A DNA stretch of 64,000 nucleotides, from positions 1 to 64,000 of the forward strand of contig NZ_CAJYGQ010000010.1 of assembly GCF_913773635.1 (NCBI RefSeq), written 5' to 3'. Under the pieces are notes generated by a model. That model was given only the letters and a program-made list of their open reading frames with translations, made no database searches and was not told the origin of the DNA. The position numbers were made by a program, and so were the translations under genes. Positions 1 through 64,000 of the stretch are shown here, piece after piece. This DNA comes from an uncultured Mucilaginibacter sp. Its GTDB lineage: Bacteria; Bacteroidota; Bacteroidia; Sphingobacteriales; Sphingobacteriaceae. Each line of letters begins with the position of its first letter. The stretch's first letter is position 1.

Positions 1-783
1 TACCTTTTTGTATAAGGCGCCGAGTATGAAAACAACAGGTATTAAAAATAATAAAAGGTTACTTGCAACTTTTGACACTATGCTTATCTCATCTTTTGAT
101 AAGTACGCCGAAAAGTACCAAACTATCAATCCAATAAACGCCGTAAATCCACCTATCCATGCCAGTACAACTTTATTAATCAAATTAATACGTTGTTTGA
201 CAGCAACGGCAAGCATACCTACAATGGTGGCTACATATGTGGCTATAATGCATGGTATAAAAATATCTGTTGGGTCGGTAGCTTTAAATATAGCCCTTTG
301 TGCAATAATGCTCACAGGCAACAGGGTAAGCCCCGATGTGTGAAGCACCAAAAACATAATTTGTGCATTTGACGCCGTGTCTTTACTTGGGTTAAGTTCT
401 TGAAGGCTGCCCATGGCTTTTAAACCAAGTGGTGTTGCGGCATTGTCTAACCCCAGCAGGTTTGCCGAAAAGTTCATCATCATTTGCCCTGTAGCCGGAT
501 GATCTTTGGGTACTTCGGGAAAAAGCCGGTTAAAAAAAGGGCCAACAATACGAGACAAGAATCTGATCGCACCGGCTTTCTCTCCAATATTCATTACACC
601 CAGCCAAAACGCCATAGTGCCAATTAAAGGCAAGGCAATACTCATTACCGCTGTTTGGGTCGAATCAAACAACCCTTCAACTAAATGCTGAAAGGCATCA
701 ACATCGCCCAAAAAAATAAGTTTAGCAAGAGCTACAAAAAATGCAATGATGAATAAGGCAATCCAAATATAGTTTAGGGCCAT
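1..783 (-). CDS. Nucleoside recognition (SpmA/SpmB-type) membrane protein, 3' part cut by window edge
   Basis: The minus strand is open from an ATG at 783 to base 1 (261 codons), so the C-terminal part lies outside the window. The start reads MALNYIWIAFFIIAFFVALA. The protein is strongly hydrophobic with several predicted membrane segments and has the gate-domain pattern of the nucleoside-recognition family, including G-x-M-A-F-W-L-G-x-M near residue 58 and NFSANLLGLDNAATPLG near residue 115. Bacteroidota often carry a fused SpmA-SpmB form of 400 residues or more, which fits the open end. Transport or recognition of a nucleoside-like ligand is a family inference; the substrate is unknown. It lies 18 bases downstream of the small secreted protein at 802-1275 and is probably co-transcribed with it. 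Confidence 0.85.
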   Translation of the reverse strand, partial: MALNYIWIALFIIAFFVALAKLIFLGDVDAFQHLVEGLFDSTQTAVMSIALPLIGTMAFWLGVMNIGEKAGAIRFLSRIVGPFFNRLFPEVPKDHPATGQMMMNFSANLLGLDNAATPLGLKAMGSLQELNPSKDTASNAQIMFLVLHTSGLTLLPVSIIAQRAIFKATDPTDIFIPCIIATYVATIVGMLAVAVKQRINLINKVVLAWIGGFTAFIGLIVWYFSAYLSKDEISIVSKVASNLLLFLIPVVFILGALYKKV

Positions 784-801
784 TTTATGAATAAAGAATG
801 A

Positions 802-1275
802 TTAGTTGTAAGCAGTAATATTTCTATCAGACACGATGCGTATGTCGTAATCTTTTTTTATGGGATTGAAAGGCACCTTATCAGTAACCATTATATAAAT
901 GTTACCCAAGTCTTTCACCTTGTAATTAACTACGCCCGATGTTTCTTCGGCTCCCAGTAAGTAGGGAGCAATGGAGTTGTTAACGAGATTAAGCTGCTGC
1001 AATTCGTCGGTTGCTATGTAAATATATAAGCGTCTGCCATCGGCACGTAACTCAACATCGGTAGATGAATTACCGGGTAAAGCCATATGGTACTTTAGGT
1101 TGGTAGCTTTTTTTGATTTTAAAAGAGTGTACCCCTTGCTTTGCATAAAATCATCAGCTTTTTGTAAGTTGTTATTTATAAGATACACAAGGTCATCATA
1201 AGACAGCAGATTTTGCTGAGCCATGCATAAAATTGATGATAAACACAGCCCTAACAATAAAAGCAAACTTTTCAT
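802..1275 (-). CDS. Small secreted hypothetical protein
   Basis: This 157-residue protein is not one I recognise. It begins MKSLLLLLGLCLSSILCMAQ, a clear signal peptide with probable signal-peptidase I cleavage after CMA, so it is periplasmic or exported. The ATG at 1275 is preferred over the in-frame ATG at 1302 because the longer form would put ten polar residues ahead of the hydrophobic core. The mature part is mixed alpha/beta without cysteines or a known motif. It is immediately upstream of, and co-directional with, the nucleoside-recognition protein, which suggests one transcript. Confidence 0.7.
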   Translation of the reverse strand: MKSLLLLLGLCLSSILCMAQQNLLSYDDLVYLINNNLQKADDFMQSKGYTLLKSKKATNLKYHMALPGNSSTDVELRADGRRLYIYIATDELQQLNLVNNSIAPYLLGAEETSGVVNYKVKDLGNIYIMVTDKVPFNPIKKDYDIRIVSDRNITAYN

Positions 1276-1371
1276 GGGAAAACGTGGAGATAAATCTATC
1301 ATTTTTATAGACTGTAAACAAAACTTTCAACTCAAAATAATAATTTAGCCTTTTTACAAAGCAAGAAGATT

Positions 1372-1800
1372 ATGCCTCAGATAGAATTGGTACGCGTAAG
1401 CGGCGATTATGGCTTTGAAGCCAAAGACGAATACGGCCATAGTATTAAAATGGATAGCAGCCCTGAAAGTGGCGGCCAGAATTATGGTGTGCGCCCTATG
1501 CAAATGTTGCTTATGGGTTTGGGAGGTTGCTCGGCTATTGATGTGATAAGCATACTTAAAAAGCAACGCCAGGAAGTGCTTGATTACAGCATGAAAATTA
1601 ATGGCGACCGCGAGGCTGGTGTTGAACCTTCTTTGTGGCAAAACATTACTATTGAATTTCATTTAAAAGGTAACATTGATGAGGATAAGGCTAAACGGGC
1701 CGTTGAATTATCTTTACATAAATACTGCTCGGTAGCTGCCACGCTTGAAAAGGCCGGTGCCGAAATATCGTGGAAGGTGTTTATTCACCCTGCCGTTTAA
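1372..1800 (+). CDS. OsmC family peroxiredoxin-like protein
   Basis: The 142-residue length matches the OsmC/Ohr family of thiol-dependent peroxidases. The two family cysteines are visible: C53 in LMGLGGCSAIDV and C119 in HKYCSVAATLEKAG. The arginine in RPMQMLL (R41) precedes the first cysteine as in OsmC-like proteins. It probably reduces organic hydroperoxides in the cytoplasm, but many OsmC relatives have no proven substrate, so the precise role is open. It is 18 bases upstream of the MetZ-like gene and may share its transcript. Confidence 0.9.
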   Translation: MPQIELVRVSGDYGFEAKDEYGHSIKMDSSPESGGQNYGVRPMQMLLMGLGGCSAIDVISILKKQRQEVLDYSMKINGDREAGVEPSLWQNITIEFHLKGNIDEDKAKRAVELSLHKYCSVAATLEKAGAEISWKVFIHPAV

Positions 1801-1818
1801 TTATTAAAAATCAAACAG

Positions 1819-3003
1819 ATGTCAACAGATCATTTGCATCCCTTAAGTAAAGCAATACGCATAAGGGCTGCCAAAACACTACAACAGGAACACTCAACAC
1901 CTTTATACTTAACCAGCAGTTTTACGTTTGACGAAGCTGAAGCCATGCGCGCAGCCTTTGCTGATGAAACTGAGGCAAACATTTACAGCCGTTTCAGCAA
2001 CCCAACGGTTGATGAATTTATTGCTAAAATGTGCGCACTTGAAAATGCCGATTCCGGTTTTGCAACATCAAGCGGCATGAGCGCAGTTTTCTCATCAATG
2101 TTTGCGCTGCTGCAACAGGGTGACCATTTAATATGCTGCAGCTCGGTATTTGGAAGCACCTTTACTGTTGTTACTAAATATTTACCTAAGTACGGTATTA
2201 CCTGCACCCTTGTGCCTGCCAATGATAACGCAGCCTGGGAAGCAGCTGTGCAGCCTAACACTAAAATGGTTTACCTGGAAACACCTACGAATCCTCAGCT
2301 CGAAATTTTAGATTTGGAATGGGTAGGACAGTTTTGCAAAAAGCACAAGCTTGTTTTTAATGTAGATAATTGTTTTGCCACACCTTTACTTCAGCGCCCA
2401 ACCGATTTTGGTGCCGATTTAGTAGTACATTCTGCCACCAAGTGGATTGACGGCCAGGGCCGTGTAATGGGAGGCGTTATCGTTGGACGTGAAGATTTAA
2501 TTAAGGAGATTTATCTATTTTGCCGTAATACAGGGCCATCATTATCGCCGTTTAACGCGTGGGTGTTAAGTAAAAGTCTTGAAACGCTTGACGTGCGTAT
2601 GCAACGTCACTGCGAAAATGCACTTCAAGTAGCCGAAGCCTTACAAAGCCATCCGCAGGTTAGCTGGGTGAAATATCCTTTTTTGCCTTCGCATCCTCAA
2701 TATGAAATTGCCAAAAAGCAAATGGCCGCTGGCGGTGGTGTATTATGCTTTGAAATAAAGGGTGGGTTAAATGCGGGCCGTAAATTTTTAGATAACCTGA
2801 ATATGTTATCAGTTACTGCTAACCTGGGTGATAGCCGCAGTATAGCATCGCATCCGGCCAGTACAACCCATTCAAAGCTTACTGATGAGCAGCGTGCCGC
2901 GGTAGGAATTACCCCGGGTTTGATTCGTATATCAACCGGTTTAGAAAAAGTTGATGATATTATAGCAGATATTAGCCAGGCACTTGAAAAAAGTGCGTTG
3001 TAA
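1819..3003 (+). CDS. metZ: PLP-dependent trans-sulfuration enzyme, probable O-succinylhomoserine sulfhydrylase
   Basis: The 394-residue protein is a Cys/Met metabolism PLP enzyme. The PLP lysine is K208 in HSATKWIDGQGR; the IDGQGR continuation is typical of MetZ-type sulfhydrylases rather than cystathionine beta-lyase. YSRFSNPT (residues 56-63) and SSGMSAV (85-90) are the phosphate-binding and substrate-binding elements, and D183 in NVDNCFATPL faces the pyridine ring. The expected reaction makes homocysteine from an acylated homoserine and sulfide. Cystathionine gamma-synthase is the main alternative. It sits between osmC and a DinB-like gene in one direction. Confidence 0.85.
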   Translation: MSTDHLHPLSKAIRIRAAKTLQQEHSTPLYLTSSFTFDEAEAMRAAFADETEANIYSRFSNPTVDEFIAKMCALENADSGFATSSGMSAVFSSMFALLQQGDHLICCSSVFGSTFTVVTKYLPKYGITCTLVPANDNAAWEAAVQPNTKMVYLETPTNPQLEILDLEWVGQFCKKHKLVFNVDNCFATPLLQRPTDFGADLVVHSATKWIDGQGRVMGGVIVGREDLIKEIYLFCRNTGPSLSPFNAWVLSKSLETLDVRMQRHCENALQVAEALQSHPQVSWVKYPFLPSHPQYEIAKKQMAAGGGVLCFEIKGGLNAGRKFLDNLNMLSVTANLGDSRSIASHPASTTHSKLTDEQRAAVGITPGLIRISTGLEKVDDIIADISQALEKSAL

Positions 3004-3018
3004 AGTTCAAAGTGTTTT

Positions 3019-3861
3019 ATGAGTACTCAGGTTCCGATTCCGACACTGCATTTATTTGCCAAGCTTGATCAACTGCTTCTTGATGTTTTAAGGCCATTAT
3101 CTATTGACGCCTGGGATTCGCCGACTCTTTCACCGCAGTGGACTATAAAAGATATTGCGGCACATTTGCTTGACGGTAACTTGCGTACGTTATCAATTTT
3201 ACGCGATGGATTCAGAGGTGACCCTCCTGTAAACATCAGCAGTTATCGTGATTTGGTTAACTATCTTAACGACTTAAATACCATTTGGGTATTGGCTTAT
3301 AAGCGTATTAGTCCGCGGTTGTTATTGCAAATGTTAGAGACTACGGGGAAAGAGTACATTGAATGCCTTGAAAAATTAGAACCCTTTACGCCGGCAATGT
3401 TTTCGGTAGCCTGGGCGGGGGAGAGCGAGTCGCAAAACTGGTTTCACATAGCAAGAGAGTACACAGAAAAGTGGCACCATCAACAACAGATACGTGAAGC
3501 ACTCGGGTTGCAGCAGGAGTTGATGTCGGCAGAGTTGTTTCATCCGTGTATTGAAACTTTCATGAAAGCGTTACCAAACGCTTACAGGTCTGCAGACGCT
3601 GTGGTGGGCACCATTGTTAAGGTTGAAGTAATGGGAGAGGGCGGCGACATTTGGTATATTGAAAAGACATTAGCAGGCTGGCGCTTTATAAACAACATGG
3701 CTATGGTACCCCCGGCCGCTTACATATGCATGCCCGATCATATTGCATGGAAACTTTTTACCAAGGCGTTAAAGCATGCAGATGTCGAGGGGTTAATCAA
3801 AACAGAGGGTGAATTGAGCTTAGTAAGTCCTGTTTTAAATATGCTTACTGTAATGGCTTAA
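3019..3861 (+). CDS. Maleylpyruvate isomerase N-terminal (DinB-like) domain protein
   Basis: The N-terminal 160 residues resemble the metal-binding four-helix DinB/MDMPI fold: LFAKLDQLLLDVLRPLS and then SPQWTIKDIAAHLLDGN, where H49 is the usual first metal ligand; a second histidine cluster lies at YTEKWHHQQQIRE near residue 155. The family includes thiol-dependent isomerases and transferases, but most members are uncharacterised, so no substrate is assigned. It follows metZ by 15 bases and a strong hairpin ends the unit at 3903-3928. Confidence 0.75.
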   Translation: MSTQVPIPTLHLFAKLDQLLLDVLRPLSIDAWDSPTLSPQWTIKDIAAHLLDGNLRTLSILRDGFRGDPPVNISSYRDLVNYLNDLNTIWVLAYKRISPRLLLQMLETTGKEYIECLEKLEPFTPAMFSVAWAGESESQNWFHIAREYTEKWHHQQQIREALGLQQELMSAELFHPCIETFMKALPNAYRSADAVVGTIVKVEVMGEGGDIWYIEKTLAGWRFINNMAMVPPAAYICMPDHIAWKLFTKALKHADVEGLIKTEGELSLVSPVLNMLTVMA

Positions 3862-3902
3862 ATCCAACTTGTATACTTAAGCACACACCTAAAAGAAAGA
3901 CA

Positions 3903-3935
3903 AAAGCCGGAGTTAAAATTCCGGCTTTGTTGTTT
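3903..3935 (+). terminator. Intrinsic terminator after the DinB-like gene
   Basis: A perfect 9-bp stem AAAGCCGGA / TCCGGCTTT (3903-3911 and 3920-3928) with an 8-base loop is followed by a T-rich tail. It is placed 42 bases after the stop codon at 3861. Confidence 0.8.
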
Positions 3936-4064
3936 TACAACTTTTGGATGTAAATTATAATAAATAATTAAACGTCTCATTTACAGAATTATTGTTCATG
4001 ATTTTAATCATTTTTTAATATGTTATTTAACATGTTACAACACGTTTAAATAGCTACATGGCAT

Positions 4065-4126
4065 CAATGTTGAATTTAAAATTCCAACAGAGCGACACAA
4101 GCGCTCTAAGTAAAAAATCAACATTG
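4065..4126 (+). promoter_or_regulatory. Nested stem-loop immediately upstream of the ompA-like start codon
   Basis: An outer perfect 9-bp pairing CAATGTTGA (4065-4073) with TCAACATTG (4118-4126) encloses an inner hairpin AGAGCG (4089-4094) with CGCTCT (4102-4107). The 3' arm ends five bases before the ATG at 4132. If transcribed, the structure would sit against the start codon and could affect translation or mRNA stability of an abundant outer-membrane protein. Function is inference. Confidence 0.5.
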
Positions 4127-4131
4127 TATTT

Positions 4132-5466
4132 ATGAAGCTACATTTAAGAAAAGCCGGACTGCTACTCACAGGAGTGGTAGTTAGCAGCAAATTATTTGCA
4201 CAAACTCCCGATTCTACTAAAAATTATGTACAGCCATTTTCAGGCGAGAAGAATTTCAGAACATGGTCAATTGGTGCTCATGGAGGTATGATGTCACCTT
4301 ATACTATTTTCAGAGGAAGCGAAGATTACAAAACACCTAATGAAAGATGGGGATACGGTGGTTATGTAAAAAAACAAATACTACACTCTTTTGGCTTACA
4401 AGCTAACTTTTTCAGAGGACACGTACAAGGAACTAACCCTGATGGTATAAATCCTTTTCAACGCTTTGAAACGAAGATTAAATATGCAGTTGACATCAGC
4501 GCTAATATTACGCTGGCTAACATCAACTGGAAAAATCATAAAAGCTTTATGCAACCATACCTGAGCGTTGGTGGTGGTAGCATGAATTACAGCACATCAT
4601 TGTACGCACAAGGTGCATCATCACCAACAACCCGTACAGATGATTACCAACAATTTTATATTCCCCTGGGTGCCGGTTTAAAAGTAAACCTTGCTCCGGG
4701 TATAAATTTAGATTTGGGTTACCAGGTTAACTTCGTTCAAAGCGACAACCTTGATGGTTACAACTACGGTGGCCGTAATGACAAGTTTTCATACGCTCAC
4801 GCCGGTTTAGAGTTTGCTTTAGGCAGAAAATCAAAACCACAATTAGCTACTCACAACCCGGTTAATTCAATGCGCACCGAGTATTTAATGGCCGAACGTG
4901 CATTGCAAATGCAATTGGATCAGCAAAAAGCTGAAAATCAAAAACTACGTGAAGATTTAAATACTACTAATTCAAACATCGCCCGTTTAACAGTTGACTC
5001 TGATGGTGATGGTGTATTAGATGTGAACGATAAATGTCCTAACACGCCTCCAGGTACTAAAGTTGACGGTTCGGGTTGTCCGCTACCTGCTCCGGTAACT
5101 AAGGTTTATGTAACTGAGGAAGATAAAAAAGTAGTTAAAGACGCAATTGCTAATCTTGAGTTTGACTTAGGTAAAGCTACAATCCGTCCTAAATCATTCC
5201 CAAGCCTTGATCGTGTAGCTCAATTATTAATCGATAAAAACTTCAGTTTAAAACTTGCAGGCCATACCGATAACACCGGTTCGGCTGAGTTGAACATGAG
5301 ATTATCAAAAGACAGAGCTGAATCAATCAAAGCTTATTTGGTAAGCAAAGGCGCAAATGCATCACGTATTGAAGCTGTAGGTTATGGTAAAAACCAGCCT
5401 ATTGCATCAAATGCAACTGCTGCCGGTCGTCAGCAAAACCGTCGTGTAGAGTTTACTCTTTATTAA
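4132..5466 (+). CDS. OmpA family outer-membrane protein
   Basis: The 444-residue protein has a signal peptide ending in LFAQ, then a beta-barrel-like region of about 200 residues rich in alternating aromatic residues. A coiled-coil-prone stretch (QMQLDQQKAENQKLRED) follows, then a thrombospondin type-3-like calcium motif (DSDGDGVLDVNDKCPNT, about 288-304) and a C-terminal OmpA peptidoglycan-binding domain. The last has LAGHTDNTGS and RLSKDRAESIKAYL with the conserved aspartate and arginine, and ends in NRRVEFTLY. It should anchor the outer membrane to peptidoglycan. A long leader with a nested stem-loop precedes it and a perfect palindromic terminator follows. Confidence 0.95.
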   Translation: MKLHLRKAGLLLTGVVVSSKLFAQTPDSTKNYVQPFSGEKNFRTWSIGAHGGMMSPYTIFRGSEDYKTPNERWGYGGYVKKQILHSFGLQANFFRGHVQGTNPDGINPFQRFETKIKYAVDISANITLANINWKNHKSFMQPYLSVGGGSMNYSTSLYAQGASSPTTRTDDYQQFYIPLGAGLKVNLAPGINLDLGYQVNFVQSDNLDGYNYGGRNDKFSYAHAGLEFALGRKSKPQLATHNPVNSMRTEYLMAERALQMQLDQQKAENQKLREDLNTTNSNIARLTVDSDGDGVLDVNDKCPNTPPGTKVDGSGCPLPAPVTKVYVTEEDKKVVKDAIANLEFDLGKATIRPKSFPSLDRVAQLLIDKNFSLKLAGHTDNTGSAELNMRLSKDRAESIKAYLVSKGANASRIEAVGYGKNQPIASNATAAGRQQNRRVEFTLY

Positions 5467-5486
5467 TAGAGAATAAATTCAACACC

Positions 5487-5520
5487 AAAAAAGGCCTGCT
5501 TAATTAAGCAGGCCTTTTTT
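5487..5520. terminator. Bidirectional terminator, perfect 34-base palindrome
   Basis: Bases 5487-5503 are the exact reverse complement of 5504-5520. The palindrome has a G+C core (GGCCTGC) flanked by six A on one side and six T on the other, so it can end both the plus-strand ompA-like gene and the minus-strand gene whose stop is at 5523. Confidence 0.9.
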
Positions 5521-5522
5521 TA

Positions 5523-5906
5523 TTAAATACTTTCATAAAACTCAGCTATACTGCTGAAGTATACGGTGTTCCAACCGTCCACAATATCATCATAAGCTTC
5601 GTCGGGTATGTTTGTATGCCTTAGCTCACATGAGGTTCCGTTTTTGTCGGCGTGCAGTTTTATGGTAACTATTGAAGGTTCGTCCTGCCCGTCAAAGTAC
5701 CATTGTTGAACAATCTTTTTGCCTTCTTCAAATTCAATGTTTTTGCCAACAATACTGCCGTCCCACATACTAAATTCACTACCTGGCTCGGTTGACATTT
5801 CTGCCGGTTCGCCGGTCCAAAGTTGTATGGTTATGGGGTTGGTTATAGCCGCATAAATTTCTTGCGGCGTAGCACCTATCATGTAATATTTTTTGTAATC
5901 CTTCAC
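5523..5906 (-). CDS. SRPBCC (START/AHSA1-like) domain protein
   Basis: The 127-residue protein has the hallmarks of the AHSA1-type SRPBCC fold: KKYYMIGATPQEIYAAITNPITIQLWTG at the N-terminus, a central GSEFSMWDGSIVGK strand pair, and KIVQQWYFDGQ with a C-terminal helix. The fold binds hydrophobic ligands or client proteins; no specific function can be assigned. It ends at the shared palindromic terminator and lies 25 bases after the transporter gene on the same strand, so the two may be co-transcribed. Confidence 0.8.
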   Translation of the reverse strand: MKDYKKYYMIGATPQEIYAAITNPITIQLWTGEPAEMSTEPGSEFSMWDGSIVGKNIEFEEGKKIVQQWYFDGQDEPSIVTIKLHADKNGTSCELRHTNIPDEAYDDIVDGWNTVYFSSIAEFYESI

Positions 5907-5931
5907 AAGGCAAACTTAACAATAATGTAGC

Positions 5932-6525
5932 TTATTTTGCTTCAACCGGCCCAATAGGTAATATTGTTTTGCCATATACATCATTAAGTACACCGGCAAT
6001 GCCTGTATAAATAGCCGATGCACCACAAATTATTCCCTCATAACCGGCCAAATGCTTTATTCCGGTATCTCCACTTGCATCACCCCAAACCAGTAACCCA
6101 AACAAAATGACTAATGAGGCAAATACGAATTGCAAGGCTCTGCTAAGTCGCAAGGTGCCAAAGAAAAGACATAATGTAAAAATGCCCCACATGCTAAGAT
6201 AAGCAACCATGCTGCCGTTGCTTGCAGGTTCGCACCAACCCAATTTTGGCATAACTATGAGCGCTACCAATGATAGCCAGAAAAAGCCGTAGGAAGTAAA
6301 GGCTGTAAGGCCAAAAGTGTTGTTCTTTTTAGCCTCAATTATACCGGCAACTACTTGTGCCAGGCCGCCATAAAAAATGCCCATTGCTAAAATCATGGAG
6401 CTTAACTCGGTGAAGCCAGCATTATGAATGTTCAGTAAAACGGTAGTAAGGCCAAAAGCACAAAGGCCTAGCGGTGCAGGATTGGCGGTGCCATCCTTTA
6501 CCACCACATGGGTAGTTGGAATCAT
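5932..6525 (-). CDS. GPR1/FUN34/YaaH (SatP) family acetate/succinate transporter
   Basis: The 197-residue protein carries the family signature [14 protein letters not shown] near residue 15 and about six predicted membrane helices, as expected for this small channel-like family. Family members move acetate or succinate with protons across the inner membrane. The glycine-rich helix [24 protein letters not shown] segment around residues 50-70 is also typical. Substrate choice in this organism is inferred only from the family. Confidence 0.9.
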
Positions 6526-6631
6526 AATTTAAACCAGGTTTATAAACGGTTAGTGATGGCAATATAAACTATTAAATATCAAATCACAACAAAATGACAA
6601 ACCCCTTTAGCTTGCAAGCGTTATGTGGCAT

Positions 6632-7321
6632 ATGGCTTTACAATTGGTACTATTAAGGCACGGTGAAAGTGAGTGGAACAAAGAGAACCGTTTTACCGGG
6701 TGGACTGATGTTGACTTGTCAGAAGAAGGAGTAAGGCAGGCAAGGCATGCCGGAAAGCTATTGAAAGAACATGGCTTTACCTTTGATGTTGGCTTTACAT
6801 CGGTGCTCAAGCGGTCAATCAAAACGTTGCATAACGTATTAGAAGAGTTAGATCATTTATGGATACCCGTACAAAAATCATGGCGGTTAAATGAGCGCTT
6901 TTATGGTGCATTGCAAGGGCTAAACAAACAGGAAACCATAGATAAGTACGGTGAAGAACAGGTACACAAGTGGCGCCGCGATCCACGTGAACATCCGCCT
7001 GCAATAACGGAAGATGATGAACGTTTTCCGGGCCATTATTTGCGTTACAACGATTTAACTTACCGTGAATTACCCCTTACTGAAAACTTAAGTGAAACAA
7101 TGACGAGGGCTTTACCCTTTTGGCATGAAACCATCGTGCCTGCACTAAGGCAAAACCAAAAGGTTATTATTTGTGCACATGGCAATAGCTTAAGGGCTTT
7201 GGTGCAGTATATTGATAATTTAAGTGACGATGAAGTTTCGAAACTAGATATACCTACTGCAACCCCCTGGATATATGAGCTTGATGATCGCTTGAACCAA
7301 ATCAAGCATTACTATTTGTAA
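6632..7321 (+). CDS. gpmA: 2,3-bisphosphoglycerate-dependent phosphoglycerate mutase
   Basis: The sequence starts [24 protein letters not shown] holds the histidine that is phosphorylated, followed by [13 protein letters not shown], both diagnostic of the cofactor-dependent mutase. The second catalytic histidine is in [11 protein letters not shown] and the substrate-binding ERFYGALQG segment is intact. It interconverts 3- and 2-phosphoglycerate in glycolysis and gluconeogenesis. The ATG at 6632 is chosen because homologues begin just before the first strand; an in-frame ATG at 6623 would add three residues. Length (229) is within the usual range. Confidence 0.95.
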
Positions 7322-7359
7322 CGTAAGCCAAGATTTATCCAGCAGTTATAATTATTGCT

Positions 7360-7406
7360 ATAAAACACAAATGCCCTTTCTGAATGAAAGGGCATTTGTG
7401 TTTTAT
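7360..7406. terminator. Long convergent hairpin between gpmA and the S9 peptidase gene
   Basis: A perfect 21-bp stem (7360-7380 with 7386-7406) and a 5-base loop TGAAT separate the two convergent genes. Both flanks are A/T rich, so it probably works as a terminator in both directions. Confidence 0.85.
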
Positions 7407-7417
7407 GTGTTTGATGA

Positions 7418-10279
7418 TTACTTGGCGCTATCGCTAATGGCCAAGCCCCAATCTTTGCCTTTATCAACGGCAGGCACACCTTTGTCCATCCATACTGGCA
7501 TTGGTTTGCCTTTAAGGAAGTGGTCAAAGAACTGTGCTTCACGTATGGTAATGTCTTTACGGTTTTTACGCTGCACTAAATTATGTGCTTCGTCATTATA
7601 TTGAAGCATCCAAACAGGTTTGCCTAAACGGCGTAAAGCAGTAAACATTTCAATACCCTGGTACCAAGGCACAGCTCCGTCGGCATCGTTAGCCATTACA
7701 ACAACCGGTGTGTTAACTTTAGGGAAATGGAATAAAGGTGAGTTCTCGATGTACAATTCAGGTTTTTCCCACAAGGTAGCACCAATACGACTCTGAGTTT
7801 TTTCATATTGGAACTGACGGTTTACACCGCTTTCCCAACGTATACCACCGTAAGCCGATGTCATATTTGCTACCGGTGCGCCAGCCCATGCTGCTGCATA
7901 CATGTCATTTTGAGTAATGAGGTATGCAACCTGATAACCGCCCCAGCTTTGTCCTTGTATGCCAATGTGCTTACCGTCAACCCACGGGTTTTTCTTCAGT
8001 GCTTCAACACCTGAGTTAATAAACTCAACAGCTGATTGCCCCGGGTGGCCAACTTCATAACTAATATCAGGTGTAAACACCAGATAACCATTACTTGCGA
8101 AGTAAGAAATAGGTAGTCGTGATGGGGTAGGAGCCGGAGATTGGTAGCCATACAATCCGTCAGAAACCTTTTCATAAAAATACACCAGCATAGGGTATTT
8201 CTTGTTCGGGTCAAAGTCTTCTGGCTTGTAAAGTACACCTGTTGATTTGTAGCCTTTTGGTGTGGTCCAGTGTACAAGTTCTGCGGTAAACCAATTGTAA
8301 TTGGCTTGCTGCGGATTAATTGCGCTTAGCTTGGTTTCCTTTTTTAAATCAGTTGATACGTATAAGTCGGGCGATTTATCAAAGCTGCCTTTAGTATAAA
8401 TATATACGTCGGCGTTTTTTGCCTTATTAACGCTGCCGTAGCTAAACGGACCCATCACTACCATTTGCGGTGCTTTTTTTGCACCGAATGATTGCGTGTA
8501 ATATCCCCATTGCTTACTTTCTTCGTTTTGGACAGAAAGGATTAAAGGTTTTTTGGTAGAAATGTAACGATCATCTTCATCACCGCCGCCAAAGCCACCA
8601 AAACGACCTCCGGCTGCATTAGGTGATACATAGCGGAACACTAATTTATTTTTACGGCCGGCGCCATTAGTAACGCTTGTTGAAGCTCCTGTTGCAGGGT
8701 CAATGCTCCAAATATCGTAACGATCATAAATCAAAACGTTCTTATCGCCGGTGGTCCAGCCTGCAATTCCATAAGGTGATGGATCATCTGGTACGTCGTT
8801 ATCCTCATCGCCAACTTTAACCCCTAATGCTTTAGTAAGATTTACTTTTTTGCCATTAGCCATGTTGTAGCTATAGTAGTTTTGATCTTTTGAGTCGAAC
8901 CAAACAACATAGTTACCGCCCGTTGAAAATTGGTATCGAGCTTTTGTACGGTCAATGATTTTTTTGCGTTCGCCGGTTTTGGTATCAATCAAATACGCTT
9001 CTGAACGGCCTCCGCCTTCCCATTGAGATTGTACACGGCTACCAGTATCGGTTACCCCAAGCACGTAACGGGCATCATTGCTCATTGGCTGCGATATGTT
9101 TTCAATGAACTGATCGGCAAGTTGAACTACTTTACGGTCGCCTTCATTCGGACGAATAACAGCGAGGTAGTTACGACGCAAATCACGTTGAAGCGTTCTT
9201 AATTGTTGCGGTTGTAAGTATTCATCCTTGTAATTCCATACATCGAGTTTTGCAGTCTCAAATTCAACCAGCGAAGTATCTATAGGCTTTGGAATCGGCG
9301 CTGTTCCAAAAAATAAATTGTTACCGCTTTTACTAAAGTAAATACGTCCGTCGCCGCTAACAGCCCATTTTGGTTTCATGCCGCCCATATCAGCACCGGC
9401 TATTACTACAGCGCTATCTTTTCCAGTGTTGTAGTAGTAAAGTTTATAAGGCTTAACACGCGCACGCTCCGGATTTTTTTCGGCTGCGAAGGCAAGTTGT
9501 TTTCCATTTTCGTCAAAAGCCAAAGCTTTATAGGTGCCGCGTCCGGTGCTTATTTTTTTAACAGCATCTTTGTCAATTTCGTAAAGATAAACGCCCGACA
9601 GGACATTTTCTTTGTTACGGCGTGGGGCAGTTACGGCGTAGGCTACATATTTACCATCTTTAGATAATTGGTATTCTGTGACATACTTAAACGTACGCTG
9701 TTTATTGTTGACTAACTGTTTAATGGTTAAATCGGCACCTTCTCGGGTTGGTGGGGCTATTGTGTTGGCAACGGCCCTGCGTGAAGTATCGCCAGCAGCC
9801 GGGCGGCGAACAGTGTCAGAGGGTGCCAGATAAGCAAATACCGGAGCTTTCTCTGCAATTTTGAACGAACGTACACCAGCAACTTTTGTAATAGCGTTAC
9901 CGCCAAGTGTTAAAATGCCTAGGGTGTCTTTCGGCATTTCATCAGGGCGTTTCTTTTTAATTCGTGCTGCTCTGGTTACTGCGTAGGGAGCGCGTATCAG
10001 GAATACAGCATATTTTGAATCGGCAGTGAAACGTGCCGTATCAGCACGTGTAACTGTGAATTTACCGGTGTTTTTTGAGGACGTGATTACCATATTGGCA
10101 TCACCTTGTTGTGGTTTAACCACATAGGCCACCCATTTGCCATCATTAGTTATAATTTGGTTGGCGACTGCTTGCCAGCCGTCATAAACCGAATGGTCGA
10201 GCGGTTTTTTAGCAGCTTTTTGAGCAAAAACGCTCATGCTTGCTGCTGAAAACAAGCTTAAGAGTAAAACTTTACGCAT
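7418..10279 (-). CDS. Secreted S9 family prolyl oligopeptidase-like serine peptidase
   Basis: The 953-residue protein starts with a signal peptide ([20 protein letters not shown]). The long middle region has the repeated short strands of a WD40-like beta-propeller, and the last 250 residues form an alpha/beta-hydrolase domain. The nucleophile is the serine of GQSWGGY (about residue 778), with D in NDADGAVPW (about 864) and H in NDEAHNL (about 896) completing the triad. It is longer than classical prolyl oligopeptidases (about 700 residues), as usual for Bacteroidota periplasmic members. It probably cleaves peptides after import. It has no operon partner in view; the next gene upstream on the strand is 180 bases away behind a large hairpin. 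Confidence 0.93.
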
Positions 10280-10385
10280 TTTGAGTTTGAGTTTTTGTTT
10301 AAATCAATCTAAAAATGCGCAAAAAAGAAAAGAGATGAAAGAGAGCTATGAAAAAGTTACATAACCCCTTTATTATTGAGGAGCA

Positions 10386-10445
10386 AATAAGCATTGAGTG
10401 TAAAGTTTAACACTTTTGTATAAAACTTTACACTCTATGCTTATT
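10386..10445. terminator. Large imperfect inverted repeat after the aspartate kinase gene
   Basis: Bases 10386-10408 pair with 10423-10445: a 13-bp and a 9-bp helix separated by a single T-T mismatch, around a 14-base loop. It lies 15 bases past the stop codon of aspartate kinase (10461). There is no U-run on the minus-strand side, so it may act as an mRNA 3'-end stabiliser rather than a classical terminator. Confidence 0.6.
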
Positions 10446-10460
10446 GAATTTTGCCTTTAA

Positions 10461-11837
10461 TTATGCCATGCCTTTGTTTAACGCTATAACTGCATTATCA
10501 AAGTCTTCGCGGTTTACTAAAAACTGAATATTTACCTGGCGCAGTGCAAACCCTGCACTCTTAATGTTAATACCGTCCTGAGCCAATGCATTGGCTGCAC
10601 GTGCCAGTAGGCCTGGCTGATCCATATTAGAGCCAATAAGGCAAACTATGGCAACTTTTTCAACGGTCACCTTCTCAAAATTTGTTTGCAGATCCTGGAA
10701 CAGCTTGTCGGTGTAATCCTTTTCCCAAATCACTATTGATATGCTGTTGGCACTGGTTGCCTTAAAGTTGTAGCTAACACCATTATCGGCAAAAATTTGC
10801 ATAATGTGTAGGTCGGTGCCCACATTTCCAACCATAAGCGGGTCGTAAATGTCAACCATAATCAGCTTATTGGTGCCCGTAATAACCTCAACCTTTTTCT
10901 CAGGAGATATGTATTCGCGTGTAATCAAAGTTCCCGGGTGCTCTGGCTCAAAGGTGTTTTTTATACGCAGGTTGATATTATTTATTTCAAGGGGTTTTGA
11001 TGCTTTCGGGTGAATAGCTTCCATACCCACATCGGCCAGTTGATCGGCTACGTCATAATTTGTGAAACCTACAGGTGAGCAGTTGTGCACGCCAACCAAA
11101 ACCGGATCTGCCGAGCAAAGGTGGTATTCTTTGTGAATGATGGCCTCCTGAGGTTGCACTGCAACGGCTATCTTGCTGAAGGTAACCTCAGAATATCCAC
11201 GGTCAAACTCACGCATAATACCCTCTGTGCCTTTTGTATACCCGGTGGCAATACAAATAGTATTTGCAAAGTCAATATCTTTAAACGCCTGTTTTATACG
11301 CTGGTCAATAGTGTATGGCTCATGATCATGAAAGCCGCTTAAATCAACCAAAGTGGCATTAATGCCCATGTTTTGCAGAATATTAGTAAATGCAAAAGCT
11401 GAATGAGTTTCGCCAATAGAAGCTAAAATTTCACGCGCTGCTTGTAAAATTCCTTCGGTACTTACATAACCAGAAGCTAGAATACCTGTAAGGTTCTCTA
11501 AAAAACCTTCGGCATGGCGTACATGACCTTCAATAAAATTGTTGGCAGTATTCAAATCTAAACCCAAAGGCTCGTATTGCTTGTTAAGCTCTTTAAGCTT
11601 CACAATGAGCTCTTCAAGTGCAATCTTAAAGTCTTGATGTTTGGCAATTAAATGGTATACGCCTGGTGCACCGGTTTTCTTATTCTCTAACAAAAGGTTA
11701 GTTACACCCGAAAATGCCGATACCACAAATATGCGGTTATAAAGCTCGCTGCCGGTACGGTTATACTGGATGATGTTTTTGATTACATCGCCCAGGGCAC
11801 TCATTGATGTGCCGCCAATTTTTTCTACAGTTAACAT
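10461..11837 (-). CDS. Aspartate kinase
   Basis: The protein starts MLTVEKIGGTSMSALGDVI; KIGGTS is the phosphate-binding loop of the amino-acid kinase family. A C-terminal pair of ACT-type regulatory segments is visible, the last one reading CLIGSNMDQPGLLARAANALAQDGINI, where allosteric amino acids usually bind. It phosphorylates aspartate at the head of the Lys/Met/Thr/Ile pathway. The KIGGTSM start resembles the subgroup first noted in ectoine clusters, but no ectoine genes are in view. An in-frame ATG at 11867 would add ten residues; a weak promoter-like CATCTTTG on the minus strand at 11876-11883 favours the shorter form. proC and argB follow upstream on the same strand. Confidence 0.92.
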   Translation of the reverse strand: MLTVEKIGGTSMSALGDVIKNIIQYNRTGSELYNRIFVVSAFSGVTNLLLENKKTGAPGVYHLIAKHQDFKIALEELIVKLKELNKQYEPLGLDLNTANNFIEGHVRHAEGFLENLTGILASGYVSTEGILQAAREILASIGETHSAFAFTNILQNMGINATLVDLSGFHDHEPYTIDQRIKQAFKDIDFANTICIATGYTKGTEGIMREFDRGYSEVTFSKIAVAVQPQEAIIHKEYHLCSADPVLVGVHNCSPVGFTNYDVADQLADVGMEAIHPKASKPLEINNINLRIKNTFEPEHPGTLITREYISPEKKVEVITGTNKLIMVDIYDPLMVGNVGTDLHIMQIFADNGVSYNFKATSANSISIVIWEKDYTDKLFQDLQTNFEKVTVEKVAIVCLIGSNMDQPGLLARAANALAQDGINIKSAGFALRQVNIQFLVNREDFDNAVIALNKGMA

Positions 11838-11962
11838 GGATAAGTTAGTATATTTAGAAGGCATCATTCACAGATCAAAGATGTGCTTTGCCTTATATAT
11901 TCAAATTGTTAAAGGGCCCGAATATAACGCTTCGGAGTTAATTGAACGGTTTTATTATCCGT

Positions 11963-12775
11963 TTAACCTTCTTTGCTATATAGAACCCCGGCTTTGTCTG
12001 CAGACAGCCTTATGCCTTTAATCATTGCCGAACTGAAACCGTGATGTTCCATTTCATTTAAGCCTGCAATTGTACAGCCTTTAGGTGATGTAACCTTGTC
12101 TATCTCCTGTTCGGGGTGCGAGGCCAGCTGCAGCAGCAAATCGGCAGCGCCTTTGGCAGTTTGTGCGGCCATTTTAAGTGCATCATGTGCATGGAAGCCA
12201 ATTTCGGTTCCGCCTTGAGAGGCTGCCCTTATTGAACGCAAAAAGAACGCAATACCGCAAGCGCATAAGGCAGTTGCCGATGTCATGAGTTCCTCATTGA
12301 TTTGTACGGTAATGCCAACAGTATCAAAAAGGTCTTTTACACGTTGTATGTTTTCTGTAGATGCCTTGTCGGTACCTATACAAGTCATAGAATGGCCAAT
12401 GGCGATAGCGGTGTTAGGCATGGCCCTTACCACCTGTACATCCATATCCAATTGCTTGCAAATATCATCACAGCTAACTCCGGATATAACGGAGATAAAC
12501 AGCTGGCTGTTGGCTTTGACAGCCGGCTTAATTTCATTTAGTAATTTATTAAGTTGCTGCGGTAAAACCGCTAAAACCACAATATTTGCATCGCTGACAG
12601 CCTGCAAATTATTAGCCGTGGTAATTACGCCAGTTTGTGCTAAATCAGCAAGTGCAGCTACATTACGACGGGTTAATATTACTTCTTCAGGTTTGTACTT
12701 CCCAGCTTTAATAAGTCCTTTGGCTAACGAAAGACCAATATTGCCGCTGCCTAATATGGCAATTCTGTTACTCAT
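11963..12775 (-). CDS. proC: Pyrroline-5-carboxylate reductase
   Basis: The 270-residue protein starts with a Rossmann loop (IAILGSGNIGLSLAKGL) and has the mid-protein motif RAMPNTAIAIGHSMT. The C-terminal dimerisation and substrate part carries SPKGCTIAGLNEME, the P5C reductase signature. It reduces pyrroline-5-carboxylate to proline with NAD(P)H. It starts two bases after the argB stop, so the pair is co-transcribed; proC is often found inside arginine clusters of Bacteroidota. Confidence 0.93.
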   Translation of the reverse strand: MSNRIAILGSGNIGLSLAKGLIKAGKYKPEEVILTRRNVAALADLAQTGVITTANNLQAVSDANIVVLAVLPQQLNKLLNEIKPAVKANSQLFISVISGVSCDDICKQLDMDVQVVRAMPNTAIAIGHSMTCIGTDKASTENIQRVKDLFDTVGITVQINEELMTSATALCACGIAFFLRSIRAASQGGTEIGFHAHDALKMAAQTAKGAADLLLQLASHPEQEIDKVTSPKGCTIAGLNEMEHHGFSSAMIKGIRLSADKAGVLYSKEG

Positions 12776-12777
12776 AT

Positions 12778-13569
12778 TTAATTACTTAATCGTGTGCCAA
12801 ACGGTTGATTGTTGCCTAGTTTACCTAACTCGTCAGATTTTCCGATAACCACGGCCTTAACACCGCATGATATGGCGGCAAAGGCGTTATCTAGCTTGGG
12901 CAACATTCCGCTGTGTATAATTTGTTGTTTTTTAAGCTCATCATAACGTACCGGATCAATTTCACGAATCAACGACTCTTCATCATTAATATCTTTCAAT
13001 ACGCCTTTTTTCTCAAAGCAATAAATCAATGTAGTGTCATAGTAGTCGGCCAGCGCCACGGCAATTGCTGATGCAATTGTATCGGCATTGGTGTTAAGCA
13101 TTTGGCCGTCGCCATCATGAGTGAGCGCGCAAAAAGCAGGAGTGAAGCCGGCTTCCATCAGTTTGCTTATGTTTTCAGCATTTACTGATTGGCTGTCCAG
13201 GTCGCCCACATAACCATAATCTATTGTTTTTACCGGTCTCTTGGTAGCTTTTATAAAATTTCCGTCCGCTCCTGTCAAACCAATTGCATTTGTGCCAAAA
13301 CGCTGTAACTGCGCAACAATGTTTTTGTTAATTAAACCGGCATAAACCATGGTAACTACCCTAAGTGTTTCAATATCGGTTATGCGCCGGCCGTCAACCA
13401 ATTTGGCTTCAATACCTAATTGCTCAGACATTTGGGTTGCAATTCTGCCACCGCCATGTATTAATATTTTATGGCCATCTAAGGCTGTAAAATCTTTTAA
13501 AAAGTTGTACAGGTTCTCAGAGTTATCAATGACGTTGCCGCCAATTTTTATAACATACAGTAATTTCAT
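12778..13569 (-). CDS. argB: Acetylglutamate kinase (amino-acid kinase family)
   Basis: The protein starts MKLLYVIKIGGNVIDNSENL; KIGGN and ILIHGGGR are the two phosphate-binding loops of the family. GYVGDLDSQSV and NTNADTIASAIAVAL match the acetylglutamate-binding and ATP-binding segments. The ATG at 13569 is preferred over one at 13632, which would add 21 residues ahead of the first strand. It catalyses the second step of arginine synthesis. Some Bacteroidota use succinylated intermediates, so N-succinylglutamate is a possible substrate. It is directly upstream of proC. Confidence 0.92.
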   Translation of the reverse strand: MKLLYVIKIGGNVIDNSENLYNFLKDFTALDGHKILIHGGGRIATQMSEQLGIEAKLVDGRRITDIETLRVVTMVYAGLINKNIVAQLQRFGTNAIGLTGADGNFIKATKRPVKTIDYGYVGDLDSQSVNAENISKLMEAGFTPAFCALTHDGDGQMLNTNADTIASAIAVALADYYDTTLIYCFEKKGVLKDINDEESLIREIDPVRYDELKKQQIIHSGMLPKLDNAFAAISCGVKAVVIGKSDELGKLGNNQPFGTRLSN

Positions 13570-13683
13570 GGTGTTGGGGGCTAAAAATAGCATTTTCCGG
13601 GTAATTAATCTACTGTTTTTATAGTCTATCAAACATCTGCAAAAAATAGGGGTTGTACTACATAAAAATATTGAAAAGTCAGC

Positions 13684-14994
13684 ATGGCAGAAATGTATTT
13701 AGGCAAATCAACCGGTAAGCCCCGCGTTGTTATTATTGGCGGTGGTTTTGGCGGTGTTAACCTAGCCCGCAAACTAAAGGGTGCCAACGTTGAAGTGGTA
13801 ATGCTTGATAAGCATAACTATCATACTTTTCAGCCCTTACTTTATCAGGTAGCCATAGGTGCCATAGAAAGTGATTCTGTTGCCTTCCCTATAAGAAGGT
13901 TGTTTACCAAACAAAAAAATTTCAGCTTTCATATGGCTGAAGTACTGAACATCAACACGACAGGAAATACGGTAAGTACAACCCTTGGCGATGTTCATTA
14001 TGATTATTTGGCAATTGCAACGGGTGCCGGAACCAACTTTTTTGGTAACCAGCAAATGGAGCATTTCACTATGCCGATGAAAAACCTGCCCGAAGCACTT
14101 AATATTCGTAGTCTTATTTTACAAAATCTGGAAAAGGCTGCTGTAACAACTGACCTTGCCGAGCGTAATGCCTTACTAACCTTTGTTGTGGTAGGAGGCG
14201 GGCCAACCGGTGTTGAACTTGCCGGTGCCCTTGCCGAAATGCAAATAAATATGCTTTGTAAAGATTACCCCGACTTAAAACCAGAACATATGAAGGTATA
14301 TCTGGCCGAGGGTAAACCCAAGCTTATTGCAGCCATGTCTGAGCAGGCATCAGTAAAAGCAAAAGAGTTTCTGACGGAGATGGGCGTTATAATTTATAAT
14401 GATGTACATGTAACCAGTTACAACGGTTTTGATTTGGAAATTGACAATGGCGTAAGTTTGAAAACCCGAAGCGTGTTTTGGGCAGCTGGCGTAAGGGGAG
14501 AGGTGCCGCAAGGTATACCTCAGAATGTTGTTTTACGTGGAGCACGTATTCAAACCGATGAATTTAGCCGCGTAAGAGGCTTTGAGAATGTGTTTGCTAT
14601 AGGCGACGTTGCCGCAATGATTACAGCTCAATCGCCAAACGGGCATCCGGGAGTGGCACCTGTTGCTATACAACAGGGCGGACATTTAGCAAAAAACATT
14701 GTTAAAATGATAAATGGAACCGCACCGGAGGCCTTTGTTTATAAAGATAAAGGTTCATTGGCAACAATTGGACGTAACAAGGCAGTTGCCGATATAGGTA
14801 AATTGCGCTTTCAAGGATTTTTTGCATGGCTGGTTTGGTTGTTTGTTCACATAATGACGTTGGCGGGCTTTAGTAACAAGCTGGTTGTTTTTTGTAACTG
14901 GATAATTAATTATTTTACAAAAAACACCGACAACCGTTTAATAATACATTACTTCAATAACGAAACCATGATGACAGAACAGGTTGCCAAATAA
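13684..14994 (+). CDS. Type II NADH dehydrogenase (NDH-2), FAD-dependent
   Basis: The 436-residue protein has the FAD-binding loop GGGFGG at 19-24 and the NADH-binding loop VVGGGPTGVELAG at 169-181. The late FAD motif FAIGDVAAM and the quinone-site segment APVAIQQGGHLAKNI are also present. Hydrophobic helices at about residues 378-412 (FAWLVWLFVHIM and following) anchor it to the membrane. It passes electrons from NADH to quinone without pumping protons. It is divergent from argB; the 114-base spacer holds both starts. Confidence 0.92.
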   Translation: MAEMYLGKSTGKPRVVIIGGGFGGVNLARKLKGANVEVVMLDKHNYHTFQPLLYQVAIGAIESDSVAFPIRRLFTKQKNFSFHMAEVLNINTTGNTVSTTLGDVHYDYLAIATGAGTNFFGNQQMEHFTMPMKNLPEALNIRSLILQNLEKAAVTTDLAERNALLTFVVVGGGPTGVELAGALAEMQINMLCKDYPDLKPEHMKVYLAEGKPKLIAAMSEQASVKAKEFLTEMGVIIYNDVHVTSYNGFDLEIDNGVSLKTRSVFWAAGVRGEVPQGIPQNVVLRGARIQTDEFSRVRGFENVFAIGDVAAMITAQSPNGHPGVAPVAIQQGGHLAKNIVKMINGTAPEAFVYKDKGSLATIGRNKAVADIGKLRFQGFFAWLVWLFVHIMTLAGFSNKLVVFCNWIINYFTKNTDNRLIIHYFNNETMMTEQVAK

Positions 14995-15150
14995 AACGAA
15001 CAAAATTGATTGCCTGAATGCAGTATTATTGTTTTGACAGCAATAGAAGATCAATTTATAGTGGTTTGAATTTTGCAATTAATGGTTTGAATTGTTTAAT
15101 GATGTCTGAACATATGTTTTTAATTTTGTTGTAGAATTAAAACGTTTACT

Positions 15151-16188
15151 ATGATACAAACAAAAGGATACGCTGCACAAAGCCCGGAAGTTGATTTGGC
15201 ACCCTGGGATTTTGAACGAAGGGAAGTAGGTGCACATGACGTGCAAATTGAGATTAAGTTTTGCGGAGTTTGCCACTCTGATTTGCACCAGATCAAAAAC
15301 GACTGGTTTCCGGGCATATTCCCTATGGTTCCGGGGCATGAAATTGTAGGGCGTATTGTTAAAGTGGGCGACCATGTAAAAGATTTTAAAGTTGGTGAGC
15401 TTGCTGGCGTGGGTTGTATGGTTGACTCGTGCCAGGTGTGCGAAAATTGCCAAAATGATTTAGAACAGTACTGTTTGGAAGGAAACACCCAAACCTATAA
15501 CAATAAAGACCGCCAGGGCGTGCCTACCTATGGAGGATACTCAAATACCATAGTGGTGCGTGAGGAGTTTGTTTTGCATGTTTCAGAAAAGCTTGACCTC
15601 GCTGCTACAGCGCCATTGTTATGTGCTGGAATTACTACCTATTCGCCATTGCGTCATTGGAAGGTTGGAAAAGGTCACAAATTAGCAGTAGTGGGCTTAG
15701 GTGGTTTAGGCCACATGGCTGTTAAATTTGGGGTTGCTTTTGGTGCCGAGGTTACCGTTTTAAGTACATCAGCTTCAAAGGAACAGGCAGCTAAACAGTT
15801 AGGTGCTCATCATTTTGTTGTAACTAAGGATGAAAACCATATAAAAGCCGTTAAGGGTACATTTGATTTTATACTTGATACCGTTTCTGCCGATCATGAC
15901 TTTGACATGTACATATCGCTTTTAAAAACCGATGGTACGTTGATAGGCGTTGGTGTGCCAAGCCAATATGTGCTACATCCATTCTCATTAATTGGCGGCC
16001 GTAAAACTATGGCCGGATCAAATATTGGTGGTATTAAGGAAACTCAGGAAATGCTTGATTTTTGCGCTGAACATAATATAGTTTCTGATATTGAACTAAT
16101 TGATATTAAAGACATCACCACTGCCTACGACCGTATGCTGAAGGGCGATGTGAGGTACCGATTTGTGATTGATATTGCAACTTTGTAA
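15151..16188 (+). CDS. Zinc-dependent NADP alcohol dehydrogenase (YahK/CAD-like)
   Basis: The 345-residue medium-chain dehydrogenase shows the catalytic zinc site (C41 in CGVCHSDLH, H63 in PGHE), and the structural zinc quartet C94, C97, C100 and C108. A nucleotide-binding loop GLGGLGHMAVKFG with the following VLSTSASK suggests NADP. It reduces aldehydes to alcohols; cinnamyl-alcohol-type and E. coli YahK-type enzymes share this pattern. The sequence TAATTTTG at 15121-15128 could be its -7 promoter element. A 12-base direct repeat (TGGTTTGAATT core at 15062 and 15084) precedes that box. Confidence 0.9.
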   Translation: MIQTKGYAAQSPEVDLAPWDFERREVGAHDVQIEIKFCGVCHSDLHQIKNDWFPGIFPMVPGHEIVGRIVKVGDHVKDFKVGELAGVGCMVDSCQVCENCQNDLEQYCLEGNTQTYNNKDRQGVPTYGGYSNTIVVREEFVLHVSEKLDLAATAPLLCAGITTYSPLRHWKVGKGHKLAVVGLGGLGHMAVKFGVAFGAEVTVLSTSASKEQAAKQLGAHHFVVTKDENHIKAVKGTFDFILDTVSADHDFDMYISLLKTDGTLIGVGVPSQYVLHPFSLIGGRKTMAGSNIGGIKETQEMLDFCAEHNIVSDIELIDIKDITTAYDRMLKGDVRYRFVIDIATL

Positions 16189-16201
16189 ATATATTCATAT
16201 A

Positions 16202-16240
16202 AAAAAAAGGTCCTTTCATTAGTTGAAAGGACCTTTTTTT
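16202..16240. terminator. Convergent terminator between the alcohol dehydrogenase and fused E1 genes
   Basis: A perfect 17-bp stem (16202-16218 with 16224-16240) around a 5-base loop has seven A on the left and seven T on the right, which suits termination from both strands. Confidence 0.9.
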
Positions 16241-16264
16241 AGGTTGCTTTAAAAGCCCGACGTT

Positions 16265-18694
16265 TCAAAATATTGCAGGGAACTTCCCGGGATTGTTGTC
16301 ATGCATTATAGTGTATATAGCTTCAATTATATCATCAACAGAGGGTTTGGTGAAGTAATCGCCATCCGATCCGTATGGCGGGCGATGTTCTTTGGCACAA
16401 AGTGTTTTAGGTGCTGCGTCAAGAAACGAGTAGCCACCCTGCACTTCGAGTACCTGTTGCAATATATAAGCCGATCCGCCGCCAGGAATATCTTCATCTA
16501 CCACCAGCAGTTTATTTGTCTTCTTAAGTGAATTAACGCAATCGTGGTCTAAATCGAAAGGATAGAGTGTTTGCGGATCAATAATTTCTATATTGATTCC
16601 CATTTGGCTTAGTTCAACAGCAGCTTCTTCAACAATGCGTAACGTTGAACCATATGAGACAACCGTTACATCCGTTCCCTGCTTTACCACCTCAGCCTTA
16701 CCTAATGGTACGGTGAACTCTCCAATGTTTGACGGCATTTTTTCTTTTAAACGGTAACCGTTCAAACTTTCAATCACAATGGCGGGTTCATCTCCCTGTA
16801 AAAGGGTATTATACATGCCGGCAGCCTGTGTCATATTACGTGGAACACAAATGTGAATACCCCTTAACGCATTTAATAATGCGCCCATTGGCGAACCTGA
16901 GTGCCATATACCTTCTAACCTATGACCGCGTGTACGAACGATTAAAGGAGCTTTTTGGCCACCTTTAGTGCGGTAGCTGAGGCTGGCAATATCATCACTT
17001 AAAACAGTTATGGCCCAAATCCAGTAATCCAGATATTGAATTTCTGCGATGGGTTTCAGTCCGCGCATAGCCAGACCCATACCTTGCCCAATGATGCTTG
17101 ATTCGCGAATGCCGGTATCGGTTATACGTAAATCGCCAAATTTTGCCTGTAAACCTGCAAAGCCTTGGTTTACATCGCCAATGGCACCAACGTCTTCTCC
17201 AAAGGCAACAATACGTTCATCGCGTTCAAATGCAGCATCAAATGCAGCGTTAAGTATTTCCCTGCCATCAATCATTTTAGCATCATGCGCATATTGGGCA
17301 GCAATAGCTTTAACATGGAGTGGCGATAATGGTGTATCACTAAACAATTTCGAGTTGTAACGTTCCTTATTGGCTTTATTTTCTTCCGTAAGCCAGTCGG
17401 TAAGGGCCTTGCGTTCGGGTTGATGTTCTTTAGCTGTTAAGCGTAAAGCTTTGCGTATGGCACCAACTATATCGCGCCGTCCCGGGTCAACGCAGGCACG
17501 TAATGATGAAGCAACTTTGCCCAACTCTTTAACTGATGAATGTCGCGCCAGTTGTTCTATCAATGCTGCACCTTCCTTAAGTTCCGCCTTAATTTCGGCC
17601 GAAAGCTCGTTCCAAGCTTCTCGTTGACTATTCCGTACATGCTTTTTAGCAGCATCTTCCAAGTCATCAAGTTCTGCCTCGGTGATTACCGCCGAATTGA
17701 TCATCCATTTGCGCATTTGCAGCAAGCAGTCATGTTCGGTTTCCCAGGCCAATCTTTCGGCAGGTTTATAACGCTCATGTGAGCCTGATGTTGAATGGCC
17801 TTGTGGTTGAGTAATTTCGGTAACGTGAATTAACACGGGTACATGTTCCGTTCTGCACATTTCAATGGCAACCGCATAAGTTTCGCAAAGGGCAACATAA
17901 TCCCAACCGCGAACTTTAAATATTTCGTAGCCATTGGTGCCCGCTTCGCGCTGAAATCCTCGTAATGCTTCTGATATATCTTCTTTTGTTGTTTGCAGGC
18001 TTGCCGGTACCGAAATAGCGTAGGCATCATCCCAAACAGAAATAGCCATAGGCACCTGAAGTACACCGGCAGCATTAAATGTCTCTAAAAAAATACCTTC
18101 AGAAGTTGCTCCGTTACCAATACTGCCAAATGCCACCTCATTGCCGTTAACCGAAAATTGCTTCAAGCCCTCAAGCTCTTTATTTTGGCGATATAGCTTT
18201 GATGCATAGGCCAAACCCAGTAAACGTGGCATATGGCCACCTGTGGTTGATATATCGGCAGAGCAATTCATTGTATCGGCCTGGTTAACCATGCTGCCAT
18301 CGGGGTTGGCAAAGCGTGTAGCATAATGGCAATTCATTTGCCTGCCGCCTGATGCTGGATCTTTTTCAATATCGGGATGGGCATAGAGCTGTGCAAAAAA
18401 TTCTTTAAGCGTGCTCATACCTGTAGCAAACATAAAAGTTTGATCGCGATAGTAGCCGGCACGCCAGTCGCCCTTTTTGAAGGCTTTGGCCATTGCCAGT
18501 TGTGCAACCTCTTTTCCATCACCGAAAATGCCAAATTTGGCCTTTCCGGTAAGCACTTCACGGCGGCCCAGTATACTGGCCTGCCTGCTTTCGTAACCTA
18601 TACGATAATCGTTTATAACAATTTGTCTAAAATCGTTAAAACTCAATTCGTGCTCTGTAAAGTTGCCGGTTGCGGGTAGTGTGCTTTCTGGCAT
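16265..18694 (-). CDS. 2-oxo-acid dehydrogenase E1 component, alpha and beta subunits fused
   Basis: The 809-residue protein joins an E1-alpha half (about 1-440) and an E1-beta half (about 470-809). The alpha half has RDQTFMFATGMS and a thiamine-diphosphate motif with GNG at 193-195 instead of the textbook GDG and DD in VWDDAYAIS instead of NN. The beta half has FGEDVGAIGDVNQGF and RITDTGIRESSIIGQGMG, where the catalytic glutamate lies. It decarboxylates a branched-chain or related 2-oxo acid and transfers the acyl group to an E2 lipoyl protein. No E2 or E3 gene is nearby. Substrate cannot be settled from sequence. Confidence 0.9.
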   Translation of the reverse strand: MPESTLPATGNFTEHELSFNDFRQIVINDYRIGYESRQASILGRREVLTGKAKFGIFGDGKEVAQLAMAKAFKKGDWRAGYYRDQTFMFATGMSTLKEFFAQLYAHPDIEKDPASGGRQMNCHYATRFANPDGSMVNQADTMNCSADISTTGGHMPRLLGLAYASKLYRQNKELEGLKQFSVNGNEVAFGSIGNGATSEGIFLETFNAAGVLQVPMAISVWDDAYAISVPASLQTTKEDISEALRGFQREAGTNGYEIFKVRGWDYVALCETYAVAIEMCRTEHVPVLIHVTEITQPQGHSTSGSHERYKPAERLAWETEHDCLLQMRKWMINSAVITEAELDDLEDAAKKHVRNSQREAWNELSAEIKAELKEGAALIEQLARHSSVKELGKVASSLRACVDPGRRDIVGAIRKALRLTAKEHQPERKALTDWLTEENKANKERYNSKLFSDTPLSPLHVKAIAAQYAHDAKMIDGREILNAAFDAAFERDERIVAFGEDVGAIGDVNQGFAGLQAKFGDLRITDTGIRESSIIGQGMGLAMRGLKPIAEIQYLDYWIWAITVLSDDIASLSYRTKGGQKAPLIVRTRGHRLEGIWHSGSPMGALLNALRGIHICVPRNMTQAAGMYNTLLQGDEPAIVIESLNGYRLKEKMPSNIGEFTVPLGKAEVVKQGTDVTVVSYGSTLRIVEEAAVELSQMGINIEIIDPQTLYPFDLDHDCVNSLKKTNKLLVVDEDIPGGGSAYILQQVLEVQGGYSFLDAAPKTLCAKEHRPPYGSDGDYFTKPSVDDIIEAIYTIMHDNNPGKFPAIF

Positions 18695-18785
18695 ATTAAA
18701 TTTCTTTAGGCGGTAAAATTAACAAATTCTATGTTGAAAATAGTTATTGCCGCGTTTATCAAATTAACGCAAAGTAAGCACGGTT

Positions 18786-18820
18786 TTTGTTATGAACTTT
18801 AAACTATTAAATTATATTTG
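18786..18820 (+). promoter_or_regulatory. Bacteroidota-type promoter for the DUF1573 gene
   Basis: TTTG at 18786-18789 and TATATTTG (TAnnTTTG) at 18813-18820 are separated by 23 bases. Transcription would start about 18826, leaving a leader of roughly 14 bases before the ATG at 18840. Confidence 0.55.
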
Positions 18821-18839
18821 TGTCATAACTACAATCATT

Positions 18840-19241
18840 ATGAAAAAACTAATCATACTTTGCGCTGTACTTCTGGGCTTTAGTGTTGCCGTACGCGCTC
18901 AAAGCGACTCCAAACCTGAATTTAAATTCAACGAAGAGAAACACGATTTTGGTAAAATTGCCAAAGGCAAACCTGTTACAACAATTTTTGAATTCACTAA
19001 TGTTGGTACCGAACCTTTAATACTTACCGAAGTTAGACCTACCTGCGGTTGTACTATTGCCGATTACACTAAAACTCCGGTTAAGAAAGGTGATAAGGGT
19101 AAAATTTCAATTACTTACAACGCCGCAGTAGCATCACCGTTCAGCAAAACAATCGTGGTTACATCTAACGCTAAAACCCCCGTTAAAAACCTGATCATTT
19201 TAGGCGAGGTTGTTGAATCGGCGGCAAGCAATACGAAATAG
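18840..19241 (+). CDS. DUF1573 domain periplasmic protein
   Basis: The 133-residue protein starts MKKLIILCAVLLGFSVAVRAQ, a signal peptide. The rest is a single Ig-like DUF1573 domain: FKFNEEKHDFGKIAKGKPVTTIFEFTNVG, then a cysteine pair in VRPTCGCTIADYT and KGKISITYN. The ATG at 18840 is chosen over 18792 because the promoter box at 18813-18820 lies between them and the signal peptide begins here. The domain is very common in Bacteroidota and lacks an assigned function; the C-G-C pair could bind a metal or be redox-active. Confidence 0.85.
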   Translation: MKKLIILCAVLLGFSVAVRAQSDSKPEFKFNEEKHDFGKIAKGKPVTTIFEFTNVGTEPLILTEVRPTCGCTIADYTKTPVKKGDKGKISITYNAAVASPFSKTIVVTSNAKTPVKNLIILGEVVESAASNTK

Positions 19242-19261
19242 TATAAACTAAATAATTTATA

Positions 19262-19295
19262 GAAAAGACCGCTTTTTAAAAGGCGGTCTTTTTTG
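19262..19295 (+). terminator. Terminator after the DUF1573 gene
   Basis: The arms AAAAGACCGC and GCGGTCTTTT pair around an A/T-rich loop and are followed by a run of T. It begins 21 bases after the stop codon. Confidence 0.85.
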
Positions 19296-19487
19296 TTTAC
19301 AACTCTTATACTTTAATAGCTATATATCGCGCTTTGGTGCAAAATTTATATCTGGTTGCTGGATTAAGGGTATTCCAAAGATCTTAATAAGATATATGAG
19401 GCTTATGCAAATTAGTTATAAGTTCATGCTTATTGTCAGTACTTTAAGCTGCTATTAAATTTATGTTCTACACAAAATAATGTTTTG

Positions 19488-19495
19488 TAATTTTG
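19488..19495 (+). promoter_or_regulatory. -7-like box touching the aminotransferase start codon
   Basis: TAATTTTG fits TAnnTTTG and ends four bases before the ATG at 19500, so transcription from it would begin at or next to the start codon. No clear TTTG lies at the expected upstream distance, which weakens the call. Confidence 0.35.
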
Positions 19496-19499
19496 GCGC

Positions 19500-20699
19500 A
19501 TGCCAAAAATTTCAAACAAAGGCCAAACTATACCGGCTTCACCTATACGTAAATTAACCCCATTCGCCGAGCAGGCCAAACTTGACGGTAAAAAAGTTTA
19601 CCATCTGAACATTGGTCAGCCTGATATTGAGACGCCCGAAGGTATGTTGAATGCTGTTAAAGGTATTGATTTCAAGGTTTGGGCTTACACAGCTTCTGAG
19701 GGTACTTTGTCGTACCGTAAAAAATTAACGGAGTATTATAATAAGCTTAATTACGGCATAAATTCATCAGACATTATAGTAACTACAGGTGGGTCTGAAG
19801 CCATAACTATAGCTATGATGACATGCCTTAACCCAGGCGATGAGGTAATTATACCTGAGCCTTTTTACGCAAACTATAATAGTTTTGCTGTACAGAGTGA
19901 TGTGGTAGTGAAGCCTATACTATCATACATTGATAATGGTTTTGCGCTACCGGCAATTTCCGAGTTTGAGAAACTGATAACAGAACGTACCAAGGCTATC
20001 ATTATTTGTAATCCTAATAATCCTACCGGATACCTATACTCTAAAGAGGAGATGGAAGCGTTAAAAGCTTTAGTATTAAAGTATGATTTGTATTTATTCT
20101 CTGATGAGGCTTATAGAGAGTTTTGTTACGATGGCCGTGAGTTTATATCGCCTATGCATTTGGTGGGAATTGAAAAAAACGTAATTATAATGGACACGGT
20201 AAGCAAGCGTTACAGCGCCTGCGGTGCGCGTTTAGGATGCTTAATTACAAAAAATAAAGAAGTGCTTCAAGCTGCATTAAAGTTTGCGCAAGCAAGGTTA
20301 AGCCCCGGTTTGGTAGAGCAAATTGCAGGCGAAGCAGCTGTTGATACGCCTGATGCTTACTTTGAAACGGTTAACGAGGAATATACTCACCGCCGAGATG
20401 TTTTGGTGAACGCTTTAAATAAAATGGATGGAGTTTATTGCCCTAACCCAGGCGGAGCGTTTTATGTTGTTGCCAAACTACCGATTGATAATTCAGACAA
20501 GTTTTGCCAATGGATGCTCGAAAGCTTTAGCTATAACAACTCAACAGTGATGATGGCGCCGGCAACAGGTTTTTACAGCACTAAAGGTGCGGGCGTAAAT
20601 GAGGTGCGTATGGCGTATGTACTTAACAGCGCAGATTTGCAAAATGCCATGACCTGCCTTGAAGAGGCTTTAAAAGTTTATCCCGGAAGAGTTCAATAG
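19500..20699 (+). CDS. Class I/II PLP-dependent aminotransferase
   Basis: The 399-residue fold-type I aminotransferase has the PLP lysine K236 in DTVSKRYSACGARLG, N174 in NPNNPTGY, D202 and Y205 in LFSDEAYREF, and R244 as phosphate ligand. The start MPKISNKGQTIPASPIRKL is the family's usual beginning. The group contains aspartate and broad-specificity aminotransferases; the exact amino donor cannot be told. A possible -7 box directly precedes the ATG, which would make the mRNA leaderless. Confidence 0.9.
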   Translation: MPKISNKGQTIPASPIRKLTPFAEQAKLDGKKVYHLNIGQPDIETPEGMLNAVKGIDFKVWAYTASEGTLSYRKKLTEYYNKLNYGINSSDIIVTTGGSEAITIAMMTCLNPGDEVIIPEPFYANYNSFAVQSDVVVKPILSYIDNGFALPAISEFEKLITERTKAIIICNPNNPTGYLYSKEEMEALKALVLKYDLYLFSDEAYREFCYDGREFISPMHLVGIEKNVIIMDTVSKRYSACGARLGCLITKNKEVLQAALKFAQARLSPGLVEQIAGEAAVDTPDAYFETVNEEYTHRRDVLVNALNKMDGVYCPNPGGAFYVVAKLPIDNSDKFCQWMLESFSYNNSTVMMAPATGFYSTKGAGVNEVRMAYVLNSADLQNAMTCLEEALKVYPGRVQ

Positions 20700-20804
20700 T
20701 ATTGCAAAAATGTGATGGTATACTGTGTTAATGTACTCCATCAACATTTTTAGCTAAGCTTCTTACAAAATTACCCGCACAAACACAGTGCTATGATATC
20801 AAAA

Positions 20805-20833
20805 TTAAAAAGGGGCTATTCGCCCCTTTTTAA
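20805..20833. terminator. Terminator overlapping the stop of the NtrC-type regulator
   Basis: A 12-bp stem TTAAAAAGGGGC / GCCCCTTTTTAA (20805-20816 and 20822-20833) with loop TATTC covers the minus-strand stop codon at 20816-20818. It can also serve the aminotransferase gene ending at 20699. Confidence 0.8.
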
Positions 20834-22210
20834 TCCAAATTTCTCAATTTTGCTGTATAAGTGACTACGTTGTATGTCAATGTCGTCTGCAGTTTTTGAA
20901 ACGTTCCAGTTATTTTTCTCAAGCTTGAACTTAATGTATTCACGCTCAGCATAGTCTTTATACTCCTGGAAGTTTTTAAACTTCTCATAATCGGTCTGAG
21001 GAGCAGCCGCTACCGGTGCGGAAGCGGTGCCTGCAGCCATAGTAACAGGTGCCGATGGGTTAGCAAATGCTCGCACATCATTATCAGTAATTACCTTATC
21101 ACTTAATATAATAAGGCGCTCAATCATGTTGCGCAGCTCGCGTATGTTGCCTGTCCATGGCAGTGCTTTAAGGGCATCTAATCCAGCCTCGCTTATGCGT
21201 TTGGTTGGCATGCCATACTCGCTGCATATCTCTTCTAAAAAGCTGTTTGCTAATAACGGAATATCATCACGGCGCTCGGCCAGCGGCGGTACGTGTATTA
21301 AAATAACACTTAACCTATGGTACAAGTCCATACGGAAATTACCATCTTCAATTTCCTTTAGCAAGTCTTTATTAGTTGCCGCTACAACGCGTACATCAAC
21401 CTCAATTTCCTTTTCACCACCAACACGGGTAATTCTGCTTTCTTGTAATGCACGCAACACCTTAGCTTGGGCTGAATGACTCATATCGCCAATTTCATCC
21501 AAAAATAATGTCCCGCCGTTTGCCGATTCAAATTTACCGATGCGCTGTTTTACAGCTGAAGTAAACGAGCCTTTTTCATGGCCAAAAAGTTCACTTTCAA
21601 TAAGTTCTGACGGGATGGCAGCACAGTTAACCTCAATAATAGGTGCGTTTGAGCGGTTTGATTTTTCGTGTAACCAACGTGCAACCAACTCCTTACCGCT
21701 ACCATTGGCTCCGGTAACTAAAACACGGGCATCTGTAGGAGCAACGCGGTCAATGGTTTCTTTGATTTTTAAGATGCCCTGAGATTCGCCCAAAATAGGA
21801 CGTACTTTCGAAACTTTTCTTTTTAAAACCTTAGCTTCGGTCACTAAGCTACCGCGATCTAGCGCGTTTCTTACCGTAATAAGCAAACGATTTAAATCGG
21901 GCGGTTTTGATATAAAGTCAAACGCACCTTTTTTGCTGGCTTCTACAGCCGTTTCAACCGTACCATGACCAGAGATCATGATGAAAGGAAGATCAGGTTT
22001 TAGTGCCAAACCATCGGTAAGCACCTCAAGACCGTCCATGCGGTTCATTTTAATATCGCACAGTACTAAATCGTAATCGTTTTTCTGTATCAGTTGCAGG
22101 CCGTCAACGCCGTTGTCAACGTCTTCAACCACATAATCTTCGTATTCTAAAATTTCGCGCAGGGTGTTGCGAATTGCGCGCTCGTCATCAATTATTAAAA
22201 TTTTCGCCAT
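20816..22210 (-). CDS. Sigma-54-dependent response regulator, NtrC type
   Basis: The 464-residue protein has a receiver domain (1-120: D8, D9, phosphoacceptor D52 in LVLCDIKMN, K102 in FISKPPD), and then an AAA+ domain with Walker A GANGSGKE (167-174) and Walker B LFLDEIGD (235-242). The sigma-54 contact loop reads GSFTSA (214-219) rather than the textbook GAFTGA. The C-terminus is a Fis-type helix-turn-helix (NNWNVSKTADDIDIQRSHLYSKI). An alanine/proline-rich linker of about 30 residues precedes it. No partner histidine kinase is adjacent, so its signal is unknown. Confidence 0.93.
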   Translation of the reverse strand: MAKILIIDDERAIRNTLREILEYEDYVVEDVDNGVDGLQLIQKNDYDLVLCDIKMNRMDGLEVLTDGLALKPDLPFIMISGHGTVETAVEASKKGAFDFISKPPDLNRLLITVRNALDRGSLVTEAKVLKRKVSKVRPILGESQGILKIKETIDRVAPTDARVLVTGANGSGKELVARWLHEKSNRSNAPIIEVNCAAIPSELIESELFGHEKGSFTSAVKQRIGKFESANGGTLFLDEIGDMSHSAQAKVLRALQESRITRVGGEKEIEVDVRVVAATNKDLLKEIEDGNFRMDLYHRLSVILIHVPPLAERRDDIPLLANSFLEEICSEYGMPTKRISEAGLDALKALPWTGNIRELRNMIERLIILSDKVITDNDVRAFANPSAPVTMAAGTASAPVAAAPQTDYEKFKNFQEYKDYAEREYIKFKLEKNNWNVSKTADDIDIQRSHLYSKIEKFGLKRGE

Positions 22211-22292
22211 GTTTTTCTATTCAAAGGAGGTAGTAGTAACGGTGCTAATATAGGATTTTGTATAGTAAAACAAACACTTGGCAAATTGTTTG

Positions 22293-22330
22293 AAAAAAAA
22301 TAACCCTTTATGCCAAAAGCATAAAGGGTT
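22293..22330 (-). terminator. rnpB terminator
   Basis: The 12-bp stem AACCCTTTATGC / GCATAAAGGGTT (22302-22313 and 22319-22330) with loop CAAAA is followed, on the minus strand, by eight T (22293-22300). It lies just beyond the RNase P RNA 3' end. Confidence 0.9.
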
Positions 22331-22340
22331 TAAATACAGC

Positions 22341-22704
22341 TGCAAAATTATAAGCCGGGTTTTGTGCTGTCTTTCAACAGTTTCTATCATTAATCTTGGC
22401 TTGTTATCGCTAACAGGCTCAAACAGCCTACCCATTACAGTTATACGTGAGTATACAAAGCGAGCAACTCTATTACTGTAACCTATTTGGCTTTTCAACT
22501 CCTGAGGTTTACCGCAAACATGGTTGCCCATGCAAGCCGTGAGCTCTTACCTCACGTTTTCACCCTTACCGGCTGGGCCGGCGGTATATTCTCTGTGGCA
22601 CTTGCTGTCGCCCGCTGCGTGGCGCCTTCCCGTTAGGAAGCAGGATGCTCTGTGTTGCCCGGACTTTCCTCCGCCTTTTAAAGGCAGCGATAGAACATTT
22701 TGCG
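22341..22704 (-). ncRNA. rnpB: RNase P RNA, bacterial type A
   Basis: Read on the minus strand, the region has the conserved 5' block GGAGGAAAGTCCGGGC (near 22660-22675), the CRII-CRIII-like internal segments and the 3' block CACAAAACCCGGCTTA (near 22351-22366). Terminal helix P1 can be drawn between GCAAAAT at the 5' end (about 22697-22703) and ATTTTGC at the 3' end (about 22342-22348), which sets the ends at about 364 bases. It is the catalytic RNA that trims tRNA 5' leaders. A near-consensus TATCTTCG on the minus strand at 22708-22715 is in the right place for its -7 box. An open frame on the plus strand across it is not a gene. Confidence 0.93.
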
Positions 22705-22858
22705 TTGCGAAGATACGCATTTAAGGTGCATATCTCTATTCTTTAAGTTGATGTTACGTGAGTATTAAGCATGTTTAACGCTAATTATTTTATTTAGAGT
22801 TAAAAACAATAGCAATATATTGATGGTTATTTATATAGCACCATAAACGATAGAACCT

Positions 22859-23407
22859 ATGTTAGCATTTGATCAAGATACCTGGGCTACTGAACAGGAT
22901 ACACAGACCCGATTACGCCGCAGTTCTGATGATGAGTTGGACCGCGAAAGATTATTGAGAGCTGAATCTCCGGATCCTGAAGATGAGGATTACGATGACG
23001 AAGATTTAGACCTGGATGAAGATGATGATTTGGATTTAGATGAGGAAGATGACCTGGACGATGATGTTGTACCAGGTTATGACACCGACTTAGATGACGA
23101 AGATGAAGATTTGGATGATCCGTTGAGAGCCCAACTGGATGGTGATGACGATCTGAATTCAGATGATAATGAAATTCCTGAGCACGAGGAAACGAATGAT
23201 CAGGATTTCGGATATCCAAATGAGCAGGAGGTACGTCAGCCTCAGGAAGGCAGCGATGGTTCATACAGCGAACAAACTGATGTTACACCACCACGCCCTC
23301 ATGAGTTTCCTTCAGAAGGAAGTCCGAAAACTGATTTCAGCTCACGCCCGCAAGGTCGTACCACTGGTCGCATGGTAGGACATGAGCCAGGCACTGAAGG
23401 TATTTAA
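22859..23407 (+). CDS. Highly acidic low-complexity hypothetical protein
   Basis: I do not recognise this 182-residue protein. Residues of about 40-110 are almost entirely D, E and L in short repeats (DLDLDED, DDEDEDLDD), followed by a polar P/S/Q-rich tail ending in GRMVGHEPGTEGI. There is no signal peptide, membrane segment or folded-domain motif, so it is probably cytoplasmic and largely disordered. Real translation is supported by the strong acidic bias in one frame, a clean start and a terminator after the stop. A calcium or cation-binding or protein-mimicking role is possible but unproven. Confidence 0.7.
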   Translation: MLAFDQDTWATEQDTQTRLRRSSDDELDRERLLRAESPDPEDEDYDDEDLDLDEDDDLDLDEEDDLDDDVVPGYDTDLDDEDEDLDDPLRAQLDGDDDLNSDDNEIPEHEETNDQDFGYPNEQEVRQPQEGSDGSYSEQTDVTPPRPHEFPSEGSPKTDFSSRPQGRTTGRMVGHEPGTEGI

Positions 23408-23431
23408 GTGATTTACTAAATAGTTTTTTAT

Positions 23432-23463
23432 AGCCGCTTCCTGTTGGAAAGCGGCTTTTTTTT
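23432..23463 (+). terminator. Terminator after the acidic protein gene
   Basis: The arms AGCCGCTT and AAGCGGCT pair with a small bulge around the loop and are followed by eight or more T. It begins 25 bases after the stop codon. Confidence 0.85.
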
Positions 23464-23545
23464 GTGTTTAGTCGTCAGTCGAGGGTTAAGGAATCTCTGA
23501 GAACAAAAAGTGTTTTGAGCTTACTGCTTTGGTTCGCTCATTGCC

Positions 23546-23617
23546 GCGGTGGCTATTACTTTTGGCATAGCCCCAAAAGTAACAAAAGGGCCTAGCCATG
23601 GCAATCCCTGCCACCGC
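23546..23617. repeat. Nested palindrome: GCGGTGGC...GCCACCGC around TTACTTTTGG...CCAAAAGTAA
   Basis: The outer 8-base arms (23546-23553 and 23610-23617) are exact complements. Nested inside, 10-base arms (23556-23565 and 23573-23582) surround CATAGCC. I recall this CCAAAAGTAACAAAAG-type sequence as a dispersed intergenic repeat in Sphingobacteriaceae genomes, where it is often mis-annotated as a short protein; a genome search would confirm. Confidence 0.6.
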
Positions 23618-23789
23618 TCAGGCCATACTTCCGGCCGGGTGCCATGGCGGGCCGACGCTCTATTTAAGGCTACAAAGCAGTGCAGCCTATGGTGGACAAT
23701 TTACAAGGAGCGAACGAAGAAATTAAGGTGCAATTAGCAACTACGCTGTGAAAAAGACGATTAAGAGAATAAGAAATTAAACTTGTCAT

Positions 23790-23839
23790 GCAAAAGCACT
23801 GACTCGAATTAACCGTTTTTCGCGGCATCAGTGTTTTGC
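23790..23839. repeat. Imperfect inverted repeat
   Basis: GCAAAAGCACTGA (23790-23802) pairs with TCAGTGTTTTGC (23828-23839), with a single bulged base. It belongs to the repeat-rich spacer before purL. Confidence 0.45.
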
Positions 23840-23910
23840 GGTTAGCACAAACCTAAGTTAAAGAACAGCAGGAACGTAGCAAATAAACGTAGCCGCAAGT
23901 TTTCTTTTTG

Positions 23911-23942
23911 GTACTTGTTCTTTTGTATAAAAGAAAAAGTAC
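23911..23942. repeat. Near-perfect 14-base inverted repeat
   Basis: GTACTTGTTCTTTT (23911-23924) pairs with AAAAGAAAAAGTAC (23929-23942) at 13 of 14 positions around GTAT. It is too far from any stop codon (500 bases from the acidic protein gene) to be that gene's terminator. Confidence 0.55.
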
Positions 23943-24049
23943 ATCCACAGGCGTAGGTGTAACCACTTTACCTGTCCTAACAGGGCACTGCAAGGAATTA
24001 TAGCACCAAGCGACATTTGCCGCTTATTTTTTTCACAAGATTTAAATCG

Positions 24050-24087
24050 TTTTGAAAAGATTTCTCCTCAGGTCGAAATGACAGTAT
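24050..24087 (-). repeat. Dispersed GTCATTTCGA-type repeat, half copy
   Basis: On the minus strand this reads GTCATTTCGACCTGAGGAG followed by AAATCTTTTCAAAACG. The same core occurs as both arms of the inverted repeat at 26822-26914. Such TGTCATTTCGA...GAGAAATCTTT units are scattered in Bacteroidota intergenic DNA. Confidence 0.65.
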
Positions 24088-24142
24088 ATATAACGCCCGA
24101 CTATAATTCTAAATTAAAATACCGTCATTCCCTTCATTTTTC

Positions 24143-24150
24143 TAATTTTG
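24143..24150 (+). promoter_or_regulatory. Possible -7 box of purL
   Basis: TAATTTTG fits TAnnTTTG. Its last bases form the TTG codon at 24148 that a longer purL frame would need as start, which supports the GTG at 24178 instead. No TTTG is visible at the -33 position. Confidence 0.4.
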
Positions 24151-24177
24151 CGTTTTCATCCATCAAAACACAATATA

Positions 24178-26400
24178 GTGGAGCAAGACCAACTTACTAC
24201 TGTTGACACGGCCAAAGATCTTGGCCTCTTACCCGAAGAGTTTGAGCGTATAAAAGAAATACTGGGCCGCGTTCCCAACTTTACCGAGCTGTCTATATTT
24301 TCGGTAATGTGGAGCGAGCACTGCTCGTATAAAAACTCTATTAAATGGCTTAAAACTTTACCGCGCGATGGTAGCCGTATGCTGGCCAAGGCAGGTGAAG
24401 AAAATGCCGGCGTGGTTGATTTGGGCGATGGTATTGGCTGTGCATTTAAAATTGAATCGCATAATCATCCATCGGCTTTAGAACCATATCAAGGTGCTGC
24501 AACTGGCGTAGGTGGTATTAACCGCGATATTTTTACCATGGGTGCACGTCCAATTGCGCAGTTAAACTCACTGCGTTTTGGTGACCTTAACCTCGACCGT
24601 ACCAAATGGCTGGTTAAAGGCGTGGTAAAAGGTATTGGTGATTATGGTAACGCGTTCGGTATACCAACCGTAGGCGGAGAGCTGTTTTTTGACGAGTGCT
24701 ATAACGTTAACCCGTTGGTTAACGCCATGTCGGCCGGTATATTAATGGCTGGCGATATGGTGTCGGCTACCTCATATGGTGTGGGTAACCCGGTTTACAT
24801 CGTAGGTTCGTCAACCGGTAAAGATGGTATACATGGGGCTGCTTTTGCCTCAAAAGATATAACCGAAGATTCGGTGAACGATTTACCAGCTGTTCAGGTG
24901 GGTGATCCGTTCCAGGAAAAATTATTATTAGAAGCATCGTTAGAAGTAATTAAAACCGGTGCCGTGATTGGCATGCAGGATATGGGCGCGGCAGGTATCA
25001 TTTGTTCAAACTCCGAAATGTCGGCAAAGGGAGAGCATGGTATGGTAATTTGGTTGGATAAAGTACCAACCCGCCAGGAAAACATGAAGCCGTTTGAGAT
25101 CCTTTTATCAGAATCACAGGAGCGTATGCTTATCGTGGTGCAAAAAGGCCGCGAAGCTGACGTACAAGCTGTGTTTGATAAATGGGATTTGAATTGCGTA
25201 CAAATAGGCGAGGTTACCGATACCAAACGCCTGGAGTACTTTATGAACGGCGAAAAAGTTGCCGACGTACCAGCCGATGATTTAGTGTTAGGTGGCGGTG
25301 CACCGGTTTACGAACGCGAATACCGCGAACCAGCTTATTACGCCGAGTATCAAAAGTTTGATATCAACTCGGTGCCTGTTCCAGAAAATTTAGTAGACGT
25401 TGCTGAGCACTTAGTTGCTCATCCAAATATTGCCTCAAAACGTTGGGTAACTGACCAGTACGATAGCATGGTTGGCACATCAACCATGACTACCAACCGC
25501 CCAAGTGATGCAGCTGTGGTAGCCGTTAAAGGCACTAACAAGGCCATTGCTTTAACGGTTGACTGTAACTCGCGCTACGTAAACGCCGACCCGCAAAAAG
25601 GTTGTGCTATTGCCGTAGCCGAGGCTGCCCGTAACATTACCTGCTCTGGTGGCGAGCCGGTGGCTATAACCAACTGCTTAAACTTTGGTAATCCTTACGT
25701 GCCTGAAGTATTTTGGCAATTTGTTGGCGCTATTAAAGGCATGGGCGAAGCTTGCCGTAAGTTTGATACTCCGGTAACAGGCGGTAACGTAAGTTTCTAT
25801 AACCAATCGAGCGATGAAGGTCCGGTGTTTCCAACGCCAACTATTGGTATGCTGGGCGTGCTGGATGATAAAGACAACATCATGACCGCCGACTTTAAAC
25901 AGCCGGGCGACTTTATTTACCTTATAGGCCAATCGCAAAACGATATTGCTTCATCACAATACCTTGCTTCTTACCATAAAATATCAGCGTCACCAGCTCC
26001 TTATTTTAATTTAGATGAGGAGTATAACATGCAGCAGGTGATTAAGCAATTAATCTTGAGCAAGGCTATCCAATCGGCTCATGACGTGGCCGATGGTGGT
26101 TTGTACATTGCACTGTTGGAATCATCAATGCCTTTAGGTTTAGGTTTTGATATTGCTACCGATGTTGATTTCCGCAAGGATGCATTTTTATTTGGCGAAG
26201 CTCAAGGCAGGGTAGTAGTGAGTGTATCACCGGAAGAGCAAGACCGCTTTACCGAGCTGATGGCTACCAGCGAAGTGGAGTACACGTTATTGGGTACTGT
26301 AACCAATGGCGGCTTAAACGTTGATGAGGAGCTTTACGGTCACATTACCGATATTAAATTAGTATACGATAACGTTTTGCACGTAGCACTGGGCGAGTAA
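24178..26400 (+). CDS. purL: Phosphoribosylformylglycinamidine synthase, PurL (small type)
   Basis: The 740-residue protein makes formylglycinamidine ribonucleotide in purine synthesis. It has the PurL opening [18 protein letters not shown] with the catalytic histidine, then [25 protein letters not shown], the ATP/Mg site. Two AIRS-type halves can be followed (a second GG[14 protein letters not shown] near residue 495 and [11 protein letters not shown]). Its size marks the small form that works with PurS and PurQ, which are not in the window. The GTG at 24178 ([17 protein letters not shown]) is chosen because homologues start there and a promoter box covers the earlier TTG. Confidence 0.95.
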
Positions 26401-26793
26401 ATGCTTGAATTAAAGCGCATACATCACATAGCCATTATTTGCTCAAATTATGAGCAAAGCAAACGCTTTTATGTTGAAATACTGGGCTTAACCGTAGTAC
26501 AGGAAATTTATCGTGCCGAAAGGCAATCATATAAGCTCGATCTGGCTGTTGCAGGACAATACCAGATCGAGCTTTTTTCGTTCCCTAACCCCGCTGCCAG
26601 GCCATCACGGCCCGAGGCTGCAGGTTTACGCCATTTGGCATTTGCAGTTGAGGACATAGAAGCATCAATTTCTCACCTTAGCCGCTGGGGTGTAGCTACC
26701 GAAGACATTAGGGTAGACGAGCACACCGGCCGCCGCTTTACCTTCTTTGCCGACCCGGATGGCTTGCCACTGGAGTTGTACGAACAGCGGTAG
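26401..26793 (+). CDS. VOC family protein, glyoxalase I-like (YaeR/GloA2 group)
   Basis: The 130-residue protein is one glyoxalase/bleomycin-resistance domain with two beta-alpha-beta-beta-beta units: IHHIAIICSNYEQSKRFYVEILGL and GLRHLAFAVEDIEASISHL. The likely metal ligands are H9, E57 (QIELFSF), H77 (LRHLAF) and the late glutamate in PLELYEQ. It probably acts on a small aldehyde adduct; the substrate is unknown. Its ATG follows the purL stop with no gap, so translation is probably coupled. Confidence 0.88.
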   Translation: MLELKRIHHIAIICSNYEQSKRFYVEILGLTVVQEIYRAERQSYKLDLAVAGQYQIELFSFPNPAARPSRPEAAGLRHLAFAVEDIEASISHLSRWGVATEDIRVDEHTGRRFTFFADPDGLPLELYEQR

Positions 26794-26821
26794 GAGTGAG
26801 TGAGATTATCCTGTAAAAGCT

Positions 26822-26914
26822 GCTTGTCATCTCGAACGATAGTGAGAAATCTTTTCGAACTGACAAGCTGATCGCCTTGAAAAAATTCCTCTAACGTCGA
26901 AATGACAAGTTGCT
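26822..26914. repeat. Full inverted copy of the GTCATTTCGA-type repeat
   Basis: The left arm (26822-26858: CTTGTCATCTCGAACGATAG, then GAGAAATCTTTTCGAA) and the right arm (26877-26914, read on the minus strand: ACTTGTCATTTCGACGTTAG, then GAGGAATTTTTTCAA) are related but diverged. The whole could fold into a long imperfect hairpin between two same-strand genes. Confidence 0.7.
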
Positions 26915-26938
26915 TTTGGTTAGAAACAGCTTTCCCCC

Positions 26939-27649
26939 ATGTCCATATTCCATTTCAAACAATTTAGTGTAGACCAAACTGGTTGCGCCATGAAGGTGAA
27001 TACCGATGGTGTACTCCTGGGCGCCATTGCAGATGCAAGCCGGGCAGAAACTATATTGGACATTGGAACCGGCACAGGCCTTATTGCATTGATGCTGGGG
27101 CAGCGTTTTGAGCAAGCCTACATTAGTGCTGTTGAACTGGACGCTACCGCCGCGCAGACCGCCGAAAGTAATTTTGCAGCTTCGAGCTTTGCTTCTAGAG
27201 TTGAAGTGCACGCGCAATCGTTTCAGCAATATTTTACATTGAATCCCGAAAAGCGGTTTGATATTATTGTTTCCAATCCACCATTTTATATACAATCCTT
27301 ACCATCTGCCGGAGCACAAAAAACCTTGGCAAAACACGCCGATGATAATTTCTTTGGAGAACTGATCAGTAACAGCGCACGTCATTTAAATGATGATGGC
27401 GTTTTGTGGCTCATACTGCCTCTTGCCACATCGACACTGGTAAAACAACTGGCTTTGTCTAAAGAATTATACTTACAGTCGGTAGTCAGTATCCATTCTT
27501 ACCCACATTCAGATGCTCACCGCGAAATCCTTGCTTTCGGCAGGCATCAAACTAATACTGAATATTGGCGTTACAGTATTTACAGCGAGCCGAAACTTTA
27601 TACTGATGAATACCGGAATTTGCTGAAAGACTTTTTGACTATATTTTAA
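26939..27649 (+). CDS. trmN6: tRNA1(Val) adenine-37 N6-methyltransferase
   Basis: The 236-residue protein is a class I SAM methyltransferase with SAM-binding ILDIGTGTGLIALML (39-53) and the adenine-N6 motif SNPPFYIQS (112-120). The N-terminus FKQFSVDQTGCAMKVNTDGVLLG is typical of TrmN6/YfiC, which methylates A37 of tRNA-Val. A general N6-adenine methylase role cannot be excluded, but the N-terminal FxQFxVxQxxxxMKVxTD pattern is specific. It lies between two copies of the dispersed repeat. Confidence 0.9.
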   Translation: MSIFHFKQFSVDQTGCAMKVNTDGVLLGAIADASRAETILDIGTGTGLIALMLGQRFEQAYISAVELDATAAQTAESNFAASSFASRVEVHAQSFQQYFTLNPEKRFDIIVSNPPFYIQSLPSAGAQKTLAKHADDNFFGELISNSARHLNDDGVLWLILPLATSTLVKQLALSKELYLQSVVSIHSYPHSDAHREILAFGRHQTNTEYWRYSIYSEPKLYTDEYRNLLKDFLTIF

Positions 27650-27672
27650 ACAGGGATTCTTATAAGATCCTT

Positions 27673-27743
27673 ATTGTTACTTTGAATGGCAGTGAGAGCA
27701 CTTTTGGAACTAATAAGTTAATTGCTTCAAAAAGATTTCTTCC
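27673..27743. repeat. Degenerate copy of the 26822-26914 repeat
   Basis: TTGTTACTTTGAATGGCAGT, then GAGAGCACTTTTGGAACTAA, then TAAG aligns base by base with the left arm and following spacer of the 26822 copy, and the CTTCAAAAAGATTTCTTCC end aligns with its right arm. It is an older, decayed copy 850 bases away on the same strand. Confidence 0.5.
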
Positions 27744-27832
27744 CTTTTTTGGGTTAACAAGGTAAGCTAACCATTGTGTTTAAATACATAGCAGCCAGCT
27801 CAATCCATTTGACCACCTTATAATTAAACTAC

Positions 27833-28330
27833 ATGACCCGTATAGGTTTACTATCTGATACTCACGGCTATTTAGACGATGCCGTATTTAAACATTTTGC
27901 CAACTGTGATGAGATTTGGCACGCCGGCGATTTTGGCACTTTAGAGTTGGTTGAGCAATTGGCTGCATTTAAGCCATTAAAGGGCGTTTATGGTAATATT
28001 GATGGCAAAGAAATACGACAAACCTTTCCAGAGCATTTGCGTTTTATGTGCGAGGACCTCGACGTTTGGATGACGCACATTGGTGGTTATCCCGAAAAAT
28101 ACAGCCCTGATGTAAAGCGTACTATTTACACTAAGCCTCCCGGATTATTTATTAGTGGACACTCACATATATTGAAAGTTATTTTCGATAAAAAGATAAA
28201 TTGTTTGCATTTAAACCCCGGGGCGGCCGGAAAACAGGGTTGGCATAAAGTTAAAACATTGATGAAATTTTGCGTTTCCTCAAAAAATATTCATAACTTG
28301 GAAGTCGTAGAACTCAAAAATAATATGTAA
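27833..28330 (+). CDS. YfcE/MJ0936-type metallophosphoesterase
   Basis: The 165-residue protein has all the calcineurin-like motifs in order: LLSDTHG (D8, H10), WHAGDFG, VYGNIDG, MTHIGG and SGHSH, which together bind two metals. The size is that of the small phosphodiesterase group related to E. coli YfcE. It probably hydrolyses phosphodiesters in the cytoplasm, natural substrate unknown. It precedes fbp by 16 bases in the same direction. Confidence 0.9.
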   Translation: MTRIGLLSDTHGYLDDAVFKHFANCDEIWHAGDFGTLELVEQLAAFKPLKGVYGNIDGKEIRQTFPEHLRFMCEDLDVWMTHIGGYPEKYSPDVKRTIYTKPPGLFISGHSHILKVIFDKKINCLHLNPGAAGKQGWHKVKTLMKFCVSSKNIHNLEVVELKNNM

Positions 28331-28346
28331 TTAATACACTAAGCCT

Positions 28347-29396
28347 ATGAAAGCAGCAAAAACTTTAGGACAATTTATCATTGAGAAACAGGCCGACTTT
28401 CCTTTTGCCAAAGGTGAGTTGTCGCGCTTGCTGCGAGACATAGGTATAGCTTCCAAAATTGTAAACCGCGAAATTAATAAAGCCGGTTTGGTTGACATAC
28501 TTGGCGAAGCAGGAACCACCAACGTGCAGGGTGAGGGGCAAAAAAAACTTGACGTTTATGCCAACGAGCAGTTCATAGCCGCGCTGCAAAGCGGAGGGGA
28601 ATGCTGTATAGTGGTATCAGAAGAAAATGATGAGTATGTTTACATAGACTCTGAAATATCAAAAAACGCCAAGTATATTGTGGCTATTGACCCGTTAGAC
28701 GGCTCATCAAACATTGATGTTAACGTAGGGGTGGGTACCATCTTCTCCATATATCGCCGTAAATCAACGGAGGGCAAAGCTACAATGATTGATGTATTGC
28801 AGCGTGGGGTTGAACAAATTGCAGCCGGATATGTGATATACGGCTCGTCTACTATGTTGGTATATACCACCGGTAAAGGGGTGAATGGTTTTACGCTCGA
28901 TCCTTCAATAGGCGAATTTTGTCTATCGCACCCAGACATGAGCGTACCTAAAGACGGCAATATTTATTCAATCAACGAGGGCTACTATGCGCATTTTCCC
29001 GACGGTATAAAAAAATACATTAAGTATTGCCAGGTGGAGGACGATGCCACGCGTCGCCCTTATACTTCAAGGTATACCGGTTCAATGGTGGCAGATATTC
29101 ACCGTACGCTAATAAAAGGGGGTATATTTATGTATCCTATTACAGCGCAGGCGCCAAATGGTAAACTTAGATTGGTGTATGAGTGTAACCCAATTGCCTT
29201 TATAGTTGAGCAGGCAGGAGGCAAGGCAACAAATGGCTATGAACGCATTATGGAGCTTGAAGTAAAGGAATTGCACCAGCGTTCGGCTATTATTATAGGA
29301 TCAGAAAATATGGTTAAGAAAGCGGAGGAAATGCTGGCCTGTTTTTCGCCTCAAATAACCAAACGCAATTTTGAAGGTGAATTGGTAATTCAATAG
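28347..29396 (+). CDS. fbp: Fructose-1,6-bisphosphatase, class 1
   Basis: The 349-residue protein has the metal-site motif [20 protein letters not shown] near residue 113 and the upstream VVSEENDE; the sugar-phosphate site [10 protein letters not shown] and [17 protein letters not shown] follows. The C-terminus [17 protein letters not shown] is standard for the class. It hydrolyses fructose-1,6-bisphosphate in gluconeogenesis. It is a little longer than the E. coli enzyme (332). It converges on rnhA with four bases between stop codons and no visible terminator. Confidence 0.96.
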
Positions 29397-29400
29397 TGCT

Positions 29401-29868
29401 TTAGGCGTTACCTTTAGCGTTTTCCATTTCGAAAACTGAGTCGATTAATAAGTCTTTTTGTTTCGATGCGGCCACTGCAAGTTGGTCGCATCTTTCATTT
29501 TCAGGGTGCCCGGCATGCCCTTTAACCCACACAAAGCGCACTTTGTGCAGTTTGCTGATCTCCACGTAACGCAACCACAGGTCTTTGTTTTTTTTGCCTG
29601 CAAACCCTTTAGCCAGCCAGCCATTCAGCCAGCGTTTTTCAATAGAGTCAATTACATACTTTGAATCAGAGAAAACGGTAACCTGTTGCCCTGGCGCTTT
29701 AAGCGCTTCAAGACCTTTAATAACGGCCAGCAGCTCCATGCGGTTATTGGTGGTTTTACGAAAGCCTTCAGAAAGCTCCTTGTAGTGCTGTCCTGCACGT
29801 AAAACTACACCATACCCACCCGGACCAGGATTGCCGCTTGAAGCACCGTCTGTAAAAATCTCTATCAT
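29401..29868 (-). CDS. rnhA: Ribonuclease HI
   Basis: The 155-residue protein has the complete catalytic set: D7 in IFTDGASSGNPGPGGYG, E45 in NNRMELLAVIKGL, D68 in VFSDSKYVID, H118 in WVKGHAGHPENERCDQLA and D128 in the same stretch. It cuts RNA in RNA-DNA hybrids. Length equals the E. coli enzyme. The start codon at 29868 is about 90 bases from the divergent tRNA promoter. Confidence 0.96.
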   Translation of the reverse strand: MIEIFTDGASSGNPGPGGYGVVLRAGQHYKELSEGFRKTTNNRMELLAVIKGLEALKAPGQQVTVFSDSKYVIDSIEKRWLNGWLAKGFAGKKNKDLWLRYVEISKLHKVRFVWVKGHAGHPENERCDQLAVAASKQKDLLIDSVFEMENAKGNA

Positions 29869-29934
29869 ATATTAAGCTACAATGATAGCATGAATTATGC
29901 TTATTTAACACGCTTAATATTTTTTAAAAAATCT

Positions 29935-29965
29935 TTTGCAAATGTTGTTCTAATTTCTACTTTTG
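29935..29965 (+). promoter_or_regulatory. Promoter of tRNA-His
   Basis: TTTG (29935-29938), 19 bases, then TACTTTTG (29958-29965) match the Bacteroidota sigma consensus TTTG-N19-TAnnTTTG exactly. Transcription should begin about 29971, eight bases before the mature tRNA. Confidence 0.8.
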
Positions 29966-29978
29966 TACCCACAAACAC

Positions 29979-30053
29979 GGTAGGTATAGCTCAGTTGGTT
30001 AGAGCATCGGTTTGTGGTACCGAGGGTCGTCGGTTCGAGCCCGATTACTTACC
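29979..30053 (+). tRNA. tRNA-His (GTG)
   Basis: The cloverleaf folds fully: acceptor GTAGGTA / TACTTAC, D arm GCTC, anticodon stem TCGGT / ACCGA with loop TTGTGGT (anticodon GTG), and T arm with GGTTCGAGCC. The extra G at 29979 faces discriminator C at 30053, the G-1:C73 pair that marks tRNA-His. CCA is not fully encoded. A consensus promoter precedes and a strong terminator follows. Confidence 0.96.
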
Positions 30054-30063
30054 CAGTTTTTCT

Positions 30064-30101
30064 AAAGCCTCTTTCATATCTGTGAAAGAGGCTTTTTTGT
30101 A
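30064..30101 (+). terminator. Terminator after tRNA-His
   Basis: A perfect 13-bp stem AAAGCCTCTTTCA / TGAAAGAGGCTTT (30064-30076 and 30083-30095) with loop TATCTG is followed by six T. Confidence 0.9.
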
Positions 30102-30549
30102 TTCATAAGGTTATGATCTCCATAACAAAGCATCCGCAATAATTATTATTCAGCAAGCAATGTATTTACTCAGCAAAAACTGTTTTATTACTATATGACT
30201 GATAGCGCTTTTGCAAATAGCTGAAATACTCCTCTACTCAAAAAATTTCATCTCATTAAAATCAAGGGTTTTCCTTCCATATAGCTAAGGCTCTGTTTGG
30301 GCTATTGCGCATTGAATTTTCTTAGGTCATCAAGTCACCATTTTGATGATTTTCGAATTTGATAGACCTGATTATATAATTTATGTGATGCAGTTTGATA
30401 GTGCTATATGTCTTGATGAACATTCCACACAATATCCTAACGTTCAACTTAAGGCTAGCAAGAACTCGATGAAACTTTAAAATAAACTTTTTGAAAATTT
30501 AATTAAAGTAGCTAAACTTACATAAAATTTAACGTAAGTTTAACTTATA
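30102..30549. other. Gene-free spacer upstream of the ROK regulator
   Basis: I see no gene, RNA or repeat in its first 410 bases, which are A/T rich in all frames with many stops. Only the inverted repeat at 30513-30542 at its right end stands out. Confidence 0.6.
30513..30542. promoter_or_regulatory. Inverted repeat, candidate operator of the ROK regulator
   Basis: Perfect 9-base arms TAAACTTAC (30513-30521) and GTAAGTTTA (30534-30542) lie around a 12-base A/T-rich spacer. The repeat ends seven bases before the ATG of a DNA-binding ROK protein, so autoregulation by that protein is the simplest reading. Centre-to-centre arm spacing of 21 bases, two helical turns, suits a dimeric winged-helix protein. 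Confidence 0.55.
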
Positions 30550-31761
30550 ATGAGTAAGGTAGAAGGCTACATTAAAAACATGATCAAAGAATTATATTTT
30601 GGTCAGGCACTTTCTTGTACAGATATCAGCAGGAAAACGAACAAAAGTTTACCTGTGACTACTAAATTATTAAACGACTGTATTGAGGAAGGATTTGTTT
30701 TTGAAACCGGTTACGCTCCATCAACCGGCGGCCGGAGGGCTCAAACCTATTCTTTGAAAGCCGATGTTATCTATATAGTATCAGTTGCTATGGATCAGTT
30801 GGTTACCCGCCTGGTTATTATGGACGGCCAAAATAATCATGTAACAGCAATTCAAAAGCTTGATCTTGCTTTAAAGCAAGGACAGGAAGGTTTATTGGTG
30901 TTAACCAACGCAATAAGTCAGCTTATTAAAGATTCGGGAGTAAGTAAGGAAAAGATAGTTGGAATTGGAATAGGCATGCCCGGTTTTGTTGATATAGCCA
31001 AAGGAATAAATCATACTTTTTTAAATAATGATGGTCAAAGCATTACCTCATATATAAAGAAAGCCACCGGATTACCCGTTTTTCTTGATAACGATTCGAG
31101 CTTGATTGCACTGGCCGAACAAAAGTTTGGACACGCTCAAAATCAGCAAAATGTTATGGTAGTAAATATTGGCTGGGGTATAGGTTTAGGTATGCTTATT
31201 AATGGCCATTTGTTTCGTGGTGACAATGGGCTCGCTGGTGAGTTTAGCCACATTCCGGTTTTTATAAATAATAAGCTTTGTAGTTGCGGTAAAACAGGTT
31301 GTCTTGAAACGGAAGCATCCATGTTGCTCATTGTGGAAAAAGCTAAAAAAGAGATTGAAGGCGGACGCATGTCTATGCTAACGCAAATGAATTTAGGAAG
31401 CACTGAAGATGCAGCCAATGCCATCATGGAAGCAGCCCTCAAAGGTGACACTTTTGCGGTAGAACTTTTTTCTGAGGCCGGTTACAACATCGGTAGAGGA
31501 GCGGCAATACTTATTCACTTGCTTAATCCTAAGTTGATTGTGTTAAGCGGCCGGGGTGCGGCGGCAGGTAAGTTGTGGCTGGCTCCGGTTCAGCAGGCAA
31601 TAAACGAGCACTGTATTCCCAAAATAGCTGAGCATACTGAAGTTATAATATCCGAACTAGGTTACCATGCCGAGCTAATTGGCGCTGCAGCACTGGTGAT
31701 GGAACACTACAACGAGATAAGTCACCATATTCAAAGTCTACGTAAAGCAGTATTAAACTAA
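30550..31761 (+). CDS. ROK family transcriptional regulator
   Basis: The 403-residue protein starts with a winged helix (about 1-75, LSCTDISRKTNKSLPVTTKLLND then a wing with GGRRAQTYSLK) followed by a ROK sugar-kinase-like fold. The ROK zinc motif CSCGKTGCLE is present near residue 245, and GEFSHIPV supplies the zinc histidine. The ATP loop DxGxT of true kinases is missing (SVAMDQLVTRL instead), so it should sense sugar rather than phosphorylate it. It begins a run of same-strand genes, 33 bases before SusC, with no terminator between. It probably controls the mannose-glycan locus, like NagC or XylR relatives. Confidence 0.9.
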   Translation: MSKVEGYIKNMIKELYFGQALSCTDISRKTNKSLPVTTKLLNDCIEEGFVFETGYAPSTGGRRAQTYSLKADVIYIVSVAMDQLVTRLVIMDGQNNHVTAIQKLDLALKQGQEGLLVLTNAISQLIKDSGVSKEKIVGIGIGMPGFVDIAKGINHTFLNNDGQSITSYIKKATGLPVFLDNDSSLIALAEQKFGHAQNQQNVMVVNIGWGIGLGMLINGHLFRGDNGLAGEFSHIPVFINNKLCSCGKTGCLETEASMLLIVEKAKKEIEGGRMSMLTQMNLGSTEDAANAIMEAALKGDTFAVELFSEAGYNIGRGAAILIHLLNPKLIVLSGRGAAAGKLWLAPVQQAINEHCIPKIAEHTEVIISELGYHAELIGAAALVMEHYNEISHHIQSLRKAVLN

Positions 31762-31794
31762 CAATAAACACACATACACAATTAACCAATCATT

Positions 31795-34700
31795 ATGAGG
31801 TATACTATTACCAAAAAAACACTTCTCAGTTTTTTGCTGAGCTTTTGTGTGGCTATAGCATTAGCCCAGCAAAAAAGGACCGTTACCGGTACGGTAAAGG
31901 ATGAGTCAGGACAGCCTATTGTTGGTGCCATTTACAAAGTAAAGGGTACGGATGTAGGTGGCGCAACAAATGCCGAAGGTCGTTTTACAGTTTCAGTCGA
32001 AGGCGAACGACCGGTGTTGGTATTCAGCTTTATAAGCTTCAAAACACAGGAAGTAACTGTAGGGGCCGATAATACCGTTAATGTTACCTTGCAAAACAAC
32101 AATCAGGCTTTGAGCGAGGTTGTGGTAACCGCATTAGGTATAAAGCGTGAGCGTAAATCTTTAGGTTTCGCCGTACAGGAAATTAAAGGGGAAACTTTAG
32201 TAGCCGCGCGCGAACCGAACGTTACCAATGCCTTATCAGGGAAAGTGGCCGGTTTGCAGGTAATTCGTTCAAGTAACGGGCCTGCTGGGTCTTCTAAAAT
32301 TACCCTGCGTGGTAATAACTCCTTAACCGGTAATAATCAGCCTTTAGTTGTTGTCGATGGTATTCCTATCAACAACTTCATTGGTACACCTAATAATGAC
32401 TTTTACAACCCTGGACAGGATTTAGGTAACGGTTTGTCCGATATCAACCCTGAGGATATTGAAAGCATGTCGGTTTTAAAAGGTGGTGCAGCTGCCGCTC
32501 TGTACGGCACCAGGGCTGGTAATGGCGTTATCTTAATTACAACCAAATCGGGCCGTGCGCAAAAAGGTTTAGGTATCAACGTATCATCATCGGTTGGTTT
32601 CGAAACTATATTTATGAAACCGGAGTTTCAGAACGAGTTCGGTCAGGGTACTGAGGGAATTTTTGACAATCGCTCTAGATTAAGCTGGGGACCTAAAATT
32701 ACAGGTCAGGTATTGCCAAACTGGGATGGGCGTGAGTTACCATTAACGGCATATGACAACCTGGGTGCTTTTTTGCAAAAAGGAATACAAAACACACAAA
32801 GCGTTTCCTTGCAGCAACAGTATAAAAGCACGTCTGTTTATACGTCATATAATCGTTTAAATAGTACTAGTATCATTCCGGGTGTTAAATATGAGCGTCA
32901 AAATATCTCAACTCGTGCAGTAAGTAAATTCGGTAAAAATGATCGCTGGACGGCAGATACTAAAGTGCAATTTTCAAATACTAATGCTGTTAACCGACCA
33001 ATTGGCGGTACCCGCACAGATAATCCGTTCTACACAACTTATTTGTTGCCAAGATCTTTAAATATCAAAGATTTCTCTAATGCCGTGGATGCAAACAACA
33101 ATATGTATTGGTATGGTGATCCGGGACCCATAAACCCTTACTGGACTGTGCGTAACAACAGAAACCAGGATATCAGGGATCGTTTTATCATGAATGCATC
33201 ATTGAAATATGAATTCACATCATGGTTAAATTTGGAGGCCAAAGCCGGTGCCGATATGTATACTACCGACTATGAAGAGAAGCTTTATGGTGGTAGCCCT
33301 ATTGCTATGAATGGTAGATATTCAACCGGTAAGCAAACTTTCCAAGAAACTAACTACAGCACACTGCTGAGTGCCCGTAAAGATAATGTATTTGGTAAAT
33401 TGGGTGGATCGGCTACCTTGGGTGGTAACTTGATGTCCCAAAAATCAACAAATTTACGTGCTTCATCGGGCGAATTAAATGCACGTGACTTTTTTTCATT
33501 AACGAATGGAAAAAACAATCCTACGATTGACGATCAGTCTCGTCCGAAACGAGCAATCAACTCTGTGTATGGGTCATTAGGAGTTAACTGGGATGGCTAC
33601 TTATTTTTAGACGGAACCTTCCGAAATGATTGGTCATCTACGCTAAGTCCGAAAAACCGCTCGTTCTTTTACCCTTCAATAAGTGCATCGTACGTGTTTA
33701 CCGATATGTTGACCAGATTTGGTAAAACATTGCCTTCGTGGTTAACCTACGGTAAAATCAGAGGATCGTACGCGCAGGTAGGCAATGATTTAGCCTTCAA
33801 TCAGCTATACAATACCTATAATATTAACAAAGACCCTCTTGGAAACACAACGGCCGGCCGTAAACCAACTTTGTTTGACGAAAACGTAGTTAACGAGCTG
33901 ATTAAAACTTTTGAGTTAGGTGCCGAAATGCGTTTCTTTAACGGCAGGTTAGGGTTTGATTTCACTTATTATAAAACCAATGCCGTTAACCAGTTACTTA
34001 CGTTGCCTTTAGACCCATTAAGCGGTTACAGCAACAAAATAATTAATGCCGGTAACATACAAAATAAAGGAATTGAAGCTACAATTGATGGACGTATTCT
34101 ACAAGGTCAGCGTTCATTAAACTGGAATGTAAGCGCCAACTTCTCAAGAAACGTCAACACCATCGAAGAGCTTTCTCCGGAAGTAAAAAGCTACCAGCTA
34201 GGCGGTTTTGATGCGGTAAGTATTGTAGCCGCGGAAGGACAAAAATATGGTGATATTTACGGTAATAGGTTCCAACGCGTAACTGATGCATCTAGCCCGT
34301 ATTACAATCAATTAATATTAAGCGCTGATGGTTACCCACAAATATTGAATGCGGATGCCGCAAAATTAGGAACACAGCAGCCCTCTGCACTATTAGGTGT
34401 CACCAATAGTTTCAGCTATAGAGGATTATCCTTCTCCTTTTTGTTTGATGCACGCTTTGGCGGGCAAATTTACTCGGGTACAAACCTTAATATGCAAAGA
34501 GCGGGTACCGCTGCTGTAACCGTTATTAACGGCGACAGGGCTAACTTTGTACCGCAGGGTGTAGTGTTAGTTAATAACGCTTATCAGCCAAATACTAAAT
34601 CTGTGTTGCCGCAACGCTATTGGGAAGCGGTTACCAGCAACGGAAACTTAGGCGTTATTGAGGCGAATATTTACGATGCCACCAATATTCGTTTAAGAAA

Positions 34701-34923
34701 CGTACAACTTAACTACCAATTGCCGTCTAAGTTGCTTGCCAAATCACCTATACAACGTGTAAACGTAGGTGTGTCATGCAACAACGTTTGGATGATAAAA
34801 AGTCATTTAAACGGTATCGATCCTGAATCGGTTTATGCTACAGGTACTAACGCCGTTGGTTTTGAAAACTCCAGTGCGCCAACCACACGTTTATTGTTAT
34901 TTAATTTAACATTAGGTTTTTAA
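31795..34923 (+). CDS. SusC/RagA family TonB-linked outer-membrane receptor (mannoside PUL)
   Basis: The 1042-residue protein has a signal peptide ending ALAQQ, a carboxypeptidase-regulatory-like domain (residues 30-105, TVTGTVKDESGQPIVGA), then a plug with VVVTALGIKRERKSLGFA and the SusC marker GAAAALYGTRAGNGVILITTK. The barrel ends in LLLFNLTLGF with a terminal phenylalanine. It imports oligosaccharides through the outer membrane using TonB energy, paired with the SusD-like lipoprotein 11 bases downstream. Being behind a ROK regulator and before a GH92 enzyme, its load is probably alpha-mannose-containing glycan. Confidence 0.95.
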   Translation: MRYTITKKTLLSFLLSFCVAIALAQQKRTVTGTVKDESGQPIVGAIYKVKGTDVGGATNAEGRFTVSVEGERPVLVFSFISFKTQEVTVGADNTVNVTLQNNNQALSEVVVTALGIKRERKSLGFAVQEIKGETLVAAREPNVTNALSGKVAGLQVIRSSNGPAGSSKITLRGNNSLTGNNQPLVVVDGIPINNFIGTPNNDFYNPGQDLGNGLSDINPEDIESMSVLKGGAAAALYGTRAGNGVILITTKSGRAQKGLGINVSSSVGFETIFMKPEFQNEFGQGTEGIFDNRSRLSWGPKITGQVLPNWDGRELPLTAYDNLGAFLQKGIQNTQSVSLQQQYKSTSVYTSYNRLNSTSIIPGVKYERQNISTRAVSKFGKNDRWTADTKVQFSNTNAVNRPIGGTRTDNPFYTTYLLPRSLNIKDFSNAVDANNNMYWYGDPGPINPYWTVRNNRNQDIRDRFIMNASLKYEFTSWLNLEAKAGADMYTTDYEEKLYGGSPIAMNGRYSTGKQTFQETNYSTLLSARKDNVFGKLGGSATLGGNLMSQKSTNLRASSGELNARDFFSLTNGKNNPTIDDQSRPKRAINSVYGSLGVNWDGYLFLDGTFRNDWSSTLSPKNRSFFYPSISASYVFTDMLTRFGKTLPSWLTYGKIRGSYAQVGNDLAFNQLYNTYNINKDPLGNTTAGRKPTLFDENVVNELIKTFELGAEMRFFNGRLGFDFTYYKTNAVNQLLTLPLDPLSGYSNKIINAGNIQNKGIEATIDGRILQGQRSLNWNVSANFSRNVNTIEELSPEVKSYQLGGFDAVSIVAAEGQKYGDIYGNRFQRVTDASSPYYNQLILSADGYPQILNADAAKLGTQQPSALLGVTNSFSYRGLSFSFLFDARFGGQIYSGTNLNMQRAGTAAVTVINGDRANFVPQGVVLVNNAYQPNTKSVLPQRYWEAVTSNGNLGVIEANIYDATNIRLRNVQLNYQLPSKLLAKSPIQRVNVGVSCNNVWMIKSHLNGIDPESVYATGTNAVGFENSSAPTTRLLLFNLTLGF

Positions 34924-34934
34924 ATAAAAAAATC

Positions 34935-36839
34935 ATGAAAAGCTTTAAAATTAAATCATATATACTGCTTACAGCCGCGCTTCTGGCAGGCTCTTGTAAG
35001 AAATTCGACGATGTTAATACAGATCAATTCTCTGCCACCGGCGAACAAGTCCAAATAGAATATTTTATAAATAGCTCAATTATTGAAGCGCAAATGAACC
35101 CCGATGTTGCAGAACGTTCATTTGTGTTGTATTGGAAAACAGCTGGGCATCAGCACAGCAATACCACATTTGCACTTGCTAACTATGATGATGGTTGGAC
35201 CAGCGCTTATTACAATCAGGTTGCAGGATGGTTAAACAGTGCGAATACCGCAATTTCTATAGCCGCAGATAAAAAAGCTGCAGGCTTAGAAAGACCTTAT
35301 GATAACAACCTTGTACAGGTAGCCCGCATTTGGAGAGCTTACTTGATGAGTGAAATGTCCGACAATTTTGGACCTATACCGGTTAACGGCTTTCAGGGTA
35401 AAAATCCTGATTTTTCGGACGTGAAAACGGTTTATGCGTATATTTTGACTGAATTGAAGGATGCGAACGCTAAGCTTAACTTATCGGTAACTAACGTGGC
35501 CGGCCTTGAAAAACAGGATCCTGCTTACGGTTACAATTACACTAAATGGAAAAAGTTTGGTAACTCATTACGCATGCGCTTTGCCATGCGCCTTTCAGAG
35601 GTAGATGCTACCACTGCCAAAGGCGAATTTGAGTCAGCTGCAGCATCACTAAATGACATTATAACCAAAACGGATGAAACGTTTCAGGTTCAGGAACTTG
35701 ATGGTTGGAGCCCTTTAACCGGGGTAATGAGCCGTCCTTGGAACACGCAACCTATATCGGCCACGCTAAACAATTTATACTCCGGTTTGGGCAGTATCAA
35801 ATCTCAGGATCAGCTTGGCGCTGAATTTCAATCTAAAATAAAACCGGCTGATTGGATGGGGCAACGTTACGAAAACCATTTTACTACTTTAACCAACGAT
35901 CCATCGGCTGGTTACTGGTTTGATGGCTTACCATTTACTATTGACCCAAGGGCTTATAAAACATTTATAATACCGGGAGACATTACCAATCCAAACTTTA
36001 CCAATAGCGGTACGGCCGCAACAACAACTAAACGTAATTTGATAGATGATGCGGGCGGTATTGTAAAAGAAATTGATGCTAAATATACCTGGAATGCTCG
36101 CACCGCCGGAAACTGGGGGACCAAAGGAGCGCGTAACCAGGTACTTACTTACGAAGGAACTATGCCTCGCTTAAGTAATCAATTCAGAACCAGCCGTAGT
36201 AAACGCGTATTCTTTGCACCTTGGGAAACTTATTTCTTGCTGGCAGAAGCTGCGGAACGTGGCTGGACAACGCCAATGAACGGAAAAGCTGCTTATGAAG
36301 CTGGTGTGGCCTCAAGCTTCGAATACTGGGATTTAACTCAATATTTAGGTACATATCTGGCTTCACAAGACTACAACCGTGTAGGTACATCGGTAAGCTG
36401 GGATCATATCACTGAACCTCCGGCTACTTACACCAAAAGATACCAGAACGGATACACCGGTGCAGAAGGTGTGGTAACATTAAGTTATCCTAAAAACGAA
36501 CTTTATAAAAACGGTACAGTGAAAAATGATCGTTTAACTAAAATTATAACTCAAAAGTTCATTGCTCAAACTCCATGGTTGCCGTTGGAAGCCTGGAGCG
36601 ATCAGCGAAGATTAGGATTGCCATTTTTTGAAAATCCGGCCATTGAAACGCCTGCACAAACTTTACCGGCCTTAACACCGGCAAATTATACTACCAGCAG
36701 CGTAAAATTCTTTCCTCAGCGCTTAAGGTATCCATCAAGTTTACAAAACTCCAATAAAAATGGTTACAACCAGGCCGTTGGATTTTTAAACGGAGCCGAT
36801 GCTACTTTGACGCCACTTTACTGGGCTAAAAAGCAATAA
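34935..36839 (+). CDS. SusD/RagB-like outer-membrane lipoprotein, SusD-like_2 type
   Basis: The 634-residue protein has a lipobox LLAGSC with C21 as lipid site followed by KKFDDVNTD. The TPR-like helices and the long C-terminal part (ETYFLLAEAAERGW) follow the SusD-like_2 family, which is longer than classical SusD. It would lie on top of the SusC barrel and deliver glycan. A hairpin terminator follows at 36862, so the next genes may have their own promoter or depend on read-through. Confidence 0.92.
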   Translation: MKSFKIKSYILLTAALLAGSCKKFDDVNTDQFSATGEQVQIEYFINSSIIEAQMNPDVAERSFVLYWKTAGHQHSNTTFALANYDDGWTSAYYNQVAGWLNSANTAISIAADKKAAGLERPYDNNLVQVARIWRAYLMSEMSDNFGPIPVNGFQGKNPDFSDVKTVYAYILTELKDANAKLNLSVTNVAGLEKQDPAYGYNYTKWKKFGNSLRMRFAMRLSEVDATTAKGEFESAAASLNDIITKTDETFQVQELDGWSPLTGVMSRPWNTQPISATLNNLYSGLGSIKSQDQLGAEFQSKIKPADWMGQRYENHFTTLTNDPSAGYWFDGLPFTIDPRAYKTFIIPGDITNPNFTNSGTAATTTKRNLIDDAGGIVKEIDAKYTWNARTAGNWGTKGARNQVLTYEGTMPRLSNQFRTSRSKRVFFAPWETYFLLAEAAERGWTTPMNGKAAYEAGVASSFEYWDLTQYLGTYLASQDYNRVGTSVSWDHITEPPATYTKRYQNGYTGAEGVVTLSYPKNELYKNGTVKNDRLTKIITQKFIAQTPWLPLEAWSDQRRLGLPFFENPAIETPAQTLPALTPANYTTSSVKFFPQRLRYPSSLQNSNKNGYNQAVGFLNGADATLTPLYWAKKQ

Positions 36840-36861
36840 TATTTTATCGGTGACTTAAAGC

Positions 36862-36893
36862 AAATAAAAGCGGCAAATAGCCGCTTTTATTTT
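36862..36893 (+). terminator. Terminator after the SusCD pair
   Basis: A perfect 13-bp stem (36862-36874 with 36880-36892) around AAATA contains AAGCGGC / GCCGCTT and ends in TTATTTT. Its position between susD and cutC suggests partial termination within the locus. Confidence 0.75.
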
Positions 36894-36923
36894 AAATGGA
36901 TTTTCAGAAAATCTTGAAACTAT

Positions 36924-37658
36924 ATGATCAAAATTGAAATATGTGCAGGTTCTGTAAATTCTGCGCTTATTGCACAGCAGGGCGGTGCTTACCGGGTTGA
37001 ACTTTGTGATAATCTTAAAGAAGGCGGAACCACGCCATCTTACGCGCAGATAGCAATGGCCCGTAAACTATTAAATATAAAGCTATATGTTATTATAAGA
37101 CCAAGGGGCGGCGACTTTTTGTACTCGGACCTGGAGTTTGAAATAATGCGGGAAGACATAAAATGCTGTCAGGAAATTGGATGCGATGGTGTGGTTTTCG
37201 GTCTTTTAAAAAGTGATGGACATATTGACATAAAACGATGCCTGAAATTAAAGGAGGCAGCCGGCAACATGGGCTTAACATTTCACCGGGCATTCGACCG
37301 CTGTAAAGATCCGTTAGCTGCATTAGAGGACATCATTGATTTGGGTTTTGAACGCATACTAACATCCGGACTTGAGGAGGACGCTTTAACAGGTGCACGT
37401 TTAATATCAAATTTAGTGAAGCAGGCGAAAGGACGTATAAGCATAATGCCGGGTGCCGGTGTTCGCACGAGCAATTTAGCTCAACTTATTCAACTTACCG
37501 GTGCAAATGAGTTTCATAGCACCGCAAAAGGTTTTATAGAAAGTAAAATGCTGTTTAGGGATGTGAAAACAGGTAGTAATCAAGATGAGTTTCATTACGA
37601 GCAAACCGACTTACAAACAGTAAAGACCCTTGTTAGTATTGCCAAAAGTTTTGATTAA
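36924..37658 (+). CDS. cutC: CutC family protein
   Basis: The 244-residue protein is a TIM barrel of the CutC family: IEICAGSVNSALIAQQGGAYRVELCDNLKEGGTTPSY at the start, MIRPRGGDF-type segment (VIIRPRGGDFLYSD), and LTFHRAFDRCKDP and ILTSGLEEDAL later. The name comes from a copper phenotype in E. coli, but the copper link is weak and no metal-chelating cluster is visible here. Its place between SusD and a GH92 mannosidase points to sugar metabolism. It is 48 bases before the GH92 gene. Confidence 0.92.
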   Translation: MIKIEICAGSVNSALIAQQGGAYRVELCDNLKEGGTTPSYAQIAMARKLLNIKLYVIIRPRGGDFLYSDLEFEIMREDIKCCQEIGCDGVVFGLLKSDGHIDIKRCLKLKEAAGNMGLTFHRAFDRCKDPLAALEDIIDLGFERILTSGLEEDALTGARLISNLVKQAKGRISIMPGAGVRTSNLAQLIQLTGANEFHSTAKGFIESKMLFRDVKTGSNQDEFHYEQTDLQTVKTLVSIAKSFD

Positions 37659-37706
37659 ATTGAGCAGTTTATAAAATTTAAAACTACATCTGCATATATA
37701 AAATTT

Positions 37707-39986
37707 ATGAGAAGAAATTTAATTGGGTTTTTACTATTAACCTTGTTGACCGGGGCATTGCAGACCAGCCAGGCCCAACAAAAAAAGTTAAAGCAAAAAC
37801 AAACAAGCCTTACGAAGTATGTTGATCCATATATTGGCACCGGGTTTCATGGACATGTTTTTCTTGGCGCTAACGTGCCATTTGGTGCTGTACAATTAGG
37901 GCCTACAAACATTTCGCAGGGATGGGACTGGTGTTCAGGTTACCATATTTCCGATTCTACAATCGTAGGATTTCAGCATACACACTTAAGCGGAACAGGT
38001 ATTGGAGACTTGGGAGACATATCTTTAATGCCAACAACCGGACCGATCAAAACCATGAAAGGAAGCATTAAAAATATGCAAAATGGTTATGTGTCTACCT
38101 TTAGCCATCAGCAGGAAAAAGTAAGCCCGGGCTATTATGCCGTCATGCTTAAACGTTATAATATTGGCGTGCGCTTAACGGCAACCCAAAGAGTAGGATT
38201 TCATGAATATACTTTTCCAAAATCAGATCAATCAAACATCATCATTGATCTACAAGAGGGCATAGCATGGGATGCACCTGTAAAAGCATCTATACAACAA
38301 ATTAATGACAGCACTATAGCAGGATATCGTTTCTCCAAAGGTTGGGCAAATGATCAGCGGGTTTTTTTTACCGCTGTTTTTTCTAGACCCATTAAAACAT
38401 TTGCCATATATGACAGCACAGCGGTCAAAACAAGCGAAACATATGAAGGCAGGAAGGTTAAAGGTGTCATAAGTTTTAGTACCGAAGCAGGCGAAAAGGT
38501 GCTGGTTAAAGTTGGTATATCGCCTGTAAGCGAAGCCAATGCTTTGGCGAATATTAAAGTGGAATTACCTGGCTGGAATTTCAACAACACCCTTAGTGCA
38601 GCTGATGCCGCCTGGAACAAAGAGCTACAGAAAGTACAGCTCAAAACCTCCAGTGAAACGAATAAACGAATTTTCTATACCGCTTTCTATCATACCATGA
38701 TAGCGCCATCTATTTTTAACGATAATAACGGCGACTACCGCGGTACTGATAAAAAAGTATATCAATCACCAAGCTTTACTAACCTTACTACCTTTTCCTT
38801 ATGGGATACCTATCGTGCCGCAAATCCGTTGTATACAATATTGCAACCTGAGCGGGTGAATGATATGGTTAACTCTATGCTGGCCATTTATAAACAGCAA
38901 GGGAAATTGCCTGTATGGCATTTAATGGGTAATGAAACAAATACAATGGTTGGTTACAGCGCGGTGCCAATTGTAGCAGATGCGTTTTTGAAGGGTTTTA
39001 ATGGCTTTGATAAAAAGTTGGCTTACGAGGCCGTTAAAGCATCTGCTATGCAAGATGCATCGGGCTTAAAGTTTGTTAAAGAACGTGGTTATATACCAGC
39101 AGATAGTTTAATAGAATCGGTAGCGATGGGGCTGGAGTATAGCCTTGCCGATTGGTCAATTGCTCAAATGGCAAAAAAAATGGTTAACGCCGCCGACTAT
39201 CAATATTTCAGTAAGCGCGGAAAGAACTACCAGAACTATTTTGATAAGCAAACCCATTTTATGCGAGGACGACTTTCTGAAAATACATGGCGTAGTCCAT
39301 TCAGCCCTTTTGAGTCGAGGCATCGTAAAGATGATTATACAGAGGGCAACGGATGGCAATATACCTGGCTGGTACCACAGGATGTTGAAGGTTTGATAGC
39401 GTTACAGGGCGGCGATAAGCCTTTTATCAATAAACTGGATTCTTTGTTTACTGTTAAGGGCAGCTTAGGAGAAGAAGGCTCACCTGATATATCGGGCTTA
39501 ATTGGTCAGTACGCGCATGGTAATGAGCCAAGTCACCATATTAGCTATTTGTATGCCTACGCAGGCCAGCCCTGGAAGACGGCTGAAAAGGTTAGATACA
39601 TTTTAAAGAACTTTTATACCGATAAAACTGATGGCATTATTGGCAACGAGGATGTAGGACAAATGTCGGCCTGGTACATCTTTTCATCATTAGGTTTATA
39701 TCCTGTAAACCCGGCTAACGGCACTTATGTATTTGGCAGTCCCTTGTTTGATGAAGCCACCATAAAACTGCCGGGTAACAAACTAATGCACTTTATAACA
39801 AAAAACAACAGCGATAAAAACATTTACATACAACGCGTAATATTAAATGGTAAAATTTATGCTAAATCCTACATCTCACATGCAGACTTGATGCGAGGCG
39901 GCAAACTGATTTTTGAGATGGGGAATAAGCCGAACTCAGACTGGGGTAAATTACCGCAGAACAGGCCATACTCCGAGAAGAAATAA
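37707..39986 (+). CDS. GH92 family exo-alpha-mannosidase, secreted
   Basis: The 759-residue protein has a signal peptide ending in QAQQ and the GH92 opening YVDPYIGTGFHGHVFLGANVPFGAVQLGP. The active-site segments include GYHISDSTIVGFQHTHLSGTG, WHLMGNETNTMVGYSAVPI and GNEDVGQMSAWYIFSSLGLYP, the last holding the catalytic carboxylates, and there is a calcium-dependent exo-mannosidase architecture. It removes terminal alpha-mannose, often alpha-1,2, from N-glycans or yeast mannan; linkage choice cannot be read from sequence. It is the only glycosidase of this locus. Confidence 0.94.
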   Translation: MRRNLIGFLLLTLLTGALQTSQAQQKKLKQKQTSLTKYVDPYIGTGFHGHVFLGANVPFGAVQLGPTNISQGWDWCSGYHISDSTIVGFQHTHLSGTGIGDLGDISLMPTTGPIKTMKGSIKNMQNGYVSTFSHQQEKVSPGYYAVMLKRYNIGVRLTATQRVGFHEYTFPKSDQSNIIIDLQEGIAWDAPVKASIQQINDSTIAGYRFSKGWANDQRVFFTAVFSRPIKTFAIYDSTAVKTSETYEGRKVKGVISFSTEAGEKVLVKVGISPVSEANALANIKVELPGWNFNNTLSAADAAWNKELQKVQLKTSSETNKRIFYTAFYHTMIAPSIFNDNNGDYRGTDKKVYQSPSFTNLTTFSLWDTYRAANPLYTILQPERVNDMVNSMLAIYKQQGKLPVWHLMGNETNTMVGYSAVPIVADAFLKGFNGFDKKLAYEAVKASAMQDASGLKFVKERGYIPADSLIESVAMGLEYSLADWSIAQMAKKMVNAADYQYFSKRGKNYQNYFDKQTHFMRGRLSENTWRSPFSPFESRHRKDDYTEGNGWQYTWLVPQDVEGLIALQGGDKPFINKLDSLFTVKGSLGEEGSPDISGLIGQYAHGNEPSHHISYLYAYAGQPWKTAEKVRYILKNFYTDKTDGIIGNEDVGQMSAWYIFSSLGLYPVNPANGTYVFGSPLFDEATIKLPGNKLMHFITKNNSDKNIYIQRVILNGKIYAKSYISHADLMRGGKLIFEMGNKPNSDWGKLPQNRPYSEKK

Positions 39987-40054
39987 TGTTAGTTCATGTA
40001 GCTTCTGTATAACAATGTGTTCATTTGAATATTAAAACCAGGTAGTTTCATTTT

Positions 40055-40087
40055 TTGAGGGGATAACTAAACAGTTATCCCTCTTTG
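40055..40087 (+). terminator. Probable terminator after the GH92 gene
   Basis: GAGGGGATAACT (40057-40068) pairs with AGTTATCCCTC (40073-40083) around AAAC with one bulged G; the T-tail is short. It starts about 70 bases after the stop codon. Confidence 0.65.
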
Positions 40088-40387
40088 CGTGGGGTGGGAT
40101 AGGCGAAATCAATTATACATAATTATGTTTTTTTAGCTCTCAAGGCAAATATTGCAAGCGACCCAATGCACACCGAGGCACTCTCCAAATTAATTACGGG
40201 AATAGGAGAGTAAGCTTACTACTGCCTGATAATGGCACAACGGTAACAGCCAACATAAATTAGTCAAGATTTAAACAATGGCTATTTATTTTTAAAGAAA
40301 GGCCAAACGCGACCATCAATAAAATATTCTACATGATTTACGTGGCAAAATTCAACCTTATACAAATTCAGTTGATATTGCATATTA

Positions 40388-40405
40388 ATTAAATAGGTAT
40401 TTAAT
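40388..40405. promoter_or_regulatory. Palindrome upstream of the cyclase gene
   Basis: ATTAAATA and TATTTAAT are perfect 8-base arms around GG. With a second palindrome CCCTA-TAT-TAGGG at 40423-40435 it lies within 66 bases of the start codon, a plausible operator region. The A/T bias makes chance likely. Confidence 0.35.
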
Positions 40406-40422
40406 CATTTTAGAGGTCAAAT

Positions 40423-40435
40423 CCCTATATTAGGG
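40423..40435. promoter_or_regulatory. Second short palindrome upstream of the cyclase gene
   Basis: CCCTA, TAT, TAGGG is a perfect palindrome with G/C ends, 18 bases before the start codon at 40454, where a repressor would block transcription or translation. Confidence 0.35.
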
Positions 40436-40453
40436 TAACTTAATCTGTGCACC

Positions 40454-42979
40454 TTGTTAAATAGCAATATTCTTTACTTAAAGTTACTGTTGATATTCTT
40501 TGTAGCCGCTACGAATTTTTCATACGCACAAAAAATAGGGCAGGCGCGTATTGATTCTTTGCTAAGCCAGCTACAAATTAGTAAAGAAGACACTGCCAAA
40601 GTGGTGCTTTTGGTACGCATTGGTAATAACTATAAAAGGCTAAATTCACCAAACGCCGGCCATTATTACCATCAGGGTATTGCACTCGCTGAGAAGTTGC
40701 GCGTTTCAAAGTATATTTATCTTACTTATGAGGCCATGCGATCGCTAAGCTTCGCTAATAAGGATTACCCCGCGGTCGAACGGTATATCTCCCGTTCGCA
40801 AGCTATAGCTGATGTTGATCTGCGCTGTAAATTTTTATTGTCAGCGGGGTATGATTATTATCTGGAAGGTGACTATGTACGTGCTCAACGATGTTATATG
40901 AAGGCATACAAATTGCCTCATTTATCTACAAAAAACACAGCAATGGTTGATTTTTATATCGGCTCTACGTATTATTCAAAAGGAGATACGTTGGCTATCC
41001 GGTATTATGCTGCAGCGTTAGCAGGTTTTACTAAAGTAAACGATCGCAGCTTTATGCGGCGAATTAATCAAAATATTGGTGGCTTGTATTTGTCACTCAA
41101 AAGAGATTTGAAAACGGCAATGCAGTACTACCAGCAAGCAGTTGCCCTCAGCCGTAATCTGCCTGAAGATAATTCATCAGCAGGCTTAAATCAAAGCCTT
41201 GCATCGGTCTATCAGGCCATAGGCGATACCTTGCGTGCCCTTACTTATTATGCAGAAGCTTTACGAACGGTAAAAAAAATCGGAGATTCAAAAAGCACGC
41301 TGTTATTACTTGATCAGATTTCGCTCCTGCATTATCAACAAAAAAGTTATAACCGAGCCTTGGAAGAAAGTCTTGAGGCGTTAAAATTGTCGGCAAACAA
41401 TGCCACAAAGGAGCAATTGGACAACCGATATAATACTATTGCATGGATTTATTACGCCAAGAAAGATTATACTAACGCTTTAACTTATTTACAAAAAGCG
41501 CTTCCTAGTAAAAATATCGGCGTTTTAGGAACACTGGGCAGTATCTATCGTGAAGCGCCCGATGGTGTTCTTGCCGAAGCCGGAGTTGACCCGGCCCATC
41601 GGTATTCCCTCGCATTATATAACCTCGAAGAGTCAATGCGATTAGCGGCTAACACTAAGGAGGCAACTCCTTATTTTTACCAGGAAGCATATCAGGAGTT
41701 GAGCATGACTTTTGAGAAAATGAAAGACTATCCCAGGGCTTACGCTGCTTTTAGTCGCTATGTATCTATAAAAGATAGCCTGGCCCGCGTTAACAATAAT
41801 AAGGAGTACATTAAAATAGTTGCCGAGTCAAAGCATTTCCATACCGAAGATTCTTTAAAATTGCAGCAGCAAATAGCGAAAGCCAAACTGGACCGCCAGA
41901 CACTTATTGCAACTCAACAACAACAAGCTTTATTGCTTAACCGCCAACAGCTTTCATTGGTTAGCAAAGAAAAGGATCTTCAAAAATTAAACTATCTGAA
42001 AACACAAGCTTTTTTAGAGCTGGAGCAGGGAAAGCGCAAAGCCAGAGAACAGGAATTAAATACCGCCCGCCAAGCCCAAAAATTAAGCGAAACAAGGCTG
42101 CTGCTACAAAAAAGCGAACTAAGCGCACAACAAACCAAAGGCAAACTATTTATGGCTGGTATTGGTGGCCTTATTTTGCTTTCATTGGTCATTGGTAAAA
42201 GCTACATAAACCAGCGCCGGTCAAACAGGTTACTTACTAAAGCAAATGCGGAAATCAGCGAAGCGAATGCAAGGATTTCGTTTGAACAACAACGCTCAGA
42301 AAATCTGTTGCTTAATATTCTTCCTGCAGACGTAGCAGAAGAGTTAAAAGAGAAGGGAAGTGCGAATGCCCGCCTGTTTGATGAGGTAACTGTTCTGTTT
42401 ACCGATTTTGTAAACTTTACTACCTTAAGCCAGCAACTTACCCCTGAGGAGTTGGTAGCAGAGTTGCACTTTTGCTTTATGGCTTTCGATAAAATTATTT
42501 CTAATTATAGTATTGAGAAGATAAAGACTATCGGTGATGCATACTTGGCTGTGGGCGGCCTGCCAAGCCCCGATAATTTGCATGCAGAGAACGTTGTAAG
42601 GGCAGCCCTCGAGATTGCAGCTTTTGTACGCCAGCGTAAAGCAAGTTTAGGCGACAAAACGTTTGATATCCGCATTGGAATTCATTCCGGCAGCGTAGTT
42701 GCCGGTATTGTTGGAGTAAAGAAATTTGCGTATGACATTTGGGGCGATACTGTTAATACTGCAGCACGCATGGAACAAAACTCTATGCCTGGCAAAATCA
42801 ACGTATCTGAGACAACTTATAGGCTTGTTAGAGATAGCTTTACGTTTACCTATCGTGGCAAAATTGAAGCGAAAAACAAAGGATCACTTGACATGTATTT
42901 TTTGGATCAATCTGAGGTATTCGATGGTAATTTGACGGCCAACCCATCAGTTGTATTTGACGCAGTTACATTTGAGTAA
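40454..42979 (+). CDS. TPR-containing membrane adenylate cyclase, class III
   Basis: The 841-residue protein starts at a TTG codon, the only start that keeps the signal peptide (LKLLLIFFVAATNFSYAQ). Residues 35-470 are tetratricopeptide repeats, 470-560 a coiled coil, and 566-586 a membrane helix (AGIGGLILLSLVIGKSYI). The class III cyclase domain begins near 640: metal aspartates in LFTDFVNF and TIGDAY, adenine-selecting K in EKIKTIGD and D in YDIWGDTVNTAARM. So ATP, not GTP, is the expected substrate. The repeats sit outside the cytoplasm and may sense an envelope signal. Its targets are unknown. Confidence 0.9.
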   Translation: MLNSNILYLKLLLIFFVAATNFSYAQKIGQARIDSLLSQLQISKEDTAKVVLLVRIGNNYKRLNSPNAGHYYHQGIALAEKLRVSKYIYLTYEAMRSLSFANKDYPAVERYISRSQAIADVDLRCKFLLSAGYDYYLEGDYVRAQRCYMKAYKLPHLSTKNTAMVDFYIGSTYYSKGDTLAIRYYAAALAGFTKVNDRSFMRRINQNIGGLYLSLKRDLKTAMQYYQQAVALSRNLPEDNSSAGLNQSLASVYQAIGDTLRALTYYAEALRTVKKIGDSKSTLLLLDQISLLHYQQKSYNRALEESLEALKLSANNATKEQLDNRYNTIAWIYYAKKDYTNALTYLQKALPSKNIGVLGTLGSIYREAPDGVLAEAGVDPAHRYSLALYNLEESMRLAANTKEATPYFYQEAYQELSMTFEKMKDYPRAYAAFSRYVSIKDSLARVNNNKEYIKIVAESKHFHTEDSLKLQQQIAKAKLDRQTLIATQQQQALLLNRQQLSLVSKEKDLQKLNYLKTQAFLELEQGKRKAREQELNTARQAQKLSETRLLLQKSELSAQQTKGKLFMAGIGGLILLSLVIGKSYINQRRSNRLLTKANAEISEANARISFEQQRSENLLLNILPADVAEELKEKGSANARLFDEVTVLFTDFVNFTTLSQQLTPEELVAELHFCFMAFDKIISNYSIEKIKTIGDAYLAVGGLPSPDNLHAENVVRAALEIAAFVRQRKASLGDKTFDIRIGIHSGSVVAGIVGVKKFAYDIWGDTVNTAARMEQNSMPGKINVSETTYRLVRDSFTFTYRGKIEAKNKGSLDMYFLDQSEVFDGNLTANPSVVFDAVTFE

Positions 42980-43336
42980 TTTCATTTATTATAGAATAGC
43001 TATTAAATTGATAATCAAACTTCAACCACTCTTGCAAAAGGACAAACTCTAAATAAAAACACTCAACAAATGATGTTGAACCTAATTGATAGTGATTTAG
43101 CACAAAGTGTTATGTTCAGTCACTATTTAGTCTCAATGTTTAAGACATTTTCGTCAGTATCACTTGGGAATAAATTGTCCTAAATCAATTTTGTAACTAT
43201 ACAGGTAATATTACTAATCGTTCATTAACAATCTGTCAGCTGATGATTTTTAATTTTTACTTTGAACGATAAATTATGAATTAACGCTTACTTTTACCTT
43301 TTATCTGCGTTAATCACTGCAGAATTGATACCTCGT
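42980..43336. other. Spacer between the cyclase and PAS genes
   Basis: No gene is recognised in these 357 bases. The only structure seen is an inverted repeat, ATAGTGA (43089-43095) and TCACTAT (43120-43126), which is listed here as possible regulatory or mRNA-end DNA for the cyclase. The remainder is A/T rich. Confidence 0.5.
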
Positions 43337-43954
43337 ATGATTTCTAAAAGTTTCTCTTTTGAAAGATGTGTTCAGCTGCTTGCTGAATCTATAAATTTCT
43401 ATCTGGTTAAGATTGATACTAAAGGCAACTATGTTTACATGAATGACCTATTCATCAACCGGCACAGCTCATTTTATAATAGATCTGAGATTCGCTCTGC
43501 CGCATTAGCCTTGCATCCGGATGATCATGCGACGAGCTATCAGACCTACCAGCGTTGCGTTGCACATCCTGATCAAACGTTTGCCGCTACCTTAAGAAAG
43601 TTGGATGGTAAAGGTGGCTATATAATAACCTACTGGGAGTACAAAGCAGACATCAATAGCGATGGAATCATGAGCGGCGTCATTGGGGTTGGCCATGACG
43701 TTACCGCATTTGAATCGCGTAAAGAACATCTCCGTTTCCTGACAGAGACACTTAACAATCTGGCTGAGCAGCAATCACATGATCTACGCCGTCCGCTGGC
43801 GAATGTGCTTGGTTTGGTTGAAGTGCTTAAAGTACTGGGCGAAGACAGTGAGCAGGTAAATGAAATCGCCGATAAGTTAATTCAAAGTTGCGAACAGCTT
43901 AACCAGGAATTTGAAGCCTTTATGATAAGAGACCTTACCGAAAAACCACAATAA
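43337..43954 (+). CDS. PAS domain protein with a histidine-kinase dimerisation helix but no ATPase domain
   Basis: The 205-residue protein has a PAS domain (about 10-125: ESINFYLVKIDTKGNYVYMN, GVIGVGHDVTAFE) followed by a helical segment EQQSHDLRRPLANVLGLVEVL, which resembles the phosphoacceptor H-box (SHDLRRPL) of histidine kinases. The protein stops where the ATP-binding domain should begin, and no such domain follows in another frame. The ATG at 43337 is preferred to the TTG at 43325. It could be a signal receiver or phosphotransfer protein, or a truncated kinase. It has no partner in view. Confidence 0.8.
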   Translation: MISKSFSFERCVQLLAESINFYLVKIDTKGNYVYMNDLFINRHSSFYNRSEIRSAALALHPDDHATSYQTYQRCVAHPDQTFAATLRKLDGKGGYIITYWEYKADINSDGIMSGVIGVGHDVTAFESRKEHLRFLTETLNNLAEQQSHDLRRPLANVLGLVEVLKVLGEDSEQVNEIADKLIQSCEQLNQEFEAFMIRDLTEKPQ

Positions 43955-44065
43955 GCGTAAACAATCAAAGGCTTTTACTTCATGATAATTACATATTCGT
44001 CATGCGAGTAAATGGAATATTGCTAACTATACTGGCTTGATTAACGTCTTAAAACAACGTAACAA

Positions 44066-44097
44066 AAAGTGCCGCCTGTTTACAGGCGGCACTTTGC
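44066..44097. terminator. Convergent terminator between the PAS and GH3 genes
   Basis: AAAGTGCCGCCTGT (44066-44079) is complementary to ACAGGCGGCACTTT (44082-44095). It lies just after the minus-strand GH3 stop codon at 44119. Confidence 0.85.
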
Positions 44098-44118
44098 ATT
44101 GTAAGATATTGTTAGATT

Positions 44119-46290
44119 TTACAGGCTAACTGTGCCTTTGAGCTTAATGTCTCTTGATGAACTGCCTATTATAATATCAAATTGTCCAGGTTCTGTAATC
44201 CAGGAATTGGTTACATCATTAAAATATTGAAAAGCATCGGCAGAAAGTGTTAATGTAATCTGCTTTTTTTCGCCGGGCTTCAAATAAACTTTCTCAAACG
44301 CTTTCAATTCCTTTTTGGGCCGTGGAAGCAATGATTTTTGCTGATGTATATAAAGTTGTGCTGTTTCAGCTCCCGCTATTTTGCCAGTGTTGGCAATGGT
44401 AAAAATCACCGTAGTGTTACTAACGCCTTTCTGTACCTCTAAATTACTGTAAGCGAATTGTGTGTAAGACAAGCCATGACCAAATGAAAACTGTGGCTCC
44501 ACCTTATAAGTGTCATAGTAGCGATAGCCAACATATATATCGTCAAAATAACATACGTTGTTGCTATCCTTATCGGCCGGAAACTGGCCAAGCTTATGGT
44601 CGGGAGCATCAGACAGGTATTTAGGAAATGTCATAGGCAATTTGCCTGATGGATTAACTTTCCCGTACAGTACGCTTGCTATAGCATTGCCGCCTTCCAT
44701 ACCCGGATACCAGGCTTGTAGCACAGCAGGAGTGGAGTTAATCCATTGATTCATTTCAATAGGTCCGCCGCCTAATAATACCACCACGGTTTTGGGGTTT
44801 GCTTTAAGCACAGCCTTAATCAATTCATCCTGCCCAAAAGGCATTTTTAAATCGGGTTTATCGGTATCTTCTGCGTCATATGCATTGTCACTCCACTTAC
44901 TGTAGTCGTAACCATGTGTACTGCCACCAACAATAACGGCAACATCAGCTTTAGCTGCTGCGTTGGCGGCTTGTTTTATAAGGCTTTCATCGGCCTTCGC
45001 ACCACGCTTAATATTATAACCTTTAGCGTAAGTAATCTTAGTTCCTTTAGCAGCCAGTTTTTTTAATCCCTCTAATGCGGTTATTTCATATAAAGCCTTA
45101 ACCTGTGAACTACCGCCGCCAAAAGCCTGAGGCCGGTTGGCATTTAAGCCAACAACGGCAATAGATTTAATTGATGACGATAACGGTAAAATATTACCTT
45201 GATTCTTCAACAGAACAATACCCTCCTCAGCAATTTGCCGGGCTGTTTGCTGGTGCGCTTTAGTGTTATAAGCCCCTCTGCTGCGTTGTTTATCTATTAC
45301 ATGCGTTTTAAGCATCACATACAAAATGCGCCTCACTTTATCATCAATAAGATACTCCGGAGCTTTGCCGTTCTTAACAAGCGCAAGCACCGTATCGCCC
45401 ATAAAGTACTTACGATAATCAGGCTTTTCACCTAAGGAAAGATCAGTGCCCATTTCTACATCGGTACCGTTCCAAAGCGCTTGCTGCGTATTATGAACCG
45501 CACCCCAGTCGCTTATTACAGCACCTTTGAATTTCCATTCTTTTTTAAGAATCTGATTTATAAGGTAGTTGTTGTGAGTAGCCCATTCGCCCCGTACCTT
45601 ATTGTACGAGCCCATAAGTGTATACACATTCCCTTGTTGAACGGCGGCCTTAAACCCTGGCAAGTAAATTTCGCGTAGCGCACGTTCGCTAAGCTCAACG
45701 TTGATGTTGTTGCGGTTGGTTTCAATATTATTAGCTGCATAGTGCTTCACGCAAGCTGCAACACCCTGATCCTGGACACCCTTGATATACCCAACTGCCA
45801 TTTGCGATATTAAGTAAGGATCTTCGCTCTGATATTCAAAGTTGCGCCCGTTAAGTGGCGAACGAATGATGTTGATACCCGGACCCAAAATTACGTCTTT
45901 ACCACGGTAGGCTGCCTCGCTGCCTAATACTGAGCCGAAGGCGTAACCTAGTTTAGGATTCCAGGTGGCTGCCAGGCAAACTCCTGTTGGTAAATAGGTT
46001 CCGGCATCGTTTACGCCAACACTGTCTTTATAAGTGCGGCCATGTTCTACACGAACGCCGTGTGGCCCGTCAGACATTACCCACTCCGGAATGCCCAGCC
46101 TGGGCACGCCGCCCGAAGTAAATGAGGAGCTGCCATGTATCATATTTACCTTTTCCTGCAGCGTCATTTGTTTAAGCAGGGCATCGGCTTTTTGATAAAT
46201 TTGTTCATCAGATTGGGCCAAGGCGGCAGTATGTAAAAGCAATAACAAGCCCGCAACCTTACAGGTGCAAATAATTAAACTTTTCTTCAT
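44119..46290 (-). CDS. bglX: GH3 family beta-glucosidase, secreted
   Basis: The 723-residue protein has a signal peptide ending in ALAQ and the GH3 domain order: a TIM barrel with nucleophile D261 in GAVISDWGAVHNT, the KHYAANNIETNRN motif, a C-terminal (alpha/beta)6 sandwich, and a final fibronectin III-like domain (EKVYLKPGEKKQITLTL). It probably releases glucose from beta-linked oligosaccharides in the periplasm. It is the last gene of the PUL, 14 bases after GH16. Confidence 0.93.
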   Translation of the reverse strand: MKKSLIICTCKVAGLLLLLHTAALAQSDEQIYQKADALLKQMTLQEKVNMIHGSSSFTSGGVPRLGIPEWVMSDGPHGVRVEHGRTYKDSVGVNDAGTYLPTGVCLAATWNPKLGYAFGSVLGSEAAYRGKDVILGPGINIIRSPLNGRNFEYQSEDPYLISQMAVGYIKGVQDQGVAACVKHYAANNIETNRNNINVELSERALREIYLPGFKAAVQQGNVYTLMGSYNKVRGEWATHNNYLINQILKKEWKFKGAVISDWGAVHNTQQALWNGTDVEMGTDLSLGEKPDYRKYFMGDTVLALVKNGKAPEYLIDDKVRRILYVMLKTHVIDKQRSRGAYNTKAHQQTARQIAEEGIVLLKNQGNILPLSSSIKSIAVVGLNANRPQAFGGGSSQVKALYEITALEGLKKLAAKGTKITYAKGYNIKRGAKADESLIKQAANAAAKADVAVIVGGSTHGYDYSKWSDNAYDAEDTDKPDLKMPFGQDELIKAVLKANPKTVVVLLGGGPIEMNQWINSTPAVLQAWYPGMEGGNAIASVLYGKVNPSGKLPMTFPKYLSDAPDHKLGQFPADKDSNNVCYFDDIYVGYRYYDTYKVEPQFSFGHGLSYTQFAYSNLEVQKGVSNTTVIFTIANTGKIAGAETAQLYIHQQKSLLPRPKKELKAFEKVYLKPGEKKQITLTLSADAFQYFNDVTNSWITEPGQFDIIIGSSSRDIKLKGTVSL

Positions 46291-46304
46291 GAAATGGGGC
46301 TATA

Positions 46305-47195
46305 TTATTTTTCAATCATTTTATAAACCCTGACGTAATCCACCTCCATAGCTTTCGGAAAAACAGTATCATCAACGCCTTGCGCACCGCCCCAGTTACC
46401 ACCTACAGCTACGTTAAGTAGCAGGTGAAAGCGTTTATCAAACGGCCAGGTAGATGAGCCTTTGCCATCGTTGACATATTCAAATACTTTTTGGTCGTCA
46501 ATGTAACCACGAAGTGCATAAGGTGTCCAATCAACCCGGTATAAGTGAAATTCGGTAAACGCCGTTGCTACATTTTTAAAATCTCCTTTTTGCGTTCCCT
46601 GGGCGCCGTTGTAAGAATCAGTATGAATGGTGAAATGCACTTTCATAGGATCATAACCCACATGCTCCATAATATCAATCTCGCCCGATTTAGGCCACTG
46701 TCCGTAAGCGTTATCAGTAGGTAGCATCCATATAGCAGGCCATGTGCCACGGCCTGATGGAAGTTTGGCTTTTATTTCCATGCGTCCGTACAAAAAGTCG
46801 CCCTTGCCTTTAGTAACCAAACGTGCCGATGAATAAGCATTTGTTCCGGAGTTTTCTTTGCGGGCGGTAATGGTAAGTACACCGTTGGCTATGCCGGCGT
46901 TGTTCTGGCTGTTGGTATAATTCTGCAGTTCGTTGTTGCCCCAACCTGTGCCGCCTAAATCGTAACCCCACCTGGCTGCATCAGGCGCACCATTAGTGTT
47001 AAATTCATCGGCCCAAAGCGGCGTAGTTTCAAAGGCCCAGCCTTTGTCGGTTGGTTTTCCGTCCCCGGTGCCGGTTGTTGGTTCGGTAGGAAGTGGTTTG
47101 AGTTCATCGCCGCCGGCGCATGATAACAGAAAACCTGCCATCAGCACTTTCCCAATAAATGATGTATACATTTTTATTTTTTTGCTTGTGTTCAT
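46305..47195 (-). CDS. GH16 family endo-beta-glucanase lipoprotein
   Basis: The 296-residue protein has a lipobox FLLSC (C26) followed by acidic residues, and a GH16 jelly-roll with the catalytic motif GEIDIMEHVGYD (E172, D174, E177). The opening ADEFNTNGAPDAARWGYDLGGTGWGNNELQNYT is like laminarinases, enzymes cleaving beta-1,3- or beta-1,3-1,4-glucan. The ATG at 47195 is preferred over a GTG at 47213. It is probably on the cell surface and starts the degradation of the polymer that SusCD then import. Confidence 0.93.
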   Translation of the reverse strand: MNTSKKIKMYTSFIGKVLMAGFLLSCAGGDELKPLPTEPTTGTGDGKPTDKGWAFETTPLWADEFNTNGAPDAARWGYDLGGTGWGNNELQNYTNSQNNAGIANGVLTITARKENSGTNAYSSARLVTKGKGDFLYGRMEIKAKLPSGRGTWPAIWMLPTDNAYGQWPKSGEIDIMEHVGYDPMKVHFTIHTDSYNGAQGTQKGDFKNVATAFTEFHLYRVDWTPYALRGYIDDQKVFEYVNDGKGSSTWPFDKRFHLLLNVAVGGNWGGAQGVDDTVFPKAMEVDYVRVYKMIEK

Positions 47196-47271
47196 ATAAG
47201 TTGCTTTACTCACGTGTCGGTAAAAAAGTAGAAAGCATAAGCCGCAACCTACGCTGCGGCTTATGAGTAAT

Positions 47272-48657
47272 TTATTTTGCTAGTTCAAAACTTCCCACGT
47301 AGAATATACCCGGTACAGTATGGCCCTCGCTGCCAAGTTGTAATACAATTTGATCATAAATGGTAACAGTTGAGATAGATGAGAAATCAAATTCCAACTC
47401 TACCCATTGGTTCAGCGGAACTTGTTTAACCACTTCCGTTTGTGTTTGCCAGGCATTACCACCGGCAAGCGAGTTTTGTAGCTTCACCGATACCTGGGGT
47501 TTCAACGTTCCGCTATAATCATTACCACCCGGGAAAAATACTTTCACTTTAAATTTATTACGGGTGCTTAAATTTAAGCGGTAGTCTAAAGTAGTTTGCA
47601 AGTTGCCATATTGATTGGCATCACCGGTAAGGCGCTGATAAAAGCCAACCTTGGCTGCAGTATTAGCACCTTGAGGGAACGGGTTGTCAAATGCGTTTTT
47701 AAAAGTGATTGCATCAGCACGCCACGCTATGTTACCGGTGCCGTCAAACTTATCAGTAATATCATTAGCCCTAAGTGGCTTTTCTACCACAGGGCGGGTA
47801 TAACCTTTAGGTGCCAAACGTAAATACCAGGCGTTTGCAGCATTTGCTTTGTCGGCCACACGCAGGTACATTTCGTTTTCGGTTAAGGTGATGATCTGAT
47901 ATTTTGAAACTCCGGTGTAGTAGGCTATAAATCCATTATTTGATATAGTAAGATATTTTTTATCACCTTCTTCTGTAATGCTCCAGCTTAGGTTGGTAGG
48001 AGGGGTGTAATTAACCGTAACATCACCACCGGTAGCACCGCCAATACCTGCTGCATTGGCACCATTGGCAAATGTACTGCCATGGTTAATATAGGTGTAC
48101 TTAAGGTTATTGCTTAGGGTAAATACCATTTCATCATCATAGAAACCTTCCAAAGCCTTTTCATTTGGTGCAGCATTATACCACTCGGCGGTTTGTGAAG
48201 TTGCCGGACCTACACCTAAATGACCCGACACGCCCTTTTCAATTACCCAGGTTTTGCCCGCAGTATTGCTGCCGCCACCAGTTAAAAAGTTATAATCAGG
48301 ACGGTTAAGCATCTCGGGCTTGGTGTTGGCAATTGTTACAGTTTGGGTGCTTGATGCAAAGCCGCCGCTGGTGTAAATGGTAAGCTTAACGGTATAAGTG
48401 CCGGCCAAAGGATATGAGCCGGTTATTTCCTCGCCCGAGCCTGTTTGTCCGTTACCCAAATCCCATACAGCTTTTGTTACCGCACCCGACTGATTTTTAA
48501 ATACAACTATATTGGCATTTGCAGCAGTTGGTGTTGCGTTAAATTTTACCTGAGCATTTTCAGGAGCTGCGCCAAGCTCAGGGTCGTCAACCTTACAGCC
48601 CATCCAGGTAAGTACAAGCAGTAAACCTGCAAGTGTTTTATATAAATAGGTTCTCAT
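47272..48657 (-). CDS. PKD-domain lipoprotein, probable surface glycan-binding protein
   Basis: The 461-residue protein has a lipobox LTWMGC (C21) and a PKD domain (about 38-110: AVWDLGNGQTGSGEEITGSYPLAGTYTVKLTIY). A beta-rich central part with many aromatic residues and a C-terminal jelly-roll-like domain (LNQWVELEFDFSSI) follow. It occupies the SusE/SusF or SGBP position between SusD and the glycosidases, so glycan binding on the cell surface is the likely job. No catalytic residues are visible. Confidence 0.8.
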   Translation of the reverse strand: MRTYLYKTLAGLLLVLTWMGCKVDDPELGAAPENAQVKFNATPTAANANIVVFKNQSGAVTKAVWDLGNGQTGSGEEITGSYPLAGTYTVKLTIYTSGGFASSTQTVTIANTKPEMLNRPDYNFLTGGGSNTAGKTWVIEKGVSGHLGVGPATSQTAEWYNAAPNEKALEGFYDDEMVFTLSNNLKYTYINHGSTFANGANAAGIGGATGGDVTVNYTPPTNLSWSITEEGDKKYLTISNNGFIAYYTGVSKYQIITLTENEMYLRVADKANAANAWYLRLAPKGYTRPVVEKPLRANDITDKFDGTGNIAWRADAITFKNAFDNPFPQGANTAAKVGFYQRLTGDANQYGNLQTTLDYRLNLSTRNKFKVKVFFPGGNDYSGTLKPQVSVKLQNSLAGGNAWQTQTEVVKQVPLNQWVELEFDFSSISTVTIYDQIVLQLGSEGHTVPGIFYVGSFELAK

Positions 48658-48680
48658 CTTTTTATGGTTATTGAGATAAA

Positions 48681-50252
48681 TTAAAAATTAGGTTTTAACA
48701 CACTCGAACATTGGTCAAGCTCGCTTTGCGGAATTGGGAATAAACCGCGTGTAGCTTGATTAAAGGTTACGTTGTAGTCAACCTGATCGCCGGTGTAACC
48801 CGGGCCCTTTTTACCGGTTATGGTAATAGCTTGTGCTGCCACAGGTAAGCCCTGGCGAAGTAAATCCCAGTAGCGAACGCCTTCAAGAGCTAACTCAGCC
48901 CTACGCTCCTGATAAATGGCGGCTAATGAGACAGTTTTGCTGCCTAAACTAACCCGGTTGCGTACGCGGTTAAGGTAGTTTTGTGCCTGGCTTCCACCGT
49001 TAGTTAAGTCAAGTTCGGCAGCCATAAGTAAAACATCGGCAAAACGTATTGAACGATAGTTGTTACCCCAGTTTAATTCGTACTGTCCGGTTGTAGGTCT
49101 GTACTCTGCTGTGGTAGTGTACTTTTTGCTAAAGAAGCCTGTGTGCTGATAGCCGGGAGATACCTTGCCTTTCAACTCGGTTTCCATATTGATGATGGTT
49201 GCTGCGCGGCGCGGATCGTTAGCCTCATAGCTATTGTAAAGCTCCTGCGTTACCGGTGCAAAGCTCCAGCCTGTGCTGTATAGCGGATCGCCTTCAATAC
49301 GTGGTGCCTGCATAAGCGGCTGCATATTGCCCTCGCCACCTTGTATGTAATTCCAATCATACCACGGGTTATCATTAGAGTATGATATTTCCCAAACCGA
49401 TTCTTTGCTAAACTCGTTGGCCTTTGTAAAGTTATCAGCGTAGGTGCTTAACAAGTCATGACCGCTATTAGAAATAAGGTCTTGCAATTGAGTAAGAACA
49501 TATTGAGCATTTACTGCAGTGCTACCTGCCTGCAATTCGGCTTTGTAAACGCCTTTGTAAAAAAGATAAACACGACCCAGCAAACCTTCTGCCGACCAGC
49601 GGGTGGCATGTGCCTTACTGGTACGTAAATCAGATTTGTCTAACACCTGAATGGCATCAACTAAATCTTGCGCTATTTGGTTAAATGTTTGAGCCGGACT
49701 AGCATTTGCCACACAATACTCACCTGGGTTTTGCGGTACGGTAATCAACGGAATGCTTCCAAACCACTTAACCAGATCAAAGTAGAAAAACGCTCGCAAA
49801 AATTTACATTCTGCAGCCATTTTGGCTTTCGCTGCTGCAGGCATATTAATATCGGGCAGTTTTTGCAGCAGCAGGTTTGCACGATAGATACCAGTATAGT
49901 GATTACTCCAGTAAACACGGATTAAGGAATTGGTAGCAGCTATCTTTTGCTGATCAACCTGTATCATATCAGGTGAATCGGAACGGCTGGCGCCCCCTGC
50001 ATAAGAATCATCAGAAGCAATATCAGCCAGCATCGGATCAGGGCTAAAGCCGCCGCCTCCGGCGTTAGTGTGCCACTGTAATGCATCATAAACGCTGTTC
50101 AAGGCTTCATTAGCGTCTTTTTCAGTTTTATAAAAGTTTTCAGCAACCCGGTTATCTACAGGTTTCATTTCCAAAAACTTTTTGCAGCCGCTACCTGCAA
50201 CGGTGAGCAGGCCGGCTAATATAATGGTGGAGGTGTATTTAATATTTTTCAT
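48681..50252 (-). CDS. SusD/RagB family lipoprotein (beta-glucan PUL)
   Basis: The 523-residue protein has a lipobox TVAGSGC (C23) followed by KKFLEMKPVD, a classical RagB/SusD opening, an N-terminal helical NFYKTEKDANEALNSVYDALQ and C-terminal RRAELALEGVRYWDLLRQG, both family hallmarks. It captures oligosaccharide at the lid of the SusC barrel. It starts 13 bases after the SusC stop codon, so the two are one operon. Confidence 0.95.
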   Translation of the reverse strand: MKNIKYTSTIILAGLLTVAGSGCKKFLEMKPVDNRVAENFYKTEKDANEALNSVYDALQWHTNAGGGGFSPDPMLADIASDDSYAGGASRSDSPDMIQVDQQKIAATNSLIRVYWSNHYTGIYRANLLLQKLPDINMPAAAKAKMAAECKFLRAFFYFDLVKWFGSIPLITVPQNPGEYCVANASPAQTFNQIAQDLVDAIQVLDKSDLRTSKAHATRWSAEGLLGRVYLFYKGVYKAELQAGSTAVNAQYVLTQLQDLISNSGHDLLSTYADNFTKANEFSKESVWEISYSNDNPWYDWNYIQGGEGNMQPLMQAPRIEGDPLYSTGWSFAPVTQELYNSYEANDPRRAATIINMETELKGKVSPGYQHTGFFSKKYTTTAEYRPTTGQYELNWGNNYRSIRFADVLLMAAELDLTNGGSQAQNYLNRVRNRVSLGSKTVSLAAIYQERRAELALEGVRYWDLLRQGLPVAAQAITITGKKGPGYTGDQVDYNVTFNQATRGLFPIPQSELDQCSSVLKPNF

Positions 50253-50265
50253 TATAACTGGTCAA

Positions 50266-53200
50266 TTAAAATGTTGCACTTAAACCTAAGCGGTAAATAC
50301 GGGCCTGTGGATATATACCACGGTCAATACCAATATCAAGACTGCTGCGTGCACCAATCTCAGGATCGAAGCCAGAGTATTTGGTGAAAGTTAACAGGTT
50401 ATCGCCCGATACATAGATGCGCAAGCCCTGCAGCTTAATTTTTGACATAAGCGCTTTGTTGAATGAATACCCCAGCTGTAAGGTTTTAAGGCGTACATAA
50501 TCGCCTTGCTCTAAATACAGGTCAGATATTTTACTGTAGTTTCCGTTGGTATCGTTCCAGGTAAAACGCGGGTTAGTATTTGTGCTGCCCTCGCCGCTCC
50601 AACGGTTTAGGTAAAGCGTTTGCATGTTGGCAGTAGGAAAGTCATGACGGCGTGTACCGTTAAAAATTTGATTGCCAAATGCACCGGTAAAGAAGCCATT
50701 AAGGTCAAAGCCCTGATAAGCTAAACCAAAGGTAAAACCACCTGTAATTTTAGGGGTAGGGTTACCAATAATGGTACGATCCTCGGGGTCAATAACACCA
50801 TTGCCATTCAGGTCCTTAAACCTAACATCGCCAGGTACCGCATCAGGTTGGATTTTTGTGCCGTTGAGGGTATATGCATTTACTTCGGCTACGTTTTGGA
50901 ATATGCCATCGGTTTTATAACCGTAAAAGTATGAGAACGGCTGACCAATGGTACTGCGCTCAACCTGTCCGTAGGTTGATATACCTGCACCACCTAAAAT
51001 CCTTTCGGCGTTGTTGATCTCGGTAACGGTGTTTTTATTAAAGCTACCGTTTATACCGGCATTAATTTTAAACTTACCAATGTTTTGCTGATAGTTTAAC
51101 GTTAACTCAATACCCGAGTTGCGTACAGTACCACCATTGGCAGTTCCGGGAGGTACGCCTACGCTTAGTGGGATTGGTACCTGCAATAGCCAGTCTTTAG
51201 TGGTTTTTACATAATAATCGGCAGTAAAGGTAAACATGTTACGCAGGAAGGTTAGGTCTAAGCCGATATCACTTTGTACCGATTCTTCCCAGCGGATGTC
51301 AGGGTTAGCTATGAACGATGGTGAAGCGCCGCTAATGTAGCCATTGCCGCTTCCGTTATAATAAGTATAACCACGACCTACACCAATTATGGCCGCCCAA
51401 GGGTAATTGCCTATGCGGTCGTTACCGTTTTTACCCCACGATGCACGTATTTTACCAAACGTGATAAAGTCATTTTTAGGTATGAAATTTTCCTCGGTGA
51501 AAATCCAGCCGGCAGATACAGCCGGGAAGTATCCAAATGGGTAATTTGAACCAAATTTCGACGAACCGTCACGGCGTAAAGAAGCAGATAACAAATATTT
51601 ATTATCGTAGTTATAGTTCACCCTTCCAAAAAGTGAGAACAAAGCATTGCCGCCTGCTCCGCCTGTAGCTTTAGCTGTGCCTGCATCAACGGCAAGGTCA
51701 AGGTAAGCCATGTTAGGATCGGTAACAACAAGGCCGGTATTGGAACCGTAAAGCGTTTCAGAGTTTTCGCGACGATGAGTGGTACCCAGCGTAACACCTA
51801 ACGTATGTTTGCTGAATGTTTTATTGTAATTTAAAACGTTCTCAGCTTGCCAGGTATAGTAGCGATCAGTACCTTTTGATACGCTGGAGTTATTGTTTTG
51901 CTGCGCTGCGTTTAGGTAAAATATAGGACTGTAATTATTACTGTTAACGTAAGCCAAATCAATACTGAAAGATGAACGGAACGTTAGTTCTTTCAGGATG
52001 TTGATTTCAGCATAGGTATTTCCCACTAATTTGTCAACACGGGTAAGTCCGTTGGTAACAGCAAGGCGCGCAAGCGGGTTTACAATTTCCTGAGCTACAT
52101 AGGGTGAAATACCATAAAGATTGCCGTTGCCATCACGTACAGCATTAGCGTTATATGTTGCCGCCCGGGTAGGGTCGTTCTCAATAACCGGTGTAATAGG
52201 GTCAAGGTTAATGGCGTTATTTAAAAGACCGCCAAACTCCTGGTTAGGGTCAATCGCCGTACGTCGGATGTGAGAGTAAGCTACGTTAGCACCAACCTTA
52301 AGGTAATCTTTAATTTTGTTGTCACTATTAGCGCGGAAGGTGTATCGTTTGAAGTCAGATTTGTCGCCGCCAATCAAACCTTTTTGGTTGAACAACGAAA
52401 AATTGATAGCATAGTTGTTTTTGTCGGTACCACCGTTTACGGCAAACTGGTGATTATACGTAGGCGCATTTTTTTGAAATAAGGCGCGTTGCCAGTCGGT
52501 ACCCGTACCCGCCGGATATTTACTCAAATCGGGATAAGGGATAGAGTTGCCTGCGTTGGCAGCTCCCTCATTCATCATTACTGCATACTCACGGGCATCA
52601 AGTAACTTCATGTAACGCCATGCGTTTTGTATACCCATGTAACCATCATAAGTAAGGCGTGTTCTTCCGTCTTTCGAGCCGCCCTTTGTAGTAATAAGTA
52701 CCACACCATTACCACCGCGCGCACCGTAAATTGCAGCAGATGCGGCATCTTTCAGGACATCCATCGACTGAATGTCGGCGGGGTTTAAGTAATCAATTCC
52801 ACCTACCTGGAAGCCATCGACGATGTAGATAGGGGAGGCGTCGCCATTGGTGCCAATACCACGTATGCGCACTGTTGGTGCATCACCCGGTTGTCCGGAA
52901 ACATTGGTTACCTGCACACCGGCTATCCGGCCCTGCATGGCTTGCTCAATACGCTGCACAGGGGTTTGTGTGATTTGATCGGGCTTAATTGATCCAATAG
53001 CGGATGATACATTCCGGCGAACCTGGGTACCATAACCAACTACAACCACATCACTAAGATTGGTTGATTTTTCAGACATTACAATTTGAATGAAATTGGT
53101 TGAGTTTACAGTGTAGCGCTGCGGCTCCAATCCAATTTGGTTAAATACCAGCACCGAGCCTTGTTTGGGCACCTTAATACTGAATTCACCGTTGGGGCCG

Positions 53201-53364
53201 GTTGCTACACCGTTCAATCCGCCTTCAACAGATACGGTTACTCCTGGTAAAGCAGCTCCGTCGCTTTTTAGAGTAACCTTGCCTGACACTTGCAGCTCCT
53301 GAGCTTTAAGCCCAAAGGCATGCAATAGCAGAACTAATAGAAAAAAAGTAATTTTTCCTTTCAT
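50266..53364 (-). CDS. SusC/RagA family TonB-linked receptor (beta-glucan PUL)
   Basis: The 1032-residue protein has a signal peptide ending LKAQ, a carboxypeptidase-regulatory-like domain (VSGKVTLKSDGAALPGVTVS), then the plug with VVVVGYGTQVRRNVSSAIGS and the SusC marker DAASAAIYGARGGNGVVLITTK. The barrel ends in RLGLSATF. It is the first gene of a five-gene minus-strand operon (susC, susD, PKD protein, GH16, GH3) and imports beta-glucan fragments by inference from those enzymes. Confidence 0.95.
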   Translation of the reverse strand: MKGKITFFLLVLLLHAFGLKAQELQVSGKVTLKSDGAALPGVTVSVEGGLNGVATGPNGEFSIKVPKQGSVLVFNQIGLEPQRYTVNSTNFIQIVMSEKSTNLSDVVVVGYGTQVRRNVSSAIGSIKPDQITQTPVQRIEQAMQGRIAGVQVTNVSGQPGDAPTVRIRGIGTNGDASPIYIVDGFQVGGIDYLNPADIQSMDVLKDAASAAIYGARGGNGVVLITTKGGSKDGRTRLTYDGYMGIQNAWRYMKLLDAREYAVMMNEGAANAGNSIPYPDLSKYPAGTGTDWQRALFQKNAPTYNHQFAVNGGTDKNNYAINFSLFNQKGLIGGDKSDFKRYTFRANSDNKIKDYLKVGANVAYSHIRRTAIDPNQEFGGLLNNAINLDPITPVIENDPTRAATYNANAVRDGNGNLYGISPYVAQEIVNPLARLAVTNGLTRVDKLVGNTYAEINILKELTFRSSFSIDLAYVNSNNYSPIFYLNAAQQNNNSSVSKGTDRYYTWQAENVLNYNKTFSKHTLGVTLGTTHRRENSETLYGSNTGLVVTDPNMAYLDLAVDAGTAKATGGAGGNALFSLFGRVNYNYDNKYLLSASLRRDGSSKFGSNYPFGYFPAVSAGWIFTEENFIPKNDFITFGKIRASWGKNGNDRIGNYPWAAIIGVGRGYTYYNGSGNGYISGASPSFIANPDIRWEESVQSDIGLDLTFLRNMFTFTADYYVKTTKDWLLQVPIPLSVGVPPGTANGGTVRNSGIELTLNYQQNIGKFKINAGINGSFNKNTVTEINNAERILGGAGISTYGQVERSTIGQPFSYFYGYKTDGIFQNVAEVNAYTLNGTKIQPDAVPGDVRFKDLNGNGVIDPEDRTIIGNPTPKITGGFTFGLAYQGFDLNGFFTGAFGNQIFNGTRRHDFPTANMQTLYLNRWSGEGSTNTNPRFTWNDTNGNYSKISDLYLEQGDYVRLKTLQLGYSFNKALMSKIKLQGLRIYVSGDNLLTFTKYSGFDPEIGARSSLDIGIDRGIYPQARIYRLGLSATF

Positions 53365-53428
53365 AGAAGATCATAAAATGGTTTACAAAATGGTTTAATT
53401 GGTACAGGCGGGTGCCTGTTGGTTGAGG

Positions 53429-53436
53429 CAAATATA
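53429..53436 (-). promoter_or_regulatory. -7 box of the beta-glucan PUL operon
   Basis: On the minus strand the bases read TATATTTG (TAnnTTTG), giving a leader of about 60 bases before the SusC start at 53364. A short hairpin ACAGGC / GCCTGT (53404-53409 and 53414-53419) lies in the leader. No clear TTTG is found at -33. Confidence 0.45.
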
Positions 53437-53580
53437 AACTCACAATTAACTACACCTAATTTTTAACGCACTATATAACCCATACAACGGTATTTTTACC
53501 CCTCAAAATGCCCCTACTTTAACACTACAGGAGAGTGATGGGTAACTTGCAATTATCTGTTTGTGAGGTATTTGAATTTT

Positions 53581-53610
53581 ATTGTCAAGCCTACATTTAA
53601 AATAAATTTG
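53581..53610 (+). promoter_or_regulatory. Promoter of the PUL sensor-regulator gene
   Basis: ATTG (53581-53584), an 18-base gap and TAAATTTG (53603-53610) approximate TTTG / TAnnTTTG and lead to transcription about 45 bases before the ATG at 53661. The 296-base divergent region would also carry the operator for the SusC operon. Confidence 0.5.
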
Positions 53611-53660
53611 ACACTACACGATGTTGAACAAAATCTATTATTTAGTTTTACGCTTATTCA

Positions 53661-56567
53661 ATGAAAAAAGCATTACTAACCATAATAACCTGCTTTTCAT
53701 TTATCTTTTTCCTGTATGCTCAAAACCCGGTAGGACTGCCCCAAATTGTTAATTATACCAATTTGGAATACAAAGGCGGTATCCAAAACTGGGCTGTTGA
53801 TCAGGACAAGGATGGTAGGGTATACTTTGCTAATAATGAAGGTTTGCTATCATTTGATGGTAAGCATTGGAGACTATACAGGTTGCCTAACCGTACAGTT
53901 GTGCATGCCTTAAAAATTTTTAAGAATGGAAAGATATACGTTGGCGGACAAGATGAAATAGGTTACTACAAACCTAATAAGGAGGGTATACTAACATATC
54001 AATCATTAAAACCACTTATACCTCAGCCAAGCAGGCAATTTGCTGATGTGTGGAATATATGCGAAGCCAATGGTGAGACTTTTTTTCGTACAGTAGAAAA
54101 AATCTTTTATTTAAAAGATGGAATTATAAGCGTTTACAAAACCAATACCGAGTGGACTTATTTGGGATGTGCTCAAAAACGTATCTATGCGCAACAAAAA
54201 CATAAGGGGTTAATGGTTTTTGATAATGGTATTTGGAAAACTGCTTGCGAAAATTCGATACTTAAAGAGGGTATAGTCACCTCTGTTTTGGATTATGAAC
54301 CCGGAACGCTATTGATAACAACTCTTAAAAATGGGTTGTTTTTATTAAAAGATGGTGTTCTTACGCCGAAAATAACAGCTGCAGATAATATCCTTAAATC
54401 AAGTTATGCCTATTGTGCAATTGCCGTCAATAAAGACTGGTTTGCCATCGGCACTACTACTTCTGCATGTTATATCATTGATAAAGAGGGGAATATAATT
54501 CAGCACTTTTCGAGTGATGAAGGGTTGCAGAAAAATTATATACGTAATCTCTTTACTGATAAAGCTAAAAACCTTTGGCTTGCTTTAGATGATGGTATTG
54601 ATTTTATAGCGTTTAATAGTGCTATTAAGCAAATCTTTCCCGACAATAAAAAGCAGATAAGCAGTTATACATCATGTGTGTTTAAGAATGAGTTATATGT
54701 GGGTGCATCAAACGGTCTTTTTAAGCTTCCGATCGATATACAAACTATAGACCTAAGCTATTCACGCGGTCATTTCAAAGAGGTAGGAAAATTACGCGGT
54801 CAGGTGTGGGGGTTGAATGAAATTAACCGTAAACTGTTGCTCGCCCATGAAGACGGTGCTTTTGAAGTACAATCCCTCAATTTAAAACCCCTAAGCCAAA
54901 GCACTGGTAACTGGTTGTTTGAACCATTATCACCTATTGAGCCCGCCCCTGTAGCTGTTGCAGGTACATATGAAGGATTACAACTACTTAGCTACAAAGA
55001 TGGTAATTTCATTAATGACGGCCCAATCAACGGCATAGATAAACTATCGTTACGTTTTTTAGCCTATGATGATAACAGTAACATTGTTTGGACTTCGCAT
55101 CCTTACAGGGGAGTATTTAAGTTAACACTATCAGCAAACCACAAGCAGGTGATTAAACGGGAAGTGTTAGGCGTTAAACAAGGCTTACCGGAGGCATTAG
55201 GAAATTACATTTTTCGAATTAAGAACAGAATTGTAGTTGCCACCTTAAAGGGCATATATGAATATAACGATGAGACAAGGCGCTTCCAGCGTTCAACTTT
55301 GTTTGAACCTTACACGCATACTACAGCTATACACTACCTCCATGAAGATGCTGCCGGAAACGTATGGTTTGTAAATGGAAAAAAACTTGGAGTTATTGAT
55401 TTTTCCAGTAATGAATCTCACCCTACGGTAGTTTATTTTCCTGAGCTTACTTCCAAGCTTGTATCAGGTTTTGAACATGTTTATCCGTACAACCAGCAAA
55501 ATATTTTTGTAGGTGCGAACAAGGGTATTTACCATATCAATTTCCTAAAGTATCGCGAGCAAAGTCGTTTACCTATTAATGTTCTACTTACGCAGGTTAA
55601 GCTAATAAATGATAAAGATAGTGTAGTTTTCGGTGGCTATTCTCGAATAAAAGGCAATGCGCAAATTAAATTGCCTCACGAGCTTAATTCACTACAGTTT
55701 GAATTTGCGTCTACTTTATATGAACAGCAAAATACGCTGGAGTTTAGCTACCAGTTGGAGGGATTTGACAAGCAATGGTCGGCTTGGAACACAAAAGCCG
55801 AAAAGGAGTATACCAATTTGCCTGCGGGTACTTATACTTTCAAAGTAAAGGCCCGTAATAATATGGGTAACGAATCGGTACCTGTTGAGCGGCAGTTTGT
55901 TATTGAAGCAGCCTGGTACCAAAGTTGGTGGTTTTATGCGCTATGCATGGCTGTGGTTACGGGCGGCGTTCACGTGTTTATTCAAAAACAACAGCGTAAA
56001 CACATCAAAGAACAGGAAAAGCTCAAGTATTTGCATCAATTGGAATTGGAGCACAATGAGCGCGAGATAATGAAGCTGCAAAATGAAAAGCTGGTAGCCG
56101 ATGTTAGTTACAAGAATAAAGAACTGGCCTCAACTACCATGCATTTGGTACAGCGTGGTAAACTGCTTGCTAAAATTAAAGATGAACTTTTACCTTTGGT
56201 TGCCAATGGTAAGAGCGAAAAGTCAACCGACTTTAAACGCGTTATACGCTTGCTAAATGAAGCTGAACGTAATGATGGCGACTGGGAGCAGTTTGCTATG
56301 CACTTTGATCATATACACTCCAATTTTTTAAGCCGGCTCAAAGAGCGCTTTCCTGAGCTGAGTTCAAATGATTTGAAGTTGTGCGCTTACCTTAAAATGA
56401 ATCTTACTTCAAAAGAAATAGCGCAGTTAATGAGTATTACCATCAAAGCAGTGGAGGTGAGTCGATACCGTCTTCGTAAAAAAATGCAGATACCGTCAGA
56501 CGTACCGTTGTTTGATTATTTAATTAAAGCAATAGCTCAACCAGTCAAGCCGGATGTACTTAAGTAA
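53661..56567 (+). CDS. Membrane-spanning PUL regulator: beta-propeller sensor, Y_Y_Y domain and LuxR-type helix-turn-helix
   Basis: The 968-residue protein starts with a signal peptide (FSFIFFLYAQ). About 700 residues of repeated propeller blades (such as GRVYFANNEGLLSFDG) follow, and then a Y_Y_Y domain (NTLEFSYQLEGFDKQW, residues about 690-745), a membrane helix (WYQSWWFYALCMAVVTGGVHVFI, 750-772), a coiled coil and a LuxR-type DNA-binding domain (LTSKEIAQLMSITIKAVEVSRYRLRKKM, near 915-945). There is no histidine-kinase core, so it is a one-component relative of hybrid two-component PUL sensors. Divergent placement indicates that it controls the beta-glucan operon. Confidence 0.9.
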   Translation: MKKALLTIITCFSFIFFLYAQNPVGLPQIVNYTNLEYKGGIQNWAVDQDKDGRVYFANNEGLLSFDGKHWRLYRLPNRTVVHALKIFKNGKIYVGGQDEIGYYKPNKEGILTYQSLKPLIPQPSRQFADVWNICEANGETFFRTVEKIFYLKDGIISVYKTNTEWTYLGCAQKRIYAQQKHKGLMVFDNGIWKTACENSILKEGIVTSVLDYEPGTLLITTLKNGLFLLKDGVLTPKITAADNILKSSYAYCAIAVNKDWFAIGTTTSACYIIDKEGNIIQHFSSDEGLQKNYIRNLFTDKAKNLWLALDDGIDFIAFNSAIKQIFPDNKKQISSYTSCVFKNELYVGASNGLFKLPIDIQTIDLSYSRGHFKEVGKLRGQVWGLNEINRKLLLAHEDGAFEVQSLNLKPLSQSTGNWLFEPLSPIEPAPVAVAGTYEGLQLLSYKDGNFINDGPINGIDKLSLRFLAYDDNSNIVWTSHPYRGVFKLTLSANHKQVIKREVLGVKQGLPEALGNYIFRIKNRIVVATLKGIYEYNDETRRFQRSTLFEPYTHTTAIHYLHEDAAGNVWFVNGKKLGVIDFSSNESHPTVVYFPELTSKLVSGFEHVYPYNQQNIFVGANKGIYHINFLKYREQSRLPINVLLTQVKLINDKDSVVFGGYSRIKGNAQIKLPHELNSLQFEFASTLYEQQNTLEFSYQLEGFDKQWSAWNTKAEKEYTNLPAGTYTFKVKARNNMGNESVPVERQFVIEAAWYQSWWFYALCMAVVTGGVHVFIQKQQRKHIKEQEKLKYLHQLELEHNEREIMKLQNEKLVADVSYKNKELASTTMHLVQRGKLLAKIKDELLPLVANGKSEKSTDFKRVIRLLNEAERNDGDWEQFAMHFDHIHSNFLSRLKERFPELSSNDLKLCAYLKMNLTSKEIAQLMSITIKAVEVSRYRLRKKMQIPSDVPLFDYLIKAIAQPVKPDVLK

Positions 56568-56664
56568 ATAGTATCATTACCTTCAATACTTACATAGTCT
56601 TCTTAAGTTTATAAGGCGCAAAATTGCTCCATTTTCTATCTTTGCTCATCAATTCATAAGTACT

Positions 56665-58299
56665 GTGATTAACGTAAACAATATTTCCGTTTCATTTGGC
56701 GGAACGACCCTTTTTAGTGATGTTACCTTTTCAATTAATGAAAACGACAAAATAGCCCTTATGGGCAAAAACGGTGCAGGCAAGTCCACAATTCTTAAAA
56801 TAATTGCCGGTGCAGCCAAACCCACTACGGGTAACGTAACCGGGCCCAAAGAGGCTGTAATTGCTTACTTGCCGCAGCATTTGTTAACGCAAGATAACGT
56901 AACGGTTTTTGAGGAAACCATGAAAGCTTTTGCAGAGGCTAACCAAATGCAAAAGGAACTGGATGAAGTTAATGAGCAGCTTAACATCCGCACCGATTAT
57001 GAAAGCGATGAGTACATGAAACTCATTGAAAGAGTATCGGAATTAAGCGAAAAGGTATATACAGTAGAGGAAACTAATTATGATGCAGAAGTTGAAAAAG
57101 TACTTAAAGGACTAGGTTTTGAACGGAAAGACTTTAACCGGCAAACTTCTGAATTTTCGGGCGGATGGCGCATGCGTATTGAGCTGGCCAAAATTTTATT
57201 GAAGAAGCCCGATCTAATATTACTGGATGAGCCCACTAACCACATGGATATTGAAAGTATACAGTGGCTGGAAGAGTTTTTACTAAACTCAGCAAAGGCT
57301 GTAATGGTAATATCACACGACCGTGCCTTTGTTGATAATATTACCAACCGCACCATAGAAGTAACTATGGGGCGCATATATGACTACAAAGCTAAATACA
57401 GCCACTATCTTCAATTACGTGCCGACCGCCGTTTACATCAGCTGAAGGCTTACGAAGAACAGCAGCGTTTCATTGCTGATAACCAAGAGTTCATCGACCG
57501 TTTTAGGGGCACGTATTCAAAAACTCTGCAAGTGCAATCACGCGTTAAAATGTTAGAGAAGCTGGAGGTAATTGAAATTGATGAGGTAGATACATCAGCT
57601 TTACGACTCAAGTTTCCTCCATCGCCACGCTCGGGACAGTACCCGCTTATGGTTGAGGAAATGAGCAAAAGCTACGGAGATCATGTGGTTTTTCAAAACG
57701 CATCGTTGGTTATTGAGCGTGGTGAAAAGGTAGCCTTTGTGGGTAAAAATGGTGAAGGTAAATCAACCATGATTAAAGCTATCATGAATGAGATTGATTT
57801 TGACGGAAGCCTAAAAGTTGGTCACAATGCTAAGATTGGCTACTTTGCCCAAAATCAGGCGGCCCTGCTTGATGAGAATCTTACTGTATTTGATACCATC
57901 GATCAAATTCCTTTATCTGACAATACTGTTAAAATCAAAGATTTGTTAGGTGCATTTATGTTCAGCGGTGATGATACCACCAAGAAAGTCAAAGTGCTAT
58001 CAGGAGGGGAGAAAACCCGTTTGGCTATGATCAAATTACTTTTGGAGCCCGTAAACCTGTTGATTTTGGATGAGCCTACCAATCACCTGGATATGAAAAC
58101 AAAAGACATCATCAAAGATGCCTTGCGCGATTTTGACGGTACATTAATTCTTGTATCTCACGACCGTGACTTCTTAGACGGCCTCGTTACCAAGGTATTT
58201 GAATTTGGCAACAAGCGGGTACGTGAACACTTTGAAGATATCAAAGGATTTTTGGCTTATAAAAAGATGGATAGTTTGAAGGATATTGAACAAAGCTAA
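56665..58299 (+). CDS. ABC-F family ATPase (ribosome-associated type)
   Basis: The 544-residue protein has two ABC domains without membrane segments. Walker A motifs are MGKNGAGKST and VGKNGEGKST, signatures SGGWRMRIELAKILL and LSGGEKTRLAMIKLLL, and Walker B LILLDEPTNHMD and LLILDEPTNHLD. The interdomain linker (residues about 240-310) is charged, as in ABC-F translation factors of the EttA/Uup/YdiF type. It probably acts on the ribosome; drug resistance is possible but not indicated. The start codon is GTG at 56665. Confidence 0.92.
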   Translation: MINVNNISVSFGGTTLFSDVTFSINENDKIALMGKNGAGKSTILKIIAGAAKPTTGNVTGPKEAVIAYLPQHLLTQDNVTVFEETMKAFAEANQMQKELDEVNEQLNIRTDYESDEYMKLIERVSELSEKVYTVEETNYDAEVEKVLKGLGFERKDFNRQTSEFSGGWRMRIELAKILLKKPDLILLDEPTNHMDIESIQWLEEFLLNSAKAVMVISHDRAFVDNITNRTIEVTMGRIYDYKAKYSHYLQLRADRRLHQLKAYEEQQRFIADNQEFIDRFRGTYSKTLQVQSRVKMLEKLEVIEIDEVDTSALRLKFPPSPRSGQYPLMVEEMSKSYGDHVVFQNASLVIERGEKVAFVGKNGEGKSTMIKAIMNEIDFDGSLKVGHNAKIGYFAQNQAALLDENLTVFDTIDQIPLSDNTVKIKDLLGAFMFSGDDTTKKVKVLSGGEKTRLAMIKLLLEPVNLLILDEPTNHLDMKTKDIIKDALRDFDGTLILVSHDRDFLDGLVTKVFEFGNKRVREHFEDIKGFLAYKKMDSLKDIEQS

Positions 58300-58437
58300 C
58301 ATTAGTTTAACTTTGAATATTTACTTAATAGGTGCTGATATTCCTGACGCATAATAGTATTATGTTTTGAGGGTTTTGCAGCACCTTTTTTTATGGCCGA
58401 ATCTGAACTTAGCTTATTAGTCAACAATTAAAAGGTT

Positions 58438-59349
58438 ATGCTCAATTATAAAATTTACAGCTGCTACCTGCTTATACTGGCAATTATAGCGCTAACATGT
58501 AATAATGCTGTTGCAAGTAAGTTAGTAAGCCCACCGCGCCATAAGCAGCTAAAAAATATTGTTTTGATTGCCGGTACTAAAAGCCATGACCCTGGCGAAC
58601 ATGAGTATGTAAAAACGGTAAAGCTTATAAAGGTAATGCTTGATCGCTCAAATGTTAAAGGCATCAAAACAAGGTTTTATTTAAACGGCTGGCCGCCTGC
58701 AGATTCATTACTTAACAAGGCCGATTTAATTTTATTTGTGACTGATGGTGCAGATGGTATAAATTTCAAAGACTCACCATTTTTGACAACCGACCGTATG
58801 GCGGTTTTGCAACAGCAAGTAGATAGGGGATGTGGTATAGCATTACTACACTTTTCTACGTTTGCTGATTATGAAAATGGCCAAAAACTTTTGGAATGGG
58901 CCGGAGGATATTATGATTGGCAAGACTCTACGGGCGATAAACGTCATTATTCAGATTTAAAGGTTGCCAATGCACAGGTAACACTTGCCAGTCCAAAGCA
59001 CCCAATAAGTAATGGAGTAAAGTCTTTTAATATTAAGGATGAGTTTTATTACAATATGCGTTTTATGGCCGAACGAACGTATATTATTCCTGTACTTAAT
59101 GTGCCCTCGTTAGGAGGTAGTGAACCACTGGGCAATGTAGTTGCCTGGGCTTATAAGCGTAAAAAAGGCGGAAGGGCATTTTGCGCTACTATGGCACATT
59201 ACTATTCAAATTGGCATAATGAAAACTTTAGAAAAGTACTTTTAAACGGATTGATTTGGGCTGCGGGCATAAAAGTTCCAACTAATGGCATGAGTTCAGT
59301 TTTTTATACCGACGAAGAAGTTGCCAAATTTCTGCATACAGCCGATTGA
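58438..59349 (+). CDS. ThuA-like domain protein, secreted
   Basis: The 303-residue protein has a signal peptide (YLLILAIIALTCNNAVAS) and a class I glutamine-amidotransferase-like ThuA fold: KNIVLIAGTKSHDPGEHEYVKT at the start, ADLILFVTDGADG and GIALLHFSTF, and the later GRAFCATMAHYYSNWHN. ThuA proteins are linked with disaccharide and glycan use in several bacteria, but the reaction is not settled. The neighbouring secreted GH5 gene suggests a carbohydrate role. Confidence 0.85.
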   Translation: MLNYKIYSCYLLILAIIALTCNNAVASKLVSPPRHKQLKNIVLIAGTKSHDPGEHEYVKTVKLIKVMLDRSNVKGIKTRFYLNGWPPADSLLNKADLILFVTDGADGINFKDSPFLTTDRMAVLQQQVDRGCGIALLHFSTFADYENGQKLLEWAGGYYDWQDSTGDKRHYSDLKVANAQVTLASPKHPISNGVKSFNIKDEFYYNMRFMAERTYIIPVLNVPSLGGSEPLGNVVAWAYKRKKGGRAFCATMAHYYSNWHNENFRKVLLNGLIWAAGIKVPTNGMSSVFYTDEEVAKFLHTAD

Positions 59350-59359
59350 TCTGTCGGGG

Positions 59360-59372
59360 TAAAAAAGTATTA
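59360..59372 (+). promoter_or_regulatory. Motif TAAAAAAGTATTA, copy 1, upstream of GH5
   Basis: This 13-base sequence begins 10 bases after the ThuA stop and ends 72 bases before the GH5 ATG at 59445. The same sequence occurs at 60616 and 63933 and, with one change, at 63771, always in spacers. Confidence 0.6.
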
Positions 59373-59444
59373 TAAACTGGCAAAAAAAAGTAAACGCATT
59401 TTTAAAGATTTTCATTGCTTTGCATATCACCAATTCAAAGCTAA

Positions 59445-60518
59445 ATGAAAGTTTCTTACCTCGGGTTAACATTACTGGCGGTAGTGTGTAAAATCGGAGT
59501 GGCCATTGCCCAGCCTGGTTTGCAAAGCAACGCCATAAAAAAAGACTGGTGGCATATTGATGCCATAAAGCCCTATAAGCTTCCTGCCACTGCAAGTAAA
59601 ATGTCTTACATAAAAGTTCAGGGTAATTCTTTTGTTAACGATAAAGGCAAGGTAATCGTTTTTAAAGGGTTGTCCATTTCCGATCCCGATAAGCTGGTAA
59701 AAGACGGGCATTGGAACAAAAAGCATTTTGATGTAATCAAAAGCTGGGGCGCAAATTTAATACGTATCCCTGTACACCCTGTGGCCTATCATCAGCGTGG
59801 GGTAGAGGCTTACATCAAACTCTTAGACGAAGCCGTTAACTGGTGTTCAGAATTAGGTATTTATGTGTTGATTGACTGGCATGCTATTGGCAACCTGCAA
59901 ATGGAGGTGCTATCGCAAGACATGCATAAAACCACTAAAAGCGAAACATTTAACTTCTGGAGAAACATTGCAGAACATTACAAAGATATTCCAACCGTAG
60001 CATTTTACGAGTTGTTTAATGAGCCTACCACTTATGATGGGCAATACGGCACCGCCAGTTGGGATGGTTGGAAAACGCTAATGGAGCAAATGATTGATTT
60101 GATTTACGTTTACAACAAAAATGTAGTTCCGTTGGTTGCCGGCTTTAATTGGGCATATGATCTTACTCCCGTAAAAGACAACCCAATTGCCCGCCCCGGT
60201 ATTGGTTATGTAACACATCCTTACCCTGGTAAACGCGCTGTACCGCGTGAAGATAAATGGGAGCTGGACTTCGGCTTTGTGGCCGATAAATATCCGGTTA
60301 TAGCAACCGAGCTTGGCTTTATGCCCGGAGATGAAGATGAGAACTTGAAGGACGATGGCATTTACGGGCCGTCAATTATGAAATACTTTAATAAAAAAGG
60401 AATATCATGGGTGGTTTGGGTTTTTGACCCCGATTGGATACCACAAATGATTAAGAACTGGAATTATGAGCCTACATCACAAGGTAAGTTTTTTAGTGAT
60501 GTGATGAAAGGTAAGTAA
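59445..60518 (+). CDS. GH5 family cellulase-like glycosidase, secreted
   Basis: The 357-residue protein has a signal peptide ending in AIAQ and a GH5 TIM barrel. The acid/base is E193 in YELFNEPTTY and the nucleophile E289 in PVIATELGFM; other family positions are R107 in NLIRIPVHP and the IDWHA loop. It cleaves beta-glucan or beta-mannan internally; the exact family member cannot be judged. It has its own copy of the 13-base motif and a terminator after it, so it may be a single-gene unit. Confidence 0.92.
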   Translation: MKVSYLGLTLLAVVCKIGVAIAQPGLQSNAIKKDWWHIDAIKPYKLPATASKMSYIKVQGNSFVNDKGKVIVFKGLSISDPDKLVKDGHWNKKHFDVIKSWGANLIRIPVHPVAYHQRGVEAYIKLLDEAVNWCSELGIYVLIDWHAIGNLQMEVLSQDMHKTTKSETFNFWRNIAEHYKDIPTVAFYELFNEPTTYDGQYGTASWDGWKTLMEQMIDLIYVYNKNVVPLVAGFNWAYDLTPVKDNPIARPGIGYVTHPYPGKRAVPREDKWELDFGFVADKYPVIATELGFMPGDEDENLKDDGIYGPSIMKYFNKKGISWVVWVFDPDWIPQMIKNWNYEPTSQGKFFSDVMKGK

Positions 60519-60546
60519 TATGTTGGTTATACATTTTTTTGGTTTG

Positions 60547-60577
60547 GCCGCCGGTAATTTACCGGCGGCTTTTTTTG
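60547..60577 (+). terminator. Terminator after the GH5 gene
   Basis: A perfect 9-bp stem GCCGCCGGT / ACCGGCGGC with loop AATTT (60547-60569) is followed by seven T. Confidence 0.92.
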
Positions 60578-60615
60578 TTGATATGTTTACGACTCAAAAA
60601 ACAATATTATTAAGC

Positions 60616-60628
60616 TAAAAAAGTATTA
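60616..60628 (+). promoter_or_regulatory. Motif TAAAAAAGTATTA, copy 2, upstream of the isomerase operon
   Basis: The motif is identical to copy 1 and is preceded by AAGC as in copy 3. It lies 118 bases before the ATG at 60747 and after the GH5 terminator, in the promoter region of the three-gene operon. Confidence 0.6.
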
Positions 60629-60746
60629 GTGTCATTTTGCTAATAATCACACATTTACGTATACCTAAAAGGCGCTTATTTTTCTCATTTATCAAGTGTC
60701 TGCTTACATCTAAACCAAGTTATTTAACCAATTAATAAATCAAATT

Positions 60747-61613
60747 ATGAATGTTGGAATTGATAGTTACTGTTACCACCGGCTTTTTGGCGAGGTGTAT
60801 CCCGGCCAGGATAGGCCCGAAAAAGAGCTTTCATTTGATGCTTTTCTAAAAGATATAGGCAAGCTGGATATAAAGGGCATATCACTGGAGTCATGTTTTA
60901 TTCCCCGGTTTAATAAAGAATACTTACTTGATGTAAAACAGCAACTTGATGATAACGATTTGGATAGGGTTTACGCGTGGGGGCACCCTGACGGTTTGGA
61001 AGGTGGTAAAAATGAAGCTGCATTTGATGAAATGCTTGAGCACATTGAGTACGCCAGTTATATAGGTGCAAATGTAATGCGTGTAGTAGGCAGCAGCCTT
61101 CAGTTCAGGTTTGAAGATCATACTCCACAGCTTGAAAAGTTAAGCCACATGTTTACTGAAGCCGCTAAAGTTGCCGCACGTTACAATGTAAAGCTGGCGG
61201 TGGAAAATCACATTGATTACAACTCCGACGAAATACTTCAATTAATTAAAAACGTTAACTCGCCATATTTCGGAGTTAATTTTGATACCGGCAATTTTTT
61301 AAGAGTACTTGATGATCCTATTCAAGCTATGGAGAAGTTGGCACCTTATGTTTTGGCTACTCATATTAAGGATCTTAAACCGGTTAAAGGCGTGCCTGTA
61401 AATGAATGGTATTTCTTTTCATGCGTACCAACGGGCGAGGGTTTAATAGATAATGCCCGGCTTGCTCAAATTTTAAAGCAGCACAATTACAAAGGCTTCC
61501 TGGCAGTTGAAATTGACTTTTTACACCCCGATTATACCAATCAGGAAGAAGACGTTGTAAAAGAGAGTGTTGCTGAATTATGGAAAATAGCCGGAAGATT
61601 AGAGTATGCTTAA
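60747..61613 (+). CDS. Sugar phosphate isomerase/epimerase family protein (AP-endonuclease-2-like TIM barrel)
   Basis: The 288-residue protein is a xylose-isomerase-like TIM barrel. It starts MNVGIDSYCYHRLFG, and metal ligands are probable in KLAVENHIDYNS (E and N), the GVNFDTGNFLR loop (D), HIKDLKPVKG (H, D) and VEIDFLHPD (E). The family includes isomerases and epimerases of free or keto-sugars. No signal peptide is present, so it acts in the cytoplasm. It overlaps the next gene by eight bases (61606-61613) and shares the operon with a dehydrogenase and a dioxygenase. Confidence 0.88.
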   Translation: MNVGIDSYCYHRLFGEVYPGQDRPEKELSFDAFLKDIGKLDIKGISLESCFIPRFNKEYLLDVKQQLDDNDLDRVYAWGHPDGLEGGKNEAAFDEMLEHIEYASYIGANVMRVVGSSLQFRFEDHTPQLEKLSHMFTEAAKVAARYNVKLAVENHIDYNSDEILQLIKNVNSPYFGVNFDTGNFLRVLDDPIQAMEKLAPYVLATHIKDLKPVKGVPVNEWYFFSCVPTGEGLIDNARLAQILKQHNYKGFLAVEIDFLHPDYTNQEEDVVKESVAELWKIAGRLEYA

Positions 61614-62769
61614 AACATTGAACGTAGGTATTGTAGGCTATAAATTTATGGGCAGGGCGCACAGTAACGCCTGGCTTAAAGCACCGTTGTTTTTTGATGT
61701 TGCGGCAAAACCTATTCTGAAGGTTGCCTGCGGAAGACACGAACCCTCACTGAAAGAATTTGCCGAGCGCTGGGGTTGGCAGGAAACGCAAACTGATTGG
61801 AAAAAACTTATCAGCAGACCTGATATTGATATAGTTGATATTGCCCTGCCACAGCACCTGCATTATGAAATTGCCATTGCTGCAGCTAAAGAAGGTAAGC
61901 ATATTTTTTGCGAAAAGCCGTTGGCCATGAGCGTTAAGCAAGCCGAGGAAATGCTGCGCGTGTGTGAAGATAACAAAGTAATACACTATTTAAATCACAA
62001 CTATCGGCGTGTGCCTGCTGTAGCATTGGCAAAAAAAATGATTGATGATGGTCTGCTGGGTAGGCTGTTTCACTGGCGCGCTGCCTACCAGCAAGATTGG
62101 ATAGTTGATCCTGAGTTTCCACTTACATGGCAATTGCGCCAGGAAACTGCTCAGGCGGGTCCGCACTGGGATTTAAATTCGCATTGCGTTGATTTGGGGC
62201 ATTATCTGATAGGGCCAGTTGATTCGGTGACAGCAATGAGCACAAACTTTATTACCGAACGGCCTTTAGCCGATGAAGCAAGTACAGGAAATTTACAGGC
62301 CGAAGTGAAAGGTAGCGAACGCGGACAGGTAACCGTTGAAGACGCTGCTTTAATGATTGTAAAATTTGCAAACGGTGTTATGGGTTCATTTGAAGCCACA
62401 CGTTTTGCAACAGGTCGTAAAAACAAGCTTTCATTTGAAATATACGGAAGCAAAGGGAGCCTGACATTTGATCTAGAGCGAATGAATGAACTCATGTTTT
62501 TCTCCTCAAATGATGCTGGCGATACACAAGGCTTCCGAAAAATTATTGCTACTGACCAACAGCACCCATACATTAAAAGCTGGTGGCCACCCGGCCATAT
62601 AATTGGCTACGAGCATTCCTTTGTTCACGCGGTAGTTGATTTCATTGATGCCATTGAGAAAAAGAAGCAGGTAACTCCCAATTTTAATGACGGACTCAAT
62701 ATCATGAAGGTGCTTGAAGCAGGACTGCTATCGGCTCAAACCAAACAACAAATAACTTTGAATATATAG
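61606..62769 (+). CDS. Gfo/Idh/MocA family oxidoreductase
   Basis: The 387-residue protein has the NAD(P)-binding opening VGIVGYKFMGRAHSNAWLKA and the family EKPLAMS motif with its lysine (FCEKPLAMSVKQAEEML, near residue 105). The C-terminal half contains GPHWDLNSHCVDLGHYLIG, where the conserved D and H assist catalysis. It oxidises or reduces a sugar or inositol. It overlaps the isomerase gene, so the two products probably act in succession. Confidence 0.92.
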   Translation: MLKTLNVGIVGYKFMGRAHSNAWLKAPLFFDVAAKPILKVACGRHEPSLKEFAERWGWQETQTDWKKLISRPDIDIVDIALPQHLHYEIAIAAAKEGKHIFCEKPLAMSVKQAEEMLRVCEDNKVIHYLNHNYRRVPAVALAKKMIDDGLLGRLFHWRAAYQQDWIVDPEFPLTWQLRQETAQAGPHWDLNSHCVDLGHYLIGPVDSVTAMSTNFITERPLADEASTGNLQAEVKGSERGQVTVEDAALMIVKFANGVMGSFEATRFATGRKNKLSFEIYGSKGSLTFDLERMNELMFFSSNDAGDTQGFRKIIATDQQHPYIKSWWPPGHIIGYEHSFVHAVVDFIDAIEKKKQVTPNFNDGLNIMKVLEAGLLSAQTKQQITLNI

Positions 62770-62772
62770 CGT

Positions 62773-63666
62773 ATGCAAACCCTTAAAGAGAAGTTTTTAC
62801 AAGATGGATACGTAATAATAGACGTATTAACGCAACAAGAGATTGACGACTTCAGGCAAATAATGGATGCCCTTATCAGTCCTCAGGTAAAAGCCGGTAA
62901 TAATGAAAAGAAGAGTTCCTCATTTCAGCACTTAGGCGATGAACTGAGCGATTTTGGTAAAGAAGCCCGACAGTATTATTTCCATTTGCTAACAAAGCCG
63001 GGTACCGAACCAATACATCACGCTTTTCATCACCCGGTAATTTTAAAAGCCGTTGAAGAGATTATTGGTCCTAACCTTATCGTTAATAACGCCTCAATAC
63101 TTGCAGCTAATGAAGGTACGGAGTATTCATTAGGCTGGCATCGGGATATTATCCAAATACCTCAGGATGAAATTGCCGATTGGCTTTTCTCACCGGAGCG
63201 TTTTCATAACAGCGTTCAAATCAATCTCCCGCTGGTTGATGAAAATTCTTTATGGATTGTTCCTGCAAGTCATAACCGCCCAAACACAGAAGCGGAAAAT
63301 GCAGCATTTAATGGATCTAAGCACTATGCACCAGTAGGAGCTGAAATGCCTGGAGGTGTACCTGTTAAGTTGAAAGCTGGGCAGGCAGTGCTGTATAATA
63401 ATAACCTTATACACAGAGGGTTTACTGAGAAAATGACTATACCACGTCGCACCTTGCACATGGGGTATCATAGCGCTGCATATCCTCCAACCTGGCATTT
63501 TTATCTACTAAACGGAGATCTGCTTACTCCCCAATACCTGGAAACTTTAAGCCCCACAATGCGCACAATGATGCAAGAGTATCTTGAGTGCCGTGCCCAA
63601 TATCCCAACATGGCCGAAACCTGGAAATGGGAGTATAATTTTCCTGAAAAAGAATATACCGCTTAG
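62773..63666 (+). CDS. Phytanoyl-CoA dioxygenase (PhyH)-like iron/2-oxoglutarate oxygenase
   Basis: The 297-residue protein has the Fe(II) triad H123 and D125 in LGWHRDIIQIP and H214 in LIHRGFTEK, and R225 or R226 in IPRRTLHM as the 2-oxoglutarate partner. Length and fold fit PhyH. The family hydroxylates varied substrates, not only lipids. It starts three bases after the dehydrogenase stop codon, so it belongs to that operon; the oxygenase may hydroxylate or oxidatively cleave the same sugar-derived molecule. Confidence 0.88.
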   Translation: MQTLKEKFLQDGYVIIDVLTQQEIDDFRQIMDALISPQVKAGNNEKKSSSFQHLGDELSDFGKEARQYYFHLLTKPGTEPIHHAFHHPVILKAVEEIIGPNLIVNNASILAANEGTEYSLGWHRDIIQIPQDEIADWLFSPERFHNSVQINLPLVDENSLWIVPASHNRPNTEAENAAFNGSKHYAPVGAEMPGGVPVKLKAGQAVLYNNNLIHRGFTEKMTIPRRTLHMGYHSAAYPPTWHFYLLNGDLLTPQYLETLSPTMRTMMQEYLECRAQYPNMAETWKWEYNFPEKEYTA

Positions 63667-63672
63667 TATTTG

Positions 63673-63702
63673 AGGCGGATGCACAGCTCTATGCATCCGC
63701 CT
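63673..63702 (+). terminator. Hairpin after the PhyH-like gene
   Basis: AGGCGGATGCA (63673-63683) and TGCATCCGCCT (63692-63702) pair perfectly around an 8-base loop, just after the stop codon. The following T-run is short, so termination may be partial. Confidence 0.75.
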
Positions 63703-63770
63703 TGAAAATTTAAGTCGGCTTAATTTCAAATGATGGTTATCTAATAGGTTGCAAATATTAAAATTCAAGC

Positions 63771-63783
63771 TAAAAAAGTATCA
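63771..63783 (+). promoter_or_regulatory. Motif TAAAAAAGTATCA, copy 3 (one mismatch)
   Basis: It differs from the other copies only at position 12 (C for T) and is preceded by AAGC like copy 2. Confidence 0.5.
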
Positions 63784-63932
63784 TTAAAGTAAAGCTTGAT
63801 TACGGAATTTTTAAATTTAAATAATCGCTCAATATTAAACTTATAAGTTGTCAGCACTTTTATTGCCAATTTATTTTGTAACCGTTATTGAAATTTTAAA
63901 CCGCACTTATTGAATATGCTACGTATTTTAGA

Positions 63933-63945
63933 TAAAAAAGTATTA
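63933..63945 (+). promoter_or_regulatory. Motif TAAAAAAGTATTA, copy 4, near the right edge
   Basis: It is identical to copies 1 and 2, 162 bases after copy 3 and 55 bases before the window end. Confidence 0.55.
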
Positions 63946-64000
63946 GAAATGCGTATAAAAAACTTCCATTTTTAGTGATTATAAACCAAACGCTTTTTTG

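Follow-up and report, generated by a model that had tools for sequence, protein, structure and literature searches.

We found that a 13-base motif, TAAAAAAGTATTA, recurring in the spacers of a 64,000-nucleotide stretch of Mucilaginibacter DNA (hereafter the window) is real and marks a regulon, which is local, occupying one locus rather than the genome as a whole. The 13-mer is very probably the operator core of a one-component regulator of the AraC/XylS family, whose gene lies on the minus strand at C10:77759-78643. From the layout of the predicted promoters, this regulator likely activates its targets rather than repressing them. Clustering, strand, linkage to the regulator gene, spacing and conservation of the motif were all computed.

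A sequence-only reading of the window had proposed the motif as the mark of a possible undescribed regulon. All four of its positions were reproduced: the 13-mer occurs exactly at 59360, 60616 and 63933, and with one mismatch at 63771, on the plus strand and in a spacer in each case (4/4 in the 64-kb window). As had also been described, the sites precede a GH5 gene, an isomerase/dehydrogenase/PhyH operon and, twice, the unit that follows, which is a SusC/SusD operon (Table 1). With up to two mismatches to the 13-mer, the window contains 18 matches against 8.61 expected, and 18 was reached in 0 of 100 shuffles. A near match placed at 38748 in a GH92 gene is indeed present, but it starts at 38750 and has two mismatches, and another match with one mismatch, at 31011 on the minus strand within a predicted ORF, had been overlooked. 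The AAGC that was thought to flank the motif is complete at just two of these sites, whereas a G two bases ahead of the 13-mer is found at all four. AAGC was thus ruled out as part of the site, the constant base being the G only. This G is present in 6/6 sites of the Mucilaginibacter locus; it played no part in site selection, and the refined site reads RGnTAAAAwAGTATtA.

Table 1. Predicted sites, -7-like boxes, target genes and regulator (positions in the window unless a contig is given)
Feature	Position	Strand	Remark
Operator (G-n-13-mer) before GH5 gene	59358..59372	+	Motif match; 2 mismatches to site + -7 pattern
-7-like box CATTTTTA of GH5 site	59397-59404	+	3 bases beyond usual distance
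GH5 glycoside hydrolase, predicted target gene	59445..60518	+	Pfam PF00150
Operator before isomerase/dehydrogenase/PhyH operon	60614..60628	+	0 mismatches to site + -7 pattern
-7-like box CACATTTA	60650..60657	+	+34 from 13-mer; 2 mismatches to TAnnTTTG
Xylose-isomerase-like TIM barrel protein, first gene of operon	60747..61613	+	Pfam PF01261
GFO/IDH/MocA oxidoreductase, predicted target operon	61606..62769	+	Pfam PF01408
PhyH-type dioxygenase, predicted target operon	62773..63666	+	Pfam PF05721
Distal operator TAAAAAAGTATCA before SusC operon	63769..63783	+	162 bp upstream of proximal operator
Proximal operator before SusC/SusD operon	63931..63945	+	First ORF of operon starts at 64202, beyond the window
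-7-like box CATTTTTA of proximal SusC site	63967..63974	+	+34; 2 mismatches to TAnnTTTG
AraC-type regulator, 294 aa	C10:77759-78643	-	13.8 kb beyond the window

The genome holds nine exact copies of the 13-mer (eight forward, one reverse), compared with three copies of the reversed word. Five of the nine fall within C10:59360-87946, all on the plus strand and each in a spacer ahead of an operon. The binomial probability of finding at least five of nine in 28.6 kb is 2.1e-9, or about 3e-7 after multiplication by 142 windows of equal size. Of the other four copies, three are internal to long ORFs, and the fourth falls between such ORFs and lacks the G; this is approximately the number expected as background. 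A genome scan had been suggested as a check for random spread at the background rate, and the exact copies did not behave in this way. At one mismatch the genome as a whole shows no excess (80 matches versus 74 for the control), and a genome-wide regulon of such sites was ruled out. The proposed regulon is supported by the placement of copies before operons of one locus, by their association with a single AraC-type regulator across genomes and by a fixed distance to a -7 box. Single words of this kind do arise by chance in A/T-rich DNA, as the three reversed copies illustrate; chance as an explanation for the sites of the locus is refuted by clustering, strand, conservation and spacing, and we assign it a negligible probability.

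Only one of 22 annotated proteins encoded at 58438-90272 showed a DNA-binding domain, namely the AraC-type protein (the scan covered SusC and SusD by NCBIfam only and the symporter partly, and omitted a 101-aa ORF at 63896-64201). Its C-terminal double helix-turn-helix (PF12833, E 2.7e-23; PF00165, E 8.8e-12) places it in the AraC/XylS family. The predicted fold consists of a cupin-like domain and an AraC DNA-binding domain, for which Foldseek lists Rns, RhaR, AraC, MarA and RamA. The model has a mean pLDDT of 72.8 (below 50 for residues 1-33), and its N-terminal part has six strands (residues 41-95) whose Foldseek matches to RhaR/AraC sensor domains are only near E 1e-3, with no Pfam cupin match. 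With 70.1 bits against a cut-off of 288 for the NCBIfam RhaS equivalog NF010028, the protein is therefore not RhaS.

We examined the linkage of site and regulator in relatives. Regulator homologs are found in 42 of 395 genomes, and the examination was limited to those assigned loci, 14 of them in another family, designated f12. The regulator gene has a site (up to two mismatches) in the 600 bp upstream of it, directed away from the gene, at 37 of 42 ortholog loci, compared with 2/42 for the other strand, 6/42 for reversed words and 71/840 for shuffles. In relatives, the site stays with the regulator orthologs. The unselected G at -2 recurs in 36 of these 37 sites. (The 42 loci exclude L042, from the nearest named relative, Mucilaginibacter aquatilis HME9299, whose regulator is 100% identical, and L080, a near-copy of L045; a separate earlier count over L044-L085 also covers 42 loci, with L080 included.) A scan for the site plus -7 box in 151 genomes of the family gave 91 matches, of which 52 are within 30 kb of a relative of the regulator (43 of 81 when this genome and its near-twin G185 are removed), whereas simple arithmetic gives an expectation of about 0.6. 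The total of 91 is slightly above the 76 of the reversed control (a hand tally of totals), and the non-randomness lies in the location of the matches, not in their total.

Where gene order differs, the motif follows the target operon. At seven loci picked for the absence of a good outward-strand site upstream of the regulator, in which the regulator and symporter genes have the same direction, the site is found between both and on the symporter's strand (7/7). At L075, a locus without a site beside the regulator, a site was predicted before the SusC operon and was found 65 bp upstream of it with a perfect TACTTTTG. In f12, 11 of 14 homologs (44-50% identity) keep TTGATAAAATAATATTA with TATCTTTG; all 11 belong to one genus, whose regulators are 44-46% identical, and the three other homologs examined have no site. 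At six of 15 further loci (L249, L250 and L253-L256), where the homologs are 45-62% identical, no suitably placed site is present, although three of these (L250, L255 and L256) nevertheless carry symporter, GH26 or GH130 genes. The recognition helices of the regulators are near-invariant, but this is non-discriminating because the helices are largely the same at L076, L077 and L079, where no site lies next to the regulator gene.

The sites have a consistent position relative to a promoter element. Among 65 motif-only sites, which include related species and are therefore not independent, TAnnTTTG (up to one mismatch) is present at +34/+35 in 38, versus a mean of 0.87 at other offsets, and TTTG at +0 to +18, the -33 position, is present in none. 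This combination, a -7 box at that distance and no TTTG at -33, is what class II activation would predict. In this genome, the five matches to the site plus -7 box with 0 mismatches are all within the locus, and with up to two mismatches there are 18 matches versus five for the control. Five of the six sites here match TAnnTTTG at +34 or +37 with two mismatches, and three of those have a better match at another offset (+55, +16/+61 and +41); the operator of the GH5 gene has the poorest spacing among the exact sites. A site at L244, in a relative, has no -7 box at +34/+35.

A constant distance to the -7 box and the missing TTTG at -33 would also be seen if the motif were itself the promoter element, either an extended or variant -33 box or the site of an alternative sigma factor. 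We consider this quite improbable, as the element tracks the loci of one regulator, its one-mismatch copies show no genome-wide excess, and the -7 box belongs to the house-keeping class (PMC9723704), so an alternative sigma factor is unnecessary. Furthermore, 25 of 87 promoters have a second same-strand copy 60-130 bp upstream (opposite strand, 1; reversed control, 1), and a core promoter box would not require such a partner. The 87 promoters were preselected by a -7 filter and include related species, and for these reasons were kept out of the -7 spacing claim. The predicted start falls downstream of the motif, which speaks against an RNA element. Of the options raised initially, the evidence favours an asymmetric binder.

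The tandem sites bear on whether the regulator activates. In relatives, many same-strand pairs are 74-122 bp apart, and here a pair 162 bp apart stands before SusC; E. coli AraC switches between repression and activation via looping between sites. The same AraC-type regulator could thus repress, or toggle between the two states by looping, which would leave its pairing with the motif unchanged and alter the outcome. This appears rather unlikely, however. The proximal site has the usual layout of activation, spanning about -48 to -34 where TTTG is missing at -33, and a second site 60-130 bp upstream is lacking in 62 of the 87 promoters. Within 260 bp upstream (score at least 9), five of the six sites here have no second site, the SusC promoter being the exception. 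Helical phasing of the tandem sites is weakly supported (Monte Carlo p 0.027-0.038, from 22 spacings with clades collapsed by eye).

We infer the following mechanism of activation. The cupin-like N-terminal domain probably senses a hemicellulose-derived sugar, such as a beta-manno- or gluco-oligosaccharide, whereupon the C-terminal double helix-turn-helix would bind the asymmetric site, between about -48 and -34 relative to the predicted start, in place of a -33 element. Starts are thereby predicted some 46 bases from the 13-mer's first T, near 60662 and 63979 in the window. By class II activation, the bound regulator would then draw the house-keeping RNA polymerase to a promoter that is weak on its own and carries a -7 box resembling TAnnTTTG. 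Five units would be switched on: the GH5 gene; isomerase/dehydrogenase/PhyH; SusC/SusD/glycan-binding/GH5/esterase/GH78; symporter/GH130/PQQ-dehydrogenase and others; and another GH5 gene. Together, the units under the sites (GH5 enzymes, SusC/D and others) form one glycan-utilisation locus that runs past the window, and its role would be the breakdown of plant-wall sugars.

This type of switch is familiar. The operators of E. coli RhaS/RhaR and AraC are asymmetric and lie beside or over the -35/-33 region, as the predicted operator does here, and these proteins share with our regulator the double helix-turn-helix domain and possibly a cupin-like sensor, but they differ in operator sequence, targets and the promoter type of the phylum. 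A further comparable protein is FG28_RS02325 of Muricauda sp. MAR_2010_75, an AraC-type regulator in a beta-mannan PUL with GH26, GH130 and a symporter; the excerpts of PMC9860051 report that this PUL is upregulated on the mannans tested and name no operator for it. Bacteroides HTCS (hybrid two-component system) and SusR regulons resemble the present one in controlling PULs in the same phylum, and HTCSs also use AraC-type DNA-binding domains (excerpts of PMC3878776). Together with the prediction that an HTCS binding manno-oligosaccharides controls a B. ovatus beta-mannan PUL (part of PMC5217682), this raises the prospect that the motif is an HTCS site, which we judge very unlikely. HTCSs fuse a periplasmic sensor, histidine kinase and receiver to the AraC domain, but our protein has 294 aa with HTH_18/HTH_AraC only, a search of the locus found no HTCS among its 22 annotated proteins, and it is the one-component AraC gene that the motif accompanies. 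In addition, the same excerpts of PMC3878776 describe HTCSs in Bacteroides as membrane sensor kinase fusions with direct repeats about 21 bp apart, and SusR sites as tandem, with wide spacings of 67 or 77 bp, whereas here the sites are single and asymmetric, sometimes with a second further upstream. A 21-22 bp direct repeat of the HTCS kind, prompted by a second AAAAAAGTA after 59360, was unsupported at the other sites.

No paper on this operator was among the literature matches listed, which is no proof of absence, and none contained the word TAAAATAGTATTA, a form other than the window's own. The site and its gene set are thus without a description in the literature surveyed, and only to that extent does 'undescribed' hold. 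The parts of the literature on PUL control in Bacteroidota that we surveyed concern mainly hybrid two-component systems and SusR. For a one-component AraC-type switch that occurs in several families of the phylum, the present analysis defines an operator and gives its probable regulator, the layout of the promoters and the predicted targets. Direct tests of start sites, of binding and of how hemicellulose regulons are rewired thereby become possible. Promoters with a built-in sugar switch for these bacteria are a possible use.

In relatives, the partner genes often concern beta-mannan, with GH26 in 28 of 59 loci and AGE in 35 of 59. At L062, the site precedes a GH26/epimerase unit, and the match before the symporter/GH130 operon is weak (score 8.6), although the -7 box there is perfect. 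The locus studied here has the GH130 mannosylglucose phosphorylase (E 4.2e-173 versus 3WAS) and symporter (SSF domain) of the beta-mannan set, but GH26 and epimerase are absent from it; the sole GH26 is on another contig (C13:224056), and a PF07221 epimerase was not found in this genome, which is 95% complete. It is possible, though doubtful, that an ancient regulator-operator pair was kept across families of a Bacteroidota class, with beta-mannan genes in many relatives, and was taken over in Mucilaginibacter to control a bigger locus of several operons directed at another hemicellulose, with operator pairs spaced by whole helical turns enabling DNA looping at some promoters. Among solved structures, the nearest relatives of the window's GH5 enzyme are entries for GH5 cellulases/beta-glycosidases, for example 8bn7, 4hty and 5a8m.

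We read the contig that begins with the window (C10) for 80 kb from position 60001 onward, mapped its open reading frames, and named the genes of the locus from Pfam and NCBIfam matches (see table). The 13-mer positions that the sequence-only reading had reported were confirmed in the window, and the contig carries five exact copies (59360, 60616, 63933, 78739 and 87934, all on the plus strand) and a sixth, with one mismatch, at 63771. Each copy lies in a spacer ahead of plus-strand genes, two of them before the SusC unit, and gene spacing suggests that each gene group is one operon. The ThuA-like gene that immediately precedes the first site probably does not belong to the regulon, since no motif copy with up to two mismatches lies ahead of it. 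The whole genome (4,052,947 bases in 13 contigs) holds nine exact copies; the other four are dispersed across three other contigs and match the reversed-word background (three copies). When a promoter element resembling TAnnTTTG, the -7 box, is added to the motif, exactly five zero-mismatch matches occur in the genome, all in the C10 locus, and with up to two mismatches there are 18 versus 5 in the control.

Gene groups, regulator and other features of the C10 locus, and paired sites in relatives
Feature	Content	Position	Strand	Basis or place
ThuA-like gene	secreted protein	58438-59349		
Unit 1	GH5	59445	+	Pfam/NCBIfam
Unit 2	TIM-barrel isomerase-like, GFO/IDH/MocA oxidoreductase, PhyH	60747-63666	+	Pfam/NCBIfam
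Unit 3	SusC, SusD, two surface glycan-binding proteins, GDSL lipase, GH5, SASA esterase, GH78	64202-77757	+	Pfam/NCBIfam
SGBP_B gene pair	surface glycan-binding proteins	69253-71202		past the window
Regulator	AraC-type, 294 aa	77759-78643	-	between units 3 and 4
Unit 4	symporter, GH130, PQQ dehydrogenase, TIM barrel, DUF3863	78969-86417	+	Pfam/NCBIfam
Unit 5	GH5	88035	+	Pfam/NCBIfam
Paired sites	locus L051	9816/9937		relative's spacer
Paired sites	locus L071	9847/9955		relative's spacer
Paired sites	locus L173			relative's spacer
Paired sites	locus L177			relative's spacer

Among the 22 annotated proteins between 58438 and 90272, a DNA-binding domain was found only in the AraC-type regulator, which was hidden from the sequence-only reading because the window stops at 64000. 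By this predicted domain the protein is a member of the AraC/XylS family; RhaS was ruled out (70 bits versus the NCBIfam cut-off of 288), and a hybrid two-component system regulator (HTCS) was also rejected. Its AlphaFold model (13 aligned sequences, mean pLDDT 72.8) combines a domain of beta strands (residues 41-95) with helices and a C-terminal domain of seven helices. In Foldseek and phmmer searches the C-terminal part resembles AraC-family DNA-binding domains, among them MarA on DNA and the transcription complexes of RamA and SoxS, and by Foldseek the N-terminal part weakly resembles the sensor domains of AraC and RhaR. Across the 13 sequences the two putative recognition helices differ little, which fits a constant operator but is no proof of one, because three members with no site beside the regulator gene have most of these residues too. 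Mucilaginibacter aquatilis HME9299 (L042) is the closest named relative: it shares the regulator gene at 100% identity and the other locus proteins at 89-100%. At two loci, L077 (9995-11816) and L079 (9995-11853), AraC-type genes stand in adjacent pairs, the second sharing about 32% identity with the query; some 2-3 kb beyond each pair, motif copies lie ahead of another gene.

Relatives of the regulator were collected in 44 loci, of which 42 were counted, without L042 and L080. With up to two mismatches, the motif occurs within 600 bp and reading away from the regulator gene in 37/42, compared with 2/42 on the other strand, 6/42 for reversed words and 71/840 for shuffled spacers. Outside this genome its common form is TAAAATAGTATTA. 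Aligning the sites adds a G at -2 (36/37) and A/G at -3 (34/37), and this G, unused in site selection, is present at all six sites of our locus. Across L044-L085 (42 loci, 795,867 bases), matches with up to one mismatch number 40, versus 15 for the reversed word.

Among 151 genomes of the family, 61 encode a relative of the regulator (E 1e-70 or better) and 57 contain the motif combined with a -7 box. The matches number 91, of which 52 are no more than 30 kb from a regulator gene; the reversed pattern gave 76 matches in all by hand tally. Near-identical hits of motif and -7 box at G148:C60:5802, G153:C5:3450 and G188:C39:2783, in genomes without a relative at this threshold, are possibly a conserved coding stretch. 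Several orthologs seemed to have no site. For 15 regulator genes the surrounding 20 kb was examined. Wherever regulator and symporter genes are codirectional (7/7 loci), the symporter's strand carries the site in the interval between the two genes, and all but L244 also have a -7 box with up to one mismatch. The site is thus part of the target operon, not of the promoter that drives the regulator gene. In two further loci, of family f12, the site is flanked by the regulator and a GH26 gene; 11 of 14 f12 homologs examined, all of one genus, have the site. The other 6/15 loci have no well-placed site, and three of them contain symporter, GH26 or GH130 genes. L075 has none in the regulator's spacer; the SusC gene that opens its operon lies beyond the locus, so a site was expected there, and one was found 65 bp upstream of this ORF, together with a perfect -7 box. 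The symporter operon of L062 has a weak match only. At L254:11004, a strong site (score 20.0) on the opposite strand overlaps the end of the regulator ORF and lacks a good -7 box at the usual distance.

An excerpt of PMC9723704 gives TAnnTTTG at -12 to -5 for flavobacterial sigma-A promoters. Among 65 sites picked on motif score alone (related species included, identical stretches used once), this element, with up to one mismatch, starts at +34/+35 from the 13-mer in 38, compared with a mean of 0.87 and a maximum of 7 at other offsets. The operator would thus lie at about -48 to -34. TTTG, the only form tested for the -33 element, occurs at its place (+0 to +18) in 0/65. The -7 boxes of this genome are weaker (NAnnTTT): one is perfect (TACTTTTG, after 87934), the one at 59360, before GH5, departs from the usual spacing by three bases, and three sites have a better match at another offset. 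We attribute to this system the mode of working of AraC/RhaS-type activators: as with known AraC-family activators, a protein of this type bound at about -48 to -34 would be a class II activator, and the regulator would act as one at its operator.

Site pairs are real, a second same-strand site lying 60-130 bp upstream at 25/87 promoters versus 1 in each control. Spacings are often 74-122 bp in relatives and 162 bp in the window (63771/63933). They cluster near 76, 98, 110 and 121, which hints at whole helical turns, by a weak test (p ~0.03, clades collapsed by eye).

In 59 loci the regulator's partners include GH130 (45), a symporter (44), an AGE-type epimerase (35), GH26 (28) and GH27 (19), which are beta-mannan PUL enzymes according to part of PMC9860051. 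The GH130 of our locus is nearest to the mannosylglucose phosphorylase 3WAS. The PF07221 epimerase has no match in this genome, and its single GH26 is on another contig. The locus is filled by GH5 enzymes that resemble cellulases and endoglucanases (two of the three were compared with solved structures) and by surface glycan-binding proteins (SGBPs) of the xyloglucan-binding type. As the least certain step, we infer that the substrate here is glucomannan or a related beta-glucan. The B. ovatus beta-mannan PUL is under predicted HTCS control according to part of PMC5217682; the candidate here is a one-component AraC-type protein. A section of PMC9860051 describes an expressed AraC-type regulator inside a marine Muricauda beta-mannan PUL, which may be a homolog; a literature search of limited coverage returned no published operator for this regulator group. 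The xyloglucan-binding SGBP_B domain occurs in two adjacent genes of the locus, for which a blast map shows just one match in the sister MAG L043.
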